From Nautilus pompilius (taxonomy: Eukaryota > Mollusca > Cephalopoda > Nautilida > Nautilidae), in the NCBI GenBank assembly GCA_018389105.1, contig JACATO010000985.1:243501-307500 (forward strand): a DNA stretch of 64,000 bases, written 5' to 3'. The notes under the pieces were generated by a model, which did not search any database, had not been told where the DNA came from, and worked only from the letters and a program-made list of their open reading frames with translations. Shown here piece by piece: positions 1 through 64,000 of this stretch. The first letter of the stretch is position 1; each line of letters starts with the position of its first letter. The translations under genes were made by a program, and so were the position numbers.

Positions 1-891
1 CTGTGTTCGCTGTGTTGTTGAGTGAGGGGTTCTCAGTCAGCATTCCCAGAATGCTGCTTGTACAATCTTGAACTTTTTACAGCAGCAGCATTAATAAAGC
101 ATGATATCATTCAATGCTTCATTATTTTATCTCTTGCTTGAATGTTGTTGCACACTTTTGTTTTTGTGATCTTAAGAGTAAACTAATTTCTAATCATTAT
201 GCTGAATGCATTATTATCATTCAGATGCTGATTAAGAGAAAAGTATTTATTCATTGAAGGAAAATTCACTAGCATCCAACAGAGCCTCTTTACCAATTCA
301 CTGGGTATTGCTCTCTTATCTTCAGACTCAACCATTGAGAGTTCAGCAAATTCAGTTTCTATCTGTCTCTGTCTGTAAAGTGCTTCCATGCTGATTTGAA
401 TTTAATTGGCATTTCACCATCTTTACCGAGAGAGGGTTAAATTACTAATTTAAAAAAAAAATAGACAAAGAAAAAGAGTTAAATATCTTGGGCAGGGTTC
501 ACAGCTGATAGAGATAAGGTTTATTGCTTCTCCTTTATGCATTAACTATTATTTTTTGTTTGCTTGCACTATCACATCTGTGCTGTTTCATTGTTTGTTT
601 TCTTTTATCAGTAACTTTAGATAAACAATATCTTTCATAAAATAAATCTTCTGTAAAATCTCACTTTGAAATAAAAAAAAAAAACATTCATCCTACACAC
701 CAACTTGTGCAACTTGCATGATTTCTTTTAATCTATTTCTCTTTAATCCTGATTTGAATCCCTGTTACAACCCTGACACATTGCGTTTGCTGATATCTTC
801 CTTTCTTGTTTTCTCTTGTCTCTTTATATAGATGAATTCATATAAAACTATATATATATATTTTTTTTTAACAAATCTCTGTATTTTTCAG
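1..891. other. Intron sequence upstream of the first visible cadherin exon
   Basis: AT-rich, CpG-poor sequence with no convincing exon, RNA gene or mobile element. The first cadherin exon seen (892) opens in phase 0 in the middle of an EC repeat. This stretch is therefore most likely the end of an intron whose upstream exon lies before the window. Confidence 0.6.
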
Positions 892-1027
892 AATTATTTT
901 GCTATATGTTCCAACAATGGCACTGTGTATGTAAATGCGCAACTAGACAGGGAAACTGCCGAAAAGATAGTACTGAAAATTATGGTGAACGACACAAAAG
1001 CTGTGAACCGTCATCAGACTGCCACAA
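892..1027 (+). CDS. Cadherin exon 1 of window (EC a, second half)
   Basis: The acceptor follows gtatttttcag and the donor is gtaatg. It enters in phase 0 and leaves in phase 1. It encodes the back half of an EC repeat with the motif QLDRE, then MVND in place of the usual DxG strand. The upstream half of this repeat is outside the window. Confidence 0.85.
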
Positions 1028-4000
1028 GTAATGCAAAGAGATTCTGCATTTTAAATGAAAAATTTTTTCTATTTTTTTCCCCTATTCCCTACAGTTGATC
1101 CACTTTCCTGAGTGGAAGATAAATTTCAAAAATTTTTATCAGTTGATTAAGAAAAAAAAAGGTGTAGGAAAAAATTGGAGGAATTTGACCAAAATGAATC
1201 ACAAAACACCTCCCATAAAACTGTTAAGAGGGAAACTAAACAGATAGGCGCTGTTGTGGTGGGACTTCACGCCAAGAAATGAGTAAGTCAGGGTTTGTCT
1301 GTCTTTTTAAAAATTTTATATGGGAGATTTTCAAAATAGCAAAACATCTGAAGGCATCTTTATAATTCATTTTAAAAAGTCAATATGCATTTTAGAGAGA
1401 TATAGATTTATTGATGTGACTGTGTATTTGTAGTATATACTAATTCTTTCTTTCTCTCTCTTTTTTTTTTTAGCATTTCTTACTATAAACCTGGAGGATG
1501 TCAACGATTGCCACCCTGTGTTTGGGGAAAATCCTTACAAGGAAAATATTTCTGAAAACGCTCTTCGTAACAGTCAGGTTTTACAAGTATCAGCTACTGA
1601 TGCAGATAAAAGTCAGACCATCACCTATCAGGTACAAGACACAAAAGACCGATTCACTATCAAACAGAATGGTGAGTTCTATTGTTGTTGTTTTTATAAA
1701 TGTGTTTAATATGAAGTCAGTGCATTTTGTGCTTTATATTTAGATTGGTTAGAGAAAAAAAATTTCAAGTCTAATATTATCTCTGCTTGAATGAAAAAAG
1801 AAAAAAAAACATTTATTATTCTTATGAGAAACTAGAGAAGACAACTAATTTTTTAGAACAAAAACTGTAACATTTCTCGGTTTAGTAAGTCTTTCAGCAT
1901 AAATGCAGTTGTGCCAGAAACCACCCCCCAGCCCCTTGAAGTTTCCCAGATTTCCAGACTTTCCATAAAAGCCTTGGAATTCTAAGGCAGAGTGATAACT
2001 AAAGAACCTTTGGAAATAAAGTAATCAGAAGTAAAAAGTGAGGCAGCTGCAAATACGATTTGCTTTGTCATTGTTTTATCTTTTTGATGGAAGAGAGGCA
2101 GGCCCACCTTTATGCACTGAATGTGATGGGTGTTGTATGGATCGATTGGTGACACTTGTGGGGAAAAAGATAGAAGTGTGGCTATAGTTTCTTAGTCACG
2201 CTCAGTTACCTGTACTATGTCTGGCATGAAGAGATTTAAACAGAATCATTTAATATTGTTTTTCAATTACTTAATGTTTTTTTTTTATTATTATTATTAA
2301 GAGTAGTTTTCCTGGTATTGGAATAATATGATCAGCACCCTCATCATTAAATGTTTGCTGATGTTAGCCCCTGGACTGCAGGGGTTGAGAGCCTTAGTTT
2401 GAATGCTAGTTGGGATTTAGCTCAACTTGGCATACATACCTCTCTCTGGCATGGTTTATTCTTGCTCTTCTTTACCACCCAGTTGCATGGGGTTTTTTTC
2501 TCCCATATCTAACAAATGAAAAGTTCTTGGAGGGTCTTTTGTTAGGTCAATCAAAACTAAAATGCAGTGGGCACTTTACTGGCCATGGTTTTCCTTGTCA
2601 TGCCTCCAGCTCTTCACCTGGCCAGTGTTCCTGATAGGGGACTTGATGACAACAACACCCACAAAATGTTTTTGGTTGATTTTTTATGGATAAAGTTGTC
2701 AGGTGTGAACTTGAATACTGGGCTCTGCACAGGGTGAACAGTAGTACTCTAGTGCTTGAACGTACTGTCTCTAGGCTATAAACTTCTTACCGCGTGACTT
2801 ATGAAAACATCTGTTCTCCATGATGAGACTGTTTCTTTTATTTTCATTGTCTTTGATTAAAAACAATTGGATGTAATGTTTAAGCACAGGGTTCGTTTGA
2901 GGCATTTATTTGAGATGGTTGCTTTCCACTTTGCAACATTTTTGTTTGGATGTAATTGACTCTTTCTAGCTCTGACTTTAGGCTCATCGGGAGAAAGATA
3001 CATGAGCAAGGTTATCTTTTTCCTTATTCTTAGAACCTTGTGTACTGACATCAATACATAAGGCATCCATCAGAGGAAACACCCCTGGTTTCAGTTTCCT
3101 AAAATGTAAGCAAGAACAGATGCAGAGACTAGCCAAATGCAGAAAGTTCTAGAACAAATTTTAATTTTTTGTTTTCAGGTATTATCTTTTTAAAAAAAGA
3201 GCTGGACAGGGAGGAACAAAGCCAAATAAATTTTACTGTTGTTGCAGTTGATAGTGGAAGTCCATCATTAAATTCAACGACAACTGTCCTTATCACAGTG
3301 CTAGACTTCAATGACAACTCTCCACAATTTAACTTTCATAATGCTACATATCAGGTGCTGGAAAATGCTACTGTTGGGACAATTGTAACTGTGGTTAATG
3401 CTTCAGACAAAGATGAAGGAATTAATGCAAAGATTGTATATAGTATAAGAAGTGTTAGTCAAGCACAAGTTCCATTTGCAATTAATAATGCAACAGTAAG
3501 TAGAAGATTTTTTAAATTTTTGTTAAATTCCAGTGAAACATTTTTCTCTATTATTATTCTTAGCAAACACTTTCTCTATCAGTTTGGAAAAGTAACTTTT
3601 AATCTGGGTTAGAGAGAGAGAGAGAAGATAAACTAAACAGTCAAATAGTAATGAAATTAAAGATTGAATTTCTCTCTCTCATTTTTCACTAAGTGTCTGA
3701 CAGTAACATAGATGGACTTAAAAAAAATGTTATGGCCAGTGAACCATGATAAATGACATTTAATTGCCTAAAATAGAGATAGATGGGTATACTGAACACA
3801 AATTTTATGGTGTTTAAAAGAGAATTTTTTTCCCCTTTTGCATAGAAATATGTATTCCTACTTTATTATTATAATATTAATTTTTTGCTGACTGGATTAT
3901 TAAATGCTGCTGTGGTATTGCTACATGGATGCAGTTTCCTTTCAAATTCATCATTTAAAAAAATAACACTTTACACTACTTTTTGCTTACACTATAGAAA

Positions 4001-7000
4001 TGTTAGATCACATCATCATAGCCAACAAAGAAAGGTGTAAACAGCAGGTGAGGTATTATTGATGATTGGATAATTTTTATTTGAACATCTATAATTTAAG
4101 TGAAAACAGTCATGGTACATTGTTGAAATATGCATTTCAACAAAACTTTCAGATTAAGAAAATAATTTATGGTATTCTTACTTTAATTCTATCAATACTG
4201 ACTTCTTTTACTGTTTAGACAGGCTCACTCCAGTGTTATTCTTTGTGAAATTTAGAAATTTTTGTTGTATAAATGTTGGTGCAAACTGTTCTTTCTTTTG
4301 CAGGGAGAAATTTCAATTTCATCAGGTCTGGATAGAGAAAATAATAGCCATTACACTCTTCAGATTACTGCTAAAGACAGTCCCTTCAATAAAAAATATA
4401 TTAAAGTAAACACAACTCAGCTTAAAATAAAAATAAAAGATGTTAATGACAATACTCCATCTTTTGGTAAAACCATTTATTTCAAGGAAGTTCTTGAAGA
4501 TACACCAGTGGGAAAATCATTATTTCATATTACTGCAAATGATCCAGATGAAGGTAGAAATGCAAAAATTAATTATTCAATTTCTGCTGATGTAGTGTAT
4601 TTCAAAATTGATCCCTTAGATGGTGATGTAATATTGAACAATAGTCTTTTAAATAAGGTTGGTATTTACAATATAACATTAATTGCTATTGATAATGGTC
4701 TGAACCAATTGAAAAGCATGACTCAAGTTGTTATTAATGTCACTGATGTCAACAATAATGTACCCGTGTTTACTGTGAAGGATGATACTACAATTCATGT
4801 ACGAGAGGTAAGTTTAAAGTACTTTTATCTCAAGAAATTTAATATAAAGACCCTCAGTAACTTTTATTTGTTAACAAAGCATCATTATCTTACTAAAATC
4901 ATTAATATTAACCTTATAAAAAGCTACTGAAAATCGGTGCCATTACGTACATATACTGTGTGTATTCAGTTGATTAATTAAAAAACATAGAGGGGTTATC
5001 TCACAGATTGCAATATTTTAAAAATTAAAAATAATAATTAATAGAAAGAGTAGTCTCTGTGGAAGTTTGTATTTTTAAATTTAACTGAGTATGAAATTAT
5101 TCCAACAAAAGAATGAAGAGGAAAAGGCATTATAATTATAGTATTTTTATAGGATTTTTTAACTTTAACATACCTGAAAAAGGATGTGATTAGAGCCAGT
5201 TGAATAAATATTTTATTTCATAAAGATGCCCTTCTGAGATTTAAAACTGATATCATTTTAATAGTAGGGGGAATTTACATTATTTTGCTTTTTTTACATA
5301 CTTGTTTATATACATCGCTATAAAAGAAAATAAGCCTTTTTTATGCATAGATCTCTGCCATAATGATTTCAGCATCTCTCAAAATTGATTTTGTTTATGC
5401 TTTACATATCCAACCATTATCTTCACTATAAAAGGGGCCACTGAGTAAAGCATGTGATACATTTAAATGAGTTGTTTTGAGATCAAGTCCATGTTCTGTT
5501 TTGCTGCCAATCTTTGGTTGGCTATAGAAGTTGTGCATTAGGGAAGCTCACCAATATCCTGGATGTTCTGTTGTTTTTACTGTATGCTCACATGGGCTGC
5601 TGGTGTCCATCAGATTTGCAGTGATTCTAATTTCCAACTATTGCAGCATCAACATCACTGCAAAAACTTTTGGAGGAAGGTGGAATAGTGCATCATACAT
5701 CTGTAACCTCTTTAGCTTGGTAGAGATAGAATGCACTGCTTCTCTAGGCCCTAGAAAGCCTGGATTATAAAAACTCACTGAGTGCCAATGGAGACATCTT
5801 AGTAAACATCTAAGGAATGGCTAGGTGTAGATTAAGCGATTAAAGGAATAACAGACTGTAGGAGATTTTGGATCAGATCATCACTAATAAACCGATAGTG
5901 CCCATGCCTGGACAACTATAAACTCCACACAAATCAGAAACTGCTCCTACCAAATAATGAAGGGTTTTTGAACAGTTAGCACATGTATGCTGCAAATTAA
6001 TACAGTATATGTATGCAAAACCTGTGAATGTCATATAGATAAATCACTAGCATGCTAGTAATAATTAGCTTAAATTTCTTCCTTTTGGGGTTCTTTAAAT
6101 GTACATTCTATAAGTTTTGGGGTTTATTCATAACCTTGAATTTTATATCTATGTGGAAAGTTCATATTTATGAAAAAATAATGAGCTAATGGAAAAGATT
6201 CCGGATGGATTCTTTTGGATATTTCCAAGCTTTAAAAAAGCCGGATTTTTATGTTTTTGATTTTATTTTTGATTATGTATTTCCTTGGCTAACAGTTTAA
6301 GACCAGGTAAATGAATCATTAGATGTAAAGCTGAAAACACATTTTTAGTTTTGTTATAGTTTGAAGCACCCAAACCTGATGATGGAGTCTTTTGCCTATC
6401 TTAGAAACCAATGGATTTTCTCTCTCTCTCTAAAAAAGAAAAATATCTGTTATTAGTAATATGGCCTTTTTGTATTGGTTTTCATACAGTCATATTATTC
6501 AAAAGCCCATCCTTATTTAAATTATGCTAGTATACTCAGATCTATTTATTACTTTACAGATAGAATTTGTGAAGGAAAATTTAAGGAAGGTAAAGAAAAC
6601 TTGTGGAGACAAGTCTCATTGTATTGAATTTTACTGGCAATGGGATTATTTTTTATGATATTTTTAGGACGTGTGCAAAGGGGAGCTTATTTATACAGCC
6701 AATGCCACAGACAAAGATCATGGAGAAAACCAGAAAATAAAGTACATGCTTGGTAATCGATCAGATGTCAGCTACTTTACTATTGACAGTAGTACTGGAG
6801 AAATACATCTAAAAAAACAGCTAGATGCTCAAAAACAAAAGAGATACCAAGTAAGTCTGTAAAGCATTCATCTTTGTTTTTACTAGGGTGTTTGTTCTTA
6901 CCTGATTACCTTAATGGTTATTGTGTAACTGAAAAAAAAAAAATACAGTAGTATACAAAATTAGCTTATTTTACCCATTATAATAATTTAAGTTGGGGTT

Positions 7001-10000
7001 TCTTTTAATCATATTTGTTGAAGGAATTTCATGGCTGCTGTTGTGTATATTTGAATCAAATTAAAGTTTTTCAAAATTCGTGATGGTAAGTTGAAATTTG
7101 TAGGTGTGCCCATGAGGGTGAAAAGGATTTCTCTGATTCAGAATTATTCTCAGTCTTTGATTTACCTTTATCATGTAATGATGGCAGCATGTCAGTCATT
7201 TACAGAACACTGTTAATTACATAGTAAAAAGTTAAATTTTAGGCTCATAAGATGTTTTTCCCTTTTTTGAGATGATTTACAGTTTTGCTGTAGAGTTAGA
7301 ACTATGGACCATAGGAATACATCTGCACATCTGCAAAATTGCCCATGTTTTTTTTTTTTTTTTTTTGAAATAAAGAATTTAATTTAATAGAATATTAAAA
7401 CAGCCCTATGCTTTCAACTTTCTTCCTCCATGCATAATTGAATGTGCCACACAACGGTCATTAATTCTCTCTCCAGCCTTTCTTCAGATGTACCATCTTA
7501 GAGCCAGAGATCTGAAATTGGCCATTTCCTGCCCACACAATATCTTATCTTGTTGTTGTATAATCTTGATGCTTGCACCCCTTATTTCCATACCTAAGAA
7601 GGAGCTTGCAGATGGAAACTACCTGACCAAAAAAAACACAAATGCCTTTTTGATGGCATAGTAAAAATGGGATCAGCTGTTAATTGCATGCTGGTAAAGA
7701 ATTTGTTTGCTCTAGACTTGATGATAATTGTGCTGTGGTTGGTGGATAGCTGAGTCAGTGGTGTACTCCTGGGTTTGAAGGCCTGAGTTCATTTCTCATA
7801 GAGATTGACTTGGTTTGGTAAACCTGTTATGGTATGCTTTCTTCTTGCTCTTTTTATCCATTTCCTTCCACAGTGAACAGAAGCATTTTAGTAGGGACTT
7901 CTGTCCTAGACATGACATTGAACTATGTCTTATAAAGCTGAGCCCACAGAATCATTCATACAGAGAAAGTGTTCAAAGCCATCTTTAGTTAAATTAATAT
8001 ATAGAGCAGGTGATGCTCTTATAATGCAAGAAATAGCAGCCACCACCAAACCATCAGCCACCCTTTTTCATTCTGTCTGTCTTCTTTCTTCTCTACTTTT
8101 TTTTTTTTTTTTGAGACTGTACTCATGGCTGTCTCCCTATTGTCTTGCTTACTCCAGACTGGAAAGCTGTTTCACACTAAGAATGCCTGGCTTCATTATG
8201 TGTGATAATGCAAATGTTTTGTATGTGTAATCTCTTGTATCAGAGTTATTTTTCTTTCTTTTGTTCTGCCAAAAATTCATGCACATTTTAATCATTTACA
8301 CCGTTTGCCACAAGAATATTTGTAAAGAGATTTTTATTAGTTTGTTGAAAGTATACAAAACAGAAAATGGAGGATGTTCTGAAGAAAATTTTTTAGTGTA
8401 ATCAGTTCCATTATAAACCTTGATATGTATATATTTTCTAGTACCAAGATACATGTGCACTAATAAACTGATTATTTGTATAATATAAAAGATATTTGAA
8501 TAGTTAATTAACAATTATCGTTACACACACATACATTTTTTTAAAATGTATAGATTGTTCTGCATGCTGAAGACCATGGGAAGCCACCACAGAAAGCTCA
8601 GCCAGTGACCTTGAACATAAATGCAATTGATGTCAACGATAAGCCACCTGCCTTCTCCAGACGTGATTATCCTGGTCTTCATCTTGAATTAGAGGTAGAA
8701 GAAGGAAAGACTGGTCACTTAGTAACAGTGGAGGCAAACGATCCGGATGAAACTTCTGGAATTTGCTACTCTCTGAGTATGTTTGAAATATATTGGCTCT
8801 TTATAAGTTTTTGAAGAGAAAAAAAAATTGATTTGCACAGTATAGAAATAGTATCCAACTAAATATCGCCTTTTGAATTAGTGATCTTTCCAGAAATATT
8901 TTGTTGCTTAGTGATGTTTGGATTTTTATCGGAAATAAATATGAGGTAAAATGCCATCTCGTTTTTGATGTAAGTGAACTTGAAATTAATGATACTTATT
9001 GTAAACACAGTATTTCATTTATTTTGCTGCTTTTAAATTATTGTAAATGAATCTCTTTCATGAAAATCAGGGGAAGCTGAAAATTTGGTCTCACAGACTG
9101 AATAATAATCAAATATCCTGTTGACAGGTGTATTTATTAATTCTTTAATTCACCTGTTTTATTATTTCCTTCCTGTAGCATACTAATTGAGGGAATTCTT
9201 GTAGCATTCTTTCTGAAGTATATTAATAGTAGTATTTATTTGTGGATGGTTCCTTATTTTTGCTGGATGCTGAAGAACTAACATGATCTTTAAAAATGGC
9301 ATACTACTCATCAAATTGATTGGAACACTACTCTTTGTGCTAATTAATATTCTCTGATAATTTTTTACTTTAAATAATATTTAGTACTGTTATAATAATA
9401 AATTTTGTTTTCTTTTTTTCTAGGTAATTTGGGAGAAGCAAGTTACTTTAATATTACACAAAATAACTCTAAGGCTGACTTATTTGTCTTTTCAAATAAA
9501 ATTGATTATGAGACTACGAAAATATTAACTTTTTATATTGTTGCTGAAGACTGTGGTAATCAGCTTTATAATGTGTGTGATAATGCAACTGGTCCTCATT
9601 TTCTTAAGTCCAACTTGAATGTTTCGGTAAATGTGAAGGATGGCAATGATAATCCACCTATCTTTACACAAAAGGAAATCAGTTTAGCATTATTGTATGA
9701 TGTCCAGTTTGGAACAGTTTTTCACAATTTAAAGGTTAATATGAATTTTTTTAAACAAATTTAATTACTATACATTACTTAAAAGAATGGTAATTAATTT
9801 GAATTTAAGAGCTACCTCTCCACAATGCCTATTCATCTAAATGTTAGCAGTATTCTGCTGTATACATTGGTAAATATATCAAACAAAATCTTTTTGGATG
9901 AATACATGTACTTGTTTTTATTTAAATCTTATTTATCCATTGACCATATTTTTAATTTTTAAAGTTCATCATATACAAATATTTGCCATGTATTTTTATT

Positions 10001-13000
10001 TTAATGTTTGCTTCTGCTTTGTCTATAATCATTTCTTATTTTTATTCATTTTATGCTAAAATTCATACTATTGAATTTGTTTATGTTTATACTTAAAATT
10101 AAAGGCACAACATCGAAATCTTTGGGATTGATTCATTTTTACATTGTAAGAGAACTCAACAAAATGAAGTGTTGTTTTGCAATACTTTTAAGAATAACTG
10201 AAATGGTAACTTTGTGAAATTAAAATTTTGTGTTGAAAATATGAAAAAAGATTTGATAAGTTAAAATTTTTTTGTTTGTCTTAATTAAGCACAGACCAAA
10301 CTCTCCCCCCCACCTTTTTTTAAATTTTGATTTTTATGATATAACTTGTCTTGGATGAACCAAGATTGCTCCTTTGTGTGTATTTTCTTTTTTCCTGTAG
10401 GATGATGTGACTGACTTGGATACACCAAAAAACTCAGTACACTCATTTTACCTGAACGGTGACTTCACCGCCAGCCCCGAACTGAAAAGCAAACTAACCA
10501 AAGACCAGAACCGTCACCTGTGTCGTGTTAACAGAAATGGCACGCTTCAGACCAGCATGGTTTTTCAGGCTGACTTCTCTGGTTACTTTACAGCCAGGGT
10601 TCTAGTAAATGATTCTGATGGTTTCAATGATACCGCAGTTGTCATGGTGAGTTTGCCTTTAAGATGATGTTTAGAAATAAAGCATTTATGTTCATTAAAT
10701 AACAGAGATATTTTTAGTAGGTTGGCTGAATTTTGAATAGCATTAGTGAACAGTATTCTATTACTGCCAATAGTTCTTTTTCAATTGTATCCTTTGCATA
10801 GCCATTTAAAAACAAAGAAACCTTAAATTTAATAGACTAGAAATGCGTTTCAAGTGTATTAACAAAAACGAAACAACAATGAAAGTAGCTGCACGTTCTG
10901 GTCATTGTTTAAATTGGACATTTTTTGAATTTTCATGGATTTTTCCTGAAACAAAAGAAAGTTTAGCTAACTTCCTGACACAAATAGCTTTTTTTAATGA
11001 TACTGTTGTTGAAAATCTGTCCTCAAACAGCTAGTGCACCACTAACTACTATAAATGACTAACACAGAATGATATTTAGAATCTTGTATATTTTTGTACA
11101 CTATTGTAAAACAAAAAAATCATATTTGACTCAATCCACTTAAAGGAATTTATAAGAATTATTTTTCTTGTAATAGTTTTAGGATTCAGGATTTATACAA
11201 TTATGATAATTTCAAATTTCCTAAGATCTATTCTATTTACTATTTCCATTACTGGATGGATATAAGTTTTACTTTTATTGAAAATAAAAAATTATTCTAT
11301 ATTTTGATGAATTTACATCATACCAACTTCTGATCAAATAGTTGGGGTTATATCCTGAATTCTTGCTATGCATACCCATGATCAGTATTATATTGTATTA
11401 ATTTTTATGATGACTATATTTTTCTTTTCTACTTGAGGTATATATCATTGGTCAAAAACAAAGACTTAAAATCATCTTTCGTCAAAAACCAGAACAAGTC
11501 AGGAAATTCCAAACTGAATTTCTTAAGTAAGTATTGTGAAAATTAATTGTATAAATTATTAGACTTTTTTTTTCCAATATACTGTTCAAATGGTGTGCAA
11601 AAATATATTATCCATGTAAGGATTTCAATATGTGGATTTTGCATTTTGTCATACTATTTATATATAATAAGTAAAAATTGTAATTTTTGTTTGTTTTAAT
11701 ACACAGGAATCTTGGAAAAATACTGAAATATAAGATTATTTCAAGCAAATTGGAAACCCACATAAACGAAAACAATCAACCAGAACCTGATAAGTAAGTA
11801 AATGTTCAGGGTAAAGCATTTATATACAGGGTGATTGAAAAGTAACTCCCTATTTTAAAATACTTATAATTTATCCTATTATTGTAATATTTTTCTCAAT
11901 TTTTTTGTGCATGTTCCATGATGTATGGGAATTAAATTGGTGTGCTTGGAAGCCGCACTACTGTTAAACACTCTCTGCTGAAGACTGCAACATTCATATG
12001 GAGTTTGGGGAGGTGATGATGGCTTGGTATGAAGATTGGTCTGATCTCTAAAAATATCCTCTGGAGTGATGAAGCGGTATTCCACATCGGTGGGTTTGTG
12101 CACAAACCGTCACAACTGCCACTACTGGGCGGGAGAAGATCCTCGTATTACCTCTGAAAAAATGCAAAATTGGCCCAAGGTAACGGTATGGTGTGGAATG
12201 ACCTCTGACAGAATTGTGGGTCCCTTCATCCTTCACGATACCATGAATTCCGAAAGGTACCTCACCATGCTGAGAGATGAAATCTGGCCAGTTATCAGTA
12301 CATGGGAGAATATTGAAGATTTGATTTTCATGCAAGATGGCACTCCTCCACATTTTGCTATTGTTGTTCGTGAATGGCTGAATGCCTACTTCCCTGGGAG
12401 ATGGATGGGTCGTCGTGGTCCGCATGAGTGGCCAGCCAGAAGTCCTGACTTAACACTCTGTGACTTTTTTCTTTGGGGTTGGTTAAAGGAGCAAGTCTAC
12501 TCTACCAAACCAACAACTTTGGAAGAACTTGAAGGGCGAATACAAGAAGTTATGTCTTCCATCCCACAAGAGTTCCTTGTGAAATCAGTTGACATGGTTC
12601 CCAGGTGGCTTGCGAAGCTGGTGGTGAATGCTGGCGCCCATATCGAATTTTAAATAAAACTCCACGCTATACACTTTCTTATCATATTCATTTCTTGTAA
12701 GAATTGTAGTTCAGAAATAAATTACAAGTACTTAATAATAGGAAGTTACTTTTCAATCACCCTGAACAGGTATATTATAGAAACGTTCCTTGTTTACAAA
12801 ACAAGATCTGGACACAATCTGTCACAGATTCAGTACCAACTTTGTATGTATTCACTACAAATGGTTAAAATCTTTGTTTTAATTGTGTTTGGCAGATATA
12901 TTGGAGCCCTGTCTAGATTTATGTTACTCACATCTGCAGTAGTTTAGGTATCTATATCTACACTCCAGTATGAACAATTTTCCTTAAACAATTGATGTAT

Positions 13001-16000
13001 TAATTTTTTTAAATATGCAATGAAAAAGTTTGGTCAAACTAAACTGCCCAACATTTCTTCACTTATTTTTCTGCTGACTAAGATCTGATGTTTGTTTTTA
13101 ACTAATTTTGGGGCGCTGATTTCAAAAATAAAATTGGTTTTTGCCTGTCACGTCAAGTTTTTGTTCTATGGGATCATCTTAAAATGGTTAACTTTTTACT
13201 TGGTCAACAAGGAGGATACACGAAATATCCATGTTTCTTGTGCTTGTGGGATAGTAGTGCTAAGGACAAGCATTGGACTCAGAAGAACTGGCCGGTGAGA
13301 ACATGCTTAGATGTCAGAGAACCAAATATCAAAAACCAACCACTAGTAGATCAGGTAAAAATCATCTTTCCTCCTCTCCACATCAAACACTGGGTCTAAT
13401 GAAGCAGTATGTTAAAGCTCTGAGCATAGAAGGTGACTGTTTTAAGTACATATGCACAACATTTCCTAGCCTCAGTTATGAAAAAATAAAAGCTGGTGTG
13501 TTTGACGGGCCACAAGTCAGAAAACTGATGAGAGATCAACATTTCACAAGCTCCATGAATGATATGGAGAAAAGAGCATGGAATTCTTTCGTGGCTGTTG
13601 TGAAAAATTTCCTGGGAAACAAAAAAGCTGAAAATTACAAAGATCTTATTCAAACTGCTTAAGAATTTTCATCGTCTGGGTTGCAACATGAGCATAATGG
13701 TTCATTTCCTTGACAGTCATCTTGATAAATTTCCTGAAAATCTAGGTGATGTAAGTGATGAGCAAGGTGAGAGGTTCCATCAAGATATACAAGATATGGA
13801 GGAGTGATACCAAGGAAAGTGGGATACTCTCATGATAGCTGACTACTGTTGGAGTATTAAAAGAGACTGTCTGGAAAGGAAGCATGTGTCATTTACTGAT
13901 ATCAGTTAATGTAAATAAACTCATGTCTGTCATTGTTTTGTTTGTACAGTATTCTAAATGAAATGATAAGAATATTCTGGATTAGTTTGTGCTCATTTTT
14001 GACTAAAATTCAATCAATTCTACCATCGATTTATATTTTTCTATTTCAATATTTTGATCTGATATGTTATAGTTAACCAATATACAGGGTGTCCGTAAAG
14101 TTACTATACAGTCTTACAAGTTACTGGTCGTTGTTTCAATGCCGGTACGATGACATTTCTCAGTTTGTCCAGGTACCTTTCTCCTGTAACAGTTCCGTCG
14201 AAGAACTGTGGACCCACAATTCCATCAGACGATATTCCTGCCCAGACAGTTATTCCAGGCTGGTTCAATTGGGACATGATCGTAAACTGGTAAGACTGTA
14301 TAGTAACTTTACGGACACCCTGTATTTGTTAATCTTAAAATTGATTCATGGTATTCTTTGTTGGAATGGTATTCTAAATAAAATGATAAGAATAGGATTG
14401 AGGTGATTGTGGAAATGATTGTAATCGGATACTTTTTTATGGCAATTGATCGAAAATGGGGGTATGCTGTAGAGCAAAAACTTGACGTGATATTTGAGTG
14501 CAGCGCCCCCAAATTAGTCAGTATTCTGAAAATGTTGACTGATACTGTTTTACTGAGTTACAAATGCGGCTATACCAATGTCCATGGTGCATTGATATGC
14601 GTCTTGATATGATTTATAATTTGTAATTTTTTTACTCATGAAATTTAAGACTGCATGCTTGCAGCAGACAAAATAGTGTACATTTTATGAGCATCACATA
14701 GTTAATTTGAAGTTCTCTATACCTCATTTGTTTGTTCACTTTTAGAACAGATATGTATATATTCGCCATAGACAAGAATGTTACAGTGCCAGCAGAGAGA
14801 TTGAACAGGTAAGTGTGCAGTGAAGGGAGCATTTGTGAATTTAATCCCTTAAAAAAATTTTGCTTGGATTTAAAAACTCAGCAGACAAAATATTTACAAG
14901 AAAACAAAACAATCGCAATTGGCAGAATGCAGGATAAAATGTTCGTAGATGTACCTGCCTAAATACTTATTTAAAATCTCTTTTCATCTTGAAACCCAAC
15001 GAAATAGAATAACTGTAATTCTACCTGTTCCCTTCATATAGGTTTCATTTGAATGTTTGAATGTCCCATATTGCGTCTTCTGGATAGAGTAAATAACTTT
15101 TAAAATATTGTTTATATCGTAGATTGTGGTTAATAAAACAAGATCAGGCTGTAGGTAAAAACATTTCTCAGAAGAGTGGCCTGAGCATTATTAAATTTTA
15201 AATCACTTTCTAATACAAGTAACAGGCTTTAGTCCAGCATCTGATTGCACGTCTGTGCAGGTGAGTGAAGCAGGGTAATATAAAAGAATAATCTGTTTTA
15301 CTTAGAATTATGAAGACCGCCCGAGATATTCGCTGTTACTTTATTTCTTTGCTGGTTTGATTCTCAGATCTAAATAATAGCGACACAGTGTGTAGTATTT
15401 TAGCTACAGAAGTTTCCATGTACTTGCAAATTGGCTAAAAGTAGAATAAAGTAATACATAAACATTATTGGTCTGTGTGTAACAACTGAAATACACTATA
15501 ATGTTTAAATATCAATTTTAAAATTTTGACGCGCACACACACACACACACACACAACAGAGTTGAACTTTTTTGTTTCATTTATTATCAAGCAGAAAAAT
15601 TACGTTATCACGATCTGCCTTTGCTTTGTAATTATTAATTATTTAAGAAAATAGTGCTTCCATTTCATTTTTACTTGAAGGATTATAGGATTGGCATCTT
15701 TAGTTAAATTGCTCTTGCCTAGTTTTTTTTTCACAAATGAAAAAGGCTTTATGAAATAATAATAATAATTATTATAATTATCAATATTGCAACTGAGTTA
15801 TTAGTCTCATTTTCTATAATCTGCATGTAAGCAGATCACTTGAATCAGGCCTACAGATATAATGATGCTTAAATGCTGCTATCTACTATAGGAAAATCCA
15901 CTCTCTCTTTCACTAATTGGATCTGGGCATATTTGAACATCATATATAATACGTTCTGAAGTAAAAACTGGTTATATTAATTTAAAATCTGTATATATAT

Positions 16001-19000
16001 ATATATATATATATTTTTAAGTAGGTTTTGATGATTCATTATCAGAGAAATTAAAAGTAGACCAGAGTTAGTTAGTTTTTTGGAGAGGCAGGAGGTGAGG
16101 AGAAAGAAATTGGATGTAGGGAATGATTTTTTTAAGCAGCTTTTGCAGAAGAATCCTTCTATTTGTGTTTTCTATCTGTTATTTGGGTAAAGGCCATTTA
16201 TTTATTTATTTCTTACCATATTTAGAAGCATGTTAAAATTCAACAAGTTTAAAATAAGGTCCTCAGGTTGATAGTGCTTCTTGACAAATTCTATGAATGA
16301 GTATTAGAGTTAGGGTTGTTACAGCTTAGTGATCCACGTTTAGCAGTGATGAGATTTACTGCAGGAAGTCTTGGAGAAAGTTCTAAGTTTCTTGCGTGTA
16401 ACGTTGTGTGGTATTTTAAAACCTGTGTTGTCACTGAAGACCTGCACAGTTATTGTTCTTTCCTTACGAATTTCCTTTTTTTCTGTATTTTACTATGAGA
16501 CATTGAAAAGAATTATTTTATGTAAAAAGTACAACATATCCACATATAATTGAAAAAAATAATTCTTAACTTAAAATGTCAAAACATTTTTTTCAGGTTT
16601 TATTATATGAATCTGACTTCTTTTTTCTTTTTTTTTGTTTCATTTAAACATTTTTTTGTGTTCCTGATTCTAGTAAATTTTAAAGGAAAAACACCCTTTC
16701 ACTCATTTTGGTATTCGGCTATTCTGAGCCTGACCTATAATATTCAGTGTTTTTCTGTATTAATATTTATGCCTGTTGAATTGTTTTTTGGTAATAAATA
16801 GGAATCCAGTGTTCCTGATGCATGCTTCCATTTCTTCCTTTTTTCCAATGCTGGTTTAGAGAATTGGACCTCAGTGCCCAGGCCCTGACAAGCATATACA
16901 ACAAGTACAATGTTCTGAAAACGTTTGTAAGTTAGCTAGCTTTTTTTTTTTTTTTGTTTTTTTCTTCTACATTTCATTTACATTAAAAATCTTAATAATT
17001 TTGAAAAATAATTTCTGCACACTATGAAGTTAAAAAAAAAAAAAGTGGGGGGGGGGGCTTTAAAGATGCTGCACAGGGTGAGCCAGTGTCTACGTTTTAT
17101 CTTGCAGAGTTTCTCGGACAACGAAACCTCTCTCTCTTTCTCTCTCCTCTCTCTCTCTCTCTCTATATATATATCTATATCTATATATATATTATATATA
17201 TATATATATATATGTACCAACGTCATATCTCTCTCTTTGTGTACTAACGTAATCTATCTCTGACCGCTGCTCCACGTGTTACTGGAATTATTAAGACTGG
17301 GGCCCCAACCCATGCTAATGCCTTCATAAAAATTACCTTATTCACGTTTGCCCCTAACAACACATTAAGACTAAAATTTACAAATTTCACCAACATATCA
17401 GTAACGTTCAACATTATAAATGTAAAAAAAAACACGTTATTTATAAGTTTCTTTTTTATGAACTTTAATATTGTTATATGCACATTTCAGACTACAGTTG
17501 AAAAGGAAGCTGTTAACAGTAGTAAAACAAAGAAAGATGAAGTTGTGCTTATTGCAGTTGTATCACTTCTGGCCGTCTTTTTAGTAGTAATAATACTCTT
17601 GTTCTTCAGCAGTACTCGAAGGTGAGAAGTGTGAATTTTGACATCTCTATATGTGCTGCATGCATTTTCTGAATCTTTTTTTTTTTTAAATGAAATTGTC
17701 ATATATATTGAATATAAAACTACATAATATAAAGCTGGTAAACTAAAATCACATTTAAAGGGCACAATCCTTAGGGATGAAATTAAAATGGCTTGGCATA
17801 GAATTAGCTGTGGAAATGAATTCCTTTCTGTTTTCTTTATGAAACTCAGTAAAGACCAGAGATTTTTGTCCAGGTCGCCTGCCTCTGGTGCTTTAACTTT
17901 ATTAAATCTGGATAGTCTTTATGAATGTCTTGTTTAATTAATTACCAAAATATGGGAAAACTATTTAAATAAATAAATTTTGGATGTGAGAAATATTTTA
18001 CAGTTGATTTATATTCACAACCTTTCTTTCATGTTTGTCTTTGTTACAGTAATTGTAGACATGTTCTCCATATTCATTTTGAGTAGTATTTTAAAGGTAA
18101 AGAATCTATACACGGCGTAGTGATAGATCACTGGAACCAAGTAAAGTGCCCCGTGCCTTTAGATAAACACTTATTTGTTTTTTCTAACAGTTTTGTAAAT
18201 AACGCTTATGATTAAATGTTTTGAGGCTTGTATGTGAAATCGTGAGAGCATTCCTTTAGACAGTATTTTTAAATATTTTATTCAAGATACAAGAGAAAAT
18301 TAAAGGCTGCAAATATCAACGTGTTCTGTAAGTACTTGGCTCTATTTCTTTTGTTTTTGCCTTATATGCAACATTTTGGGAAAAAAAAACTGTTTGCTAG
18401 AATTTTCAAAATTTTGCAGCAAATTTTGTTTTTGTTTAGTACTGTGTCAAAAGAATTACTTACTATTCAAGTGGTTTTAAAAAGTTTTCTTTTCAAAATA
18501 TTAACTGCCAATGGATTTTCAAACTTAACATTTAGAAAATAAAATCTTATCTGTAACGGGAAAAACGCAGCAACTTCTCTAAAGAAAATAGATTTAGGCT
18601 TGCAGAATTTTAGTTCTCAAAATAATATTGGCATAAGGTGATAGATGTATGTAATAGCGATTAATTTGGCAAATTCCATTGGCCAAAATAATGCTAAGTC
18701 ATGTTGTCATTTAATGTCAAACATTTGACCTTCTTTGCAAGTGAAAATCTGTGTCACTAGGGTAGCTAGTTCTGCTAAGTTCATTTGAAAAGATACAAAA
18801 CTGCACAGCCAGATATATATTCGATATTAGCAAAATTTTCAAAAACGACCTTACCTTTGTGGACAAAAATATTGCACAGAAATTCCAGTTCATAACAGCT
18901 CTTTTTACAGTAGTTTATTAAGTGGTTTTATGTTTAACTTTTGAAAGAAAGTCTGACAAACACTGGCTATAATAAAATCCAAATATGTAGTCAAATGGCT

Positions 19001-22000
19001 GCTGAAAGGTGGTAATAAAGGGCTTATATTTTTATTTGCAATTTTGATTTTTTTATTCTATTTGAGAACTGTATTAAATTTATTCATTTGATTTATTTAT
19101 AATCCTTTTTGTAGCCGCAGCCCATGTACCTGATATGGAAAGATATGTAGTACCTGGTTCTAACCAACATGCCATTGAAAAGTAGGTTACAGTGTTTTTG
19201 AAACACTTTCTTTGGTGACTTGTTTTTTGTCTCTGTACATGTTCAGCATGTATTTATGCAGCATTTTCCCCCCTTGATATTTATTTAGTGAATAGCTACT
19301 AGAATTACATGTGTGCAATTTAAGAATTAAAAAAAATTTCCTCTAAGTTTCATTGTGAAACAATGATTTTACATACCCTTTTGAGTGGCCCAAACTAACC
19401 ATGTCTGCCAGCATTTCTAAATAAAGTGCATTCTCTTGCCTACTGCGGGGTTGCACTCTTAAAAAAAGCAACTGTAGTAGGAGAAATTGAGCAAATATAA
19501 GGTCTTATGGAAAATAAGGGGTTTAGGGGAACACAACTTCAATATTCAAGTAGACAAATTGGAGAGCCTTGGGGTGGCATGGTGCATTATTCGAGATGAG
19601 TAGCTCTTTGAAGGCCAAATTGTTCTTCACAAGGAACTGTTCCACCTCATACACAAAACAGTTGTTGAACCAGTCCATAAAGACTGCAGCATTTACCCCT
19701 GCCTTGTGGTTAGACTGCCAAAAAGACAAGAAGGTGGCTTTTGTTCTTCCCTGCAGTGCACAGGGCTCCTGTGAGCAGTAAAAGAGCATCAGCTTGATGA
19801 AGCATTCCCCTGTGGCATTGCCACAAAGGAGAAACGTCATTGGCTCCATTGCTGCCTTAAATCCCAGAGCAAATTTCTCAGCCTTTGAGATGAAAGTTCT
19901 CTTTGGTGTGTTGCTTCCAATAAAGGTCAGTTGAGTCAGCACTGAATATCTGCTCTAGCAGGTAACATTTCTCTTCAGTCAACATCATCAGGTGCTCCAG
20001 GTACATTGCAATGGCTTTGTGATATGCTGAGGCAGATTCCCCCCCACAATCTTGATATTATGCAAGAACCATCCCTTACTGGCTTGAAACTTAATGTCTT
20101 TAATGCTTCCATTCCCCTACCCAAAGTTTCCACAATGTATGTGTAGATACACTTGGCCTAGGCATTTTTTCTGGGCCTGTTTGTTCATCCATATGTTAAA
20201 AGCATTCTCCATTTTTTTTCTGTTAGAGTCATGCAGTATAAAGGTCACAGCCCTTATTGAAGCTTCAGTTTTTAGAATTGTCCTAATGGTGGATTCATTA
20301 ACTCCCATGAGTCTCCCCAACGAAGCAGCAATGTCACCATGAGCAAGTTGATCAACTACTTATAATTTATTTTCTAAAGACATCACATTCCTTGGCCTTT
20401 TTGCACTGTTTTAACCTTTACCAATGAGTACACACTTAGGAGCCATGTTTAAGGGCAAAATCACCTCTAACCAGCAATAAATAAAAGTGAAGAAATGTGA
20501 AATAATACAGAGCCATCGACAGCAACCAGTCTGTACAGCAGTCATTGCATAAGAGATTGCATGGAGGGATCACCAGCAGTGATGGAGATACTGCGCAGAT
20601 GAATGTGTGTACATTATTCTTCACTGTGCTATACCACAATCTCTCTCTCTCTCTCTGGTCACTGAAATGCTTCTAGTGTAATGAATGCTGTGTATATAAC
20701 AGATTTCAGAGGCATGTTTATGTAGAAAATATACATTCTGTTTTAACTTATTTCATATATATATTCTTTTAGTTAGTTAATTGCTAAGGCATCAACATAA
20801 GTTTTCTGGCTTGAGATATAGTGACTATGTTAAAAAAATATTTATAAACTTCAACAGATAAAAAATGTAATGTCTAGCATTTGACTTTTTGACATTATTT
20901 AATTTTAAAATTTGCATTCTAATGTATGGTTCATGTCACAACAGAATTCTGTCAACATGTTATGTATCATTAAAGATGCTACTGTTTCAGACAATAGGTT
21001 GAATCAAAACTCAGTCTCATCCTTTTTTTGAAAAGTTGAAACCTCTTTTGCAAGCAGCATTGTTGTAATAATAATAAATCATGAGAATTTCTTGCATGAA
21101 TGCACTCAATGAAGTACTCTGGTTTTCCTGTTGTAAGATCTTATACCTGGGAACCAGGTGCCACTGCAAACCTACTCTTTACTTCCTCATCTGTAACATT
21201 TGTATGGAATTTCATCACTGGCACTTGAGAAACTCTTTCCTGTGTTTGCCTGTTTGAGGATAAAGAGAGCACAAATGTATATCTTTTGAGAAAATAGTCA
21301 AGACTTGAAACAACAAAACTTATACACAAGAATAAGTGCAACATGTAGTTTAAATTTCTAAAATAACAGATGCTTGCATTTTTGTAATATTGTTTCTAGT
21401 TGGATGAGCTTTCTAAATTAGGCTTCTGGTTATCCATTTGATGGTACTGAATATCTGTGAATAGGATTGGCTGATATGATAGATCTAGGCTTAAATAAAA
21501 ACTCATTTAAATGTTTGCAGACTGTCTGAAAGAGCATTATATCAAATGTAGATGCAAGATTAATTTTTCTGAGGAATTGGATTAGCATCTTTCTGAATAC
21601 CAGAAATAAATCCTTTGGAAACGAGCAGTTTGTTTGGAACCACTGTTAGTATGCACAGAAAATTAGCAAGTTCTTTCTGTTTCATTCACTTTGACAATAT
21701 TTTTTTTTTCTTTTTGCTTACAAATGTATCTCAGTAGCACCCATTTTTTTGTAACTTATTTTTAATATTATTTTTAAACGTATGCCTATGTTCATGAACA
21801 TGTCTAAGTCTCTTTTGTAGATACTGATGCATCTTAGTCTAGTTGATTTAAGGATACTTAGCTGTTCATTTTCATTTTTTTTTTTTAACCCTAAGTCCCT
21901 TTGGCTTCCTCGTGAAAAATTATGATAAAACAATCTGCAAATAAAAATATTTAAAGGAATTATATGCCTGATGTATCGCAGATATATGAAATTGCTTGTT

Positions 22001-25000
22001 GAAATTTTGCTCGTATTTGTCAAAATATTTTTGTATAGAGCAAATATTATAAGAGAGATAATCATTTTTGGTATAATGATCTATAAATGACATTATTTTT
22101 TAATATCACAGTTTATTCCCCTTTAACCCCTTCTGCAAAATATTTTTGTTTTTATCTAAGGAAATAAGAAATAACACAATATACATTTCCAAATCGTTTT
22201 ATTTGTTTTAAAGCAGACATTACTTCCATGTTTACTCTTTAAAAACCAGTAGACTTGCAAATATAAGTTGTTGTTATAAATAAGCAAGATCAGTACTATA
22301 TAGAAATATGATTTGACATAAAACCTGCATTTGTTTTGAGAGCCATTTATTTGTTCATTAAAATTTTTATATCTGGTCTAAACTGCGCACAGTGATAACC
22401 TTATTTTAAATTTATAAATGAAAGTACATAAGTAGATGAAAATACAGCAACAGTTAACAATTCATTATCTTAAAGCATTTTAGTAAATATATAATACCAA
22501 AAAAAAAACCAAACTAGTAACTTTTACCTTCAGGAAAGCTAGTTAAATTTAGTGTTAGCATTGTTACGATTTCTTCATCCTAGCATTAATATAAGTTTAA
22601 AAGAATGATGAGAAATCACACAATGAAAAAATCTGATTAATTTACATTAAAATTCATAGTGAATACACATTACAGCATAATTTTGTAAGGTTGTATGATA
22701 GCCTAAATAAGGCCGAGAAAAATAGTCTTTTTAGTTGCACTTGATTTATTTTATTAAATGTCAATCTTGTGTGCCTGGATGCGTTGGTAAAAACCATAAG
22801 ATGTAGGAGAGAATGCTATAGTATGCATTCATTTGGTAGGGTACATTTGGCCCTCCTTAACCATTTAAGAGGATATGAAGATAGTGGGTATGTCTTCTAT
22901 GAAAGCAAACTACAAAATATGGAATCTTTATTTACCTATGAATTAGATTTTAAATATTCAGAATTTCATTATTTTCTTTAAGTTTTTTTGTCTTGAATTT
23001 TGAATATTTAACCAACACCTATATATTTGTGTTGTACCTATCACAATTGTGGATTCTGTTGCTTTTGTATTTTATGTTGGAGTTGTTTTGTTGTGGATGA
23101 ACACCGAATGTTTGACATATTCATATTTTATTACTTTTAACATTGTTATCTTTGTTCTCCACCATTAGTTTGTATTCTTGTTTACTGTAAGTAAATGGGA
23201 GTGAAAACCATAGGAAATGCATATAATAAAATTTTCTTATGAAGTTAATTCTAAGGAAAAAGTTGTTACAATACCAGTAGTTACAAATTAAATGTATAGA
23301 TAATGCTTCACTCAATGTCGTATGGTTTGACCTTTAGTCTCCTCTGTGTGTTTAATTAGGGACTAATGGTACTTTAGCAACTTACCATTGCAACAACGAG
23401 CTCCAGCTCCCTTGTAGTTTTAAGTCATCATTTAGCATGCTTTGTACTGAATTAAATAGTTCTGTCTCAGCTCAGAGTTAGCCACTTATTGTTCAAACTT
23501 TTAATTCTCAAATATAAACTCTCTGAAAGTATAAATGCACTTATTGTACTGGCATCCCGTTCACCATTTATCTTAATCCTTTTCTTCCAGATCAAATCCT
23601 GTATTTAATGAAGATTTTGAGAAAGCTTACAATTTACCAGAAAAAACAAGGTAAGAAATTATTGGACGGATGATGCTACCATCTCAAATAATGGAATTTA
23701 AATTATTTTTTTTGTGGCATAAGACTGTCTTTGCTTTGTCATCAACACTCAAACAACATGTAGCTGACAACTGTGGACAAAAGCCACACTTTACAATAGC
23801 TCAGTGTTTACAGCCTGGTCCCTGTTGATGCCAAACAGACCCTGTTGTCATACATGACCAAAGGTTTTTTTTTGGTGGTAGATAAGGGCCTGTGTTTTAT
23901 TCCTTTTGGGATCCAACTTGGATTAGCAAACTTTCATAACATAGTTTTTCCTCACTTTTCTGTGTTAGTCCATCTGCATGGTTTTCCTCCTAAAAGATAT
24001 GGAATTTCTTGGACTTGTGGGTAACTCTTTTGGTTTGCATTCTGACTTTCACTTAAGAGACCCCCAATCACACTCAGGTAGCTTGCTTAGTTGTCATTAT
24101 TGCTGATTCTCACTTTCCTTTTCTATCTTACTTCTGTGAGATTCCCTCATCACCTTGACTTCAGAACAGATTTGTAAATAAACAAATGGTTCGTACACCT
24201 TCATAAAATGATAATTAAACTTTTTTTTTTAACTGATCAACATACAGTCAGAGCAAATTTATAAACACACAGTAACCGTAGATGTAAAAGATAACAGGAA
24301 AAAAAAACAAAAAACTGTAGACAGAGAGTGGCTAAAACTAGCCAGTCCAAATGTAATTTACAGAAACTTACCGTAACTGGCCGGCCAGAGCACACTGCAG
24401 TATAACTTTAAAAGTATTTCATCATTTTGAAGCAAACAGTCCTTTCATTACATACCAGGTTACATCACCTTAAGTGTTTAGATCTACCTGGATCCATGCC
24501 AACTAGAATGCAGGTGTACAAAAAATTGAGGAGCATTGGCATAGAAAAAGAAAAAGGCAGAAAGCTGGTACAGTATTCAAATGGGAGTTTTATTTTTTTT
24601 TTAAAGATTATATTAGTATTAAGCCACACTGAAAAAGTCTCAAGAACTTATTAGATGGTTTGAATTTTAACAAAAATAAAGAGAAAAATAGCATTCAGTG
24701 AAAGCAAAATTTTAAGCTCTTTATATTAACAATAAGCATTATAAGTTTGAGTTGCTTCCCTTAGGTCATAAGGCATCCACGTATCTAACTGGAAAGTACT
24801 AAGTTTTGTGCATGTGATGGCTATGATGATAGTAATTATAAAGAGCTTTAACTCTTTAGAAAAATAATAGGGAAGTAGAATATTTTACTTGTTTAAATGT
24901 TTTTGTTAGTTTGTATATATAATATTTATAACTAGAAGTTGTATGGCTTACTACAGGACTTGGAGTTTCAACATGAATCATTTATTATATGGAAAGTTTG

Positions 25001-26223
25001 GTTTGATGGGGTAAATGGTCCACCATTAAATAAGATTTTCTCACATTGACACCTGATAGACATTTTCTGTTTGATAAAGGTAACAAGAAACAAGAGTACA
25101 CCTGTTTTGTCAGTGCTGGCTGGTAGTCTGGCAGTTAAGAAATTACCCAATCTGTCAGAGACAAACTTTTAATGAGTTTGCGGAAACAACTTGGATGTTG
25201 TTTGTTTTAACTTTTCTTTTTTATTTTATTAAAAATTTTCCACTTTAATAACAGAGAGAAATATTAATGTTCTATATCAGTCATTAGAAAGAGCTTAAGG
25301 AAAATAACGTTTTTGTTATTGGTACTTTGTAGACAATAATTGACAGCACATAGAAAGCTTCAGAGAAAACTGATTGCAGCCTTTCATTCATTGTCAGATA
25401 TGATGTGTGGTCAACAAATTTTAAGGATCTAAAACAATGAATAAAGTACATTGTACTGAGTAAGATACTAAAGATAGGACTTGCTACTTCTTTTGCTAGA
25501 TGCTTCCCTACTTAATAGAGCAGGAAGAAAAGAAAATGAACTCTTTTTTTTTGTTGTTTGCACTACAATAAATGTTCCAGTTAGTGTATTCAACCCTTCA
25601 ATTACATCAAAGAATATTATAGAACTCTTCAGCTACTTTTCATCTTAACAAATGTAACACTGTCATTATAATTAAAGGTGTGCTCATACTTCAGCTAACA
25701 GCAAAGGTAATACTTAACAGCATTCTACACTATTCTTACCTGTCTTAGTTGGTGTTAACTTAGTGTGCAGTTACTGTCACTAATTCCTAAGTTGTTTGTA
25801 AATTTTGAGTGTTTTGAAAAGAAATACTGAAAAATAAAAATAAATCAAAATCATTCTTAGCTCGAGTAATAGTTTCTTTTTGAACAATTTCCATTGAGAA
25901 GAATGGTGACTATATAGATGTCAAAAGTTCTTTCTCTTTGTAGCCTGGATTCACTTGATGTGAATGAAGTAGGAAATGTGTTTTCACCATATTCTGAAAT
26001 ATTTGATGAACAAGAAGTTGCAATGGATTTCATTGAGGACCAACAAGGGTTGATACCACCACAAGACATGTCAGCAGCATACCTACAGCAGGTGATTCAG
26101 GAACGTGAGGCTGAGATGAACGAAAAGAACAGGCGGATGTCAGAGGACAACTTTAACAAGGATGATGACAACAATTTTTCTTATATGGATGGCAGTGTAG
26201 AATTGGAGACAACAGAAGTTTAA
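892..26223 (+). CDS. Large cadherin with membrane-adjacent domain, 3' part (17 exons; 5' end outside window)
   Basis: Join of 892-1027, 1474-1671, 3179-3495, 4304-4807, 6668-6850, 8554-8776, 9424-9734, 10401-10646, 11438-11526, 11707-11793, 14746-14808, 16860-16926, 17491-17621, 18287-18327, 19115-19181, 23591-23650 and 25944-26223. It totals 3003 bases, all phases agree and every intron is GT-AG. The 1000 residues hold the end of one EC repeat, six more EC repeats with LDRE, DxD and DxNDN calcium motifs (about 50-706), a ferredoxin-like membrane-adjacent domain (about 707-808), a helix at about 826-847 and a tail of about 153 residues. The last EC lacks a DxNDN linker, as before the membrane-adjacent domain of CDH23, PCDH15 and CDHR2. 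By family it should be a surface adhesion protein of microvilli or sensory bundles. The C-terminus ETTEV fits a class I PDZ ligand. The exact orthologue (CDH23, CDHR2 or insect Cad87A type) is uncertain. Confidence 0.9.
1474..1671 (+). CDS. Cadherin exon 2 (linker DVND and start of EC b)
   Basis: A long T-rich tract precedes the acceptor and the donor is gtgagt. Phase is 1 to 1. It carries the calcium linker DVNDCHPVF, then SEN and ATDAD of the next EC repeat. Intron 2 behind it (1672-3178) is AT-rich and holds a SINE-like repeat. Confidence 0.9.
2340..2720 (+). repeat. Degenerate SINE-like repeat, copy 1 (cadherin intron 2)
   Basis: It has a tRNA-like head with a B-box-like stretch near 2395-2410, followed by a body that resembles the stretches at 7700-7900 and 23880-24010. 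The shared body reads roughly ACTTGG, then catggtttattc, then TTGCTCTTC. Boundaries and family are uncertain. Confidence 0.35.
3179..3495 (+). CDS. Cadherin exon 3 (end of EC b, start of EC c)
   Basis: Phase is 1 to 0 and the donor is gtaagt. It shows GIIFLKKELDREE, AVDSGSPSLN, the linker DFNDNSPQF, then ENATVGT and ASDKDEG. All are canonical EC calcium-binding positions, and several N-glycosylation sequons are present. Confidence 0.93.
4304..4807 (+). CDS. Cadherin exon 4 (end of EC c, whole EC d, start of EC e)
   Basis: The largest exon, phase 0 to 0. It holds GLDREN, AKDSP, DVNDNTPSF, ANDPDEGRNAKINYSI and a second linker, DVNNNVPVF, in which the usual third D is N. The EC repeat between the two linkers lacks the LDRE motif and has NSLLNK instead, so its calcium site should be weaker. 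Confidence 0.93.
4808..6667 (+). other. Cadherin intron 4
   Basis: AT-rich, CpG-poor intron. A stretch near 5440-5770 is less AT-rich and may be an old interspersed repeat. I see no exon in it. Confidence 0.6.
6668..6850 (+). CDS. Cadherin exon 5 (middle of EC e)
   Basis: The acceptor is tttttag and the donor gtaagt; phase 0 to 0, 61 codons. It encodes ATDKDHGENQKIKYML and STGEIHLKKQLDAQ. The LDRE glutamate is replaced by Q here. Confidence 0.9.
7690..7900 (+). repeat. Degenerate SINE-like repeat, copy 2 (cadherin intron 5)
   Basis: An A-box-like stretch (tagctgagtcagtgg, near 7747) and a B-box-like stretch (gggtttgaaggc) are spaced as in a tRNA head. The body GACTTGG, TATGG, TTCTTGCTC is shared with the repeat in intron 2. 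Probably an old tRNA-derived SINE of no named family known to me. Confidence 0.38.
8554..8776 (+). CDS. Cadherin exon 6 (end of EC e, start of EC f)
   Basis: Phase is 0 to 1 and the donor is gtatgt. It encodes AEDHGKPP, the linker DVNDKPPAF and ANDPDETSGICYSL. The first base of the next exon completes the codon without a break in the EC fold. Confidence 0.88.
9424..9734 (+). CDS. Cadherin exon 7 (EC f to start of EC g)
   Basis: The acceptor is ttttttctag and the donor gttaat; phase 1 to 0. It shows KIDYETTK at the LDRE position, AEDCGNQ with two nearby cysteines, and the linker DGNDNPPIF. The following repeat starts without the usual SEN motif, which suggests it is degenerate. Confidence 0.9.
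10401..10646 (+). CDS. Cadherin exon 8 (EC g, last and degenerate)
   Basis: The acceptor is cctgtag and the donor gtgagt; phase 0 to 0. It encodes DDVTDLDTP, a central stretch unlike canonical EC repeats, and VNDSDGFNDTAVVM. No DxNDN linker follows, as expected for the EC next to a membrane-adjacent domain. Confidence 0.88.
11438..11526 (+). CDS. Cadherin exon 9 (start of membrane-adjacent domain)
   Basis: Begins GTATATATC (VYIIGQKQRLKIIF) after an acceptor with a short pyrimidine tract, and ends in phase 2 before gtaagt. The V-Y-I-I-G-x-x-Q-R start followed by a beta strand is typical of the membrane-adjacent domain of CDH23-group cadherins, as I recall it. Confidence 0.82.
11707..11793 (+). 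CDS. Cadherin exon 10 (membrane-adjacent domain)
   Basis: The acceptor is acacag and the donor gtaagt; phase 2 to 2. It encodes NLGKILKYKIISSK and an acidic, Asn-rich loop. The intron before it is only 180 bases. The intron after it (11794-14745) is filled with mobile elements. Confidence 0.82.
11827..12764 (+). mobile_element. Tc1/mariner element, DD41D type, internally shortened
   Basis: Terminal inverted repeats of about 24 bases (CAGGGTGATTGAAAAGTAAC at the left, its complement at the right) bound 938 bases. A TA lies at the left flank, while the right flank has decayed. The coding remnant reads LWSDEAVFH in one frame and then continues one frame over from about 12,100 to a stop at 12,653 (KVTVWCG, FMQDGTPPHF, RSPDLTLCDFFLWG). 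I count 41 residues between the second and third catalytic Asp, the spacing of the rosa/visitor (DD41D) group. The N-terminal helix-turn-helix half is missing, since only about 220 bases separate the left TIR from the first catalytic Asp. It lies in cadherin intron 10 and is not autonomous. Confidence 0.85.
12066..12653 (+). pseudogene. DD41D transposase C-terminal remnant
   Basis: An open stretch of 195 codons covering most of the catalytic core: WAGEDPRITSEKMQNWPKV, VWCGM, FMQDG, FPGRWMGRRGP, SPDLTLCDFFLWG and a normal C-terminal end. The upstream block with the first catalytic Asp is one frame away and the DNA-binding half is absent. Confidence 0.8.
13100..14520 (+). mobile_element. Decayed repeated element of unknown family, with inverted ends
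   Basis: From about 13,170 to 13,920 there are remnants of a protein family that I recall as a multi-copy hypothetical protein in many invertebrates: GQQGGYTKYPCFLCLWDS, LVDQVKIIFPPLHIK, KRAWNSFVAVVKNFLGN, GDVSDEQGERFHQD. The reading is broken, over more than one frame, and the N-terminal part is absent. A stretch at 13,100-13,172 and one at 14,454-14,520 are inverted copies of each other (ctaattttggggcgctg and its complement; cacgtcaagtttttg and its complement), which would suit element ends. A younger MITE sits inside at 14,083. The class of element is unresolved. Confidence 0.5.
14083..14324 (-). mobile_element. Tc1/mariner-type MITE with transposase remnant
   Basis: Perfect inverted ends of about 35 bases (TACAGGGTGTCCGTAAAGTT and on) with TA at both flanks enclose only about 170 bases. 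On the minus strand the interior still translates as part of a mariner/IS630 transposase: GITVWAGISSDGIVG, then GTVTGERYLDKLRN. It is a deletion derivative of an autonomous element, not an unrelated sequence that gained TIRs. The identical ends point to recent insertion into cadherin intron 10. Confidence 0.85.
14746..14808 (+). CDS. Cadherin exon 11 (membrane-adjacent domain)
   Basis: The acceptor is cacttttag and the donor gtaagt; phase 2 to 2. It encodes TDMYIFAIDKNVTVPAERL. The T-D-x-Y-x-F/H-x-x-D strand is a recurring feature of this domain in the CDH23/Cad87A group. Confidence 0.85.
14809..16859 (+). other. Cadherin intron 11
   Basis: AT-rich intron with an (AC)n run at about 15532-15555 and a (TA)n run at about 15993-16013. 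Nothing in it looks like an exon or an intact mobile element. Confidence 0.6.
16860..16926 (+). CDS. Cadherin exon 12 (end of membrane-adjacent domain)
   Basis: The acceptor is ctggtttag and the donor gtaagt; phase 2 to 0. It encodes ELDLSAQALTSIYNKYNV, a helix that closes the membrane-adjacent domain. Confidence 0.83.
17120..17265. repeat. (CT)n/(TA)n tract with degenerate reverse-strand copies of the CRE satellite
   Basis: A pyrimidine run and a (TA)n run at about 17,128-17,213 are followed by tgtaccaacgtcatatctc and gtgtactaacgtaatc. These are mutated reverse complements of the satellite unit at 58.3-60.8 kb (gagatgacgtcagtac). It lies in cadherin intron 12. Confidence 0.55.
17491..17621 (+). 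CDS. Cadherin exon 13 (juxtamembrane and transmembrane helix)
   Basis: The acceptor is cacatttcag and the donor gtgaga; phase 0 to 2. It encodes a lysine-rich juxtamembrane stretch, a 22-residue hydrophobic helix (VVLIAVVSLL through VVIILLFF) and a basic stop-transfer end, SSTRR. This fixes the topology: everything upstream is extracellular. Confidence 0.93.
18287..18327 (+). CDS. Cadherin exon 14 (41-base cytoplasmic exon)
   Basis: The acceptor is attcaag and the donor gtaagt; phase 2 to 1. It encodes YKRKLKAANINVF, a basic stretch just inside the membrane. At 41 bases it is easily missed by gene finders, but skipping it would shift the frame of the whole tail. Confidence 0.8.
19115..19181 (+). 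CDS. Cadherin exon 15 (cytoplasmic tail)
   Basis: The acceptor is tttttgtag and the donor gtaggt; phase 1 to 2. It encodes AAHVPDMERYVVPGSNQHAI. The PGxN element here, continued by ExxNP in the next exon, recalls a short conserved block in CDH23 and PCDH15 tails. That comparison is from memory. Confidence 0.82.
19182..23590 (+). other. Cadherin intron 15
   Basis: A 4.4 kb intron that holds the Tigger remnant at 19.5-20.6 kb. The remaining 20.7-23.6 kb is AT-rich single-copy-looking sequence in which I see no exon. Confidence 0.6.
19510..20640 (-). mobile_element. Truncated pogo/Tigger element (minus strand)
   Basis: On the minus strand a leader is followed by MAPKCVLIGKG at 20,445, then MSLENKL and a helix-turn-helix block (GRLMGVNESTIRTILKTEAS). 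From 19,942 down comes the DDE core: AGVNAAVFMDWFNNCFV, then LAFKELLISNNAPCHP. The usual LDNAP catalytic Asp is Asn here, and the element breaks off soon after the VVFP block, before the third catalytic Asp. Several stops interrupt the reading. I found no clear terminal repeats. It is an inactive copy inside cadherin intron 15. Confidence 0.82.
23591..23650 (+). CDS. Cadherin exon 16 (cytoplasmic tail)
   Basis: The acceptor is tttcttccag and the donor gtaaga; phase 2 to 2. It encodes SNPVFNEDFEKAYNLPEKT. It sits after a 4.4 kb intron that holds a truncated Tigger element. Confidence 0.83.
23651..25943 (+). other. Cadherin intron 16
   Basis: AT-rich intron with a decayed interspersed repeat in its first 500 bases. 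The stretch 24.2-25.9 kb shows nothing that I can name. Confidence 0.6.
23690..24180 (+). repeat. Probable old interspersed repeat, SINE-like body (cadherin intron 16)
   Basis: The part near 23,910-23,960 (ggatccaacttggattagc, then cataacatag) matches the body of the SINE-like copies at 2340 and 7690 with many changes. The flanks on both sides are less AT-rich than the intron and may belong to the same or another decayed element. Confidence 0.25.
25944..26223 (+). CDS. Cadherin exon 17 (C-terminus, PDZ ligand, stop)
   Basis: The acceptor is ctctttgtag and the exon enters in phase 2. It encodes SLDSLDVNEVGN, an acidic middle, a glutamate-rich helix (QQVIQEREAEMNEKNRRM) and the end VELETTEV followed by TAA. 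Thr at position -2 and Val at 0 make a class I PDZ-binding motif, which would suit scaffolds of the harmonin type. Confidence 0.92.
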
Positions 26224-29200
26224 ACTACCTTAGAAACTTATCAAGGATTGTAAATGCGTTTTTGCTACAGTTTTAAAAACAAAAATTGACTTTATTTTCA
26301 ATGTTTAATTTTCCCAGATTTTTTTAAATGTAAGAACCAAAGTGAATTATAACATTTATGGTGGTTACTGATCTCATAAGAGAAAACCTGCTTTGTCTTA
26401 GAAGCAATCAGTCTGTTGTATACCATTATAATAGTTTTTGGTTAACTTTGCTAACAACAACAACAAAAACAAAATAGAAAAGTGTGCAATTCACACACCC
26501 ATCTGAAAATGTTTATTGTGATGATAATATTTAACAGTAGCAAAACTTATTTGGTTATAAAGTCTCACACATCAGAATTAAAATAACTTTTGCATTACCT
26601 GACTCTCTTTCTTATTCAAAACAAGGTTTATATTAGTTTTTGTTTTTTCAGTATAAATTGAAATATGCTGTCTTCCCTAGACATTAAACAAAATTCAAAT
26701 TATCAAAGAGCAATTTATTAATATAGTATATATGAATAGATCCTTATTCAGTTTTTGTTTTTTTAATAACCAAATATATTTAGTTAAACACAAGTATACT
26801 ATTCATTTGTTGGTATTTGATATTATATTTACAAGATGTTACTATTATACATTTTTGATACCATATAATATTTATCAAGAAATGAAGATATATTAAAGAT
26901 AATTTTTCTAACCATAGAATGAGCTTAGATTTAAAAAAAATATATATTGATTTGAATTTTTAAAGTACAAATTAACATTTATTTTCAATTGTATGTACCT
27001 TTTTATAGAACTGATATGACTAGTGTGAGTGTGAGATGATTTTCTAACATCACTAGCTATATGTATGTGTGCATATCAAAACTGAATTAGCAGGTTTTTT
27101 TCTCTCCCCTTCTCTCTTTGCTTAGCTTTTGTATCTTTGTATATTAATTAAAAAGTAGGCTTTATCATTGTTCCATTTCTTTCTGTTTTTTTTTTTTAAG
27201 CATTTTGATGTTCAGAGACTTCTAAGAAGAAAGAAGTGACATATATTTTGCATGGAAACCCAATAATGTCAATAAGCATTTGTAAATGGATCAGTAAAGA
27301 ACTGTAAATTTAGAAATTCTACCTGTAAGAGAATATTAGGTGGGACTGGGAAAAGTTGCCAAACTAAATTTATAGCATTTTTTTCTTTCTTTTAAATGAC
27401 AAATTTGATTCTTTTTTTTAACTTAACTTATCCAAAACATTAAAAAGTGTACAAATTCATATGATATGCTGTTTAATTTCTAACTTTTTTTTTTAAAAAA
27501 GAAACACGTCTCTACCCTGCTCATTTACCTATCTATCAATCAACCTTCTGTTTCTAGACCAATGTACATGCAGGAAGCTAGTGAAATATCTAATATCAAG
27601 ATTGTTTGGATTCCAGGAATTTGCTTGTCGTCCCGATTGATTGATTTCACTGAAAAGCGATGTAACTGGGTTTATTATAATTGCGTTTTTAACTAATTTT
27701 TTTCTTAATCAGTGTTTGCAACTATAATGAAATTTCTATTAAAAATGAACACGCTCTCCCCTAAGTTTGAAAATTAAAAAAATAAAAAAAAACTTTTAAT
27801 ATTTAGTTCTGTTTAATACTTCAAGAGTTGTAGAAATACGACAACCTGTCATCTCTCTCACAGAATGGGGTTGGGGGGAGAGTGACAAATGGACACTGGC
27901 TTCAATGTAGAGTCTGATATATAAGTGGGTGGGGACTGTGGATTTTACTCCAGCCAGTGTTGTGTGAGTCTACCAGAGGTTGCAGCAGATTTAGACAGCA
28001 TCAACTCTATCTGTACAAATGACTGTAGGAAACCAGCAGTGACAGTTTAGGATGCAAATGGCATTCTGAAGAGTCTGATTGTGTCATCTTTTCTTTCTGA
28101 CATTTTTCTCTACTTGTGTCCTAAGAAGATCATATGTAGATATATATTTTGCTGTTGCATGTCTAGTGACAGCAGCTCATAATATTTTCATTAACAGTTC
28201 CAAACACCTGAATCGAGCGAAAGGAAAGAAAAATGAAAACACCCTGATTTTTGTCTGTGTCTCTGGAATTTCCTCCATTTTTATGGTGAGTGAGTTTACC
28301 CCAATGTCTACTACAAAAGCTAAGTCATCACATACAGATGTGGTTAATTTGCTTCCAACTTTCTTTTTCTTGCCTAAAAATTAACTTTGTGTTTCACTCT
28401 GAATGTTATTGTTATATATTGACATATAAGTTGTTATACAGTGAATGTTGTGTACAAGTAAATGGTATTATTTGGTTTACCATTACTTTCTGTTGTTCTG
28501 AATTTGTATTATTATGTGTAAATACAGACAAAGAAGGCTTGAAAATATAAAAAAGTAAAAATAAATGGTAGCTACAGTATTCAGGCAGCTGATATATTTT
28601 TTCACAAAAAGTAAATGATGTTAATGCATTTTGAAATATTGGATCCTGCATGCACAGTTGAATAAGTATTGATTTGTCAGGAAATTAGTTTCTCAAACTA
28701 TTAGTCTTATTGTTTAGTTCAGCATTTGTTTCACTCCTTGACAAAAGGGAATTATGATCAGTATCTTGCCTTAAATTATCTAGCCTTGACATACAACATG
28801 CACCGGTAACTGACAAGTGAAACTAGAATTTTAAAATTGATGTAAATACTAAATTTATTTTTATTAATATCCAAATCAAGTGCTGAAGCTTGTACAGAAA
28901 TTTAATCATTACAGGGCTTTTGCTTAGCATACATCCCCTTGAACCATTTACACATCTGTCCAAAAATTATAATACAATTTATTATTGCAATTTGTTAGAA
29001 CAGGAACTCTATTTAATTTTAGAATCATTTGGCAAAGTTTTTGATAATTTAATCTGTTCTACTTGTGTTTGTGAAGTAAATTTGTTAGAGCTTCCATTTT
29101 GGCAATGCCCATTCAGGATACACTTTCCAATATCAGACCAGGTGGAGGATGTAGCTAATTGATATATCCTTGTTATTTTATCGTTGATAATTGAAAATAT

Positions 29201-30750
29201 TCATATGCCTACATTTGTGAATCTTTTCAACTTTATGGAAATAACACGTAAAATTTCCAACGCTACGAACTAAACTGGTGAGTCTGATATTCTTGAGAAA
29301 GCAGCATTGCATGTGGCTTTTGTTGAACTAGAAATCCTCAACATGCTTTTAATACATCACAGAATAAAAGACAATACAGTACTGTATGCTTTCATCAGTC
29401 TAGAGGATATTAATGTAGCATTACTATCTACGTTTCCTAGGATTCGGTTCTGTTTATAATTTGCAGTTTTCCATTAACGTTTTTGTTTGTTTTGCCGACA
29501 GTGATTAGATTAACGGCTTCACTAGACAAGCACATGCGCACCACAGCACCTGGTTTAGGGAAGGCATTCAACCTTTCGAGGCTATTATAGCTTTAGTTAG
29601 CAACAACAACAATTTTTTTAATGCATCTTCAGATTTAAATGACCAAATAAAAACTACTGTCATCCATTTTCAAAATGTGTGCCAAAAAATCATTTCCTAT
29701 AAATGTTGGACTTGTCAGCAGTTTTAAGGAGACACAAGTACTATCAGAATCTGCTAAAAAGAAATTAGTTTTTTCTCCAACAGCATATAAAACCATTAAG
29801 CGAATGATAAAAAAAATAATATATATATATGTATATAGGTTTGTTTGTTTATCTCCAGTAACATTTGTAATATTTTCTGTTAAAAAGAGAGAGAGAATAA
29901 ATAAATAAGTAAGTCTTCTGTATTAAGTTTGTGGTCAAGCTATAATCTGCGTGGTCGGTTTACTGTTAATTTTTTAAGATGTTTACCATTAATTGATTTT
30001 TATATTTCTTTCAATAAACATTTGGAAAAATCAATTTGCTTTTGAAAATTTTTGCAGCAGCTTTTCATATTCGCTTTTAGCTTTGCCTCGGACCAGGTCT
30101 TCTACCAGAGCTTCCAAGACCGGATTTCTGTTTATACTGATGCCTTCTGAACGGTCAAATTCAGAAGGTCGCTGTTTGTTTTGTGTAATTTTTAGTTTAC
30201 AAAAACCAAACCACCAAAATTTGAGCCCATTTAATGGAATTCCAATGAAAAAGATTCCACATGAAATGCAGCATTAAAAAAAAATAAATAAATATCATTA
30301 ATATTTAAGCAATTAATTAAGACAAAGTATTAATTACCATTTTGTTGATTATTTAAATTGGCAACCAAAGACAGATGGAAATTAGTTGGTAGCTTTTCTA
30401 CATTTCGAAATTGGTTGAAGTCACATTTTTAAATACGTACTAAATGTGCTATCCATTAGAATTTAAAGCAATTATAGTTTATCAAAATATTTATTTTCAA
30501 AACACAAAGCAATTGGTATTTACAAGAGAAATAATTTAAATGGACATCTGTTTAAAATTACTTGCTTCTCAAAGACTTGTGTTAATTGACCTAATTATCA
30601 CTGGGAAATTACAATCCTCTACAAATATTTTATGGTCATTAATTCTGAGACTGCTCTGGAGCCACACCTGTAATAGAGCAGCAAGAGCTGCCTCTTAGGA
30701 ACAGATTTCGTGTAAGAAGATAACGCAAATGATAGAAAATAAAGTTTATT
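26224..30750 (+). other. Probable long 3' UTR and downstream flank of the cadherin gene
   Basis: AT-rich, CpG-poor sequence continuing the composition of the gene after its stop. Several AATAAA hexamers occur. The one near 30,739, followed by a GT-rich stretch, is the most typical polyadenylation signal. How far the transcript runs cannot be settled from sequence. No recognisable gene lies here apart from a weak coding-like stretch on the other strand at 30,050-30,272. Confidence 0.35.
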
Positions 30751-32451
30751 GTGTATGCATACGTGCCTTTTATTTAAATTGAGTTACATGGAACACACTC
30801 TAACTTACCGAAATTCTGTTAATGCTACAACAGGCGTTGTAAAGTCACACAAGACAAAATGGTTTAGGGAAATGTGTCTTTAAAGTACGTATCAAAGGAA
30901 GAAATATAACATTTAAATAAACTTGAAGCCATCTTATAATTGCATTTTTTTTTTTTTACATGCAAGAACCTACAATGGTGAAGGAGAGACTGGCTAAATT
31001 GTATGCTACAGTAGCTGTAATTAAGACTGGTAAATAGAAAGAATAGTTGTTACAAAGAAGCAGGAAGCCACCAAACCCGCTTTGATTATATCTATCTACT
31101 AGTATCTTCATTAATAATTCTGGACAATCTAATTCCTTGTCATCAATTCATGATGTGTCGAAGGAATGTTATTACAGAAATTCAGCCAACACTTTTTTAA
31201 AAAAAAAAAGTTTATTAAGTTAAATTGTATTATTGGATAAAATTAACATTCATCGTTTCCGTTTGTGTATAATTTATTAAAACTAAAATGTAAAACTTAT
31301 GGATAGAATGCACTACAATTTATTGGGAATTTCTCCCTATGTTTAGTTGTGAGGTAATTCAATCTTAAAGCAAAACGTTACAAATGCCAGTTCGGTGGTA
31401 GCGTCAACGTGAACAGGTAGGAAAGGTGCTAGGTTTGTTTTACGATAATCACATTTTTCCTTCAAGAAAAAAAAAATAATTCGTAGGTGTTCACGCAAAT
31501 GTTGTAAGGGAGTCTGTCCCTTAATAGGACGCCGTCGCTGATCTTCCGAAGGAAGAGAGGATTCTCTTTCTAGATACCTGGATGCGGGTCTGAACAGACT
31601 TTCTTTTGTTTGTGTGGCTGAGTGGTGTCGTCGTCATCGCCATGCTAACCGTCACCTGGACCACGGGGTTCGGTCGGGTCTCGGATAGTGTGATCGAGAC
31701 GCCTACTGCGATACTCGCTCGTTCGCTTTTTTGCCGGGAGTGGCGCTGCAAGGAAAATGTCGGCCAAAGTATGCTTTGCTGGAAAAGGTTGGGTTTCTAA
31801 TTGCGGGTAAAGCCGGTAGATTTGGACGTGAACTGATGGTGCTACGTTGGGCAATTTTACGAGGTCGACTGTTCCGCGCCCTTAAACAGGAAAGAGAGAA
31901 AACACAACCATAAGGGGCGGGGGCTCTGGAGCTCAATGTAATATTTACATGAACTTTGACCTCTACCGGATGAACCATCCAACCGTAACAGCAACAACGA
32001 GAATAGTTCGTCCATTCAATTTTTTTTTTCAAACCATCTTTCTCAAGACGCGGAATAACCCAAATCCTTCATCCTCGAGATCATTCCGGTACAAAAAAAT
32101 ATATACATATATCCCATGTCACCCTGATAATCCGTCAATATCTTTAACAAAGCCTGGTCTGCACATCGCAAACGAGGTCTAACCAAAGTAAAAGGTGGAG
32201 AACGTCCGGTGATTGCTTTAAAGATCGAATGTCCCGTCTGTCTTAATTACGCTGTTCGTCCCATTCTGGGTGATGTTGAATATTTACGATTATAAAACAA
32301 TTAAGGTCTCTCGGCAGACTTGAAATAACATCCTTTTTTTAAAAAAAAATTGTCTATCTTATATTTATTTACAGAGAGGACAGGAACTTTTTAAATTTTC
32401 GTAATGCCTTTCTTTATTCAAATCATCTATCCATGCATACTTTAAAATATA
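30750..32451. other. Intergenic transition into CpG-rich DNA
   Basis: Up to about 31.3 kb the sequence is AT-rich and CpG-poor. From about 31.38 kb CpG becomes frequent (for example the block at 31,500-31,700). There are short open frames on both strands but no recognisable protein. A promoter or unannotated first exon could lie here. The frames are too short to support one. Confidence 0.5.
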
Positions 32452-33003
32452 TGGTTGTCCCCCGGTATTCGCGGGGGTTACGTCCCTTGAGCACCCGCGA
32501 ATATTGGACGTGGTCCATATAAATGCCTATAAACGTCAAAATATAACGTAAAATATAATAAAAAATACAACACTCAGCGAAACACTCGAGATAGCTACAC
32601 GCGGTAAACTGGGATGATGCGGGGCTGCTGGGCTGCATCTGCCTGAGACAGCGCCTCGTGGGCAGCAGCCAATCAGCAGCAAGGAGAAATGAATAACGCT
32701 CTCGGATTGGCTACTTTCCAACCTCCAGCCAATAGCGTTTATTTTATATTGATATTTTGCTGAATTTACGTTAGTATTTATATTACAAAATTAGTAAATT
32801 ATATTGTTATTAATAATTTAGCGTTAAAAAGCGTGAAAAAAAATATATTGCCACGAAAAAAGACATAAAAAATCGCGGAAGATATTTGCGATTCCACGAA
32901 TATGCGGGGGTTTCCACGAACAATTATTAGTTAGGTTCTAAGGAAAACTCCGCGAATAACTGGGGCCGCGAATGACGGACCGCGATTACGCGGGGGTCGA
33001 CTG
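32452..33003. mobile_element. pogo/Tigger-like MITE
   Basis: Imperfect inverted ends (TGGTTGTCCCCCGGTATTCG at the left; the complement of the right end reads CAGTCGACCCCCGCGTAATC) are flanked by TA. Subterminal copies of ATTCGCGG or its complement recur several times at both ends. The 552 bases contain no transposase. The interior carries three CCAAT boxes within about 70 bases (32,668-32,735). Confidence 0.75.
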
Positions 33004-36000
33004 TATATACATTACCTTGCGTTAAACGACCGCACCAGCCAGATTTCTATGTATTCTCCCCTCGATTATTAAAAATAGAAAACAACCCCACAAAAGTAGA
33101 TAAAAAGCTCGTACGTCCGTCCTTCTAAAAACTCATAAAGGTTCAAATAAGTCCTGGTAACCGAGAGCCTAAAATACCGTCCCCCCCACAGATGTAAAAC
33201 ACATGTACGTGCACTTTTTCTAGAAAGATTTGATTATTATCTCATTTAGATTCCCAGGAAATCTTCAATATTCACGACCAGGAATCTTTCTGATGAATCG
33301 CCTTTACACTCTGTCAGCATCAGCAACAGGGTATTGATTCCAGACGTGGACCGCATTGTCTAGGTAAAATTTAACCGAGGTTCTAAACACCTAGGCTAAA
33401 TAGGAGCTATTCTTTAGCGACCACCTGTCTACACCGCCTGAGTTATACTGGACCATCCCTGCTGCTAATGATGCTGGTTTACGGCCTGCATGCGAAACCT
33501 TAACATCAGTTTGTCACAAAAATCCCTTTTATTTCGGGCATTTGGCCGTTCTTATTCAGGGTTTGCCGTCTTGATGCGAATTAAACTCGACATCGTCGGC
33601 AAACCTCTCTTTGCATTCTTCTAATACATATCGATATCACTGACGTAAATTAGAAATAAGTCTGCTCAGGACCAATATATTATTTCTCTACTTCTTTGTT
33701 AAGCAATAGCTAGCTTTACGCCGAGCATGAGTTTACAATAGCAATCACTTAGGCTATGCAAAGTAGATTTTCTGTTGGTAGACAAAAATAGAAAAACATT
33801 GCATGGTATTTTCTTTGATAAACAACCAAAGGCGAAGCGGTTAATTCCTATCACTGAACTCAATTCAATTGGGGGGGGTGTCTCTCTTTGGCTATCTTAA
33901 AAATTTAACTTTGATGCGGAGCTGTGTCGAACATCAAAGGATTCCCTTAAAGACGAAGTAAACAAACGAATTGTTTTACCCTCGCCGAGTTACATCGACC
34001 ATAGTAGATTCGAGAACGAAAGGCAGTTTGTAAAACATGCGTTGGCCGAAGTTTCTGGTTCCTTCTAAATCGATAAGCTGGTCCGCAGCGACCCCGCTTG
34101 GCTAATTACTCGGGTTGCCACTCGAGCCTCATCGCCGACTTTCCTCCTCAACTCGCTCGTCTTATTTTTCTTTAAAGTGTTTCGTCTGTAAGCAGAAATT
34201 TTATTTTCCGTCAAAGAAACTAATGCATACATTAAAAGACACAAAATTTTAAACACTGAAATATATCGTTTAAGTTTATAGAAAGAAGCGAAAGTTGCAA
34301 TGAACGATTTTCGCACATTTATTTCCACGCCCGAGCGACTTTCTAACTAACGGTAGCTGTTAACAGAAGCACGGTGACCCAGTTTTCAGAAACCATGCTA
34401 GCAGAAATTTTTCCTGGAGTGGTCCCTTAATACCCAGTGATGGCTTCTGGCCACATTTTTTTTTTTTTTTTTGTAATAACCTCACTAAACCAAATTAATA
34501 CCCAAAACTACGTCTAAGCTACAATTTTTATTATTAAAACCAACGATATTCCTTCAGCATCACCCTTAATTAAATGGTAGTATTGTGATATCCATATTAA
34601 GACTATAAAATACATATCTAGATCCAGATAATAAAAAAGGGACTGAAAGATTTAAAACTAATAAGTGGCACCTTATTTCTTTAAAATAGTAACGTGCATG
34701 ATGAAGTTTTTCTTGCAGTTTAGCATTGGCATTTACAAGAAAAATACAGGAACTTTCCTGTTAAATGGTAATCTCTTCTTAAAAATCAGGGATTACTGTA
34801 TGTACTACTGAGATGTTTGAGAAGGCGCTGCCATTAAACTGGTGTCAGGGAGTCAGCAAAGAAATCCATTAAATATGCTATATTTTGAATATTATGTTTA
34901 GATAATAACTTTGTGACGGAAGAAAGACAACTCTGGATGGTTTTACGGATGGAATGCCCAGAGAAAATTAGCTAATTTGTTCGTGCATTTTTACTTTCGG
35001 TAAATGTGAAAAGCAAAGAAATAAGCAGAGTTCTACGCGTAAAAACAAAAGTGTTTACCGAATTTCAAGGCTAAAATTAACATTTTTATTTTGTACTCCA
35101 CGTTTGAGAGGTTGGTAATCCACTCACTGCAGCTCACCTTCTGCTGGTGCAAATTTCTGATCTTTGAAATAAAGAAAAATCTAATAATTTCCACCTGTAA
35201 ACTACCACTCACCTTGATATACAGAGACTCCGTGCCTGCCACCACACGCAGTCTATCTGTAAGTCTTGGTGCCGTTTCTGTTGTCGTCTTCATACCAATA
35301 ATTAATGTATCAGTTGCTAGAACTTAGCCGTTTCGCGTCACTTTCCGACGTGCTTCTATTTCCCCATCTCCCGGCATGCTTCACTCTATTCCGGCTCTTA
35401 TTCGCGACTCGTGAGAAACCAGACAAATTGTTTGCTGACACCGTAGCACTGAACGGGGTAATCATAATGCTAAAGGAAAAGGAAGCTGGCCGGTTTACGG
35501 CAACACTCATCTGCGACAACCGGGAGGAAACACGTTCTCACAGTTTAGTGTGTTATTCTCTCTTGATTGCGTCTGTTATATTACCTGCTCCGTGCTGCAG
35601 AAAGAACGCCTTAGAGCAGTCGCCATGGTTTTTTTAAAAATTCTTTACTTATGCAATATCCCTTTTGCAGCTCTGAAACGTACCGAACGCCATCACGTGC
35701 TTGTAAAATGGCAGTCACTGAGCTGAACGGTACGTGAGCTGGCAAGGTAATATCATAAGGGGTACAGCAAAACAATGCACCGGTTTAGAGGAATAGCTAT
35801 CACCGACTTGAAAATAGCTTTGTCTTGGTGGGTTCGTAGATCTTTAACCGGTAAGTTAAATTCGCTTCTTCTCTTATATAATTAATTAAGGTGGCAGTTT
35901 TGCCTATTTTCTTCAGGTCTCAGGATTTCGTGAAGTCTCCTTAAATCTAAAATATTTTGCCTAGCCGAGCGAGTCGGACACTAAGTCGGTACGCCATATG

Positions 36001-36197
36001 GCGCTAGCTTTAATTAAAGTCACTAATACCCGGCGCATTTTCGAGGGGTCAGTTCGAATTAAGAAAATGAATTAACCTTTTTGAGAGAGAGAGATGACGT
36101 CAGTACAGAGAGAGATATGACGTCAGTAGCAGAGAGAGAGAGAGTATGACCGTCAGTACAGAGAGAGATATGACGTCAGTACAGAGAGAGGAGAGAG

Positions 36198-36254
<57 letters not shown>

Positions 36255-37495
36255 TTTTTGTATCGAACTTTTCTTCTCTTGGCGGTCGTAACGTGGACTC
36301 AGCAAGGAACAAGGAAAAGGAAAAAAGAAAATATTTTGATTTAAAGAGTCTTTTGTGAGCTGAGCTCCGACGTAAACTTAATGGGACGTCCACGGTTTCT
36401 AACAGATGTAATAATACCACTAGATACGTTCAAAGGAAATTCTGCTGCGGATCGCCGTAATGATGTCTCCCTCTCTCACCCCTCGAGTTGGTTTCGTCTG
36501 TACGACTCTTTCTGGCGCCCCAATGAAATGATTGCGTGTAGAATATGGGATATTTCACCGGGTGAGGCCACAGTTATGGCAAACAGACTGGCTGATTAAT
36601 ACAGAAAGAAGATTCTTTCTCAAAACGTTTCATGAAATCAGTTGGTAAACGCCAATTACACTTGGAAAACGATTTTAAAATAATAAAAACACTTTACACA
36701 GAGTTTCCGCAGCAATCTTTAAAGTCTTATGTACTTAGTGACACTTTTAAATGAACATTATCCCTTTTAATATTTCTTTTGTCTGCAAGTTTATTAAAGC
36801 ACTATTGTTATTTTTAAAAAAATTACTCATTTAAAATATGTCTTTGTATATTTTTTATTGTAGGGCTTAAAAAGGGGGCAGCTTTAAACATAGGGAACAT
36901 AAAATTAAACAATAAGAACAGACGTGAGCAAAAGAAAGAGAAGAACTGTTATAGACTTTTGGCCTAAATAAAGTTAGTTTTCAGTCAAACAGCAGTGAAC
37001 AGATATAGATAAGTAGACGACTCCACAGTCAGTAGTACAGGAAGCATCTTCTAGCCCAGGTTGTGCGCACACTTATAGCATATTTTGTTTCGAGGAAACC
37101 TGAGAACAAGTTGACCCTATAAGTACCAGGTTCGCTCAGGGAGGCTTCGGCAAGTCGCGTAGAGACGTGAATGGGGCCAACGTCACGGGTTATACCAGAA
37201 CTATAGATTTATCTCCCAGCATGCATGTATAGATGGTGGAAAACCACCCGATTATTGAACTGACATACAACCTCCATTTTCGGTAAATTCTCGTATAATT
37301 ACACTCCTGTTTAGTTACAGAGCACGCGCGCACACATAAACACACACACGGAAAATTAATATTTTCTTTGTAAGTCGAAGGAAAATCTGCAAGTATGCGC
37401 TTGTCAGGAGTCGGAATTGACAATCGGCAACGAAGCATAATAAATCAATGGTTACATGAACGGAGGTAGTTCTTAAATAGTTAATATCATATATA
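33004..37495. other. CpG-rich intergenic DNA
   Basis: No gene recognised. It holds a poly-T run near 34,459, a small GA/CRE array at 36,085-36,251 and otherwise single-copy-looking sequence. Confidence 0.5.
36085..36251 (+). repeat. Small CRE-GA array
   Basis: Three intact TGACGTCA palindromes (36,095, 36,118 and 36,171), each followed by CAGTA and GA runs, and one interrupted copy (tgaccgtcag, near 36,147). A pure GA tract follows. Same unit and orientation as the satellite at 58.3-60.8 kb. Confidence 0.85.
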
Positions 37496-39032
37496 CGGGT
37501 GCATCTCAAAAATTAGAATATCGTGGAAGAGTTCGATATTTTTGTCAGTTATTTCAGAAAGTGAAAATTGTATATATTCTAGACTCATTACATGTAAACT
37601 AAAATGTTTCAAGCATTTTTCAATTTTAATTTTGATAATTAGGGTCTACAGCTAAAAAAAATAGAAAAAATGTATCTCAAAATATCAGAATATTCCATTT
37701 CGAGTTTGAGTAAATCACTATTTATGCAGTATAAATAACATGAATCTCTCGGTCTGGTTCAGTACACACAACCACAATCATGGGGAAGACTGCTGACTTG
37801 ACAGTGTGCCAGAAGACACTCACATTGACAACACCCGCCTCCACAAGGAGGGTAAGCCACAGAAAGGTCATGCTAAAAGGGCTGGCTGTTCACAAGAGTG
37901 CTGTATCAAAGCAATATTCATGGACAGTTTGACTGGAAGGGAAAAGGTGCACAAGCAAGGGAGGATGACCGCAGCCTTGAGAGGATTGTCAAGCAAAGCT
38001 GATTCGAGAACTTGGGGAGCTTCACAAGGAGTGGACTGAGGTTGGAGTCAGTGCATCAAGAGCCACCACGTGCAGACGTGTCCAGGAAATGGGCTACAAG
38101 TGTCGCATTCCTAGTGTCAAGCCACTTCTGAACCAGAGACAATGTCACAATTGTCTTACCTGGGCTAAGGAGAAAAAGAACTGGACTGTTGCTCAGTGGT
38201 CCAAAGTCCTCTTTTCAGATGAAAGTCAAGGTCCCACAGTCTGGAGGAAGAGTGGAGAGGCACAGAATCCAAGTTGCTTGAAGTCCAGTGTGAAATCCTC
38301 ACAGTCAATGATGATTTGGGGGTGCCATGTCATCTGCTGGTGTTTGGTCCACTGTGTTTTTTAATCAAGTCCAAAGTCAATGCTGTCGTCTACCAGGAGA
38401 TTTTTTAGCATTTCATGCTTCCGTCTGCTGACAAGCTTTATGGAGATGCTGATTTCCTTTTCCAGCAGGACTTGGCACCTGCCACAGCGTCAAAAACTAC
38501 TAGTAACTGGTTTGCTGACCGTGGTATTACTGTGCTTGATTGGCCAGCCAACTCACCTGACCTGAACCCCATAGAGAATCTATGGGGTATTGTCAAGAGG
38601 AAGATGAGAGGCACCAGACCCAACAATACAGACCAGCTGAAGGCCGCTATCAAAGCAACCTGAGCTTCCATAACACCTCAGCAGTGCCACAGGCTGATCA
38701 CCTCCATGCCACGCCGCATTGATGCAGTGATTCGTGCAAAAGGAGCCCCGACCAAGTATCGAGTGCAGAGATGAACACACTTTTCAGATTTCTATGTTAT
38801 AAATCCTTTTTTTTAATTGATCTTATGAAATATTCTAATATTTTGAGATAGTGGATTTTTGATTTTCATGAGCTGTCGGCCGTAATCATCAAAATTAAAA
38901 CAAAAAAAGGCTCGAAACATTTTAGTTTACAAGTAACGAGTCTAGAATATATATACAATTTTCACTTTCTGAAATAACTGCCAAGAAATATTGAACCTTC
39001 CCATGATATTCTAATTTTTTGAGATGCACCCG
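37496..39032 (+). mobile_element. Tc1-like element with long TIRs, near full length
   Basis: It starts CGGGTGCATCTCAAAAATTA, ends in the complement and is flanked by TA on both sides. The inverted repeats extend over 200 bases (to about 37,710 and from about 38,810), with inner repeats of the outer motif (tctcaaaatat), the IR/DR layout of many Tc1 elements. It is 1537 bases long, typical for the family. It holds a damaged DD34E transposase gene in + orientation. Confidence 0.92.
37780..38773 (+). pseudogene. Tc1 transposase pseudogene (DD34E)
   Basis: The start MGKTADLTV is at 37,780 and the normal end KYRVQR with stop at 38,771. Recognisable blocks are RVQEMGYKCRIPSVKPLL, LFSDES (first catalytic Asp), FLFQQDLAP (second Asp) and SPDLNPIENLWG (Glu, with 34 residues between). 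About eight codons after FSDES appear deleted, the frame changes near the start of the gene and again near 38,320, and in-frame stops occur near 38,408 and 38,661. The gene is dead, but the TIRs look well kept, so the copy might still be moved by an active relative. Confidence 0.88.
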
Positions 39033-40920
39033 TATATATGCAAGTACCGATTGGTTGACGAAGGACTCGGTGCGAACAGAGGGCCGTGGGGTGCCTGTAG
39101 TCGATAGCGGGTCGCGCTAGAACGATGTGGTAGTACACAAAGCACAGACGCTGTTCTGTTTATTGAACAGCCTGTTGTTGTTTCTAATAGTCATTTGCCG
39201 TGTGTTCCCTGAGTGGATATTAGCAAAAATTCTACAAGTTATTCGAAATTCATCTTATCTGCGTGTAGTTTCAGCATCCTAAAGAACAGGCCAGCATGCT
39301 ACAACTTGTTACCATACCCTTTTGAAGGCACCATATTTACTTTATCTATTATTTATTTTATTTTGTAAAAAAAAAATATTTTTGTACGAAAATATGCAAA
39401 ACCAAACACGTTACCATGGTAAGCAAAACCGTTTTGTTAAGAAGTTATAATAAACAAACAATAATGGGAGATGCTCTGCGGGTCCTGGGCGATTACTGGT
39501 ATCGGAGAAAAGGAGCAGTGATCGTTATATATATATATATATGACCCATAAACAGGAATCACATAAAAGGGTGAGTTATTTTAATAAGAAAAAAAAAATG
39601 AAAAGTACGTAACACGAGTTAGACTAAGTACAGGTGTGTCTCATCCCCTTATCAGCAAATAAAGGTAATTTATCGTTCGATAGATCAGCGATGGGATTCA
39701 AAATTCTGACAGAACTGAGATCTTTGCGTTTTTCATATTATCTCAGCCCCACTACGCCTCAATAATAGTCCACAATTAAAAGACTTATTTATTTCCGCAC
39801 CGCCATACACTCGACAATTTAGCCGTGAGACCCTAGCGACTCTCCTAAAGAAACGCTCTCGTCTATTTTTCTAAAAAACGACGACTTAATTTACACCTTA
39901 GCCGAATAAATTTTCTTTTTTTCTTAACGTTTACATCCGTCGATAATTTCAAAACGATTTTACGAAACTGAAACTTTCAACACTTTGTTCAACTACAAAC
40001 GGGTGATGCCAAGCTCTCCTGCCAAAAAGTACAACAAATACGTTGTCTGCGTCATAGTTGTGCACAGGTCTTGATAGTGATCGGGTGTGCATTATAGCTG
40101 AGCTGATGTCAATTGTTGATCGTTTAGCTCTCTGGCACTCCGAGTTTGTTTTTCTTTAGGCTTTTTTTTTCTGAAGAGCTTGCGACTGCAGTCTTTGAAT
40201 TATTAATACGTGAATGTTTATTTTTAGATTGTTTATTACGAATTCTGACTGGGAAGCCAAATTATACATAACAATGATACAAGGTAAAATTACGCGGACT
40301 TTGACTTCGGTCCCTTACCAAAATCAAACCGAAAAATTATTTGTGAATGAAGCGAATCAATCACGAAAGTTCACTGTAAATTTATTATGAAAGAAATCTC
40401 GCTCACAACTCGGTGGAACATTTTAGAAATACTTTGTTAAAAACTGCGGGGAAAAAAGCCTGGCCATCGTTTCGACACGATTGGATAACCGCATTTACCA
40501 GCGTATCATACTTTTTTAACTTTAAATCAGCCCTTCGATCCGAGTTATGCGATCGAGTGTTCACCCGGTGTGGCCCAGCACACATAGCTAGCTTATCGCT
40601 TCGCCTCTACGGTGGCAGATCTGGTTTTTTCCCCCCCAGAGAACGGATCCGTTCGGTACCGGAGCCGCTCCGAGATAGCGTCAGCATCTCGCTGAAGAGG
40701 AGAGCAGATAACGAGAACGTCAGCTCGCTACCCTGGCATTTTCCGGGGGAATGCGGAGCGCCAAACATATTTTCTTTCTCTTTTTTTAAACTTTCATTCT
40801 ATTATTTCAAAATTTTTTTTTATTCCGCCTCTTCTCTAATTTGAAAACTAAAAAAATCCTGTCGAACATTCGGTCTGCACCATTCCGTTTCGTTCCTGCA
40901 ACGAATGGAAAGGGGCGATG
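39033..40920. other. CpG-rich intergenic DNA
   Basis: No gene recognised. It contains a short (TA)n run near 39,527-39,541. The longer open frames here are not coding-like. Confidence 0.5.
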
Positions 40921-41130
40921 CGACTAGTTAGGTCTTGCTCCAACCGTCCCCCCGGTCGCTAATGACGTGGCGCCCTCTGTTACTTCATCGAGCGACTAGT
41001 TACGCCTTGCTCCACCCACCCCGGTCGCTAATGACGTGGCGCCCTCTGTTACTTCATCGAGCGACTAGTTACGCCTTGCTCCACCCACCCCGGTCGCTAA
41101 TAACGTGGCGCCCTCTGTTACTTCATCGAC
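40921..41130 (+). repeat. Tandem triplicate of a 69-72 bp unit
   Basis: Units at 40,921-40,992, 40,993-41,061 and 41,062-41,130. Each begins cgactagtta and contains gacgtggcgccctctgttac. Units 2 and 3 are nearly identical and unit 1 is 3 bases longer. Because 69 is a multiple of 3 an open frame runs through it, but it only reflects the repeat. Confidence 0.9.
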
Positions 41131-41309
41131 AGGGCCGAGTGATGACTGTCGCGGAAAAGATACCATTTTCCTCTTGTAATTATATGTTTTCGAAAATATC
41201 TATACAACAACAAGTTTGGAATAAACATAATATACACTAGACTTGCGTTATTGAATTATCTAAATTAACTGATTATGCGATTATAAGATTCGGGGTTATC
41301 CCCCTTCTA

Positions 41310-41628
41310 CAGCCGTGGCCAAAAGTTTTGCGATACCTAGAAATAGCAATAACAAAATTTATCCTTAAATCCGTGCTCGAATATTGTACCCATGACTACT
41401 TTTTGAATAATTTTAATCGAGTCCCACTTCTTGTGTTCGGAAATCTGTATTTGCAAATTGGATTTCAAATTCTCACATTTTCCGATTTTGGTCATTTCCC
41501 GCCATCACGTAAGTGGAGGACTACATAAAGGCGTGCATTTCAGTGTGTTAACGATCGACGTTTATCTCGGATTTAATTAGAATTTATCAAGTGGAATTGA
41601 GGTGGTGCAAAACCTTTGACCTCGGCCG
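41310..41628. mobile_element. Tc1/mariner-type MITE
   Basis: Imperfect inverted ends (cagccgtggccaaaagtttt at the left; the complement of the right end reads cggccgaggtcaaaggtttt) with TA on each side enclose 319 bases without a transposase. The GGCCAAAAGTTTTGC core is common in Tc1 ends. An internal ATAAAGG-to-TTCAGTGTG stretch resembles the leader of an autonomous Tc1. Confidence 0.78.
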
Positions 41629-41630
41629 TA

Positions 41631-44600
41631 AGTTGATTTCAGGGTTTTGTTTAACGTTATCAATTATAAAAACTTTATCATGAACACTCACCGTGTTCTG
41701 CCCCTTCAGTTTTACGGTAACCGTTATTGTAGCATATTTTTGTCTGTCTCTTCTTTCTACGACGATCTGCTTAACTTTAATCGCCAAGATAATTATACTG
41801 ATATAATAAAACAAGGCTATTAGCATCTCTTTTTTTAGTTCCTTCGCTGTCCCCTCCATCCTTCTTACAACTATGGGGAAGACGTCAGATGAGACTAGGA
41901 TCTAGGATTGATCGACGCTAATGGCCTTGGCTCACAAATAGATCGCTTTGACAGTCACTGATCAGAAATAGCGAGCTGCTAATAGATGATCGATAGTCCA
42001 CCTAAACATTCCCGCCAATTATAAAGGTATATGCGAAAAAGCGCGCGAAAGAGTCTTTGCAATTATTCAAGCGATTTATCTTAAATCAGTCGCAGACACT
42101 GTTCGTTGAGATTTTGGAATTAAATGCGTTATTTAAGGAACCATCATGGACGGTTGGGTTTCTGAGCGACATATTGAATTTTAAAATTAATTTTAGTTAA
42201 AAAAAAGACTGAAGAGATAACTGGTACCTAGGTTAGTTTGAAAATGTGTTAGTTTTTCCGTGCAAGTCTATCAATAAGTCACCCTTAGTTGTGAAATTGG
42301 TTTAAGGGGAGCCTGAAGAACAGAGACAAGAGGTATCGGGCACTGACGGATGTGAGAGTGGAGTTATTCTTTTAAGACACGGGAATAGCAAAGGGGAGAC
42401 CCGATGTCGTCACCGGGTCAGGGGAGGACAACTCGGCTCTTGTTAGTTCGGCTAGCGGACCCGTGGGAATGGGAAGAGACGGAGGATGAAGACTCGTGCC
42501 AAGAAATTAGGGTGTAAAGGGGAGAGAAAGTTGGGTTTTCCCGGCAGAAGGTGCCGAGGGGAACTACTGAGAAAATCAGCGGGGATAACTCTGAAAAGGG
42601 TTGGCTTTCCATGTAGGAGGTGCCAGGCGACATCAGCATGGCTGTGTGAGAGGGGGCATCAAGACGTCTATGGCTTAGAAGTCCGTACGTGGGAAGAGGA
42701 TCGTCGTCGCCTCCACCTCCAAACCCCGGCTAAACTGATGAACGGTGGGGACACCTAGCGGCCGAGAAGTCCATCAGAAGCACCTTGAGAGCGTTTGAAA
42801 GTCAGGCCTCGCCGATCCAATTTCTCTTTCGGAAATTGCGTGGACAAACCTTGTGTTGAAGAGAAGCGGAGACAAGAGCCGGAGCGTGACGCCGGTGCGC
42901 GATAAGAAATTGTTTATTAAGACGTAAATTAGAAATTTTAATAAAACAGTTTCCTCACACACCCCAACCCCCGCGTATTTATGCCCTTTTTTGAAATGTG
43001 TCGTCTCTCAAAATCTGTGACCGGTCCTTCCTCGTGTTCCAATAAAGCGAGAAGACTCAGCGCATGCGGAGGAAGCGATCGTATCCGACATTATTTGCCT
43101 CAGTGACTTGAATTGAACTTAATGATGCATTAAACGCTAACAATCCGCAAACTGTTGGCTGGAGCCAAGAACTCGGAGAGATTTTACCTGATCCGTCTCT
43201 CCCCAATTACCTGGAATCTAATCCGTGGGACTCAGCAGCAATTTTTAGGGGGGGGGTTTCACCCGAATAATCGAGCGATCACATTTTACCAATCAGTCCG
43301 AACCGCTGGGATCAATTTGCCGGGTCTACGAGGGGAAAAGACTTATAACCGCGAAATACGCTAGCGTTAATTCGAAACTCCAGTCGTCGAACAAAATCTC
43401 CGTGTCACCGACCTCGCGCTCTCTCTCTCGTCCATCTACGAGATTAATTTGCGACAGGATGCGCTGACAAACTTGAGGATTATACTTCCGGTCTTTAAAA
43501 AAAAACAAAAAACTACGGGAAACTGGTTGCATTTCTTAGGGCTTCGGTTACCGGGGAGATTCTCAAAGTTACTCGACAGAAGTACTTCAGTAAAGGCCGC
43601 TTTAATTTACACCTCGATGATGCCTTGTCGCAGTCCACTTTAATACGAAAGAACTAAACAAACATTTAAAGCTGAGCCATCGACGACGGTGACTTAAACT
43701 AGGCTCCATACGAGGGGGGAACAACTCGTATCGGTTTGAGAGTGGTCACGTGGCTTTTGCGTTTAATAGCGTGATTTACCGATATAGAATAATGGAAATT
43801 ACACATACGTATGTGTAATGCTAGATTTATCAAAGCTGCGGGCTGTGTACTGTTCGCCCACAACGGCCGAATCCCTACACGTGAAACACGAGTCTTCTAG
43901 CATCTTTATATAACAGCTCTGAAATTCCAAAACAAACAAACAACAATACGTTTTATTCTATAAATACGAAGTGAAGACGTTAATGGTTACGGTGAGGGAA
44001 AACAAGACGGATGAGATGTTCGTGTTGCAGTATCCCGCGGGAAGGGTACGCTTCGCAAATATGGGCGTGGCGGGGCGGTGTGTGCGTGTGTGGAAATCGG
44101 AATCTGTTGTCTGGCCGTTGTAAAGAAAAGAAGAGAATTTAACATTCGCCGAACCAGAGACATTAAAAATTAATCCGTTTTAAATTAGTATTTTCAAGTT
44201 TCGCGAATTTGCTGGGTGAAGTGGCCGGGTCGATTTAAAACGGATTAGGCTCAGCATATATATATCGTTTGTTTTCTTCGCACCGTGAACGGTCTTCCGG
44301 GAAGTTTACTCGGTACACTTCACTCCCAGCCAGCCAGCCAGCCTCTCCTGCCCGAGCCATTAACGCATTCCGTCGAGACGACAGGCCGCCTTACCTGGTG
44401 AACCGGTTGACGTCATTCGAGCGGAAACGCGCGCATGAATACACAGATATTTTTTTGCACGCAAACAGAACAGCGCCTTTATCGAAAAGCAGACACTTCC
44501 GGGTGGCGGATGACCGTGTGGATGGGAAGCTGGGTTTCTTCTCGCCGCTCTGCCCCGCGTAGGGTTTCCTCCCGCAGCTAAACGGAAAGGTTCTGGTAGG

Positions 44601-47600
44601 GATTTTCAAGGTAGTAAAGATCTCCGCGGGCACCCCTTGACCGGAATTTTGCGCATTGACTTCCGCTCAACAAACCCAGTCTTCCCCAAACGCAGCCCCC
44701 CTTTGGCCTCCTAATGACGGGAACAGTAGCCGATCTTAGCTACTCCAGTCGATCGGCGAGCAACGGTCTTCCGTACTCCAGCATCTCTGGGAGGGTGGGG
44801 TGAGATCTAATTAACAGATTTTAAGCATTAAGTGACAGGGAGCATCCGGCTCTCAGGTGACGAGCTAACGACGGTCGGACGACTCGCTGCAAACAAAGCG
44901 AGGAAAATCGGCAAAAAAACCAATTTAATAAACATCGATATTTCCCGCTCCATTAGCATCCGGCGGAAACTAGTTTTTCGTTGGGCCCTTAATTTTTTTT
45001 AAAAAAAAACAAAAAACAAAAACAACCAAGTTCAGTTCTCCCCGATTGTTCCTCGGTTCTCTTTTTAAATGTCCATTTTAAACACACGGATTTTTTCCGT
45101 GAACGGCAGACAGCGGACGCTTTTACTAATTTACAGAAAGTTGCCAAACATTGGTATGGTCGGACTTCGTGGGAGACCGTTACAGGTGCGTAAAAAAACA
45201 TTAGGCACTCCCCTGTTTTTCTTTTTGCCCTTAACGACGCGACACCAAGACAGGCGGATACGATCACGTCATTCGCGGAGCGGGTATTTTATGGCCACCT
45301 GAATACTTCGACGGCCAGCGGTGTATCCAGCTGGTACCAGCCAGGCCACTGCGCCTTCGCCATTCATGCGCCACAGCAAAAAAGGTGGTGATACCGAGTA
45401 CTGACTCAGCGACTTCATGCCAATCGGAGGCGGCGCACGCGCCCTGGCGGAGCCGTTACGCCACCAGTCAAAACAACTCAGCGTTGAGCCCGAGTCGGGT
45501 ACGCTCCCTTCGGGTGAAAGCCTGCCACCCCTTATTAAGGCTGTGCATGAGAGGAAGTCGCGCAGCGAGTGTAACTTCCAACCTGGGGTTTAATGTAAAG
45601 CGAAAGTAGACCAAATTTTAAAAAAACACAACAACATTGCGTTCTCTTCCCATAATGCAATGCCGCAAAAAATCAACCTTTCCTTCTCCTCCCCCACCCC
45701 CTCTCTCACCCGTACCAACGTGGACACATTCCGATGCTGTTCTTGTTTTATGAAGACGTACTTTAAAACTGTAAACATCAATGTTCTAGTGTTTAGGGAA
45801 TGCCATCAAATCTAGCGCGGTTTTTAATTAGCCGAGTTCCCTATCCTCCGCGGCGCTGAACTTGGTACGTTTTCTTAATTACAGTCGGATAGAAGCTGGA
45901 TCCACATTCAGTGCACCCTCCCACCCGCTAATTGATTGGTCTGCTCGGCCAAAACCTTCTGTTTGTTTTTGCCCACCCCCCCCGTAAAAGGTTTATCCAG
46001 TCGTCGAAGACAAAAATTTCCGAGAACCTGTTTACTTTATCCTTACACTAACTCTTAAAAGTTCGTAAACATCTGAAATAATAACAGCAAAGGTTCAGTG
46101 TCTTATTTAGACACACAGTCGGGCCCCATCATCGAGTAGAGCGGCAAGAGAAACGAAGAAGTGCTTTCGCTTTAATCTCTTCCGGGTAAATTCAGAATTC
46201 GGCCTGGCGTCAAGAACGGGCGAATACTGTCGCCGAAATCCGAAATGATTCTGAACCGTTCACCCTGCTCGTTTAGGGTCACTATATCGGGGTTATAGCG
46301 ACTTCTAAGGCAACTGGTCGTTTCTGATCTCTATCTAATTAAGGTTTTCTTTCCGAAATAATATTCTCCTGATAAAACGATACTGGAAGACGCGCAGTTA
46401 TTGGAGTTTTCTGCTTCGTTACTTCATGATCCCGTAGTTCGATCTCCAGCAAAAAAAAAATCTTTTTATTTAATTAGGAATATATTGGTCCGGAAGTGCT
46501 GCGGATAACCAAGCGATGGTCAGTACGCTGTGATACATTTAAAATGTTGTATTTTGGGTGGACGGAGGGACCACTGTTTCGTAACAATGCAAACACTAGC
46601 CTTTCACCCGAAGCACAGAATGACGCTATAAGGAGTAACGCCATTCGACCTGAAGCTTTCACTCTATACGATTAACAATGTTAACCCTCTAAGAACGGCA
46701 AGCTTATTTCACGAATCACGTTCTAGGTGACACTGAAGGCCACAAACACACACTCTTGGCCACAAGAAGGTGACGCTAACTCCCCCTTCTAAATCCCCTG
46801 CCCTCTTTGGCTTTAACTGTTTAAAAGGGAGGGGAGGTTCCCTTCCATTACGATCGGCAGACATTGCGCATTTCCCCTGGGTATCTGTGCATTACAACCA
46901 ATTTACTTTCATCTTAGCTGGTTCGTTCTCAATCAAAGAGCATCAACATTGGATTTTCTACCATCTTAAAAATTGTGCTGCTGTTGTTGTTGTTATTATA
47001 TCAGGACTCACGCCCCTGTTGTTGTTGTTGATGATGAGCGAGTTGGACTTCCGAACGAGGCTCTGTCAATGGCATTGCATCCCGGAAAGACAAGTGGCCT
47101 GTTCTCTGTAGAGTCCTCCTCGTCATTGAGAGACGTTCGTCGAGCCGACAAGCGGCCCGGTCCACCCGACACCGGGGGCCCCAAGGACCCGGAAGGTCTC
47201 TCTCACGTCGGGCTGCTGCTGCTGCTGTTGCAGATGAAAATATTCTAAAACCAATCGTTGTATTTACTATTGTTGTTGTTGTTTTTTTTCTCTTATTTAG
47301 CTTCTGATTTAGCCCCGAGTGAGAAGGGGGAAAAAAAATATATATATAAATTAGGCGATAAACACCGAGCTGGCAACCCTTGTATACGAGATGAAGGGCC
47401 GGCGATAATAGGGCTGTGGGGATAGTCATTATCGTCCGTTCAAACGGCTTGGCGGCTCGCCAACCGTTAGATAGCAGAACCCGCGAGATCAACTTTCTCG
47501 GGTCTCTCTCCCTCTCTCTCTCTCTCTGTCTGTCATTCTCTCCCGTTTTTCGACTATTGGCAAAAGTAGAAATCTCGTATAAATAGAGGCTGTCAGTGTG

Positions 47601-48433
47601 CAGTTTATTCCAGAGAAACACGATCACGGCATATTTCTAGAACTGGCCATCGGCAGCGAGTTTCGCTTCTGAGAATAGCGTCATTATCTTCGGGCCTCAG
47701 CTGATCTTGTATAACTGTCTAAGATCGCTCGCTCGCGAGGGACTTGCAGGGAATGCAGCATTTTTTTTTTAAATTAAAAAAAAAAAATTAAGCTTAATTC
47801 TTCCTACAGAGGGAGAGGATTAGCCCGGGCAGTCTCCATCATCTCCTAATAAGCCTATGTTTCGTCCCAAAGACAATACCGCAGTTTAGCGGATCTGAGC
47901 TGCACCCGAACTCGCCGCGCCGATCAGTTTCTTGCTGCAGTATTATTTATCAGCTGCGCGGCGCTATCTGAGTTATCCGCCTGTGAAACAGCTCGTACAT
48001 CTCAGCACCGAATTCTGATGATGACGGCAGGAAGGGGGGAATCCGGAAACGTCGTCTCCATTAGTTGGTCTGGTGACGAGCGACTACTAACGAGGCGAAG
48101 GGAAATTTCCGATCTGAGCCTAACCCTCTACTCTCCGAAAATAACACAACTCCCGCTTTTCTGTTTTGTAGTTCCAAAAATTAATTTCAAAAAATTCCGG
48201 GGCGAAACTCCGCTTTCCTCCCACATCTCAAACGACGGTTCTTGGTAGGAACGTTTTGGCGACTCCTTCGGTACCATCCGGCGTGAAAAGATCCCGAGAG
48301 CCCGGCTCGTGCGTGCCTTCTCTCTTCGATCCCCGAATGTTGGACGTCACGACGACGATGATGATAGTCTAGTTAATTAAATCTCAGTTTTATCTATCTG
48401 ACAGTATTTCACTGCGATTAGTTTATATAGAAC
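41631..48433. other. CpG-rich intergenic DNA with possible regulatory stretches
   Basis: No gene recognised. A purine- and GC-rich block at 42.4-42.9 kb holds a degenerate internal duplication. GC-rich stretches lie at 44.3-44.8, 45.2-45.6 and 47.0-47.5 kb. A TATAAATAG sequence near 47,579 could be a core promoter, but no coding exon that I recognise follows it. Confidence 0.45.
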
Positions 48434-48605
48434 AGAGAGAGAGAGAGAGATGGAGAGAGAGGAGATGGAGAGAGAGAGAGAGAGAGATGGAGAGAGAGAG
48501 AGAGAGAGATGGAGAGAGAGAGAGAGGAGAGAGGAGAGAGAGAGGCGAGAGAGAGAGAGAGAGAGATGGAGAGAGAGATGGAGAGAGAGAGATGGAGAGG
48601 AGATG

Positions 48606-48638
<33 letters not shown>

Positions 48639-48792
48639 TGGAGAGAGAGAGAGATGGAGAGAGATGGAGAGAGAGAGAGATGGAGAGAGGCGAGAGAGAG
48701 AGAGAGAGAGAGAGAGGAGAAGAGAGAGAGAGAGGAGAGAGCGAGAGAGAGAGAGAGAGAGATGGAGACAGAGAGATGGAGAGAGAGAGAGT

Positions 48793-48830
<38 letters not shown>

Positions 48831-48837
48831 AGAGAGA
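48434..48837 (+). repeat. 404-bp GA microsatellite
   Basis: Almost pure purine on the + strand: (GA)n interrupted by ATGG, GG and CG at intervals. The open frames of Arg/Glu on one strand and Ser/Leu on the other are products of the repeat. Confidence 0.95.
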
Positions 48838-49404
48838 CGCTTCCAATCAGATAATCTCGTTAACCACTGATCCTGAGGGTGTATTCCGTTTTGGATCTGA
48901 CAATCGAAACTTACTGTAATCTTTAGATTAAAGAAATAATTGGAGATTTCTCGCGTCGAAGGAAATAATTACGGTCTCGTGCGGCTTCATAATTAAGAAC
49001 AAACATTCGTTTCGCTGACAAGAATTGTTTTAATTTACTTTTATTAACGTAAAGTTTCAACATTAATTTTGAAAACTAAGATCCGTTTAGCGTTAAGGCT
49101 AAGGCTATTACTGTTCACATGATTAAGAAAAGATGAAAGACCAAATTCTTCACAAACAATGATAAATAAAGATAGCAAAAATTGGCGAAATATATAACCC
49201 CAGAATTAATTTAAGAAATTAAGATTGATAAAAAAAATACATAGTACATATTTTGTTTCCGAAATATCGTTCATACAGTCTGTCACCGAGTTGAGAAGTC
49301 TTTCCTCGCCGACTGGTCTTTGATTAGATAGGCTGTCTTCGAAAACAGTTGCCGACAGATTTGATACAGGCTCGAAAACTGTCACAGTTCGATCACAGGA
49401 ACAC

Positions 49405-50590
49405 CTGCATCCTTTTGCTACTTACATCATTACTGCTTTCCATAACTAGACAGCAACACATCGATCTCACGTCATTAGATTTGATTATAATCAGTCAACA
49501 ACAGCATCCAGCTTACATAATTGCTGCTGTCTGTAACTAGCCGTAACTAGGGAACAACAGCATCTAGCACTCATCACTACTGTTGTACAGAATGAATAAC
49601 AGCAGCATCTAGCTTACATCATTACTGCTGTGCGTTACTAGGAAACAACAGCATCTAGCTCTCATCACTACTGCTGCAGAAATCAGTCATCAGTCAACAA
49701 CAGCATCTGGCTTACATCATTACTGCTGTCCGTAACTAGGCAACAACAGCATCTAGCTTTCATCACCACTGTTGTACAAAACAGGCAACAATAGTATCTA
49801 GCTTACATCATTGCCACTATCTGTAACCAGGCAACAAGATCGTTCAGCTTACATCATTGCCACTATCTGTAACCAGGCCAAGATCATCTAGCTTACATCA
49901 TAGCTGCTATCCGTAACTAGGCAACAGCAGCATCTAGCTTACGATCATCTAGCTTACATCATAGCTGCTATCCGTAACTAGGCAACAACAGCATCTAGCT
50001 TAAGATCATCCAGCTTACATCATTGCCACTATCTGTAACCAGGCCAAGATCATCTAACCTACATCATAGCTGCTATCCGTAACTAGGCAACAACAGCATC
50101 TAGCTTACAATCATCTAGCTTTCATCACCACTGTTGTACAAAACAGGCAACAATAGCATCTAGCTTACATCATTGCCACTATCTGTAACCAGGCAACAAC
50201 AGCATCTAGCTTACAATCATCTAGCTTTCATCACCACTGCTGTACAAAACAGGCAACAATAGCATCTAGCTTACATCATTGCCACTATCTGTAACCAGGC
50301 AACAAGATCGTTCAGCTTACATCATTGCCACTATCTGTAACCAGGCCAAGATCATCTAACCTACATCATAGCTGCTATCCGTAACTAGGCAACAGCAGCA
50401 TCTAGCTTAAGATCATCCAGCTTACATCATTGCCACTATCTGTAACCAGACCAAGATCATCTAGCCTACATCATATCTGCTATCCGTAACTAGGCAACAA
50501 CAGCATCTAGCTTACAATCATCTAGCTTACATCATAGCTGCTGTCCGATGCTAGGAAACAACAGCATCTAGCACTCATCACTATCTTTGT
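49405..50590 (+). repeat. 46-bp minisatellite, about 25 units
   Basis: The unit is roughly catctagcttacatcattgc, then cactatctgtaaccaggcaa, then caacag. Units at the left edge are diverged and central units are nearly identical. Variant blocks (for example ccactgttgtacaaaacagg) recur at intervals, so larger multi-unit segments have duplicated. Confidence 0.9.
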
Positions 50591-53500
50591 ACTAAACATA
50601 CAACGACAGAATTACATGCAATTTACAGAATTCCTTGGAAAAATTAAAGAATTAGTAAATACTTAACACGATGAGTAATTTTGCTGACTTATGCAATAGG
50701 ATCTTGTTTAATGCATGGTTTCCTATTCTGGTATAAAAACCTAGTCAGCAATTATGGACTCGTTGGTTCACGGAATCCTAGGTCTTTACTTTGATCGTGT
50801 TAATTAGCGCACCCCATCAACGTATTACATTCGCAACACGAACGTCTGACGAGCGGTTCTCTGTGCACAGTTTATTTACAGTTGGACATCGGCCTAATAA
50901 CACCGAAAGCCATCCAGTAGCGCAGAGAAGCGTGGGTTGAGATCAATCTGACCCCATTATTTTGTAGGCTCAGCTGTTTCCAAACGTTCCTTGTCGAAAC
51001 TTTTCCATAGACGATCGCTCCTTGGTTTAATCCCATCGTATGGCGTATGATAAAGGAACTATAGAGAAACTGGTTTTACATATCATTAAAAGTCAGATCG
51101 CCAAATGAATTATTTCTCACAAATCAATGTGTCCTTCTATGTCGTAGGCTGAAGGAGCGGCGAGTATTTGTAATTTGCATTTTATTAACATCAAGCTTGT
51201 TCATTCTCTTCAAGATCAATAAACGTTAATCCTTTTCACAAATATTCTCCATTGTTACATAAAATTCTTATTTTAAAAAAAGGAATTATTTACAAGAAAT
51301 TGAAATTTTTAAAAATGTAAATAATGAATCTTTGTTTGCTATTCATATTTTTCTTTACATATTTCAACTATCATTAAGCCTTTTAGATTGTTAATTAGTT
51401 TTTGTATTTATCAACAATTTAACTGTGCTGTTTCCTTTAATGAACTGTACATCGATCTATAGGAATTCATTGGTTTCAACTTGCTTGCATTTTGAAGTCT
51501 TAGATCATTGTTTCAATAGAATGAAGTGTTTGAGAGCGGCTTTTTTTTAGTTACTAGTGGAAAAATCTAATTCTAATTATTTGAATAATTTTTATTCGTT
51601 TTGTCTACTGTTTCTAGTAGTTTCTCTTTTTCCTTATCACCGGAGTTAAGTTAATGCGCAATCCAACTAATGTATGCTCAAATGGAAGTCAGACTTGCTG
51701 ATCAGTTTCTTCTGTATGACAATAAAACTCACAGAAAAACCCTTCCAATTCTGCAGATGTAGCGTAAGGGTTGTTTCTTTTTTAACCATTTAGTATCCAG
51801 CTATTGGCAAATATTTCAATCCCAGATCACACATCCGGCCGCCATTATAGCCAGCGGACGCGCGGGGGTAAGTACAAAAACCAAACTGATATAAAACGAC
51901 CCGCCCATTTACGGCATACCAAGCTTTTGTGAGTCAGTGATGGCGAGGTGAACCTCCAAAGGATTAGTTCCCCCTCTGTAAGCCGGCAACCAAGATCGTT
52001 ACGGCTCTCGTGGACGGCGTCGGTGTGAGCTGGGGGGTTTTCCTCAAAGATTTCCAGTAAAACGTGCCTGCTCGTAACGGTGGAACTGCTATTCCGTGTA
52101 CGACAACAGGCACGGCTGTAACGGATTCTCTACCCTGCTAAACGGACTTCTCGCCGGGCGCTCACCTAACGCACCCATCCGGCATATTCGCATTCGTTCT
52201 TCTCAGAACGACGTCCGCCAACTCACAAGAATTAGTTCTTCTGCCAACTCTCGCGAGTGTTTTTGCTTTTGACTCATCTGGAGTCTTCGCATGTCTGCGA
52301 CGATCGTTAAGCCGAAAAGAGGGGGGGAGACGTGATCGTAATGCTTCCTTCGCGGTTGACAAGAATATTCAATAGCGTGAAAGAATTACATTCAGTATTC
52401 TTACGCTTCGAACCTGAAGCTCGATAGGTCGTGATAGGTTACCTCCCCGTATTTTCCAGATTACTTCGACATCTATTTCACGTTTAATAAGTCTTTGAGA
52501 ATTTGCAGGCATTAATTTCGATAAACACACAGCGCGGGTATTTTTAGTGTGAAAAAAATTGTCTGTGACTAATCTACAGCAATGAAAACCTAATTTAAAA
52601 CGTCATGGGCGGAAAATCGTTGTCTCTCCAGAAACAAAGATTATATACAAAAGTAACTTTAATTTCTTCTTTACGGAAGCGGAGGAAGAGGGAATGTGGT
52701 TCGAGTATTTTCCATGAGACGCTATATTTGGCGTGGCAGGTTTCTCCGAACTCCCATAGTTAATTAGAAGGTTAGAACCTTCAGTAAGGGCGAGTGGATT
52801 CCACATTTATGCCACGAAGTCTCGTGTCAGAAGCCATACCCCAATCATACTCAGGCAACCGTCATCGCAAAGTACTTCGGCTTCTTTGGCCCATCCGCGT
52901 CGCTTCTGATCGCACTGGCAGGAGATCCACTGCGAATTCCCTATTTCTTCAATTCCCCGCCAACTTAGGCCACTCGTTCTTGACGCTGCTAAGAACAACG
53001 CCGTCCATTTTTTTCCTATTTTAAACCTGTTTACACGAAGAGGAATCTACTAAAAGACACTCCGAGTATTTGCTTACAACTAAAACATCTTAAAATCAAT
53101 GAATTCGCCGCCTTCTCTTCTCAGCCAATCAGCAGGCTACTTCAGAACAGAACCAAACAAACAAACAAGTTTTTGTTTGTCAATAAACGCGCCAATTCTA
53201 AAGAAAAGTCTTAGAAATTCTTTATTTTAAGCAAATGATTTACTTTCCGCTGTTTGAAAACAGATTCTTTTATAAACAAGAGACCAGTGGAGGAAAAGTC
53301 GTGACTTTATTTTGTCTTTTACAGTGCAATGTCAAAAATAGTCTCGCCGTCATTTAGGTTTGTAATAATATTTATTTGAAAACAGTTTTTTTTTTAAACA
53401 TGTAAAGGTCTTGGAATATTTCGAAAAACAATAGCGCAAGGTTTTTGTAATATCCCTTCTGAACATTCTTCGTAATTTCGAAATATCTCCGAAAATTCCT

Positions 53501-55694
53501 CACCGTTTCGTAGCATCTCTACAATTTGCAAGGATGTTTTCTTTTAAAATATCCTGCGCACTCAGATTTTGTTTAACTACGAATCCATCCCTTAATTTCC
53601 GTTATATCTTACACGTCTTCTTAAATGAAGCCTCCGTGGTTATTGTCTGCTATGACGTTGCATTCAAGTTTTTCTTTCTTCTTCAGATTCTTCTCTTGGT
53701 TACTCGTGAGTCTGTTCCGGGCAGTGATGGGACTGGTTTATAAAGTCCATAATTTCAAATTGTAAGACGAATAGTGATGCGTGCGCTGGGGGGGGGGATG
53801 ATAAGCGAACTGTGAAAATCTCTCAAGTGGGGATCCGGTATAAATAATAAAAAGAAGGGGACAAAATCCGTCGTTTTTTTAAAAAAAGGGGGGAGGCAAA
53901 TTGGATTGACGCTTGTTGGCTACCAAATTTAGAAACTCTGCGACTCGGCTGCCCTTCTTCACCCCTGCTTAGCGCTCAATCGTATTGGCCCTGTCACGTG
54001 AGTAACTAATACAGAAGAAAGTTTCCTTTAGTTTATCCATCACAAAATGGCAAGGAGTCACTTACATAGCGTGCAGTACGAAAAAAACTGATTGTCTCCG
54101 TTTACTGCTGCCACCTTTCACTAATTATTCGTCCCACTCATTTTGCAATCTGTCAGTAGAGACATATTTCTTGATATCAAGCGCTGTGGACTGTTTAGCT
54201 TGTTTTTAATGATGTCCGCTGGTATTTTTAGTCTAACAGAAAATAACAGCAACGTCGAATATCTATCGAATCTAAAGCTTTTCATGATTTTAAGTAAATT
54301 CGATAAATCTTCTTCCATTCGTCACATAGACCTACAGATTTTAGTCTTGGATGGAATATAATAAACAAAGTAAACTGACTTACTAAATGTTTTATTTAAA
54401 TACCATGTAAAAAAGTAAGCTATCAACATAAGATAAAAGCGATCTATCAATCCTTAGTCAGAGCCCTTTAGATCAGTAGATCGATAACTTGGGAGAGGTC
54501 AAAAACCATACGTCACTTTAGTTACGGATAAGAACTATATTCTTCGACCCCCTAGATTCGCCTACAGACCTTTCTTTTGTAGTGATGTGATTGAACCCTC
54601 TTTTTTTCCCTTCAAATCATTTCGCAAAAATAGTTCCCAACCGTACCTTGTTCCCTCTCGTACTAGTGGCACCCGCAGAAGTCGACTTCGGTCTCTTTAA
54701 TGACTGGCATGAAAGATCAGGAGTAAATACCACTTGAAAAGTTCCTTTGATTTCTTTACGATCATTAAACTGAGGTAGAGCTGACTTTGCCTTTTTTTCC
54801 TATAAGATATATGAGAAACTTTATCGATTAAACAAGAGGAAATAGGTTGTCTTTTTAGGTAATATTATATTATTTGTCTGCAAAGTTTCCCCCCCATATC
54901 ATCTATCGGTATCAGAAATCGTAAATATTTAAAATAGACTGGATTCGCACTTTTGGAAAAATCTGTCATGTGTAGATATTTAAAAAAACAACACAAACTT
55001 ACTCGCCCTCTGGCCTCGTGTGTATGTAAGTATCGGTATAACAAACTCAAAATTTGCATAATTCTTACTGTTTTTCAACTAAATAATACGTCGTTGTTGT
55101 TGTTTTTTAATAAACAGCAATCGATTGAGAGACACCAATCGTGTAATCATATAACAACGTAATCGGATCCCTGATGAATTCATAATAAATGTTCTGGTTT
55201 TTTCCCCCTCTTAAAAAAAATTTTTTTAAGATGCAAGTGATTTTGTAGAAGTTTCTGTTTAAAGGGCCCCCAATGTCCACTAGACTCCGCCATCTGAATA
55301 AGGATTCTGTTTAAACGGTTTATCGATGTCTTCGAGCAAAACTGAGAGGCGGAAGTCAACACTAACTTTTGGTGTTTGGAAAAGCAAGTGCGTGCGCGTA
55401 TGTCTGTTATTCGCTCTGCCGGCACTTCCAGACTCCGCTCCCATACAGACGTCGGTACCATTACGCAATGGTGGGAAAAAAATCGATGTGGCGATGCCCC
55501 CACGAACAGAGGAGTTGTTTACGCGGAAAAGAACTGCAGGAATTTAAAACATACCTTATTTCATTTTATTTCCAAGCTATGGCGATAAAATTACAGGATT
55601 GCTTCAAAAGGATTTAACGTTATACTTTTCTTTTATTGTAATATATTTAAAAAAAATCAAAGCACTTTTTTTCTAAGTTAAGGCACGCGAGCCG
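50591..55694. other. CpG-rich to AT-rich intergenic DNA
   Basis: No gene recognised. GC-rich stretches at 51.8-52.4 kb and near 52.8-53.0 kb have short open frames on both strands. None matches a family known to me. Confidence 0.45.
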
Positions 55695-55695
55695 C

Positions 55696-55770
<75 letters not shown>
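55695..55770 (+). repeat. GA microsatellite
   Basis: About 75 bases of (GA)n with two GG interruptions. Confidence 0.95.
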
Positions 55771-55773
<3 letters not shown>

Positions 55774-55895
55774 CCATTAGTATTTAAAGAGCACAGGATA
55801 CACTACTTCTTAGAAAAAAAAGAATTCCTTGTTGCTACAAGGGTAAATTGTCGCAGCACCAGTGATTCCTAATTAAAAATAAAATAAATATGTCT

Positions 55896-56247
55896 ATAAT
55901 CGACGTCATGTGATTTGACCTTCTTTATTACACGTATAGATCAGCTGTAATCGACGTCATGTGATTTGACCTTTATTACACGTATAGATCAGCTGTAATC
56001 GACGTCATGTGATTTCACCTTCTTTATTACACGTGTAGATCAGCTATAATCGACGTCATGTGATTTGACATTCTTTATTACGCGTGTAGATCAGCTATAA
56101 TCGACGTCATGTGATTTGACCTTCTTTATTACACGTATAGATCAGCTGTAATCGACGTCATGTGATTTGACCTTTATTACACGTATAGATCAGCTGTAAT
56201 CGACGTCATGTGATTTGACCTTTATTACACGTATAGATCAGCTGTAA
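55896..56247 (+). repeat. 48-51 bp minisatellite, 7 units, CRE-like core
   Basis: The unit is taatcgacgtcatgtgattt, then gaccttctttattacacgta, then tagatcagctg. Units differ mainly by presence or absence of a ttc triplet and by acacgtat versus acgcgtgt. All seven keep CGACGTCATGTGATTT, apart from one point change in the flank. Confidence 0.92.
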
Positions 56248-58261
56248 TTGATGGCAAAACTCTCATTTATACGATTAATTAGTAATTACTGCTGCTGTAA
56301 CAACTGGTCCCGTCTACACTACAATCAACTAAACCAGTCTGTGAGGATACCAAAGAAATTCCACTTCTGAAACCCCTTAAATTGTCAAAATTAAGATGAA
56401 ATTAAATACAATCATTAAACAAATAAATAAAATTAGTAAATAATAATATAAATAATTATCTAAAAATGTAAAATATGTGTAAAAATTAAATTGAAGTGTT
56501 GCCAAGGAGTAAGAACTGATTGCAAATTTTTGCCTGCTTACGTGAATTGGTATCAAAATATGTAGAAAGCTAGAGCTTTCATGTTGTAGGAAATAAAGCA
56601 AATCCATCTTTTGTTTTTCGCGTGAACGATACCGAACGTTCTGCTCGTTTTAATGTACGTGATATCGTAGGTCAGCTGTTTCTCTGTTGTTGGTGGTATT
56701 GTCTTCTATTCGCATTTTATAATCCGGTTTAGACACACCGAACAAACGCCAGAAGTAGGGAAAGCTTTCGAGAGGAATTAAACAAACGCCACGTCATCTT
56801 CTTCCTCCGCACGAAGCTGAAGTCAGTTTTTAAAGACGCGGTAATAATCTGTTCAGCCGACTTGATTAACTATTGTTCGCCGCCATTTCTGACAGCTCCG
56901 CCTCCTGAACCCATGTCTCCTTGTTGCTATTTGGAGGAGGTGGGGATTTATATTGTGTTTTTTTGTTTGTTTGTTTGTCTTTTACATTCCTAGTTTTGCG
57001 TATTTTTGGTCACGCGGTGCGGAAACGGGAGTGCACGTCTCATCTAATTAGCGAAGATAGCAGAGGCTGCGTTTCGGTCATCTGCACTCGGGAAGCAGAT
57101 GTAGAGCGCGGCCCGACCCCGAACGGGCGGGCGCCCGTCTCACGGATGGCGCGCGGTCCGACAGTTGTCTCCCTTCAGTTCGTCATCGCCGAGGTTGTGA
57201 TGTTTTCAAAAAACAAGCGATTTATTATTAATGACTTCTTTAGTTCAGACAAATGCGGTATTAATTCAAAATATTCTTAAATCGTAGTCTCTTTAAAGAT
57301 GCCGACTAAAGACATTATGTCCACCACGGAGCCGCTATTTCGTACTGTAAATCAACGCAAAGATTTTCTTGAAATTACCCTTAAATAAACTGATCTTCTA
57401 CTTCTATAAATCCTTTTGTGTGTGTGTTGTGTGTGTGTGTTGTGTGTGCTTTGTGTGTGTGTGTGTGTGTTGTGTGTGTGTGTGTTGTGTTGTGTGTGTG
57501 TGTGTGTGTTGTGTGTGTGTTGTGTGTTGTGTGTGTACTGTGAGGGCTTTTTTTGGAATTCCATGAACTACCAATAATGTATATTCTGCATTAAGAGGGT
57601 TAATACGGATCACGGACCGCACAAAAAGAGGCTAATAGATGTGCAGTAGAGAGTGGGAAGAGTCCGGAAGGATAATCGATGTTGCAGCCTCGCGGTTTGC
57701 TTGTTATTGACCGACTGTCCGCGGTTGTACTTCTTGAGAATAGGGTTCATCACCGAGGAGGAGGAGGAAAGACCATTTCGGCCGACGCGACGGCAGGGTT
57801 AGGGTTGGCGCCGTCCGGCTCGGCTCGGGGACGGACCCGGCAGTCAGTCCGGCTGTTGTCTTCAGACAAGCGGTCGGCGTCTACGTAGAGCTTCCTCCTC
57901 GCGAGATTCAAACCGCGGATCCCTCAGGAATTTCTGCAACCTTGAAACGCCAGTGACAACTGAGGGCTGGTGATCCTTTGGGTGAATGACCAGCAGCATC
58001 TTAGAAGGGCGTCGGTCTGGTGAGCATAACCATCGAGTACATGGACCCATCCCCCACGTACTTAGCGTCGCCTTTAGCTGTCACAGGCAGTGAGGCCACA
58101 AATACGAGATCTGTTCGGCGGTGGCGCAATGGAGAGAAATATATCTTCTGATTTCATCATCCTCCGGCGCTTGTTATTCGATCGCTGTACGAACGTCTCG
58201 CTGAGCTTTGCCGATGATGGAGGCCTCATTAGTCTGAATGCCTTTATCTCTCTGAAGAAGT
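56248..58261. other. CpG-rich intergenic DNA
   Basis: No gene recognised. A GC-rich, CpG-dense block lies at 57,040-57,200 and another at 57,690-58,240. Either could be a promoter, but no coding exon could be tied to them. Confidence 0.45.
57417..57540 (+). repeat. (TG)n microsatellite
   Basis: About 124 bases of TG repeats broken by extra T residues. It is low-complexity and not coding. Confidence 0.95.
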
Positions 58262-60805
58262 AAGAGAGAGAGAGAGAGAGAATATAGAGAGAGATGACGT
58301 CAGTACAGAGAGAGAGAGAGATTCAGTATAGATAGAGATGACGTCAGTACACACAGAGAGAGATTCAGTCTAGATAGAGATGACGTCAGTACACAGAGAG
58401 AGAGAGATTCAGTATAGATAGAGATGACGTCAGTACAGAGAGAGAGATTCAGTATAGATAGACATGACGTCAGTACAGAGAGAAAGATTCAGAGATTCAG
58501 TATAGATAGAGATGACGTCAGTACAGAGAGAGATTCAGTATAGATAGAGATGACGTCAGTACAGAGAGAGATTCAGTATAGAGAGAGATGACGTCAATAC
58601 AGAGAGAGATTCAGTATAGATAGAGATGACGTCATACAGAGAGAGAGAGATTCAGTATAGATAGAGATGACGTCAGTTCACAGAGAGAGAGATTCAGTAT
58701 AGATAGAGATGACGTCAATACAGAGAGAGAGAGATGACGTCAGTACAGAGAGAGATTCAGTATAGATAGAGATGACGTCAGTAAACAGAGAGAGAGAGAG
58801 ATGACGTCAGTACACAGAGAGAGAGATTCAGTATAGATAGAGATGACGTCAGTACAGAGAGAGAGATGACGTCAGTATAGAGAGAGAGAGATGACGTCAG
58901 TACAGAGAGAGAGATTCAGTATAGATAGAGATGACGTCAGTACAGAGAGAGAGATTCAGTATAGATAGAGATGACGTCAGTACAGAGAGAGAGATTCAGT
59001 ATAGATAGAGATGACGTCAGTACACAGAGAGAGAGAGAGAGAGACAGAGAATATAGATAGAGATGACGTCAGTACAGAGAGAGATTCAGTATAGATAGAG
59101 ATGACGTCAGTACACAGAGAGAGAGATTCAGTATAGATAGAGATGACGTCAATACAGAGAGAGAGATTCAGTATAGATAGAGATGACGTCAGTACAGAGA
59201 GATATTCAGTATAGATAGAGATGACGTCAGTACAGAGAGAGATTCAGTATAGATACAGATGACGTCAATACAGAGAGAGAGATTCAGTATAGATAGAGAT
59301 GACGTCAGTACACAGAGAGAGAGAGTTTCAGTATAGATAGAGATGACGTCAGTAAACAGAGAGAGAGAGATGACGTCAGTACACAGAGAGAGAGATTCAG
59401 TATAGATAGAGATGACGTCAGTACAGAGAGAGATGACGTCAGTACAGAGAGAGAGAAATGACGTCAGTACAGAGAGAGAGATTCAGTATAGATACAGATG
59501 ACGTCATACAGAGAGAGAGAGAGATTCAGTATAGATAGAGATGACGTCAGTACACAGAGAGAGAGAGATCAGTATAGATAGAGATGACGTCAGTACACAG
59601 AGAGAGAGAGAGAATATAGATAGAGATGACGTCAGTACAGAGAGAGAGATTCAGTATAGATAGACATGACGTCAGTACAGAGAGAAAGATTCAGTATAGA
59701 TAGAGATGACGTCAGTACAGAGAGAGATTCAGTATAGATAGAGATGACGTCAGTACAGAGAGAGATTCAGTATAGAGAGAGATGACGTCAATACAGAGAG
59801 AGAGATTCAGTATAGATAGAGATGACGTCAGTTCACAGAGAGAGATTCAGTATAGATAGAGATGACGTCAGTACAGAGAGAGAGATGACGTCAGTACAGA
59901 GAGAGAGAAATGACGTCAGTACAGAGAGAGATTCAGTATAGATACAGATGACGTCAATACAGAGAGAGAGATTCAGTATAGATAGAGATGACGTCAGTAC
60001 ACAGAGAGAGAGATTCAGTATAGATAGAGATGACGTCAGTACACAGAGAGAGAGAGAGAATATAGATAGAGATGACGTCAGTACAGAGAGAGATTCAGTA
60101 TAGATAGAGATGACGTCAGTACAGAGAGAGAGATTCAGTATAGATAGACATGACGTCAGTACAGAGAGAAAGATTCAGTATAGATAGAGATGACGTCAGT
60201 ACAGAGAGAGAGATTCAGTATAGATAGAGATGACGTCAGTACAGAGAGAGATTCAGTATAGAGAGAGATGACGTCAATACAGAGAGAGATTCAGTATAGA
60301 TAGAGATGACGTCAGTACAGAGAGAGAGATTCAGTATAGATAGAGATGACGTCAGTTCACAGAGAGAGATTCAGTATAGATAGAGATGACGTCAATACAG
60401 AGAGAGAGATTCAGTATAGATAGAGATGACATTAGTACACAGAGAGAGAGATTCAGTATAGATAGAGATGACGTCAGTACAGAGAGAGAGATTCAGTATA
60501 GATAGAGATGACGTCAGTACACAGAGAGAGAGAATATAGAGAGAGATGACGTCAGTACAGAGAGAGATTCAGTATAGATAGAGATGACGTCAATACAGAG
60601 AGAGAGATTCAGTATAGATAGAGATGACGTCAGTACACAGAGAGAGAGAGAGAGAGACAGAGAATATAGATAGAGATGACGTCAGTACAGAGAGAGATTC
60701 AGTATAGATAGAGATGACGTCAGTACACAGAGAGAGAGATTCAGTATAGACAGAGATGACGTCAGTACAGAGAGAGAGATTCAGTATAGATAGAGATGAC
60801 GTCAG

Positions 60806-60838
<33 letters not shown>
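58262..60838 (+). repeat. CRE satellite: about 65 tandem units each with TGACGTCA
   Basis: The unit is about 38-42 bases: tgacgtcagtacagagagag, then attcagtatagatagaga; some units lack the second half. By hand I count about 65 perfect TGACGTCA palindromes and one altered copy (tgacatta, near 60,427). Spacing varies from about 20 to 50 bases through GA slippage and loss of the ATTCAGTATA half. Marker variants (gacatgacg, cagttcacag, gagagaaatgacg) recur in the same order, showing higher-order duplication. A pure GA tract ends the array. Confidence 0.97.
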
Positions 60839-60842
<4 letters not shown>

Positions 60843-62274
60843 GGGGGTTGTTTTCTGATTCTCTACGCTCAACGGAAAACAACGATACCTAGCACAGATT
60901 TCACGCTGTTGTTGTAAATCGCTGGTCATAAATACTCCTCTTGATGCTTCCTGCGACTGGATTCAGCAGTAAGGAAATCCGATCGCGCACTGTTTACTTA
61001 GGGTTCGATTAGAATGTTCAGGATCTGCTTTCTTTTCTTTTTATCGATGTAGTGCTGATGAGTGATATTGACAAGTGTGAAAGAATTAATTTACGTGATT
61101 TGGCGACCGAAGACAGAGAAAAAAATAAAAACATGAAATGTGTTTCCGACGGGTTCTTCACTGCCCGGTGTCGGGAGAGTTCAAAAGGCTCTCTGATGTG
61201 GTGAGATGAGATCAATTTGTAAAAAAAAATTCTGCAAAATGATTTCTGCTGAAATAAAGCTTCCTTAACTCGTTTGATAGCCACGAAAGACGTTGCATGA
61301 ATATCCATAGCTTGTTTAAAAGGTTAGAAGCCGCGATATGGTTCCAAAACCTATAAATAAACAGGAAACGTTTGGAATGTGCTGGATCGTGAAGAATATA
61401 ATACCCAAAATCGCGAAGGTTCTTACAAGAGAATCTGGAGTCAGCGTTAACTTATCACCGGACACTATCTTGGGGTCACCAAACAAATACAGTATATTTA
61501 CTTTTGCACGATATTTGCCGATAAAAACACTCTGTATGACATTTGCTAGTAAACCTGGACTTATTTAAATTCATGACATACATGGACTTTACACGACATT
61601 TACTGATAAATTTGGATTTGCATTACATTCATTAGAAAATTCAAGTTAACCATAACATAGTGATAAACGTACTTATATGATGTGTACTGATTACCGCTGA
61701 CTTTACATGACATTTAAAATTAACATAGACTTACGACATAAAGTGGTGATCATGATCTTTGCCATGACATTTACCAAAATCCTGGACTTATAAATGGCAT
61801 TTACTCGTACTTTAAAGACGTGCTTTTGGCCAGCATGAATTACAGTTAGACGATGAGAAGATTTTTATTGTCTTTATTTATTTATTTTAGTAATCTATCT
61901 ACTAGACCATATTCAAGACTGATTAAAGTAGAAAGCTTTTCCAACTGATTTATCTGCCGGAAGCGGATGAAGCTGGCGAAGACACGAAGAAAATTTATTT
62001 TCCCAAATCATCTTGTTTTCAAATTTCGGGGTGTTTGTTCGCAAAGCATCCAGTCTCTCTGGTAGTAGAGTCGTCAGGTTGGAACCATGTACAACTTACA
62101 GCTAGCGCATTGGCTTATAGTCAGTCGTTCAGATCTCGCCATCGAAGTTTTTCACTCTCTGTCCTAACTAATCTTAGAAGTGTGCAACAGCCTTTTAAAA
62201 GCTGATAGTTTATTTTCTGATAACTCAAAGAGGAGTTTCACTTAAGAAAATATAATAGAAAATCCAAAGAAAAT

Positions 62275-62277
<3 letters not shown>

Positions 62278-62314
<37 letters not shown>
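62278..62314. repeat. (TA)n microsatellite
   Basis: A run of about 18 TA repeats. Confidence 0.95.
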
Positions 62315-62318
<4 letters not shown>

Positions 62319-63073
62319 CGCCATTGTACAAGAGTGTAAACTTTTATCATTGACCGATTAAAGAATCTCTGTTGTTTGTACAGAATTTTTTAAAAAAAGT
62401 TTTTTTAAATATTCTAATTGAAAGTATAATTTATACTAATAATTTTCGTTATTAGAATCATTTCGTAATTCTTCTAAATGAAATTAATTGACATCAAATA
62501 CATCATAGAAAAGTTACACTATTTTTATTTTAAAATTTGGGTTTCGAAGATTCATTGCGTTTGGTGTGATATAATTCATCATTAAAAATGGCATAAAGGA
62601 CAAGAATATAATATTTTCAGGGCATGAGACATAAAGTATGAAAGATAATAAATGCCACGTCGAATATTGCGTAAAGCTGTTCTTTTGTATTCTTTCAGCC
62701 GGACATTAAAGACAGAGTAAAGGTGATCATCCGTCCAGTGTATAAACCAGCTTGCTGGTCGACAGAGGGCGCCCAACGCAGCAGCCTTGAGGAGTAAACT
62801 AAAAAAAAGTTAATAAAAGCCAAATTTTGGTAAAAGTGACCGTACCGGGAGAACTAACCGAAAAAAAATACAAAACGTTTTTGTTGTTGTTATTGTTTTT
62901 CGGTTCTTTGTTGCGCAGATATTTAACGAATCAGCGCTTGGAGTAAATTTGCCTTCTTGACATAGACAACGATACTTCTCTCGATTTTAATCGCGTCAAA
63001 CAGAAAAGAGAGCCAATGTGAATTGAACGCCCGTAAATATGAGATTCCCCGCTAGAGCACGCTGTTAGTCACA

Positions 63074-63109
63074 ATTATTATTATTATTATTATATTATTA
63101 TTATTATTA

Positions 63110-63157
<48 letters not shown>
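63074..63157 (+). repeat. (TTA)n microsatellite
   Basis: About 84 bases of TTA repeats with two short interruptions. It is complementary to the AAT run 185 bases downstream. Confidence 0.95.
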
Positions 63158-63339
63158 GGACGTGGCCACTTTAACTTTGTTTTTATTTTTTGTGAACCGC
63201 ATGACGTGGTCACATGACGTGGTCACATGACGAGCTGTGATTACATCACAGTCTTTAAGATATAGCGCCTGAAGATTACAAAAACAATGTCTATCGCCAA
63301 CATTGGTATTAAATAGGTTATCAAGAATTCTGTCGGGGC

Positions 63340-63340
<1 letters not shown>

Positions 63341-63394
<54 letters not shown>
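63341..63394 (+). repeat. (AAT)n microsatellite
   Basis: About 54 bases of uninterrupted TAA repeats, in inverted relation to the TTA run at 63,074. Confidence 0.95.
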
Positions 63395-64000
63395 GTAGAG
63401 CGAATTGAAATGTAAAACAAGCCGTTATACTTCTATAATCATTATCCAGTCAGTAAGTGCATAAGTAACGTTAAATCGACCGAAAGAGAAGACATTTTCG
63501 CTACTTGGGTGATACTATCAAGCTCTCTTAATAAATTGCTTACCTGCCTGTGTGAGGTGTTGAAACTAAGCCAGATGTTTCTAATCTTGATCGCTCACAA
63601 ATAAAAACAAAAAACGGAATATTAGTACAAACTTCCTTTAGTGTTGTGAGTTATTTACTGGACAGAACCAAGACTCTTTATACGAATAATCCGGAAACAG
63701 TAAAAATCGATGATGCTCTGTCATCGGGGTTTGAACCACGTGATGGGATCGATTCTCAACAGAACCAGATGGGAACTTATAGTTAGTGCTGAAATATGAA
63801 GAAAATTACGGAAAACCAGTTTATGTACATGGACGATTTTCTCTATACCTACCAGATCTATAAATCTAATTGTTTACGCATTTCTCATCACCTGCTTTAT
63901 TTCGGCCCCTTCCCCCGTCCCCGCACTGCGCCGTAATCGCGAGGAAATATCAGCTGTATTGGTTGTTTCCAATCGAAGGAAGCGTGTCGGTCGGTGTTTT

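Follow-up and report, generated by a model that had tools for sequence, protein, structure and literature searches.

The window analysed here is a 64-kb stretch of Nautilus pompilius DNA. At 3.1-4.9 kb its plus strand has Pfam Cadherin matches that exceed the curated cut-off; weaker ones lie at 0.8-1.7 kb. When CpG was computed by block (at 2-kb resolution for 22-46 kb alone), the observed/expected ratio jumped near 30 kb, from 0.16-0.45 on the side of the cadherin exons to 0.75-1.25 after it, and GC rose at the same boundary from ~0.32 to 0.39-0.46. This boundary looks like mosaic gene-body methylation. A transposon remnant at 11827-12764 is bounded by 48-nt inverted ends (90% complementary) and encloses an ORF at 12045-12653; this ORF, a transposase remnant at 12.0 kb, has a DDE_3 match that falls short of the curated cut-off. 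A short element at 14082-14325 has 41-nt inverted ends that are 98% complementary, and on the minus strand at 19523-20359 there is a further transposase remnant, with a DDE_1 match and, below the cut-off, a weak match to CENP-B_N, which we take to be Tigger/pogo-like. A 98-nt inverted repeat (37571-37668 and 38856-38953) is 84% complementary, its arms 1187 nt apart. Near the right end, an ATT tract at 63074-63157 and an ATA tract at 63340-63394 together form a perfect inverted repeat of 49 nt, and a 13-bp CATGACGTGGTCA repeat sits in the 180-nt gap between them.

The most conspicuous repeat is a 2.6-kb tandem array of CRE-bearing units far beyond the CpG boundary (Table 1). CpG observed/expected is near 1 around the array, so that its 65 CpGs would be expected to survive deamination without selection. 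Pfam matches were found neither at E<=0.01 in 10 ORFs tried from 41.6-62.2 kb nor at E<=0.001 in the ORFs at 40380 and 47001, so no target gene was seen near the array in this subset of the ORFs. The window has no stop-to-stop ORF of at least 130 aa beyond 48,970, no RNA family at the gathering threshold and no tRNA. The array was also considered as coding sequence and rejected, with just 13 of 65 core-to-core distances being multiples of 3.

Table 1 Positions of the repeat features described in the text, in coordinates of the 64-kb window
Feature	Position	Strand	Description
Main array	58262..60838	+	66 core-bearing monomers, 2.6 kb, unit classes of ~40 bp and ~23 bp
First example of B monomer, GAGATTCAGTATAGATAGAG	58318..58337	+	Core-bearing monomer minus 4 bp of core
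Sole damaged core, TGACATTA	60427..60434	+	
Cassette copy 1 (higher-order repeat)	59413..59862	+	From unit-order self-alignment
Cassette copy 2, adjoining copy 1	59863..60386	+	From unit-order self-alignment
Second family array, 23-bp class only	36083..36251	+	3 intact cores, 1 with inserted C (TGACCGTCA), then GA tract
Decayed family remnant, 2 units	17213..17260	-	Cores TTACGTTA and TGACGTTG; adjoins TA and GA tracts
ATGACGT-bearing minisatellites	58262-60838 (40 bp), 40920-41129 (69 bp), 55897-56248 (51 bp), 63200-63232 (13 bp)		

The units of the main array stand head-to-tail with periods of 40 and 21 bp, inside the range of ~10-100 bp of minisatellites and short satellite-like repeats. 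Their core is the CRE, a binding site of CREB/ATF proteins. The sequence TGACGTCA is named CRE in the available excerpt of PMC9775316. Sixty-five of the 66 core positions are intact TGACGTCA and one is TGACATTA, which is exactly what a sequence-only reading of this DNA had counted by hand (about 65 intact copies and one damaged); that reading had also placed the array boundaries correctly to a few bases, and its description of a tandem array with an exact CRE in each unit is supported by the 65 copies. The putative CREB/ATF cluster thus consists of exact consensus sites. The whole window holds 69 exact TGACGTCA, and 100 dinucleotide shuffles of the window gave a mean of 0.55 and a maximum of 3. 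The cores were located by exact match, and apart from the B halves described below no core with a small indel was seen in the main array. Exact-pattern relatives of the array were absent from the collections of viral contigs and genome contigs. When the pattern was relaxed to three TGACGTCA separated by 8-36 bp, at least 119 stretches matched in genome contigs and 24 in viral contigs; the 143 loci taken from them serve only as a yardstick of density, and their densest 2.6 kb holds 12 TGACGTCA copies, versus 65 in the main array. In literature searches, longer unit strings gave no title on repeats and the core with repeat terms gave no title on such an array among the matches listed, which does not prove absence from print.

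The sequence-only reading had further stated that a fixed core is separated by spacers that vary freely in length. The variation in length was confirmed, but it is not free, since almost all of the change is in the number of GA dinucleotides and comes in 2-bp steps. Core-to-core distances (n=65) fell into 56 long ones of 38-52 bp, mostly 38, 40, 42 or 44 bp, and nine short ones of 21-29 bp. All nine short distances are odd and 53 of the 56 long ones are even; the three odd long distances are 1-bp exceptions, of which two come from units missing the G that follows the core and the third from a unit missing a T. Such 2-bp shifts within a class point to slippage of the GA dinucleotide tract, and the picture of a fixed core between free spacers therefore largely compares non-repetitive with slipping sequence. 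Several pure GA arrays, for example at 48434 and 55696, lie in the same domain of the window. The 66 core positions do not share a helical phase (their mean resultant is 0.121, versus ~0.109 expected for none). Distances between neighbouring cores gave a helical resultant of 0.405, because they cluster at 38-42 bp.

The 40-bp unit is itself a dimer, in which a core-bearing half is joined to the same monomer without four of the eight core bases. When the latter half (B, GAGATTCAGTATAGATAGA) is aligned to the core-bearing one (GAGATGACGTCAGTACAGAGAGA), 17 of 19 bases are identical and a single 4-bp gap coincides with GACG in the core; this alignment was equalled in 1 of 20000 shuffles with the flanks fixed. 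TRF also fits a 21-bp period across the array, with 124.6 copies and 69% matches. Among the 65 spacers, 51 are long, nine are short and five are of a third type. The array contains 51 B monomers (49 TTCAGTAT, one TTCAGTCT and one with one T fewer), besides six shorter ATATAG forms. The commonest unit is therefore a dimer carrying a broken CRE, and a large part of the monomers are without an intact CRE.

Two further sites of the same family were found in the window, which makes three, of 0.05-2.6 kb each, all having GA tracts, the core and a GTACA-type flank in common. The array at 36083 consists of four short units, one of whose four GTACA flanks has an inserted G. Because this array has only the core-bearing form, no B halves being seen there, the core-bearing monomer is taken as ancestral, and we infer that it is older than the B monomer. 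In the decayed remnant at 17213, four of 16 core bases are changed, versus none of 10 in GTACA, although these numbers are tiny. This remnant lies within the first 30 kb, with its CpG observed/expected of 0.16-0.45, and the two arrays whose cores are well kept are on the far side of 30 kb, at 0.75-1.25. The two small sites point away from any special care for the core, and they are too small for a test. No carrier transposon of the family was seen, the flanks of the arrays at 36083 and 58262 looking unrelated by eye.

We next consider how alike the units of the main array are. With GA length ignored there are 23 unit types, and a gapped self-alignment of unit order scored 26.4, versus a maximum of 15.1 in 300 shuffles. 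It paired two adjoining cassettes (Table 1), with the unit orders GLHIUMDNAEBF and GLHBCMADNAEBAF, and a third, more varied cassette copy was judged by eye to lie near 58425-58709. Exact runs are weak evidence of duplication when taken alone, as the longest run with GA length ignored is five units, reached in 10 of 1000 shuffles, and with GA length kept there is no run of four or more identical units. Spacer sequences that occur only once are crowded in the left part, with 16 in the first 34 spacers versus two in the last 31; the best-split statistic was reached in 64 of 5000 permutations. This crowding is what uneven homogenisation would give. Both homogenisation and higher-order duplication, as seen in the minisatellite class, were thus found in the array, the alignment of unit order and not the exact runs being the stronger evidence.

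The rate of substitution in the core was compared with that in the spacer, as the sequence-only reading had proposed. The cells counted were 528 from the 66 cores and 1192 from the spacers, the latter made up of GTACA in all 65 spacers and a 17-base tail in the 51 long ones. The nine short units contribute no tail, and the count excludes GA-tract changes, three indel cells and the tails of the five third-class units, which hold one change. The core showed two substitutions, both in one unit, and the non-GA spacer showed 26 substituted cells, which represent just nine distinct changes. Counted as raw cells, 2/528 versus 26/1192, the core is about 6-fold more fixed (Fisher p=0.006). However, raw spacer cells are not independent, because inherited variants repeat, ATACA alone accounting for nine cells. 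Counted as distinct changes, 2/528 versus 9/1192, core and spacer were indistinguishable (Fisher p=0.52), with low power since about four core changes are expected. Taking the damaged core as a single event gave p=0.30, and variable sites (2 of 8 in the core, 7 of 22 in the spacer) gave p=1.0. On whether the core is conserved beyond neighbouring neutral sequence, the distinct changes, the monomers without an intact core and the decayed copy lean towards no, and the per-cell count alone points the other way; a weak constraint on the core may be compatible with the counts.

Taken together, the results suggested, with a probability of roughly 0.82, that the array is a dispersed, homogenised GA/CRE minisatellite with at least three sites of one family in 64 kb; selection on the core is unsupported. 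The raw per-cell count, and the lack of small indels in the cores located by exact match, speak against this reading. There would be 65 exact CRE copies because a short GA-rich repeat that happened to contain a CRE was copied repeatedly. In the order of events and by the exchange mechanism that we infer, a founding monomer of ~21-23 bp, consisting of a GA tract followed by ATGACGTCAGTACA, would have given rise to a variant without 4 bp of the core, and the variant together with the intact monomer would have formed the 40-bp dimer. Unequal exchange or gene conversion would then have amplified dimers, some single monomers and whole cassettes of 450-524 bp, and the GA tracts would later have changed length via slippage. 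The array would be young or well homogenised, the core is unable to slip, and a count based on the core skips the monomers that lost it; together these would make the core look fixed. The caveat in the sequence-only reading that homogenisation could mimic a fixed core fits these data.

A different driver of the same growth is suggested by the heptamer ATGACGT, which is present in all 65 intact cores; two of them (58627 and 59499) carry the full 10-bp ATGACGTCAT that was tested in PMC3534124, according to its available excerpt. ATGACGT is M26, a meiotic hotspot of fission yeast that needs Atf1-Pcr1, a CREB/ATF-type dimer, and is also active in budding yeast (excerpts of PMC3534124 and PMC9775316). 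Among the five minisatellite families of the window with a TRF score of at least 60, four contain this heptamer, with units of 13, 40, 51 and 69 bp (Table 1), whereas every other 7-mer occurs in two of the five at most. The fifth family, at 49490-50612, is a complex array of mixed 44/46/61/105/302-bp periods; ATGACGT is absent from its consensus, and one copy stands 14 bases before it (49469-49475). In null draws matched in length and taken from that domain, some 7-mer was in at least four of five families in 5 of 5000 draws, and in 6 of 4000 in a repeat. By analogy with the yeast hotspot, binding at ATGACGT in the germ line would invite breaks and recombination, so that repeats carrying it, such as these unrelated 13-, 40-, 51- and 69-bp ones, would be expanded and kept uniform more often, and the CRE array would grow through recombination and not through gene regulation. 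The uneven, cassette-wise homogenisation described above would suit such a process.

Several points make this very improbable. The test was post hoc, the sharing having been noticed beforehand, and the result was reached by 18 of 4000 null draws when seven families (TRF score of at least 50) were taken and by 165 of 4000 with 19 families, 12 of which were hand-picked from the weaker rows and do not represent all such rows. ATGACGT is also somewhat enriched in the domain's unique DNA, which has six copies where CpG-containing anagrams average 2.7 (7% of the 180 anagrams reach six), so a regional excess would be part of the sharing among minisatellites. In the available excerpts of PMC3534124 and PMC9775316, ATGACGT has no association with breaks across budding yeast as a whole and not every CRE of fission yeast is a hotspot, and the excerpt of PMC5698624 describes D. 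melanogaster and honeybee as having weak hotspots or none. In the parts available of PMC2677671, the word minisatellite is confined to the reference list. The finding does give rise to a cheap genome-wide test, namely whether the CRE/M26-type heptamer is over-represented in animal minisatellites; such an excess, if found, would link the growth of repeats to bZIP binding in organisms other than yeast.

The sequence-only reading had put forward selection for binding. On this view the array would be a homotypic cluster of CREB/ATF sites that works either as a cAMP-responsive enhancer or as a sink that takes up CREB-type proteins. The perfection of 65 of 66 cores and the lower substitution per cell speak for it, and since the surrounding CpG observed/expected is near 1, the CpG of the sites is probably unmethylated and bindable. 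But 51 monomers without half of the core were amplified in the same array anyway, the count of distinct changes shows no difference, the 17213 copy decayed in its core and not in GTACA, the cores are out of helical phase, and no gene with a Pfam match was seen among the ORFs tried nearby. Selection for binding on the core is therefore unsupported, and we consider it very improbable that it made the array. CREB/ATF-type proteins may well bind these predicted sites, with no sign that such binding maintains them; a selected function as enhancer or sink is unproven and not favoured.

Purine GA tracts can serve in GAGA-factor-type binding or triplex formation. That they are the working part here and the CRE a passenger is barely credible. 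In its favour, all three family sites share GA tracts, as they do the core and the GTACA-type flank, and the same domain contains several arrays of pure GA. On the other side, tract length varies freely, and arrays of pure GA are a common kind of simple repeat.

The homogenised minisatellite accordingly remains our preferred reading, and the array is a warning case in two respects: homogenisation on its own can produce a perfectly repeated transcription-factor site, and monomers that have lost a motif are missed when units are counted by it.

Compared with known systems, the array resembles in part each of three. Minisatellites and satellite-like repeats are homogenised within an array. Classical satellite DNA forms very long and abundant heterochromatic arrays; the family has three sites of 0.05-2.6 kb in this window. 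Like GA-rich minisatellites and the dispersed satellite-like arrays of oyster (excerpt of PMC7492417), the family consists of tandem units in short, scattered arrays; unlike those, its unit is built around an exact 8-bp CRE palindrome, and no carrier transposon was seen. It shares with the CRE the exact TGACGTCA, 65 times over, but unlike a typical CRE these predicted sites sit in a tandem repeat near which no gene was recognised among the ORFs tried. With the ade6-M26 hotspot motif (excerpts of PMC3534124, PMC9775316 and PMC2677671) it shares ATGACGT in all of its 65 intact cores, whereas its host is an animal, and in yeast a single site suffices. The array is new as an example, and the class to which it belongs, that of dispersed GA minisatellites kept alike by copying, is already known.
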